Virus record (IMG/VR): IMGVR_UViG_3300031951_001505
Coordinates: 1 to 20,312 of that record
DNA length: 20,312 nucleotides
From: a virus
Reading direction: 5' to 3' (one strand)
Shown: piece by piece, positions 1-20,312 of the stretch
Layout of the letters: each line of letters starts with the position of its first letter
Numbering within the stretch: position 1 is the stretch's first letter
Made by a program: the position numbers and the translations under genes
Notes under the pieces: model-generated
The model's input: the letters and a program-made list of their open reading frames with translations, nothing else
The model's database searches: none
Told to the model about the DNA's origin: nothing

Positions 1-1
1 C

Positions 2-130
2 CCTGATGGTATAGCGAAGTGTGTTGGCGCAACCCCACTAGTCGCAGCCATGCGCTGCTATGTGGCAAGCAAACTGGGTGACGAAGTACAACTACCGGAG
101 GTGGTGTATGAACAGCAGTCAGATAGCTAA
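2..130 (+). CDS. C-terminal end of a NinX-like (DUF2591) phage protein, 5' truncated
   Basis: An open frame enters from the left edge and ends at TAA 128-130, giving 42 residues. The stretch TPLVAAMRCYVASKLGDEV followed by a VP/LP-type tail is the usual end of DUF2591 (NinX-like) phage proteins, small accessory proteins of unknown biochemical role often found among early genes of phages of Gram-negative bacteria. The family assignment rests on this C-terminal signature only, because the rest of the gene lies outside the window. The next gene starts inside it, at 108, so the two are probably translated from one message. Confidence 0.7.
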   Translation, partial: PDGIAKCVGATPLVAAMRCYVASKLGDEVQLPEVVYEQQSDS

Positions 131-245
131 GCAAGTAATACGCGACATCAAGCGTATTCTTCAGCAGCAAAAAGGCACGACAACCGAGCGCGAGTATCTG
201 TTCGCGCACATGAACCACATCAAAGGGAGACTAGGATGGAGATAA
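108..245 (+). CDS. Small phage protein, 45 aa, unknown function
   Basis: I place the start at ATG 108 rather than the upstream in-frame ATG at 60, because a strong Shine-Dalgarno GGAGGTGG lies at 97-104, just before 108, while nothing similar precedes 60. The product is basic and mostly helical, beginning MNSSQIAKQVIRDIKRIL, with no cysteines and no membrane segment. It overlaps the end of the NinX-like gene by 23 bp and the start of the next gene by 10 bp, which indicates coupled translation. I do not recognise a family. A small nucleic-acid-binding or adaptor protein would fit the charge, but that is a guess. Confidence 0.65.
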   Translation: MNSSQIAKQVIRDIKRILQQQKGTTTEREYLFAHMNHIKGRLGWR

Positions 246-607
246 GGAAGATTCACGAGCCAATAGACGCGCGTCCGCTGGAATCAGGGGCAGTGCAGAA
301 ACTGTATCGCTTTGCCAACAACTACGGAGCGTCCGTGGTCAAGGGAGAGCATACCTACGGGGGCGATGAGGGGCTGTGGGAACTCGCGGTTCTCAAGTTC
401 AAGACCGATGGGGACTTTGTGCTTGACTATTCAACACCGATCACGGAAGACGTGGAGGGTCACTTGACTGACGATGCGGTAGAAGAATTGTTAGACAAGA
501 TCGAGGCACTGCCGTTCACCGCGCCGATCAACGAGGGCAATGAAGCGGTACACAAGAGGGTACACAAGGACATCAACGGCATCGACAACACGGAGATACA
601 TAAATGA
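236..607 (+). CDS. Conserved phage hypothetical protein, 123 aa
   Basis: ATG 236 has GGGAG at 224-228 as its ribosome binding site. The central part, with YGASVVKG, YGGDEGLWELAVL and an LDYSTPI stretch, resembles a small conserved protein found in many phages of diverse hosts, for which no activity is established as far as I know. The first 90 residues look like a compact alpha/beta fold. The tail after residue 95 is polar and repetitive (VHKRVHKDINGIDN) and is probably flexible. It shares a 4-bp ATGA overlap with the next gene. Function is unknown; I am confident it is a real gene and less so of the family resemblance. Confidence 0.75.
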   Translation: MEIRKIHEPIDARPLESGAVQKLYRFANNYGASVVKGEHTYGGDEGLWELAVLKFKTDGDFVLDYSTPITEDVEGHLTDDAVEELLDKIEALPFTAPINEGNEAVHKRVHKDINGIDNTEIHK

Positions 608-825
608 ACTACGAAATACTAGCGATTGCCTTGGGCATCTGGAACATAACGCTTCAGCTACGCCTGAACTCTAAGCGCAAGCAGACCCAACGTCTAATGT
701 ACTCATTGGACAGAATCGCGCAGAAGAAATGGAAGATCATCACAACCGACACAGGGTTCGACGTGATTGACCACGAGGGGGATCGCGTCTTGGCAATCCT
801 TGATAAAGGCAAAAAGCATGGGTAA
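604..825 (+). CDS. Small protein with hydrophobic N-terminus, 73 aa
   Basis: It starts at ATG 604, overlapping the previous stop (TGA 605-607) in an ATGA junction. Residues 3-19 (YEILAIALGIWNITLQL) are hydrophobic and could form a short membrane anchor. They are followed by a strongly basic stretch (RLNSKRKQTQRL), as expected for a cytoplasmic face by the positive-inside rule. The remainder is a soluble 40-residue domain with a TDTGFDVIDHEGDRV beta-rich stretch. No family is recognised. The anchor is weak, so an amphipathic helix is an alternative. Confidence 0.65.
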   Translation: MNYEILAIALGIWNITLQLRLNSKRKQTQRLMYSLDRIAQKKWKIITTDTGFDVIDHEGDRVLAILDKGKKHG

Positions 826-895
826 CTGGCTTCTATTTATCGCTGGCGCTCTGATGTGTCTTGGCGCGGTATTGGCGCATTTATACATCTACTAA
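818..895 (+). CDS. Putative 25-aa single-pass membrane peptide
   Basis: ATG 818 opens a 26-codon frame, ending at TAA 893-895, which overlaps the previous gene by 8 bp. The peptide is almost entirely one hydrophobic helix: MGNWLLFIAGALMCLGAVLA followed by HLYIY. It is the last frame before the promoter region. A GATAAAGG stretch lies about 10 bases upstream and could serve as a weak ribosome binding site. Small hydrophobic peptides of this kind occur in phage early regions, but random sequence can also give one. The overlap and clean helix argue for a gene; the size keeps confidence moderate. Confidence 0.5.
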   Translation: MGNWLLFIAGALMCLGAVLAHLYIY

Positions 896-913
896 AAAAC
901 CCGAGTAACTCCA

Positions 914-929
914 TTGACTAATATGTCAA
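914..929. promoter_or_regulatory. Palindrome over the -35 box, possible operator
   Basis: TTGAC (914-918) and GTCAA (925-929) form an inverted repeat with a 6-bp AT-rich centre, TAATAT. It covers the -35 box and the start of the spacer, where a dimeric repressor would block polymerase. No second copy was noticed elsewhere in the window. Part of the symmetry follows from the consensus -35 box itself, so operator function is an inference. Confidence 0.4.
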
Positions 930-942
930 CTTATGGTATACT
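914..942 (+). promoter_or_regulatory. Strong sigma70-type promoter for the MoxR/VWA block
   Basis: The -35 box TTGACT (914-919) and -10 box TATACT (937-942) are separated by exactly 17 bp. TG at 934-935 with one base before the -10 box makes an extended -10. The promoter lies in the 119-bp gap ahead of the gene at 1015 and is the best promoter match I found in the window. Transcription would start near 949-950, leaving a leader of about 65 bases. The -35 box is part of a palindrome, described separately. Confidence 0.8.
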
Positions 943-980
943 TATAGTTAGTAGGGAGAGCAACGTAGGCAACGTCGTAG

Positions 981-1011
981 ATTAACGATTCACCATAACC
1001 TGAAAGGTAAT
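981..1011 (+). repeat. 31-bp leader repeat, copy 1
   Basis: This copy lies just upstream of the start at 1015 and matches positions 1926-1956 at 30 of 31 bases; the single difference is T at 996 against C at 1941. It ends with the ribosome binding segment CTGAAAGGTAAT. The match extends about 20 bases upstream of that segment, through ATTAACGATTCACC, further than a shared ribosome binding site needs. Confidence 0.85.
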
Positions 1012-1014
1012 TAC

Positions 1015-1926
1015 ATGAACATCTCACTAAACAAGCCGCAGCACATCACGTCGCTGGCAACCGCTGGTTTGCTGGTCGCAGTCGAGGTCAACGTCTGGTC
1101 GGCAACCAAGCAAGACCGCGCCATCAGCAATGAGGTTACTACCGCAAAGAAAGCTGATAGCAACGCGGGCCGGTTCGTCAAAAACCTGCTTGCCAACAAC
1201 ATCGATCACAAGAACCTGCTGAACTATCGTCAGACTATCTATAACTGGATGGTGCGTACCACGTACCCGTGGAACAAGTCGCAGGATTTCCTGCCGCACG
1301 TCAGTCTGCCCAAGTTCATGCAAGAGTTTCATAACCATCAGGCAGAGTTCACCAAGCTGCTCGATACATTCTGCGCAAACTACGCAACCACCGTGTCCAA
1401 CATGGCGTTCGCACAAGGCGACATGTTCAACCGCAACGACTATCCGGACGTGTCCGAGGTGCGTAGCAAGTTCGGCGTAACACTATATACAAGCGAGATT
1501 CCGGTGGGCGATTATCGCTGTGCGATTGCTCAGGACTTGGCTGATGACTTAAACAATCATTACAACAAGCAAGCCGAAACAATCGTTCAGGGTATCCTGA
1601 ATGATCAAGTAGAGCGTTTGGTCGATGTCATGGAAAGCCTGTCGCATTGCTGCGGTGTGGATGAGTATCTGGCTAAGGACGGCGAGATGAAGCAGAAAAA
1701 GCGCAAGATATACGAGGGCACGGTCGAGAAAGCTAAAGAGTATTGCCGTGTCTACAAAGACTTTAACCTGACGGACGATGCCAAGCTATCTGAAGCAATC
1801 AATCAGTTGGACATGGCACTGCGCGGTATCAATGCCGATATGCTGCGTGACTCTGACGCAGCGCGTTCGCAAGTCAAAGACGAGATGGAGGACATCCTCT
1901 CGAAGTTCGCACCACGTAACATCTAA
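1015..1926 (+). CDS. DUF3150-like protein, first gene of the MoxR/VWA block
   Basis: This 303-residue soluble protein starts at ATG 1015 after GAAAGGTAA. It is mostly helical and charged, with a central region of aromatic and proline residues (NWMVRTTYPW, then FLPHVSLPKF) and a long helical C-terminal third (from about residue 205). Its size, style and position directly before a MoxR-type ATPase and a VWA protein match phage DUF3150-family proteins, which I recall in that same gene order. No catalytic motif is visible. By context it probably works with the ATPase, as substrate adaptor or scaffold; that is inference. The family name is a recollection of the pattern and was not confirmed by search. 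Confidence 0.65.
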   Translation: MNISLNKPQHITSLATAGLLVAVEVNVWSATKQDRAISNEVTTAKKADSNAGRFVKNLLANNIDHKNLLNYRQTIYNWMVRTTYPWNKSQDFLPHVSLPKFMQEFHNHQAEFTKLLDTFCANYATTVSNMAFAQGDMFNRNDYPDVSEVRSKFGVTLYTSEIPVGDYRCAIAQDLADDLNNHYNKQAETIVQGILNDQVERLVDVMESLSHCCGVDEYLAKDGEMKQKKRKIYEGTVEKAKEYCRVYKDFNLTDDAKLSEAINQLDMALRGINADMLRDSDAARSQVKDEMEDILSKFAPRNI

Positions 1927-1956
1927 TTAACGATTCACCACAACCTGAAAGGTAAT
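1926..1956 (+). repeat. 31-bp leader repeat, copy 2
   Basis: The second copy begins on the last base of the stop codon of the DUF3150-like gene and runs to five bases before the ATPase start at 1961. It matches 981-1011 except at one base and carries the same CTGAAAGGTAAT ribosome binding segment. A shorter relative, TTGAAAGGTAAATC, precedes the gene at 4322. Confidence 0.85.
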
Positions 1957-1960
1957 AGCC

Positions 1961-3061
1961 ATGTCTAAAATAAACTTTGCTGATGCAGTCACTATCGAAC
2001 AAGCCGCATCGATTATCCCTGTCCTCTCTGCAACGCATGAGGGAGAAGATTCACACGTCACACCGATCTTACTCAGCGAACCCGGCGTAGGCAAGACATC
2101 GACTCTGAAGCTGATCGAGAAGCAGTTGGGCGACGGTTACGACTACATCTATGTGGACTGCCCGTCGAAGGATTACATGGACATCGCTGGCACGATTCCG
2201 AACCACGAGACCAAAGCGTTGGAGCAGTACATCGGTGGGCTGTTCAAGATGGATAGCGGCAAGCCGAAGGTCATCATGCTTGACGAGGTGTTCAAGGTTC
2301 CCAAGCTGATGGGTGTGTTGTTTACCCGATTGATGCTAGAGCGTAGCGTCGGCGACCGAGCGTTGCCCGTTGGGTCAATCGTGTATGGCACATCTAACAA
2401 CGGAAGCGATGGCGTGGGCGACAACATGCAAGCGCATCAGGCTAACCGTGTGTGTCTGCTGCCGATGCAAAAGCCCGACTGGCGGCAGTGGTGCAAGTGG
2501 GCGGCAGAAAATGGCGTGAGTTCTACGCTGCGCGCGTTCGTTGCGATGAATCCCCGCATCTTGGCGTCGTACCGTGATGGCGGTCAGGAGAACAACGAGT
2601 TCATCTTCAACCCAACCAAGCCACAGCAGTGCATATCGTTTCCTTCACCGCGTTCGCTGTTCAAGTCTAATCGCATCGTCATGAACAGAGACACTATCGG
2701 TTCAGGGGCGGCTGAAGTGGCACTTGCCGGTACTATCGGACTCCCTGCCGCAAAGGCATTATCCGTTTTCATCGACATGGAGAAGCAGTTGATCCCTGTC
2801 AAGGACATCGTTGCTAACCCAGCGGGTGTACCCATGCCGGAGGACGTAGCTGCACTGTGCATGATCATGTTCAATGCAACCGATGAGATACAAACACAGG
2901 ATGAGTTGTCGTCGTTCATGACGTTCGTCAAGCGTATGAATCAGAGCGAGTTGCAGTCGATCTTTTTCACCATGCTCATGGGCAACAAGCGTACCGTCAA
3001 GTTGGCATCGAACAACGATGACATCAAGGCGTGGACGAAAGACAACTACAAGTACCTGTAA
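1961..3061 (+). CDS. MoxR-type AAA+ ATPase
   Basis: This 366-residue protein has a P-loop, SEPGVGKTS (39-47), with Ser where the first Gly of the classical motif usually stands. Walker B is VIMLDE (104-109), and a sensor-1-like segment YGTSNNGSDG follows near residues 142-151. The order and spacing are those of MoxR-family AAA+ ATPases, which couple ATP hydrolysis to remodelling of protein complexes and are usually paired with a VWA-domain partner. The next gene encodes exactly such a partner. The C-terminal 150 residues are helical, as in the lid and adaptor part of the family. It starts at ATG 1961 after GAAAGGTAAT. The target is unknown. Confidence 0.85.
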   Translation: MSKINFADAVTIEQAASIIPVLSATHEGEDSHVTPILLSEPGVGKTSTLKLIEKQLGDGYDYIYVDCPSKDYMDIAGTIPNHETKALEQYIGGLFKMDSGKPKVIMLDEVFKVPKLMGVLFTRLMLERSVGDRALPVGSIVYGTSNNGSDGVGDNMQAHQANRVCLLPMQKPDWRQWCKWAAENGVSSTLRAFVAMNPRILASYRDGGQENNEFIFNPTKPQQCISFPSPRSLFKSNRIVMNRDTIGSGAAEVALAGTIGLPAAKALSVFIDMEKQLIPVKDIVANPAGVPMPEDVAALCMIMFNATDEIQTQDELSSFMTFVKRMNQSELQSIFFTMLMGNKRTVKLASNNDDIKAWTKDNYKYL

Positions 3062-3075
3062 TCTAGGAGAACAAC

Positions 3076-4311
3076 ATGGCATACCTAACAGACGAGGAGC
3101 GCCTGAAGAAGAGTCACATCATTTTGATGCGGCATCCTGAGACGGCGTTGTACGGCAGCGTAATGATGATGGGCGAGAGTGCCGTAGAAGATGGTATCCC
3201 CACGGCCTACACAGATGGTGAGAACAAGAAGTATGGTCGGGAGTTCATGTCTAAGCTGACGGATGAGGAGGCGCGGGCGTTGATCATGCACGAGAATCTG
3301 CATGTAGCGTTGATGCACATCCCACGTCACAAGGACTTGATGAAGGAAGACGGGATGCTGGCTAACGTAGCGATGGACATCGTGGTCAACAACATCATCG
3401 ACAACCTGACAGACAAGTCACTGTGCAAGCTACCGAGCAGTGCAATCCTTGATCACAAGTTCGATGGCTGGTCAGTGCGTGAGATATACAACGATCTCAA
3501 GAAGCAGAACCCGCAACGTGGACAAAGCCGGACACAGCCGGACGGTAGCGGACAATCTAACGATTCAGGTCAGGGTGAAACGATAAACATCAACGGCAAG
3601 CAAGTCACCGTGCAGGGTGGAGACGAGCATGACGGAACAGGTGTCAACCCTACGCCTGAGCAAGCCAAGGAGTTCGAGGAGCGGGTCGGTCGGGCATTAC
3701 GTGAGGGCGGCATTCTTGCTGGTCGCCTTGGCGCTAAGGTTCCCCGTGAGGTAAGCGCATCTCTGGACAAGCCAATCGATTGGAAGGAGGCGATGCGCGA
3801 CTTTGTGTCTACTGCGGTGCGTGGCAAGGACGAGTTGACGTGGCGGCGGTTCAATCGCAGCCTCTTGGCTAATGACATTCTTGCGCCAAGCGTAGAGTCC
3901 GAGACCATGACCGAGGTTCTCTTTGGCGGTGACACATCAGGGTCTATCACTCAGGAGATGATTGGCAAGGCAGCGTTTCAGTTGCAGCTAATTTGCGATT
4001 CAGTCAACCCTGAAACGGTACGTATCCTGTGGTGGGATACCGAGGTGCATGGTGAGCAGGTGTTCAGCGGCGGTGTTAACAACGTCAAAGACATTATCAA
4101 GCCAGTGGGCGGCGGCGGTACGCGCGTCTCATGTGTGTCGGAGTACATCAAGCAGAAAGGTTACAAGCCAGACTGCGTGGTGATATTCACTGACGGGTAT
4201 GTGGAAGATAACATCGAGTGGGACATCGGTGTAGAAACTCTTTGGCTAGTCACAGAGAATCGTAACTTCGTTCCGCCCAAAGGCAAGATGGTCAAGATCG
4301 ATAAACTTTGA
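3076..4311 (+). CDS. Metallopeptidase-like/VWA-domain protein (DUF2201-type), MoxR partner
   Basis: This 411-residue protein has two parts. The N-terminal part carries the zinc-peptidase signature HENLH (72-76) followed by more histidines (H81, H85), as in the putative metallopeptidase domain of DUF2201-type proteins. A polar Gly/Gln/Ser-rich linker (about 144-190) leads to the C-terminal VWA-like domain, whose metal-binding MIDAS motif is DTSGS (286-290), with GGGGT (345-349) and TDG (372-374) as the further MIDAS loops. Such proteins act with MoxR-type ATPases, and the ATPase gene ends 14 bp upstream. AGGAG (3064-3068) precedes ATG 3076. Both the HExxH and the MIDAS look intact, so peptidase activity is possible but not shown. 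Confidence 0.85.
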   Translation: MAYLTDEERLKKSHIILMRHPETALYGSVMMMGESAVEDGIPTAYTDGENKKYGREFMSKLTDEEARALIMHENLHVALMHIPRHKDLMKEDGMLANVAMDIVVNNIIDNLTDKSLCKLPSSAILDHKFDGWSVREIYNDLKKQNPQRGQSRTQPDGSGQSNDSGQGETININGKQVTVQGGDEHDGTGVNPTPEQAKEFEERVGRALREGGILAGRLGAKVPREVSASLDKPIDWKEAMRDFVSTAVRGKDELTWRRFNRSLLANDILAPSVESETMTEVLFGGDTSGSITQEMIGKAAFQLQLICDSVNPETVRILWWDTEVHGEQVFSGGVNNVKDIIKPVGGGGTRVSCVSEYIKQKGYKPDCVVIFTDGYVEDNIEWDIGVETLWLVTENRNFVPPKGKMVKIDKL

Positions 4312-4321
4312 AAGGTAAATC

Positions 4322-5299
4322 ATGAAAACATTCATTCACCCATTCGCAGTGAAAGTCACTGAGGAAGTTGTTGTAGCTAACAAAGCGTTCCCGCTTGTGC
4401 GGGAGTTGGCGCACAAGTATGACCTGATGGTACTCGCACTGAGCGAACGCATAGACCGTAGCTTGGACATACTCTACATGTCACGCGCTGACGGTATTCC
4501 GATCTGTAAAGTATTCTTTATGGAGGATAAGGGAGCGTTCGCCATTCGTAACTGCATGATGGCTAAAGATCGTGGGCGCTCAAGCGATGACAAGCTGACT
4601 TACTTTGGTAAGAGAGTTTCTTTTGTGATGAAGACTATTGAGAAGGAAGGTCTCATCCCGAAAGATACAAAGACGTATTTTGATAACGCACTTACGAGTC
4701 CAATCCTTGCCGCAGTTGACAGCTTGTCATCGTCATACGGTGAGGTGCGCAAAGGCAACAGCATAAGTGGCGAGATCATGCACAGCTTGATTGAGATAGC
4801 TTTTGGCAATCGACATCTGTCTACCCTATCAGCAGAATCAATGACCAAAGTACAATCCGCACTTGACAAATACAGAGATGCAGATAAAACTAGAGTCGAG
4901 CGTCAACAAGAGTTGAACGAGACGTTTAGCAATCCGGTGTGGGCAATTTTCTATGATGATGCCGATTCGTTTTGCGTTGGCAAGATGAAGTTGTCTCCGA
5001 TGTGGAATAGCGCAAATGAGACAACACCGTCCTCTTTGGACATGAGTATCGTTGAAGACTTTCGTCGCGTTGCGGATGTGACTGAGATACCCGAGTTGAT
5101 CCCGACGATGGCGATGCTGAAGACTTCAATAGAACAAGCAAGACCGGATATTAAATACAACTTCGTTGGCGACAGCGGGTTCTTTCCTACTAACTGGACG
5201 GGCGTGTCGAATAGCTTGCGTGTAATGACAGTTAACGCTGGCGATAGATGGAGCAGCAAAATGTTACTCAAACCCAAAATGTTAATGGTCGCAATATGA
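4322..5299 (+). CDS. Unknown protein of the MoxR/VWA block, 325 aa
   Basis: I do not recognise this protein. It is soluble, alpha/beta in style, with no P-loop, zinc cluster or membrane segment. The N-terminal 110 residues contain alternating hydrophobic strands (DLMVLALSERIDRSLDILYM). The middle (about 130-200) is helical and rich in Ser and charged residues. The C-terminal part ends in a hydrophobic stretch. It begins 10 bp after the VWA gene, behind GAAAGGTAAATC, a ribosome binding segment like those of the two repeat leaders, which supports membership of the same transcription unit. A substrate or cofactor of the ATPase/VWA pair is a reasonable but unproved role. Confidence 0.75.
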   Translation: MKTFIHPFAVKVTEEVVVANKAFPLVRELAHKYDLMVLALSERIDRSLDILYMSRADGIPICKVFFMEDKGAFAIRNCMMAKDRGRSSDDKLTYFGKRVSFVMKTIEKEGLIPKDTKTYFDNALTSPILAAVDSLSSSYGEVRKGNSISGEIMHSLIEIAFGNRHLSTLSAESMTKVQSALDKYRDADKTRVERQQELNETFSNPVWAIFYDDADSFCVGKMKLSPMWNSANETTPSSLDMSIVEDFRRVADVTEIPELIPTMAMLKTSIEQARPDIKYNFVGDSGFFPTNWTGVSNSLRVMTVNAGDRWSSKMLLKPKMLMVAI

Positions 5300-5694
5300 A
5301 TGTGGATACAGAAGATACACCGATTGATGTTTATACCTATGTCATGGAAGGTGGGCTTGTCGTACAAAGCCTGTCCCCAATGGGGCATGAGTTCGGTGAG
5401 GGGCTGTATCGTGTACCTGTTCAGATAGAAAACGAACAGCACACGGTGTACGTAGGCGACAACCACAAACGGATGTTCGATGCAGATTCTTTACCAGACT
5501 TTCTGAAGCACAAGCTGGCGATGATTACCGTTTCAGGTCAGGGTGAACTGTTAGATGAGCGGAGCCTCACTAGGCTGCATCTGTTTGCAACGAAGCGAGG
5601 TGATCTTGAATGTGTCGGTTGGCGTGTGTCCCCTAGCTTCTATGTTGTAGTCATGACTGATGCTGAACTTGAATCATTGAAGGGTATAAGGTGA
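5296..5694 (+). CDS. Unknown protein, 132 aa, last gene of the MoxR/VWA block
   Basis: Two starts are possible. ATG 5248 would add 16 Gln/Asn-rich residues (MEQQNVTQTQNVNGRN) and overlap the previous gene by 52 bp. ATG 5296 forms a 4-bp ATGA junction with that gene's stop and is preferred here; neither has a clear ribosome binding site. The product has beta-rich segments (VYTYVMEGGLVVQSLSP, HTVYVGDNHKRMF) and an acidic C-terminal helix, and no motif I recognise. It may function with the upstream block or be simply the next gene in the operon. Its own stop overlaps the GTG start of the nuclease that follows. Confidence 0.65.
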   Translation: MNVDTEDTPIDVYTYVMEGGLVVQSLSPMGHEFGEGLYRVPVQIENEQHTVYVGDNHKRMFDADSLPDFLKHKLAMITVSGQGELLDERSLTRLHLFATKRGDLECVGWRVSPSFYVVVMTDAELESLKGIR

Positions 5695-5990
5695 CACCTG
5701 AAGGTAAAGTAAAAAAGATCGGACGCGCCATAATGACCAAGATGGGGATGTACCATTTCCCCGCGTTTTCTGGTGGTTATGGGCGTTCGGGTGTCCCTGA
5801 TGACATAGGCTGCTATCAGGGTGTTTTTGTTGCAGTGGAGTACAAAGCGAAGGGCGGTAAGCCAACCGCTCTTCAATTAAAAAACATGGACGACATACGC
5901 AAGAGCAAAGGCATAGCGTTACTTGTGGATGAGACAAACGTTCATCAGTTAGAGGAGTTAATAAATAATGAAATTCAAAGTCGTGGGTAA
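5691..5990 (+). CDS. VRR-NUC family nuclease
   Basis: This 99-residue protein is close to the full length of a stand-alone phage VRR-NUC domain, a PD-(D/E)XK-fold nuclease family. Visible motif residues are PD at 36-37, then FVAVEYK with E50 and K52 forming the (D/E)XK core, followed by LQ (61-62) and a final KGIALLVD strand typical of the fold. The family includes structure-specific nucleases, and phage members are thought to act on branched or replicating DNA. Translation starts at GTG 5691, overlapping the previous stop in a GTGA junction, with AAGGG about 10 bases upstream. Confidence 0.85.
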   Translation: MTPEGKVKKIGRAIMTKMGMYHFPAFSGGYGRSGVPDDIGCYQGVFVAVEYKAKGGKPTALQLKNMDDIRKSKGIALLVDETNVHQLEELINNEIQSRG

Positions 5991-6162
5991 AGAAAGGCTG
6001 ATCGTACCTGATGTAGAACACGATCAGCGTATGAGTCCGCTAGACAATTTTCGGTGGACATCTGGGGCAAATGTACAAGCAGTATGGCGCAAGCACGGGT
6101 GGGTTCCTCCATCAGAGCATCGCACTGATTATCTTTTTATTAAAAACAGAGAGGCCAAATAA
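5968..6162 (+). CDS. Small phage protein, 64 aa, unknown function
   Basis: It starts at ATG 5968, inside the end of the VRR-NUC gene, with AGAGGAG (5951-5957) upstream. The C-terminal half contains NVQAVWRKHGWVPPSEHRTDYLF, which looks like a small helical DNA-binding or recognition element, but no family is recognised. The stop TAA shares its last base with the ATG of the next gene. The gene is supported by its ribosome binding site and tight packing rather than by similarity. Confidence 0.7.
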   Translation: MKFKVVGKERLIVPDVEHDQRMSPLDNFRWTSGANVQAVWRKHGWVPPSEHRTDYLFIKNREAK

Positions 6163-6590
6163 TGAAAAACGGAATGAGCGTAAGAAAGTTTTTAAAACAG
6201 AATCCCAAAGCAGCGACCAAGGCCGTGATGAGGGCAACCGGCGCGTCAGCTAGTAGTGTTTATTCCATGCGTTGGAAGATGCGGCAAGAAGCAGAACCTT
6301 CAGTGGTGCTGCGTTATCCACTCCCACCAAAGACTCGTATGCTAGGGTGTGGGGACTCTCCAATCACTGACAAGACCGAGTTCATCATGCCTGATCCGGT
6401 CAATCATCCAGCACACTACACTACAGGTGGTGTCGAAACCATCGATTTCATCGAAGCCAAAAAGCTCAACTATAACTTGGGTAACGTGGTGAAGTACATT
6501 ACACGAGCCGACCACAAGGGCAATCGCATCGAAGACTTGCAGAAAGCCAAGTGGTATCTAGAGCGTGAGATTCTTTCCGCACACATCTGA
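6162..6590 (+). CDS. DUF3310 protein with N-terminal HTH-like segment
   Basis: The C-terminal half (about 77-140) is a DUF3310 domain: NHPAHY (81-86), a VETIDFIEAK helix, GNVVKYITRADHKG (107-120) and DLQKAKWYLEREI (125-137). DUF3310 is a common phage domain of unknown activity, sometimes described as related to nucleotide-kinase-like phage proteins. The N-terminal 45 residues resemble a short helix-turn-helix (ATKAVMRATGASASSVYSMR, 18-37), separated by a proline-rich linker. A simple DUF3310 protein would be about half this length. AGAGAGG (6148-6154) is the ribosome binding site. A 4-nt-loop hairpin follows the stop codon. Confidence 0.85.
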   Translation: MKNGMSVRKFLKQNPKAATKAVMRATGASASSVYSMRWKMRQEAEPSVVLRYPLPPKTRMLGCGDSPITDKTEFIMPDPVNHPAHYTTGGVETIDFIEAKKLNYNLGNVVKYITRADHKGNRIEDLQKAKWYLEREILSAHI

Positions 6591-6597
6591 TCTGTAT

Positions 6598-6623
6598 AGC
6601 GGTTCAGGTTACCCTGAACCGCT
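6598..6623 (+). terminator. Perfect 11-bp hairpin after the DUF3310 gene
   Basis: AGCGGTTCAGG (6598-6608) and CCTGAACCGCT (6613-6623) pair perfectly around a TTAC loop, eight bases after the DUF3310 stop. The downstream tract is GTTTCCCC, with only three T, so it is a weak intrinsic terminator at best and may instead be an RNA-processing or message-stabilising hairpin. The next ribosome binding site, CGAGG, begins only eight bases later, so the downstream genes are probably still reached by read-through. Confidence 0.6.
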
Positions 6624-6638
6624 GTTTCCCCGAGGTAT

Positions 6639-6938
6639 ATGAACATGCAATGCCCCAAATGCAACGCTGGTAGTAACGTGTCCACTACAGTTCGATTAGA
6701 TAAAGATACTAAACGTCATCGCAAGTGTAAAGCGTGTGGCAATAATTTTGTAACCATAGAATCGATTATCGAAAGCTTATCCGTAGGCAGACCCGTTAAA
6801 CAGAAGCCAGTTCCCGACCCTAGAGGTATATACACACCTAGCGATGCCGTATCGTTGAAAATGCAGAAGGTTGAAACACGGCGAAAGAACGAAGATCGCG
6901 TCGCAAGCTATTACATAGAGGATGAGTATGATCATTGA
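6639..6938 (+). CDS. NrdR-like zinc-ribbon protein
   Basis: The first 40 residues are a zinc ribbon with CPKC (5-8) and CKAC (30-33), arranged as in the N-terminal domain of the ribonucleotide reductase repressor NrdR, including the basic RHRKCKACG approach and the following FVTIE. The remaining 60 residues are polar and do not look like NrdR's ATP-cone domain, so this is not a full NrdR. Phages often carry such short zinc-ribbon proteins with presumed DNA- or RNA-binding roles. GAGG (6632-6635) precedes ATG 6639; ATG 6645 is a poorer alternative. Confidence 0.75.
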   Translation: MNMQCPKCNAGSNVSTTVRLDKDTKRHRKCKACGNNFVTIESIIESLSVGRPVKQKPVPDPRGIYTPSDAVSLKMQKVETRRKNEDRVASYYIEDEYDH

Positions 6939-7131
6939 AAGCGTCAGTTTTAACCGCGTGTGGTATTGGATTAATGTTCTGTGGGCTAAGTCTCTCGCCG
7001 CGTTCGTCATGTTCTTTATCGGCATGTGGATAGGGCAAATACAAACCGAGAACCGCATTACATCCGACTGCAAGTTCGCTGGCGCGTTCCGTGTCGAGAT
7101 TCAAGCGTACAACTGTCAACGGAGGATTTGA
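6928..7131 (+). CDS. Small single-pass membrane protein, 67 aa
   Basis: AGAGG at 6917-6921 sits six bases before ATG 6928 but touches the alternative ATG at 6922, so 6928 is the better start (6922 would add two residues). After a short N-terminus, residues about 20-38 (KSLAAFVMFFIGMWIGQIQ) form a transmembrane helix, followed by a polar domain of about 30 residues with two cysteines. It overlaps the end of the zinc-ribbon gene by 11 bp. A membrane-anchored accessory protein is likely; no family is recognised. Confidence 0.7.
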   Translation: MIIESVSFNRVWYWINVLWAKSLAAFVMFFIGMWIGQIQTENRITSDCKFAGAFRVEIQAYNCQRRI

Positions 7132-7484
7132 TGAGAGTGGGGTACATAAGTTTTTATTCAGGCGGAACTACACTTTTCTTGACGGATGAATTTAGAGATT
7201 CAAATGTAGTGACGCGTTTAGACATTCTAAGAGATTTAAAGTATTGGGTAGACGCCCATTACAGCGACGCGCGTAAAGAATGGTATGCCGGACGTGAGAA
7301 GAAAGGGGAAATAAGAAAGCAGAGAGCGCAGCAGAGGGCGTTTCAGGCGCACGATCTCAGGAAAAAAGCGATGACTTATAAAGCAGTAGGCGAAGAAATG
7401 GGCATATCATCCACCCGCGCTCAACAGCTTGTAAGAAAAGCCGAACGGATTATAGAACGCGAAAAAAGGTGGAACAAAGAATGA
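7131..7484 (+). CDS. Protein with C-terminal sigma-region-4-like HTH, 117 aa
   Basis: The frame is open further upstream (an ATG at 7026), but GGAGG at 7121-7125 sits six bases before ATG 7131, which also overlaps the previous stop by one base. Residues 82-104 (TYKAVGEEMGISSTRAQQLV with flanking residues) closely resemble the helix-turn-helix of sigma70 region 4, which recognises -35 boxes. Residues 44-75 are highly charged and probably helical, and the N-terminal 40 residues are a separate small fold. There is no region 2, so this is not a complete sigma factor. A transcription regulator or sigma-like DNA-binding protein is likely. Confidence 0.75.
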   Translation: MRVGYISFYSGGTTLFLTDEFRDSNVVTRLDILRDLKYWVDAHYSDARKEWYAGREKKGEIRKQRAQQRAFQAHDLRKKAMTYKAVGEEMGISSTRAQQLVRKAERIIEREKRWNKE

Positions 7485-7642
7485 GATACGAGGTGTACGA
7501 CGAGGAGGGCAAGCTGTTCCGCAAATTCTGGGAACGACATGAAGCAGAAAAGTTTTTGCAGACAGACTGGAAGTTAGTAGTAAAGGCGAAGCACAAAGAA
7601 GTTAAACCCACAACCGAAACCCACGGCACAGCACTGTGGTAA
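7481..7642 (+). CDS. Small phage protein, 53 aa
   Basis: This short gene starts at ATG 7481, forming an ATGA junction with the stop of the previous gene. The protein begins MRYEVYDEEGKLFRKFWERH and continues with EAEKFLQTDWKLVVKAK. That pattern, a strand, a turn, then a helix with alternating charged and aromatic residues, is familiar from very small conserved phage proteins that look like a beta-alpha-beta minidomain. The acidic, Thr-rich tail is probably disordered. Function unknown. Confidence 0.7.
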   Translation: MRYEVYDEEGKLFRKFWERHEAEKFLQTDWKLVVKAKHKEVKPTTETHGTALW

Positions 7643-7657
7643 AGAAAGGAAAAAACT

Positions 7658-8017
7658 ATGAGTGAAAGAATGAAAAACGCGATGGCACTTGCGGAACAGT
7701 GCTGGAAAAAAGCTAATGACGTGGAGCCTGAGTTTGTAGAGGAGTACTTGCGCCTCGCTGAAGAGTATTTAGGCACAAAACCAGCGGTTCAAGGCGATGA
7801 ATTTCGCGCACACTGTGCTGCTAACGGGCTACGTAGACCATTGACCTTGCACCCAAATGTATGGGTATCCGGAGTAAAAGCTTTGAGGAGTATTGGATGG
7901 ATTACTCCAATTAAAAAAGTGGAGCCGTCCAAATCACATAATCACATGCCAAGCGTCACTCTCTGGCGAAGCGAAATTTACTACGACAACTTTAAAGGTA
8001 GAAATGAAGCCGCCTGA
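7658..8017 (+). CDS. Conserved phage hypothetical protein, 119 aa
   Basis: ATG 7658 follows AAAGGAAAAA (7646-7655). The N-terminal 40 residues are an amphipathic helical segment rich in Glu and Leu. The C-terminal 70 residues (from VQGDEFRAHCAANGLRR through GVKALRSIGWI and HMPSVTLWRSE) form a segment I have seen in small proteins of proteobacterial phages and that resembles a winged-helix fold in layout. No activity is known to me. It sits in the small-gene run between the sigma-like protein and the polymerase. A nucleic-acid-binding role is plausible but unproved. Confidence 0.75.
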   Translation: MSERMKNAMALAEQCWKKANDVEPEFVEEYLRLAEEYLGTKPAVQGDEFRAHCAANGLRRPLTLHPNVWVSGVKALRSIGWITPIKKVEPSKSHNHMPSVTLWRSEIYYDNFKGRNEAA

Positions 8018-8186
8018 GATCGTAGCCGTGGCGTTCTACGTAGCGATTGCCGTGTTCAGTTTGTACTATGGCGCAAAAGTTATTTCAATGGAGCCGTATC
8101 CAATGTGCGGGGTAGCTGAGATAAGCCCAGACTTTAGCGCAGAGGACAGGGCACGATGCAGACAGATGAGGGGGCATAAGTTATGA
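8004..8186 (+). CDS. Small single-pass membrane protein, 60 aa
   Basis: The frame is open from 7893, but ATG 8004 is preceded by AAAGGTAG (7994-8001), overlaps the previous gene by only 14 bp and starts directly with a membrane segment: residues 6-27 (IVAVAFYVAIAVFSLYYGAKVI). A short polar tail with PMCG and a second cysteine follows, ending in basic residues. It shares a 4-bp ATGA junction with the next gene. A Cys-containing periplasmic tail or a cytoplasmic tail are both possible orientations. Function unknown. Confidence 0.7.
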   Translation: MKPPEIVAVAFYVAIAVFSLYYGAKVISMEPYPMCGVAEISPDFSAEDRARCRQMRGHKL

Positions 8187-8545
8187 CTGTCACAAATAAA
8201 AGGCTGGTTGAGATATTGACCACGGCGATGGAGAAACCTGAGATAGCAAACGCGCTGATACAGCGAGTGATAAACACACTGAATAAACAGCCTGAACAGC
8301 CGGACTTTTCAAAAGCTGGCTTTGGAAAGCCACAGCGCGAAGAAGGCTGCGCCGAATGCGGCAAGAAATCATCGGACGGTTGGGCGCTGTACTGCGTCAA
8401 GTGCACTGAACGCGCGTGGGTTGGGCTGACGGATGATGAAATTTTAGAGGAGTATAGGCAATCGTATGGCGATGATGGGGATTTGACTGACGTTTATTTT
8501 GCCCGTGCCATCGAAGCCAAGCTTAAGGAGAAGAACAGTGCCTGA
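8183..8545 (+). CDS. Phage protein with CxxC pairs, 120 aa
   Basis: Two CxxC pairs (C56/C59 and C71/C74) form a likely zinc knuckle. Before it lies a helical N-terminus (1-40); after it comes WVGLTDDEILEEYRQ and DVYFARAIEAKLKEKN. This C-terminal arrangement, GLTDDEI followed by a FARAIEAKLKEKN-type helix, is widespread in small phage proteins of unknown role, often as a tail attached to different N-terminal parts. It starts at ATG 8183 overlapping the previous stop. A nucleic-acid-binding accessory protein is a reasonable guess. Confidence 0.75.
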   Translation: MTVTNKRLVEILTTAMEKPEIANALIQRVINTLNKQPEQPDFSKAGFGKPQREEGCAECGKKSSDGWALYCVKCTERAWVGLTDDEILEEYRQSYGDDGDLTDVYFARAIEAKLKEKNSA

Positions 8546-8771
8546 CGTAAAACTATATGACTACCAGCGAGAGCCGCATAACCCGCGAGTTCAGTGGACA
8601 GTTAGTTACGCGATGCCGGAACGCAAGGCAACCACGCTACATTGCAAAGCGCCGTGGGTTGATGACAACATACTCTGCTGTTACTACGACGGTAAAGATA
8701 ATCTTATTGGAGTGCGGTTCGTTCATAAAGACGGGGCGTATGTGGACTTGATAAAAGTGGAGGACTTATGA
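8538..8771 (+). CDS. Small phage protein, 77 aa, GTG start
   Basis: The frame extends upstream to a TTG at 8499, but GTG 8538 is preceded by AAGGAG (8525-8530) at seven bases and overlaps the previous gene by only 8 bp, so GTG 8538 is taken as the start. The product begins MPDVKLYDYQREPHNPRVQW and is beta-rich (WVDDNILCCYYDGKDNLIG, then VRFVHKDGAYVDLIKV), suggesting a small beta-barrel or SH3-like fold. No family is recognised. It ends in an ATGA overlap with the next gene. Confidence 0.7.
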   Translation: MPDVKLYDYQREPHNPRVQWTVSYAMPERKATTLHCKAPWVDDNILCCYYDGKDNLIGVRFVHKDGAYVDLIKVEDL

Positions 8772-8953
8772 TCGACGCAAGAAAATTACAGTGTTACACG
8801 ATGGCGTACAGGTTGCGCGGGTACGCCGAGGGACTGGACGAAGACAGGCATGAAGCGTTAGTTTCTATGCTGATGAAAGCAGCAATGTTATTAGAAGAAA
8901 CGTGGGACGATTACCAATCCACATTACCACCAGACCAACGAGTAGGGAGTTAA
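8768..8953 (+). CDS. Small helical phage protein, 61 aa
   Basis: ATG 8768 overlaps the previous stop (TGA 8769-8771), with GGAGG at 8759-8763 as ribosome binding site. The product is almost entirely helical: two amphipathic helices, roughly residues 5-20 and 25-48, with an acidic middle and a polar tail (PPDQRVGS). This is the composition of a small helical bundle or dimerising protein. No family recognised. Confidence 0.7.
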   Translation: MIDARKLQCYTMAYRLRGYAEGLDEDRHEALVSMLMKAAMLLEETWDDYQSTLPPDQRVGS

Positions 8954-8955
8954 AC

Positions 8956-9147
8956 ATGAAAGCATTTCCAAACGTATCAAACCAACAGGGCATGGACTTG
9001 CGCGATTACTTTGCAGCGAAGGCAATGCAAGGGATGTTGGCTAACAAAGGGGTTATATACAACAAGAACGCGGATGCAGATGATAAAAGCGGAGCGGAAC
9101 GTGCGTACAAAATAGCAGACGCAATGATGAAAGCGAGAGAACTCTAA
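8956..9147 (+). CDS. Conserved small phage protein, 63 aa
   Basis: I take ATG 8956, preceded by GGGAG at 8945-8949, instead of the upstream 8902 start that would run through the previous gene. The segments GMDLRDYFAAKAMQGML and AERAYKIADAMMKARE are typical of a short conserved protein found in many phages of Gram-negative bacteria, usually located close to replication genes. Its activity is not known to me. The last base of its TAA is the first base of the polymerase ATG, so the two are translationally coupled. Confidence 0.75.
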   Translation: MKAFPNVSNQQGMDLRDYFAAKAMQGMLANKGVIYNKNADADDKSGAERAYKIADAMMKAREL

Positions 9148-11030
9148 TGAGCTTAGTCACCCTTGACTGGGAAACCTACTACGCCACAGGGTTTGGGTTC
9201 AAGAACCTGACCACTGAGGAATACATCCGCGACAAGCAGTTTGAGGAGATTGGTGTGGGCATCAAGATCGATGACGCACCGGCGTACTGGGTTTCAGGTA
9301 CACATGAAGAGATAAAGAAACATCTGACGGAAGTGACAGACTGGTCGGACGCCGCCCTGCTCTGTCACAACACCCTTTTCGACGGGGCGATACTTGCTTG
9401 GCGATTCGGTATCCACCCCGCTTTTTATTTAGACACACTGTGCATGGCTCGTGCGCTTCATGGTGTGGATGCAGGTGGAAGTCTCGGCGCGTTGGCTGAG
9501 CGTTACAAGATTGGTGTGAAGGGCGATGAGGTAAACAATGCTTTGGGCAAGCGCAGGGCAGACTTCACACCCGTAGAGTTGGCGCGTTACGGTGAGTACT
9601 GCAAGAATGATGTAGAACTCACTTACAAGTTGTTTCACATGATGGCCCCGCACTTTCCCGGCGATGAGATAAAACTTGTAGATATGACGCTGCGCATGTT
9701 TCTTGAGCCTGTCTTCACAGTGGACGATGCGCTGCTAGTTCAGCGCTTGGAAGACTTGAAGAAAGAGAAGAATGACCTGCTGGCAACCCTGAAAGTAAAA
9801 CTGGAGTGCGAGGATGAAGAAGCTGTTAGAAAGAAGCTGGCTAGTAATAAGCAGTTTGCAGAACTTCTTAGAGGATTGGGTGATCCCACAGTGGTTCCTC
9901 CTACAAAAATCAGCCCGGTTACAGGAAAAGAAACATTCGCTCTGGCAAAGAACGACGAGGGATTTATTGCATTATCGGAACACGAGAATCCACTTGTCCA
10001 GCAATTGTGTGCAGTCAGACTTGGTACTAAGTCAACTCTGGAGGAGTCTCGGATCACACGATTCATCGACACCGGAAAACGAAATCGAGGGCTACTGCCC
10101 ATCCCCCTTAAATATTACGGTGCACATACTGGGCGATGGTCTGGTTCAGACAAGGTTAATTTCCAAAACCTTCCTAGTCGAGATAAGAAAAAGAAAACCC
10201 TTAAGAATGCCGTTCTCCCACCTGACGGATGGGTGGTCATTAACTGTGATTCCTCCCAGATCGAGGCACGAGTGCTGGCATGGTTGGCAGGACAAGACGA
10301 TGTGGTGCAGCAATTCGCCAGCGGTGAAGATGTCTATTCTATCTTTGCTTCCAAAGTCTACAGTCGCACCATAACCAAGAAGGATGCAGAGGAACGCTTC
10401 GTTGGGAAGACCTGCATCTTAGGACTAGGCTATGGCACTGGCTGGAAAAAGTTACAGCACACGCTAGGCACAGCACAGCCAATCAGCGTTGCGCTACCCG
10501 ACGAGGAGTGTCAGTCCATAGTAAAACTTTATCGAGATGTTAACGACAATATTATTTTGCTATGGAAGGAATGCGACAACGCGTTGACGGAACTAGCCAA
10601 CTGGGATGCTAAGTCCAAGCCGTTTTATCTGGGGCTGCACGAAGCGTTGCGCGTAACCAGCGAGGGTATTGAGCTACCCAATGGGCTAATGATCCGCTAT
10701 CCGAAGCTGCACTATGACACGAGCGAAGCCAAGTCCCAATACAAGTACAAGTCACGTAAGGGTGTGATCAGTATCTGGGGCGGCGCAGTAGTTGAAAATG
10801 TAGTCCAAGCGTTGGCTAGGATTGTGGTAGGCGAACAGATGCTTGCTATTAATGAAAGGTATCGAGTCGCACTGACTGTCCATGACGCGGCGGTGATCGT
10901 GGTTCCAGAGGCGGAGCGTGAAACAGCTATGGAATTCATCGTTGAGAAGATGTCCATTCCACCGGCTTGGGCTACAGGTTTACCGGTTGCATGTGAGGCA
11001 AAATGGGGGCATAGTTATGGAGAGTGTTAA
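9147..11030 (+). CDS. Family A DNA polymerase with 3'-5' exonuclease
   Basis: This is the phage replicative DNA polymerase, 627 aa. The proofreading exonuclease comes first: LDWET with D7 and E9 (Exo I), N75 and D79 in CHNTLFDG (Exo II), Y151 and D155 in YCKND (Exo III). The polymerase palm follows: CDSSQIEAR with D368 (motif A), the O-helix KTCILGLGYG with K421, L425 and Y429 (motif B), and VHDA with H579 and D580 (motif C). All key residues are present. There is no 5'-3' exonuclease domain, as usual in phage Pol A. L425 aligns with Phe762 of E. coli Pol I. The start is ATG 9147, coupled to the upstream gene. Confidence 0.95.
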   Translation: MSLVTLDWETYYATGFGFKNLTTEEYIRDKQFEEIGVGIKIDDAPAYWVSGTHEEIKKHLTEVTDWSDAALLCHNTLFDGAILAWRFGIHPAFYLDTLCMARALHGVDAGGSLGALAERYKIGVKGDEVNNALGKRRADFTPVELARYGEYCKNDVELTYKLFHMMAPHFPGDEIKLVDMTLRMFLEPVFTVDDALLVQRLEDLKKEKNDLLATLKVKLECEDEEAVRKKLASNKQFAELLRGLGDPTVVPPTKISPVTGKETFALAKNDEGFIALSEHENPLVQQLCAVRLGTKSTLEESRITRFIDTGKRNRGLLPIPLKYYGAHTGRWSGSDKVNFQNLPSRDKKKKTLKNAVLPPDGWVVINCDSSQIEARVLAWLAGQDDVVQQFASGEDVYSIFASKVYSRTITKKDAEERFVGKTCILGLGYGTGWKKLQHTLGTAQPISVALPDEECQSIVKLYRDVNDNIILLWKECDNALTELANWDAKSKPFYLGLHEALRVTSEGIELPNGLMIRYPKLHYDTSEAKSQYKYKSRKGVISIWGGAVVENVVQALARIVVGEQMLAINERYRVALTVHDAAVIVVPEAERETAMEFIVEKMSIPPAWATGLPVACEAKWGHSYGEC

Positions 11031-11046
11031 CAAATAAAGGTATCCC

Positions 11047-11706
11047 ATGCAGCCAATCAAGTGGTCGTTCTCAGGTCTCAAACAATATATTAATTGTCCA
11101 AAGCAGTATCACGAAGTAAAGGTACTTAAAAACTATGAAGTCAAACCGACACAACAAATGCTTTACGGCACTAGCGTCCATGAAGCGTTGGAGAACTACG
11201 CGAAGGACGGTACAGAGTTACCCCACAACTACAAGAGGTTTGCGCCCTTGGTTGACCCACTGTTGGAGATCGATGGTGAACGGTTTCCTGAACATCAAAT
11301 GGCGCTAGATGAGAACAAGCAACCCTGCGAGTTTCATTCTAAAGAGTATTGGGTAAGGGGTATCGTTGACTTGATGATCATCTCAGGGGATACAGCGTTC
11401 ATCGTTGACTACAAGACAGGCAGCGACCGATACCCTGATGTAAAACAGTTAAGGCTGATGGCGTTGATGACTTACGCGCACTTCCCGCAGGTAGAGAAGA
11501 TCAAGGCGGGGTTGATGTTCGTGATGCACAACAACTTTATAACAGAAGATTATCACCGTGGGCAAATTCCGGCGTTGTGGAATAGCTTTAATGGTGACCT
11601 TGAGCGCATGAAGGTGTCATACGAGAACGACATGTGGCAGATGAATCCTACGCCACTGTGTGGGTGGTGTCCGGTCAATACGTGTGAGCATCATAGGAGT
11701 CGATGA
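11047..11706 (+). CDS. PD-(D/E)XK exonuclease, RecB/Cas4-like, probable Fe-S cluster
   Basis: This 219-residue protein has the RecB-family nuclease motifs in order: H45 (SVHEALE), D108 (GIVDLM), D121 and K123 (FIVDYKTG) and Q134 (QLRLMAL). Cys17 near the N-terminus and Cys205, Cys208 and Cys213 near the C-terminus match the one-plus-three cysteine pattern that holds a 4Fe-4S cluster in Cas4 and AddB nucleases. No CRISPR array or other cas gene is in the window; phage members of this family serve in DNA replication or recombination. ATG 11047 follows AAAGG at 11036-11040. A role with the adjacent polymerase and helicase is inferred. Confidence 0.88.
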   Translation: MQPIKWSFSGLKQYINCPKQYHEVKVLKNYEVKPTQQMLYGTSVHEALENYAKDGTELPHNYKRFAPLVDPLLEIDGERFPEHQMALDENKQPCEFHSKEYWVRGIVDLMIISGDTAFIVDYKTGSDRYPDVKQLRLMALMTYAHFPQVEKIKAGLMFVMHNNFITEDYHRGQIPALWNSFNGDLERMKVSYENDMWQMNPTPLCGWCPVNTCEHHRSR

Positions 11707-11900
11707 TGAAGCTGGTAAAAGATAGTTTTGAGTGGAGAGACCCAAAAACTACCTTTAATTCCCCTAATCACCCACGGCGTTGGTTTCATTGTAGAGAAGT
11801 AATAATGCCAGAGGGTGCGGGAGGTAGGATTGTGACTGTATATAATCACGAGATACACGGAGCAAAAAATGCCATACATAAACAAACCAAGGCCGTATGA
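11703..11900 (+). CDS. Small phage protein, 65 aa, unknown function
   Basis: Two adjacent ATG codons (11703 and 11706) fit. AGGAG at 11695-11699 is three bases from the first and six from the second, so the shorter form may be the main one. The first ATG shares an ATGA junction with the nuclease stop. The protein is basic, with FEWRDPKTTFNSPNHPRRWF and a His/Cys-containing middle, and shows no known motif. It is transcribed between the nuclease and the HNH-like gene and overlaps the latter by 32 bp. Confidence 0.6.
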   Translation: MMKLVKDSFEWRDPKTTFNSPNHPRRWFHCREVIMPEGAGGRIVTVYNHEIHGAKNAIHKQTKAV

Positions 11901-12180
11901 TAAAGAATACCAACAAGAGAAGGCGCGGGGTGAACACCCTGACCGCATGGAGCGTCAACGCGCACGTCGAGCGATGGACAAGAAGGGGACGGATGCCAAC
12001 GGCAATGGTAAAGCAGACAAGCGTGAAGGCAAAGACATAGCGCACAAGAAAGCTTTATCAAAAGGCGGTAGCAATAAAGACTGGGTGATGATACAGTCAG
12101 CGTCCGCGAATCGTTCTTTCAAACGAGCAGCCTCTGGTGCGTTAATGTCAGAGACAAGCAAGCGCGAAAGAAAGAAGTAA
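11869..12180 (+). CDS. HNH-like phage protein, 103 aa
   Basis: The C-terminal half contains GKDIAHKKALSKGGSN followed by SASANRSF, a pattern that matches small phage HNH-type proteins (DH..PLSKGG..N, then NRSF). In many of these the first residue of the pair is Asp; here it is Ala58 before His59, so nuclease activity is doubtful. The N-terminal half is very basic, with many Arg and Lys, fitting DNA binding. GGAG (11860-11863) lies five bases before ATG 11869. It is the last gene before a 244-bp non-coding gap. Confidence 0.65.
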   Translation: MPYINKPRPYDKEYQQEKARGEHPDRMERQRARRAMDKKGTDANGNGKADKREGKDIAHKKALSKGGSNKDWVMIQSASANRSFKRAASGALMSETSKRERKK

Positions 12181-12424
12181 GACTACGGGCGAAAACGGAA
12201 GTGCTGGCAGGAGACTTTGGTCAGTTCACTCCGCACGGAAGTAAGTAGCCCACCAACAAGGTGTTTGCCGTAAGGTGTGAGTGGGCGGGGGTTTTTCCGC
12301 AAGGGTTTCCCCCCATTAACCGCATCAGTTATTTAGTGTCTACCCTTTCTTGCAATACTCCTTGACACGGATGTAACCGACTAACCCCCGTAAGGGGTCA
12401 CGTTAACTTTACAGTGAGGCAAAA
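12181..12424 (+). other. Structured non-coding gap between HNH-like and helicase genes
   Basis: No convincing gene lies in these 244 bases. They hold an ACGGAAGT direct repeat (12195-12202 and 12235-12242); a GCCCAC/GTGGGC stem (12248-12253 with 12281-12286), followed by GGGGGTTTTT and then a CCCCCC run at 12309-12314 that could pair with the G run; and a small ACCCC/GGGGT hairpin (12384-12388 with 12394-12398). The G-rich stem plus T run would serve as a terminator for the upstream genes. No convincing promoter was found for the helicase gene. Confidence 0.6.
12248..12296 (+). terminator. Probable transcription terminator
   Basis: GCCCAC (12248-12253) pairs with GTGGGC (12281-12286). Five G and then five T (12292-12296) follow. 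The 27-base loop is long and contains its own CACC/GGTG hairpin, so folding is uncertain, but the position, after the end of the polymerase gene group, fits an intrinsic terminator. Confidence 0.45.
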
Positions 12425-14011
12425 TTGAATGATATTAAGTTTACAGTCGTAGACGACGCTGCCCTACAGTTTCGCGCACCCAATCAAGTTGCGAATCAAA
12501 TCCTAAATTACGTTAAGAAGAGTGAGATTCTTGACCGAGGCGATGACGAGACCGAGCTTCTCGTTTACTGGGGGAACGACGAAGCGTCTTTCTTAGCTGA
12601 CTCCTTTAGCTATAACAACATCCCTTCACCCATACTCCGAGACTACAACTGGCCGGGTCTGTTTACGCCGTTCGACCACCAGAAAACTACCGCCTCATTC
12701 CTAGCCAATCGTCGGCGCGCGTTCTGTTTCAACGAAGCGGGTACAGGTAAGACTTCATCAGTCATCTGGGCGGCTGACTATCTGATGTCCTTGGGGTTGA
12801 TCAAGCGTGTGCTCGTGGTGTGTCCGATTACAATCATGTATTCCGCATGGCAAGCCGACGTGTTCAAAACAGCTATGCACCGAAGCATAGGCGTAGCTTA
12901 CGGCCCTGCCCCGAAACGTAAAAAAATATTAAACGGTGAGTACGACTTTATCGTCACTAACTATGACGGAGTCGGCATCCTGCACGAAGAGATTAAAAAC
13001 GGCGACTTTGATCTGATCGTGGTTGACGAGGCCAACGCTTACAAGTCCACAAGCACCGTGCGCTGGAAGCTACTTGCCAAGCTGATCAAACCTGAGACCC
13101 GATTATGGATGCTGACTGGCACACCGGCATCGCAGTCCCCGCTCGATGCGTTCGGCTTAGCGCGTTTGGTTGCCCCACAAAGGGTTCCGAAGTACAGCAC
13201 AGCGTGGCGGGACAAGGTTATGAATCAGTTAACGCGGTTTAAATGGGTTCCCAAACCGATAGCTAGACAAACTGTATTTGACGCATTACAACCAGCAATT
13301 CGATTCTCCAAAGCCGAATGCCTTGACTTGCCAGAAGTGTTGTATCAGACACGAGAAGTGCCACTGACCATGCAAGCTGCCAAGTATTACAAGGTGCTGA
13401 AAGAAGACATGTTAGTTGAAGCAGCCGGTGAGCAGATAAGTGCAGTAAATGCAGCGGCGCGCCTTAGTAAATTGTTACAAGTGTCAGGTGGCGCAGTGTA
13501 CTCCGACACAAGGGAAGTCATTGAGTTCGACATAGCACCACGGCTGAGAGCATTAGACGAAGTGTTGGAGGAGACAGTCAACAAGGTGCTGGTGTTCGTG
13601 CCGTTCACTCACACTATTGAACTTGTTTCACGGCATTTAACAGAGAATGGCGTCACCAATGAAATAATTAACGGAGCGGTATCTGCTGGCGAACGGCAAC
13701 GCATAGTCAATAGGTTTCAAACGGCGACAGACCCACGAGTGTTAGTTATTCAACCTCAAGCAGCATCACACGGTGTTACGTTGACTGCTGCCGACACTAT
13801 CGTTTTCTGGTCTCCTGTTATGAGTGTAGAAACATACATACAGTGCATTGCACGTATTGATCGCGTGGGCCAGAAGAATCGTATGACAGTGGTTCACCTA
13901 CAAGGTTCGGAAGTAGAACGAAGGATGTACAAGATGTTGCAAGGCAAAGTTGATTCACACGAGAAACTTGTTGATTTGTATAAGTCGGAGATGGAGGGAA
14001 GCTATGAATGA
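12425..14011 (+). CDS. SNF2-type superfamily 2 helicase
   Basis: This 528-residue protein has the motifs of an SF2 helicase of SNF2 type: a Q-like PFDHQ (82-86), P-loop NEAGTGKT (103-110), motif II DEAN (201-204), LTGTPAS (motif III) and QCIARIDRVGQ (473-483, motif VI with R477 and R480). The RxGQ ending is typical of SNF2-like ATPases. Phages use such proteins in DNA remodelling, replication restart or recombination. Translation begins at TTG 12425, with GAGG at 12416-12419; no in-frame ATG lies nearby, and the sequence from MNDIKFTV onwards fits the family N-terminus. It ends inside the next gene. Confidence 0.9.
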   Translation: MNDIKFTVVDDAALQFRAPNQVANQILNYVKKSEILDRGDDETELLVYWGNDEASFLADSFSYNNIPSPILRDYNWPGLFTPFDHQKTTASFLANRRRAFCFNEAGTGKTSSVIWAADYLMSLGLIKRVLVVCPITIMYSAWQADVFKTAMHRSIGVAYGPAPKRKKILNGEYDFIVTNYDGVGILHEEIKNGDFDLIVVDEANAYKSTSTVRWKLLAKLIKPETRLWMLTGTPASQSPLDAFGLARLVAPQRVPKYSTAWRDKVMNQLTRFKWVPKPIARQTVFDALQPAIRFSKAECLDLPEVLYQTREVPLTMQAAKYYKVLKEDMLVEAAGEQISAVNAAARLSKLLQVSGGAVYSDTREVIEFDIAPRLRALDEVLEETVNKVLVFVPFTHTIELVSRHLTENGVTNEIINGAVSAGERQRIVNRFQTATDPRVLVIQPQAASHGVTLTAADTIVFWSPVMSVETYIQCIARIDRVGQKNRMTVVHLQGSEVERRMYKMLQGKVDSHEKLVDLYKSEMEGSYE

Positions 14012-14408
14012 TATGGAAGAATTAGTTAAAACCTACTTGACTATTAGGAACGAGCGTGAAAAGATTGAGGCTGAATTTAAAGAGCAGGACGCTGCACTAA
14101 AAGCCGAGATGGCGACACTAGAGCAAGCGATGTTGGCGGGGTGCAATGAGATCAAGGCAGACAGTATCAGAACCCCTCATGGCACCATTATGAAAAAACT
14201 TTCAGAAAGGTTTACTTGTTCAGACCGCGATAACTTCAACAAATTCGTGCTTGAGCATGGCGCTGTTGAATTGTTCGCTGCACATTTACACCAAAGTAAT
14301 TTTAAAGAATTCATGTCTGAGCGGCATCATGAAGGTTTACCGCCCGGTGTGAACGTGATGCGTGAATTTACCATCACAGTTAAGAAGCCCACAGTTAAAT
14401 TAAGTTAA
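14004..14408 (+). CDS. Coiled-coil phage protein, 134 aa
   Basis: The start is ATG 14004, with GGAGG at 13993-13997 six bases before it; the helicase gene ends at 14011, an 8-bp overlap. Residues about 5-45 form a coiled coil rich in Glu, Lys and Arg. A globular part follows with ADSIRTPHGTIMKKLSERF and a long LFAAHLHQSNFKEFM helix, ending in a beta strand (FTITVKKP). This plan is common in small phage proteins coded near recombination genes, in some ways like Gam-type or nuclease-inhibitor proteins, but I cannot assign a family. Confidence 0.75.
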   Translation: MNDMEELVKTYLTIRNEREKIEAEFKEQDAALKAEMATLEQAMLAGCNEIKADSIRTPHGTIMKKLSERFTCSDRDNFNKFVLEHGAVELFAAHLHQSNFKEFMSERHHEGLPPGVNVMREFTITVKKPTVKLS

Positions 14409-14417
14409 GGAAAAATT

Positions 14418-15251
14418 ATGAGCACAGAACTCGCAACCATTTTGGCAAACAACCCACTGATGATTCAGACGGGTGTTGATGAAGATACCACAGCGGTAGC
14501 TGGCGGTGGTGGTAATCAGACTAAGCGCCTTTCAATCAAGGGCGGTGTGTTCCGTAAGATGGTCGGTGGTAAGGAAGTCGGTGCTATCGAAGACCGTCAC
14601 ATGAACATTATCTTCGTGAAGATGGCACACAGCGCGTCGCGTCAATGCTACGAGGGTACATATGAAGAAGGAAAAGTCGCATCACCCGTTTGCTGGTCTA
14701 ACGATTCCGTTAAGCCTGATGCTGATGTTGAATCTCCCTGCGCTCCGTCTTGCGACGTCTGCCCTAATTCCGCAAAAGGTTCTAATGATTCGGGTGTTGG
14801 TGCGAAATGCAAGCTGTCATGGCGTACCGCTGTCGTCCTCCCGCAAGACCCTAGTGGTGACGTATTGGAATTCGTTGTCCCGGCAGCATCGACTTTTGGC
14901 AAGGAAGAGAATGGACGCTGGCCTTTTAAAGCATATATAGGAATGCTTGCGAACAACAACGTGTCGAAAGGTCGTGTTGTGACTAAGGTTCAGTTCGATA
15001 CCAAGGTGCAGTTTCCTAAAGTGTTGTTCTCCCCATCGGGTGCAGTTGACCCCAACGACTACGACACCGTTGCCGCACAGGGTAAGACTCCGGCTGCTGA
15101 AGCTGCGATCAAGCTGACTGTGTACAAGAAGAAAGAAACAGGGGAAGAAGTGTCAGTGGCAGAACCGACAGTGCGTGAATCAACCAAACGCGCTCCGGCA
15201 CAAGCAACAGATGCTACTGATGTAATTAAAAAGTGGACTAAGAAAGCATAA
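14418..15251 (+). CDS. Candidate ssDNA-binding protein with cysteine cluster, 277 aa
   Basis: The start ATG 14418 follows AAGGA (14407-14411). A GGGG-containing N-terminal arm leads to KRLSIKGGVFRKMVGG, then beta-rich segments. Cysteines at 77, 92, 108, 112, 115 and 131, with CAPSCDVCPNSAKGS at the centre, look like a zinc site. The C-terminal 60 residues (Ala, Thr, Lys-rich, ending DVIKKWTKKA) look flexible. Phage proteins of this layout, with an IKGG..F start and a CxxxCxxC pattern, are found next to polymerase and helicase genes. I take it as a possible ssDNA-binding protein, by context and by analogy with the zinc-binding T4 gp32. No direct family evidence is visible. Confidence 0.55.
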   Translation: MSTELATILANNPLMIQTGVDEDTTAVAGGGGNQTKRLSIKGGVFRKMVGGKEVGAIEDRHMNIIFVKMAHSASRQCYEGTYEEGKVASPVCWSNDSVKPDADVESPCAPSCDVCPNSAKGSNDSGVGAKCKLSWRTAVVLPQDPSGDVLEFVVPAASTFGKEENGRWPFKAYIGMLANNNVSKGRVVTKVQFDTKVQFPKVLFSPSGAVDPNDYDTVAAQGKTPAAEAAIKLTVYKKKETGEEVSVAEPTVRESTKRAPAQATDATDVIKKWTKKA

Positions 15252-15259
15252 GGAGAACC

Positions 15260-15574
15260 ATGTCGCGGCCATACAGTACGAAGTTTTTGAGTGAGCTAGA
15301 TAGCGTGGATGACACCTACCGCATTGGTTACAGAATGGCGAAGCTGTGTGTAGCAGCAAACCTGCCAGCCAAGTATGTAGCTGAAGCGGTAGAAGTTTCT
15401 CGCGCCACTGTTCATAACTGGTTTCGCGGCGCGGTGTTGCGTGGTAAAAACGAAGATATAGCTTTGGCTTTCATCAGGCTTATAGAGAAGGACTTGGAGG
15501 CAGGAGTATTACCCGTCAAGTCTGTGAAGGGAGCCAAAGCCTATATTGAAGACATGATTGGTAGACCGATTTAA
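15260..15574 (+). CDS. HTH DNA-binding protein, 104 aa
   Basis: Residues 36-57 (PAKYVAEAVEVSRATVHNWF) are a classical helix-turn-helix with recognition helix SRATVHNWF, preceded by a helical AKLCVAANL segment and followed by RGKNEDIALAFIRLIEKDL. The size, 104 aa, suits a phage transcription or replication regulator, and similar proteins are known in podovirus-like genomes. Clear AAGGAG at 15251-15256 lies three bases from ATG 15260, a short spacing. It is the last gene before a 174-bp non-coding gap and could bind there to control the primase gene, which is speculation. Confidence 0.75.
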   Translation: MSRPYSTKFLSELDSVDDTYRIGYRMAKLCVAANLPAKYVAEAVEVSRATVHNWFRGAVLRGKNEDIALAFIRLIEKDLEAGVLPVKSVKGAKAYIEDMIGRPI

Positions 15575-15748
15575 CGGGGAAAAGCGGATGCTGTGGAATA
15601 AGGCAGACAATTAATAAGTGCGAATTGTTAGTTGTCATAGCGCACCTCGCTAGGGGGTGTTGCCGAATATCTTGGCTATAACAGACGTAGCGAGTACCCC
15701 ACCCATTAACTAGGCAGGAGAAATCCTGCCTTTCTTGTCTCTGCGGAT
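15575..15748 (+). other. Structured gap before the primase gene
   Basis: These 174 bases show no convincing gene. They hold an inverted repeat CTCGCTA (15646-15652) and TAGCGAG (15688-15694); a competing pairing GGGTG (15655-15659) with CACCC (15700-15704); and a final hairpin with T-rich tail. A 9-codon ATG frame at 15594 was not treated as a gene. An attenuator leader, a small RNA, or part of a replication origin next to the primase all remain possible. Confidence 0.55.
15712..15740 (+). terminator. Terminator-like hairpin just before the primase gene
   Basis: AGGCAGGA (15712-15719) and TCCTGCCT (15724-15731) pair perfectly around a GAAA tetraloop and are followed by TTCTTGTCT, a T-rich tail. 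It ends nine bases before the primase start codon, which has no strong ribosome binding site. It therefore either terminates upstream transcription and is bypassed, or acts as an attenuator of the primase gene. Confidence 0.65.
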
Positions 15749-18625
15749 ATGATAAAACAATTTTACGAGAAAGCATTGCCTTCGCAGGGCGTCTACTGTG
15801 TGGCAAAGATAGACAACAAACGCACCACACAGAGATTTGCGGAGTCCATAGATGATGTCGAAAATCTTGCAAGACAGTTTGCGCTGGAAAAAGCTAACGT
15901 CTACGTCGCCCTTGCATCCTTCGACGGTTATTCAAGGAAGGCAGAGGATGCGCAATTCCTACGTTCATTCTTCATCGACTTGGATGTTGGAGTATCAAAG
16001 GCACAAGTTAAACGTGGCTATGTATCTCAATCCGAGGCGCATATTGCCCTACAAGTCTTCTTGGCTAGAACAGAATTACCGCCCCCCGTCATCGTCGATT
16101 CTGGCACAGGAGTACATGCCTATTGGTTCTTCGACAGGGACATTCCTGCTAAAGAATGGAAGCCGTACGCTGAGAAATTCAAGGCGCTATGTATCGAGAA
16201 CGACTTATACATCGACCCAGTTGTTACAGCAGATGTGGCGCGGATCATGCGCTGTCCTGAGACGTTTAATTACAAGACTACTCCACCTAGTAAGTGCGAA
16301 GTAATCACTGACGAACTGCCTGTCTACTCGTTCGATGAGTTTAAAGAATTCTTAGGGATAGTAGAAGAAACGCCAGCGGAAATCCTAAAGAACCTGCCAA
16401 AAGGTTTGGACGAGGATACCAAGGCGTTGATGAAGCTCGACAATCAGGAGACCTCCTTTGAAAAAATTGCCATTAGAAGTCTGGAAGGCGATGGATGCGA
16501 ACAAATCAAATGGGCAATTGAAAATTCTACAACTCTTCCGGAACCTGTCTGGACAGCCGTCTTATCCATTGCACAACATTGTATCGACCGCGATGAGTCT
16601 ATCCATAGACTATCAGAGGATTATCCCGGCTATGATGCGGCAGAAACGGAACGCAAAGCTACACTGCGCCAAGGAAAACCCTATTCCTGCACAGTCTTCG
16701 ACAACGAAAACCCCGGCATCTGCGACACCTGCAAGTACAAGGGCAAGTTTACCAACCCTCTCGCGCTCGGACGAATCATCAAAATTGCGCAAGCCCCTAA
16801 AGAGGACGCAGTTCGGCAGTACGAGAATCCCGAAGATATTCCAGCGAACGTAATCCCTGACCATCCACAGGCGTTGTTCCCCTACTTCAGGGGCGAGACA
16901 GGCGGCATTTACTATCAGCCGCCGCCCAAGGTGGACAAGAAGGGTAACAAGACAGAGCAAGACGCGCAGCTAATCTACCCCCATGAGTTGTTTCCGATAC
17001 GCCGGATGTACAGCAAAATGGACGGCGAGATTTTGATGATGCGCCTTCTGTTGCCTAAAGACGCACCGCGTGACTTTATGATCACCACTCGAAGCCTGAA
17101 TGCGTCTGACGAGTTCAAGAAGGCAATCGGTTTTATGGGTATCGTGGGTAACGCAGGTAAGCTACAACACATCATGGGATACATAATGAAATGGGGTCAC
17201 TACTTGCAGACTCAGGCAGAAGCCGAGTTGATGCAGATGCAGATGGGCTGGACGGAGCCAGTAGGCGACGAGCGACTGGGCCGAGAGTATGTCATCGGTA
17301 ACAGTTTAATTAAAGCAAACGGGAAGATTGTCCCAACGCCTGCGTCACCTATGGTTCGCAGTGTGGCAAAACACTTTGAGCCGAAAGGCAGCTTTGAAGT
17401 CTGGCGCGAATGCGCTCAGCAGTTGAACCGCCCAACGATGGAGATGCACGCGTTTGGCACGCTGATTGGTCTGGGTTCGCCTCTCATGCCCCTGACTTCT
17501 ACACCGGGCGCGGTCGTTAGTTACACTGGTAAATCAGGCAACGGAAAGACCGGCGCGTTGTACGCAAACTTGAGCGTCTGGTGTAACCCAGTCGGTATCT
17601 CTGTGTTTGATGCAACGAATAACGGCTTGAACCAACGGTACGTGACTCTAAAGAACGCAGCGTTCGGCGTTGATGAAGCGCATACCCGTAAGCTAGAAGA
17701 ACTCAGCAAGATGGTTCACGCTATCTCGCAGGGTAAAGCCAAAATCAGGATGATGGGGTCAATCAACGCTGAACGGGAGCATGAACTCTTAGCGTCGGCG
17801 ATTGCCATGATGACCTGTAACGTGCCACTGCTGGATATGATTATGTCCAACAACTCTATGGCAACAGGCGAGATGGCGCGGATGATTGAGTTTCTTGTAA
17901 TGAAGCCACAGCTATTGATCGACGAACCGAGCTTTGGCCCCAAAGTCTTTGACTTGTTCAAGTACAACTACGGTCACGCTGCGCGTAAGATTATCCCTGC
18001 CTACTTTACCCACGGCGAAGTAGCCTTGAAGCAGATGGTGGATGAGTGGATTGCCCGGTTTAAACGAGACTTTGGCAACGACGCGATCTATCGCTTCTAT
18101 GAGAACATTATTGGGGCAACTATGGCAGGGGGTATGGTAGCCAACGAGTTTGGCATCATTGAGTATGACCTAGAGCGCATTTACGCTAAAGTCTGCGGTG
18201 AGATGATTAATATCCGAGATAAGGTGGTGAACCTTGGCGAGACCGATTACTCGTCGTTGATCGGTGACTTCATCAATAAATACTACACAGGCATTCTGGG
18301 CATCAACGACGGCAAGGTAACGATGGAGCCGAGAACTAGCCTTGTAGGAAGAATTGATTTAGCTACAGGTCTGGTCACTGTTTCCACAACTGAGTTTAAG
18401 AAGTATCTGACTGAGAAGCATGTTAGTTCACGCGAATTCGAGCAGAACATGCGGGAGAAGAAAATACTGGTCGATGTGAAAAAATCCCGCTTGGACGCTG
18501 GCTGGAAGCAAGCGCTGAGTATTCTTGATAAGAACATGAATGTGAACACCTATGTCTTTGCGACCCAAATCCCAGATGCTTTCTTTGCCGCCGATGGACA
18601 TGGAGAAGCTAACGGAGGAACCTGA
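15749..18625 (+). CDS. Primase-polymerase/helicase fusion, 958 aa
   Basis: This protein joins a priming half and a helicase half. The N-terminal part carries archaeo-eukaryotic-type primase motifs: FIDLDVG with D77 and D79, SGTGVHAYW (118-126, H123) and VARIMRCPETFNYK (163-176). A cysteine group, C314, C325 and C328, lies between the halves and may bind zinc, as is common in phage primases. The C-terminal half has P-loop GKSGNGKT (594-601), Walker B VDEAH (D642, E643) and a TCNVP sensor, fitting DUF927-like or SF3-like helicases. A winged-helix-like tail (about 880-945) follows. It is a complete replication primase-helicase. ATG 15749 is the only plausible start, although it lacks a strong ribosome binding site. 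Confidence 0.88.
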   Translation: MIKQFYEKALPSQGVYCVAKIDNKRTTQRFAESIDDVENLARQFALEKANVYVALASFDGYSRKAEDAQFLRSFFIDLDVGVSKAQVKRGYVSQSEAHIALQVFLARTELPPPVIVDSGTGVHAYWFFDRDIPAKEWKPYAEKFKALCIENDLYIDPVVTADVARIMRCPETFNYKTTPPSKCEVITDELPVYSFDEFKEFLGIVEETPAEILKNLPKGLDEDTKALMKLDNQETSFEKIAIRSLEGDGCEQIKWAIENSTTLPEPVWTAVLSIAQHCIDRDESIHRLSEDYPGYDAAETERKATLRQGKPYSCTVFDNENPGICDTCKYKGKFTNPLALGRIIKIAQAPKEDAVRQYENPEDIPANVIPDHPQALFPYFRGETGGIYYQPPPKVDKKGNKTEQDAQLIYPHELFPIRRMYSKMDGEILMMRLLLPKDAPRDFMITTRSLNASDEFKKAIGFMGIVGNAGKLQHIMGYIMKWGHYLQTQAEAELMQMQMGWTEPVGDERLGREYVIGNSLIKANGKIVPTPASPMVRSVAKHFEPKGSFEVWRECAQQLNRPTMEMHAFGTLIGLGSPLMPLTSTPGAVVSYTGKSGNGKTGALYANLSVWCNPVGISVFDATNNGLNQRYVTLKNAAFGVDEAHTRKLEELSKMVHAISQGKAKIRMMGSINAEREHELLASAIAMMTCNVPLLDMIMSNNSMATGEMARMIEFLVMKPQLLIDEPSFGPKVFDLFKYNYGHAARKIIPAYFTHGEVALKQMVDEWIARFKRDFGNDAIYRFYENIIGATMAGGMVANEFGIIEYDLERIYAKVCGEMINIRDKVVNLGETDYSSLIGDFINKYYTGILGINDGKVTMEPRTSLVGRIDLATGLVTVSTTEFKKYLTEKHVSSREFEQNMREKKILVDVKKSRLDAGWKQALSILDKNMNVNTYVFATQIPDAFFAADGHGEANGGT

Positions 18626-18803
18626 GTGGATTTTTCCGTATGACTATATGGCAATAGGGGAAAGTTTTTTTATTCCTACGCTGCGCCCTGCCCAGATGAC
18701 CTACGTGGCGGACATCGCCGCCAAGAAGTCACGCATCAAAGTAAAGATATTTACCTGTGAGAAGGAAGGGCACCTAGGGGTACGTGTGTGGCGTACCGCC
18801 TAG
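18600..18803 (+). CDS. Small conserved phage protein, 67 aa
   Basis: The frame has ATG codons at 18552, 18594 and 18600; the last gives the size usual for this protein type, whose core is YMAIGESFFIPTLRP, an AAKKSRIKVKIF strand and HLGVRVWR. No ribosome binding site of the usual spacing precedes any of them, so translation probably depends on the primase gene, which overlaps by 26 bp. Proteins of this pattern are small phage hypotheticals, possibly DNA-binding. The stop TAG (18801-18803) lies in a CCTAGG shared with the stop of the opposite-strand gene. Confidence 0.7.
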   Translation: MEKLTEEPEWIFPYDYMAIGESFFIPTLRPAQMTYVADIAAKKSRIKVKIFTCEKEGHLGVRVWRTA

Positions 18804-20312
18804 GGTTCTACCCCGTAAGCTTTATACAAGTCAATTAGACGGCGCTTTTCAAAATCTTGCTGTAAGACTATATTTTTAACCAGCGCAGTGCGAGTACGTG
18901 GGTCAAGCCCTTCCATAGCCCGCCACTTATTTGCTTGTTCACGTAGGTCTTTAAGTCTGCCATTTACATCGTGATCGTACATCTTTGTTAGCATTTGGTC
19001 TAACGGGTTCTTAGCCATGTATTCAGAATACTCTAATGGGTGATCGGATTTAAGCATCTTCACGTATTTACTACGCTCTTCTAAGTCAGATTCAACCCGT
19101 GACCATTCCCTTGCATCGAAGTTAGCTTTTGTACCAAAGAAACTATCCAAAATCATAAGGTCGGTTTTAGGATTGAAATCTTTCTTATCGCTTGCCCAAA
19201 GTCGTACGTTATTAACGTTTTGCACCAAGCGCGTTGCACCGTCAGCGTAATTGTTTGCAAAGAAGTACAGCGAGTTGGGGCTGACATCATATCCGCTAAA
19301 CTTTAGCCACCAGATTGCAGCGTCCTTGTATAGCTCTGGGATGTTGTCCCCGCCGGTATAAGCGTCACCGAGTCGTGATGTACGGTCGTTATAAATCTTA
19401 CGGCCCAGAGCGTCCACGTTCATGGTGTATTCAACCAACGGACGCGCAAACGACGGCATCATAGAGTCGATCAAGAACGGTAGAGGCTTTTCAACCGGGT
19501 TTATACGTGACACGGGCAGAGGCAGGAACGAGTCCATGCCGATGACAAACATGTTTGAAATAAGATCGCCCGGTCGTGTGTTGCCATTAAATATGGAAGC
19601 CATCTGCGCTCCCATAGCAGCTAAGCCGCCAAGACCGAAGCCCCAAGGTATTTGCACTATTTTGTCCGTGCCGGGGATGGGGAATCGTGCAAAGCGAGTC
19701 CAACGGGACATATCGTCAACAGCAGTCTTGTTGCGACCTAGATCGTCATCGTCAGCCATCATCAAAGACATGAGGTATGCAGTTACGCCCATACCGACCA
19801 GCGCAACCGACATTACACGGGCACTCGTCTTTGCCTTAGAGTAATTCTCGCGGTAGGTGGCAACTGCTTCATCCATCTTGGCAAGCTCTGCTTTTAGCTC
19901 CTTCTCTTTAGTGGCACCTACTCCCTTTGACAACTCTTGCCGGATATTTGCGGCACGGGCGTACTCAGGTGTGCTTATCACAGCGCGTTCGACATTCATG
20001 TTGAGCGCCGGGGCTATTGCATCAATCGCGCGCACCGCGCCTGTGGCACTTGGTCTAAAGAACATGAAGAACGCGCCAAGCGCCTTACCCCACTGACCGA
20101 CTTGTTCAAAGTTGGCTAGGTTCTTGGCGTAGGCAGAGGCAGTGACAATCGCTGCTTTTTCAATCTCAGCTTTGTTCTTAGTCGGGTCTTTCTTGGTAAG
20201 CCGTGCGATCTCATTAGCTTTGGTCACTCGGTATGACGCTACCCTAGCTGAGAGTTCGAAAGTATCGATCCACATGTCGAAGTACTTATCGATTTTTTCT
20301 TTCCCATTAAGA
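18800..20312 (-). CDS. C-terminal part of a large polyvalent virion-associated protein, 5' truncated
   Basis: The minus-strand frame has no stop up to the right edge, so the gene begins outside the window; ATG 20273-20275 is only an internal methionine. The visible part is about 503 residues. It resembles the LPD38-type large polyvalent protein domain: FELSARVASYR, NFEQVGQWGKALGAFFMFFR, and a hydrophobic region (VMSVALVGMGVTAYLMSL) followed by ADDDD, then GFGLGGLAAMG. Phages place such domains at the end of very long proteins thought to be internal virion or ejection proteins. It is the only minus-strand gene and marks the change from the early to the structural side of the genome. Confidence 0.75.
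   Translation of the reverse strand, partial: LNGKEKIDKYFDMWIDTFELSARVASYRVTKANEIARLTKKDPTKNKAEIEKAAIVTASAYAKNLANFEQVGQWGKALGAFFMFFRPSATGAVRAIDAIAPALNMNVERAVISTPEYARAANIRQELSKGVGATKEKELKAELAKMDEAVATYRENYSKAKTSARVMSVALVGMGVTAYLMSLMMADDDDLGRNKTAVDDMSRWTRFARFPIPGTDKIVQIPWGFGLGGLAAMGAQMASIFNGNTRPGDLISNMFVIGMDSFLPLPVSRINPVEKPLPFLIDSMMPSFARPLVEYTMNVDALGRKIYNDRTSRLGDAYTGGDNIPELYKDAAIWWLKFSGYDVSPNSLYFFANNYADGATRLVQNVNNVRLWASDKKDFNPKTDLMILDSFFGTKANFDAREWSRVESDLEERSKYVKMLKSDHPLEYSEYMAKNPLDQMLTKMYDHDVNGRLKDLREQANKWRAMEGLDPRTRTALVKNIVLQQDFEKRRLIDLYKAYGVEP

Follow-up and report, generated by a model that had tools for sequence, protein, structure and literature searches.

The gap between a small HTH-like gene and the primase gene of this virus carries, directly at the stop codon of the former, a hairpin belonging to what looks like a structured RNA family without an Rfam match, apparently frequent in uncultured phages and not found in print. 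Members of the family form their helices as sense-strand RNA, mostly begin at or just past the stop codon of a same-strand gene, and are associated with upstream genes of SSB type. In the virus described here the element is followed by a second, terminator-like hairpin, which has counterparts in front of related primase genes.

The window, that is, the whole stretch of 20,312 nucleotides analysed (a 20-kb virus record), codes for a family A type DNA polymerase, a helicase, an exonuclease, and a primase/helicase. Relatives of its polymerase are found in the Pseudomonas phages KPP25 and phiR18 and the Rhizobium phage RHph_TM29 (35–37% identity), while by primase the nearest isolates are Pseudomonas phage Rollin (24.5%) and Rhizobium phages (22%). 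All features described below lie on the plus strand. A gene for a phrog_27714 protein (14418–15251), which may have an SSB role and whose family is also found directly 5' of the element in other phages, is followed by the HTH-like gene (15260–15574), with weak HTH/repressor matches of which the Pfam ones are under cut-off, and then by the element, whose first base is the last A of the HTH-like gene's TAA stop codon. The primase/helicase-like gene (15749–18625) has PHROG matches to DNA primase/helicase families, with DUF927 present in its relative L006; a scan of IMG/VR with this primase yielded 50 loci carrying a related one.

The element in the window

The element next to the primase gene (copy B, 131 nt, 15574–15704) scored 59.3 bits (E 1.6e-8) with R1, a covariance model made from 37 sequences, and 57.1 bits with R2, which was trained on this copy among others. 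Its layout is AC-GGGG-AAAA-GC-GGAUG-P2-apical-P2'-ACGUA-GC-GAGUA-CCCC-ACCC. The P1 strand GGGG (15576–15579) pairs with CCCC (15697–15700), the helix 2 strand GC (15584–15585) pairs with 15690–15691, with compensatory changes at both pairs in the family, and the P2 strand CUGU (15591–15594) pairs with ACAG (15681–15684). Between P1 and helix 2 lies an internal loop of probable bulged-G (sarcin-ricin-like) type, with AAAA on its 5' side (15580–15583; GAAA in most copies) and GAGUA on its 3' side (15692–15696; R-AGUA in the family, the AGUA being preset by the search patterns). The apical domain (15595–15680) holds CTCGCTA and GGGGGTG; it is unusually long in the window, L001, and L002, and is missing from the close relatives L006, L009, L010, and L014. 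A second copy (copy A, 12185–12255) starts 4 nt past the stop of the ORF at 11869–12180 and has P1 GGGC/GCCC and a compensatory helix 2, AC/GU; it scored 33.2 bits with R1 and 44.1 bits with R2, which was trained on this copy too.

Comparison of the gap among primase relatives showed AACGGGGAAAAGCGGAT ... GTAGCGAGTACCCCACCC or a close variant in L001, L002, L006, L009, L010, L011, and L014; L047, with a primase of just 43% identity, has a diverged form. A first pattern scan matched 47 viral stretches, and a loose pattern that left three of the four P1 pairs free matched at least 120. Because R1 is strict, giving the window's own copy A only E 0.0018, its copy counts are lower bounds: one copy in 39 and two in 2 of 41 pattern-found records, and an element in 7 of the 39 records that have a related primase. 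Two copies stand in tandem in L011, L084, L243, and L262. From the P1 count onward, loci L098–L136 (the same regions as other loci) were left out, as was L001 (the same as the window) from the 112- and 134-copy sets described below, and the pattern matches L238 and L241 were judged to be chance and dropped; the L034 copy, probably also chance (no R1 or R2 match), is counted within the 112 copies and 109 loci given below.

Structure and covariation of the family

The family shape consists of A-C, a 4-bp P1, GAAA opposite RAGUA, helix 2, GGAUG opposite (ACG or UG)NA, P2, a variable cap, P1', and ACC. No pairing filter was applied to the 105 copies used for the P1 count, the 101 used for covariation, or the 29 short forms; the 112-copy set used for loops and flanks holds P1-paired copies only, and the 134-copy placement set also needs helix 2 paired (except L047), so that pairing counts from these two sets are not independent, the copies having been chosen by pairing. 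The patterns of the first scan and the short-form scan fix P1 or nearly so, and the loose pattern and the scan that gave L238 and L241 fix only part of it. Element copies are also mutually related.

P1 is paired in 105 of 105 distinct copies, a count that includes copies from patterns fixing P1 and in which the first pair is always preset, and 24 of these helices are other than GGGG/CCCC. Besides GGGG/CCCC (81 copies), the types are GAGG/CCTC (10), GGGC/GCCC (5), GGGT/GCCC (3), GGAC/GTCC, GCCC/GGGC, GGAG/CTCC, and GGCC/GGCC (one each), and two copies with one G-U (GGGG/CCTC and GGGC/GCTC). Over nine pairs in 101 distinct sequences, aligned by fitting to the structure model, 91.1% of cells are paired as against 83.7% in shuffles, and the covariation score is 0.213 as against 0.083; none of 500 shuffles reached either value. 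Both sides change in 8 of the 9 pairs. When the partners were slid by one column, paired cells fell from 91 to 40–51% and covariation from 0.213 to 0.039 and 0.125, the latter with the +1 slide. RNAalifold, given the same model-fitted alignment with the structure withheld, recovered P1 and helix 2, and 5 of 6 pairs show double changes.

P2 is more variable. Counting two 3' registers and omitting 4 of 102 copies, its pairs 1–4 are formed in 95, 96, 93, and 79 of 98 copies, as against 89, 74, 76, and 41 of 98 when strands were swapped between copies. In these pairs G-U occupies 24 cells and C-A only 5 on the sense strand, an excess that marks the sense strand as the one that folds as RNA.

In the internal loop, 106 of 112 copies have G at position 7 and the other 6 have A, the patterns allowing only these two letters, and the AAA at positions 8–10 was preset by the pattern. 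GAAA opposite AGUA corresponds to the consensus of the sarcin-ricin/loop E motif. The arrangement found, GAA opposite AGUA between two covarying helices, suggests a bulged-G loop of this kind, with the proviso that GAAA and AGUA were preset by the patterns and that copy B has AAAA. An RNase P- or tRNA-like end was also considered, for which the bases concerned, the ACC tail and the first G-C pair, were likewise preset by the patterns.

A scan with P1 fixed found 29 distinct short forms, all with a helix 2 of at least 2 bp (29/29) that exchanges between GC/GC, GU/AC, and similar pairs, and the shortest complete hairpin among them measures 30 nt (L275). Judging from these short forms, P1, the bulged-G type loop, and one helix seem to be indispensable, with GGAUG and the cap as elaboration. 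Several caps recur across different loci (GUCAAGGAUAG, GGACGAA, CUGCACUCGAAGGCGC, CUUUGGUCAGUUCA, and CUUCACAUAC) and may represent tertiary-contact or specificity classes.

Placement and neighbouring genes

Of 140 distinct copies, 134 have 150 nt of upstream sequence and make up the placement set. In 115 of the 134 a same-strand ORF of at least 45 codons has its stop no more than 16 nt before and 1 nt past the first base of the element. Gaps of 3, 4, and 5 nt account for 38, 13, and 30 copies (81/134), and in 11 copies, the window's among them, the last A of TAA is shared with the element. The placement is absent in 19 of 134 copies, of which some are second members of tandem pairs and others are not. 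The 5' flank is U-rich (GAUUWACG or AAGUUUACG), the 3' flank reads CACC-Y-UUU, and the next start codon lies a median of 25 nt downstream of the element, within 30 nt in 57 of 110 copies. Stop-codon readthrough was considered and rejected because, with gaps of 3, 4, and 5 nt, the element begins in differing frames past the stop.

The 115 upstream proteins fall into 37 families and the 98 downstream proteins into 51, so the upstream side is less varied. The upstream proteins often have SSB-like tails: a C-terminal "-PF" is present in 33 of 115 (31 of 100 distinct tails), as against 37 of 2502 six-frame ORFs, and at least four acidic residues among the last ten in 44 of 115, as against 69 of 2502; this background, six-frame ORFs of at least 100 aa from the same loci, is rough and not one of curated genes, and it includes the upstream genes themselves. 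Among the upstream families are several distinct ones for ssDNA binding (phrog_44/PF00436, phrog_18154/7364, phrog_6015/378, and PF10991), each in 2–3 of 53 representatives. Downstream genes are mixed (methylases, polymerase, helicases, MazG, and primase) and have no common function; a riboswitch, with a conserved aptamer serving one pathway, was set aside on these 98 proteins in 51 families of mixed function. As a set, the loci make up a mosaic network: 88 of 109 are linked via loci that share at least two ORFs, and no gene family reaches more than 28 of them.

The initial annotation had raised the possibility of a small RNA gene in the gap. A structured RNA is indeed there, but its first base is also the last of the upstream stop codon, and the window has 18 promoter-like sites as against 21.8 expected from shuffles. 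A replication origin next to the primase, the other suggestion made there, finds no trace in the GC skew, which is positive in all 19 windows of that analysis with no turn near 15.6 kb, the record being a 20-kb genome fragment only.

The terminator-like hairpin and the primase slot

The stem with a GAAA loop and a T-rich tail that had been described as ending about nine bases before the primase start is present as described. It occupies 15712–15731, with strands AGGCAGGA and TCCTGCCT forming 8 bp (5 GC) around the 4-nt GAAA loop, and is followed by TTCTTGTCTC, the T-rich tail reaching to about 15740, and by the primase ATG at 15749; the stem ends 17 nt and the tail about 9 nt before the ATG. 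Fold energy for the 174-nt stretch 15575–15748 gave z = -2.4, with 5 of 200 shuffles equally good. A 7–10-bp stem with a T-rich end lies 14–25 nt 5' of the primase start in 44 of 46 relatives with upstream sequence. Strict criteria (at least 6 bp, at least 4 GC pairs, and at least 4 T of 8) are passed by 40 of the 46 and by 3 of 460 mononucleotide shuffles; of the six that fail, L027 and L028 are without such a stem, and in L029–L031 and L046 the T run falls within the stem. The best hairpins of the 46 relatives comprise 22 distinct ones, including the non-fitting hairpin shared by L027 and L028; their letters differ while the pairing is retained, and the 15712–15731 stem with its counterparts is a conserved terminator-like signal.

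As in an intrinsic terminator, 15712–15740 combines a GC-rich stem and a short loop, here GAAA, with a T-rich tail. It differs in that the U-tract is interrupted (TTTCTTG) in the window's clade, with 5 of 8 T in the window compared with 7 of 8 in L038–L041, L043, and L044, and termination in the window could be poor. Conservation of the hairpin with changed sequence and kept pairing makes lowered or conditional transcription of the primase gene plausible. Conditional primase expression, as initially proposed, therefore retains some footing, though not through the attenuator mechanism offered for it (see below). No clear Shine-Dalgarno sequence precedes the primase start, either in the window (15732–15749) or in relatives, and many relatives have a CTCTGC-like string before the ATG.

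The contents of the slot in front of this stem vary across relatives. It may hold the element, a short GAAA-capped hairpin right past the stop (L012, L034, and L045), a small ORF (L003–L005, L016, L017, and L019–L022), or almost nothing (L007 and L038–L041), and the terminator-like stem persists in relatives without the element. Since slot contents exchange while the stem stays, the element is an accessory of the slot. In L003–L005, L016, L017, L019–L022, and L054, a small lipoprotein-like ORF rich in cysteine (MKYLIAIWAIAAAGMAYAGC... and relatives) takes the place of the element or lies next to it.

Occurrence

The element is frequent in viral contigs and rare elsewhere. Among 84,980 cellular genomes, one per species, the loose pattern gave four matches, of which one is credible: L231, on a phage-like contig in a MAG, scored 74.4 bits with R2 and has flanks resembling those of the viral locus L202. 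The other three were rejected, L229 and L232 being inside ORFs with P1 unpaired, and L230, although its P1 pairs, being read here as the antisense of a coding frame. In 50,697 phage records, blastn with a canonical copy as query gave three partial matches covering 25–41% of that copy and none covering 80% or more; the one match of full identity (20 nt) is antisense inside a gene and was discarded. A search of plasmids gave no match. R2 at E≤1 found nothing in the isolate phages KPP25, Rollin, RHph_TM29, and R4900a (0/4, in a search without a positive control). The neighbourhood of L155 had no match among isolates, and that of L218 had 38, which among the matches listed fall only at a methylase gene outside the element.

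Rfam, which includes the known ribozymes and STAXI (discussed below), gave no match in release 15 at the gathering threshold for the window and 18 loci, and chance-level matches or none at E≤10 for four stretches with copies. Nothing was found on the element sequence, its core string, or the motif type in the literature covered, which consisted of open-licence PMC papers.

Possible functions

The near-fixed stop distance, the sense strand, the SSB-type genes upstream, and the unspecific downstream side suggest a border element for the upstream message. The explanation we prefer, though only tentatively and with real doubt, is that the element punctuates an operon of early replication genes and shields or tunes the mRNA lying upstream of it, while the terminator lowers primase expression. 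The gap between the HTH-like and primase genes would then place two RNA signals in one early-operon transcript, the element at the stop codon followed by an intrinsic terminator. A host factor, or the stability of the RNA itself, would make the element a border that either shields the 3' side of the upstream mRNA from decay or sets a transcript processing site; the upstream gene would often be one for an ssDNA-binding protein, needed in large amounts. The terminator would cut transcription, leaving primase to be made from read-through in the window phage. Against this reading, the window gene directly 5' of copy B is the HTH gene and not an SSB, and 19 of 134 copies lack the stop-codon placement. 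The element and terminator need not cooperate, as the stem stays in relatives without the element and the many start codons that lie within 30 nt of it leave little room for a terminator. If the element sets the dose of SSB relative to polymerase and primase, phages would have in it a general means of RNA-level control over their replication machine, one that the 30-nt minimal forms open to direct testing in a reporter.

Hairpins of the REP and puf type are intercistronic and stabilising. The element resembles them in being a hairpin just past a stop codon inside an operon, with a proposed role in setting the dose of the upstream gene; it differs in its strictly conserved internal loop and frame and in being phage-borne, and for it stabilisation is putative. 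The L17 downstream element (PMC2864571), a structured RNA linked to a single ribosomal gene in Lactobacillales and Listeria, also lies 3' of a gene for a nucleic-acid-binding protein, but the phage element follows many gene families.

A barrier acting by mechanics alone would not require such a strict core, so a specific binder, a ligand, or catalysis may be involved. A bolder and rather unlikely extension is that the element is a phage-only RNA module (one of 84,980 cellular assemblies, and no cultured phage in the searches) that reads or controls ribosome exit at the stop codon of an early replication gene, either as a switch responding to the ribosome or to SSB, or as a small ribozyme of a new kind, and so sets SSB-to-replisome stoichiometry in uncultured phages.

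The element might also be a translational operator, through which the downstream gene is repressed once the hairpin and the U-rich stretch preceding the next Shine-Dalgarno sequence are bound by an RNA-binding protein of phage or host, perhaps the SSB encoded just 5' of the element. The SSB-type upstream genes and the CACC-Y-UUU flank, often followed by a Shine-Dalgarno sequence with the start codon at the short median distance given above, are consistent with this. So is the precedent of T4 gp32, which binds a pseudoknot and an A+U-rich stretch over its own ribosome binding site (PMC3014915). That leader is, like the element, a structured mRNA site linked to a phage SSB, but it is a pseudoknot in the SSB gene's own 5' leader where the element is a hairpin 3' of an SSB-type gene; it and the put RNA discussed below serve as functional comparisons only. 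An operator is unlikely, as several distinct SSB families would need to read one RNA, many copies follow other genes, and downstream functions are not shared.

Small ribozymes and processing sites typically combine a strict core with helices and caps that are free to change. The strict internal-loop core of the element, its variable helices and caps, and its intergenic position could thus point to a self-cleaving ribozyme, or a site for a dedicated endonuclease, that splits the polycistronic mRNA between the stop codon and the next gene. We regard this as quite unlikely: the core can be as small as a 30-nt hairpin and the caps differ widely, so that little would remain for catalysis, and Rfam returned no match.

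We consider a structured ssDNA or mobile DNA cassette, that is, a recombination, priming, or homing site, improbable. Bulged-G loops are a motif of RNA, the sense strand has mainly G-U and few C-A mismatches, and a same-strand gene stops just 5' of the element in 115 of 134 copies. The cassette would account for gain, loss, and replacement of the element in one slot among relatives, for tandem copies, and for the SSB and replication genes nearby, and it has a precedent in STAXI (Ssbp, Topoisomerase, Antirestriction, XerDC Integrase), a structured RNA candidate found in tandem near genes for ssDNA binding and DNA handling, for which such a role was considered (PMC2864571). By neighbourhood STAXI is the closest described case, the element also lying near such genes and also occurring in tandem. 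STAXI is, however, a pseudoknot repeated two or three times, whereas the element is a nested hairpin with a bulged-G type loop, mostly one copy per record and placed past a stop codon; membership was rejected on this consensus and on the lack of any matching Rfam model.

An antitermination RNA that, like HK022 put, lets RNA polymerase read through a terminator behind it is very improbable. The put RNAs are cis-acting, phage-borne, and about 70 nt long (PMC9378689), and the window element lies directly 5' of a terminator-like stem; but put consists of two stem-loops downstream of early promoters, and the element is a single stem with internal loops, behind a gene in 115 of 134 copies, which also excluded it from put membership. 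Copies whose next start codon is at most 30 nt away (57 of 110) and relatives that keep the stem without the element also count against this role.

Least credible is the attenuator of the initial annotation, in which CTCGCTA/TAGCGAG and GGGTG/CACCC would be mutually exclusive pairings that set termination. The repeats do exist, CTCGCTA (15646–15652) and TAGCGAG (15688–15694) forming an exact 7-nt inverted repeat with GGGTG and CACCC also present. The minimum-energy fold of 15570–15710 is the family fold (-43.5 kcal/mol), and forcing the CTCGCTA/TAGCGAG pairing (-42.6 kcal/mol) costs just 0.9 kcal/mol, so that energy alone does not decide against it. However, CTCGCTA is not conserved, being absent from L006, L009, L010, and L014, neither pairing includes the terminator stem, and the family fold accounts for the conserved strands: TAGCGAG and the CCCCACCC end, with CACCC, are the conserved 3' strand of the larger element starting at 15574, which had not been noticed.

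Other structures near the element

A second structured-looking RNA lies directly 3' of the element in L054, L064, L138, L139, L145, L148, L162, L181, L182, L185, L190, L200, and L205; the 7 of these 13 loci that were scanned gave no Rfam match for it. It consists of a GCCYAGC..GUGGCGNGUAAC.. hairpin followed by a stem, for instance GCAUACGCA..UGUGAGUAUGC, whose CUCCU loop might base-pair with the Shine-Dalgarno sequence that comes next. In L061, L166, L191, and L224 the element is followed by a recurring UCAAUGGCCCUAG...CAUCAGG..CCUGAUG...GGGGCCACCC and variants, and in L137, L149, L158, and L173 by UUUUGGGGGGAAAGC...AGCAAGUACCCCCUCC, before a gene read as MazG-like; the latter structure is perhaps a diverged relative of the element, with R2 scores of 15–23 bits in L137, L158, and L173. 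A small hairpin of the type CCCG-GAAAGA-CGGG recurs near the element in L139, L182, L205, L052, and L250.
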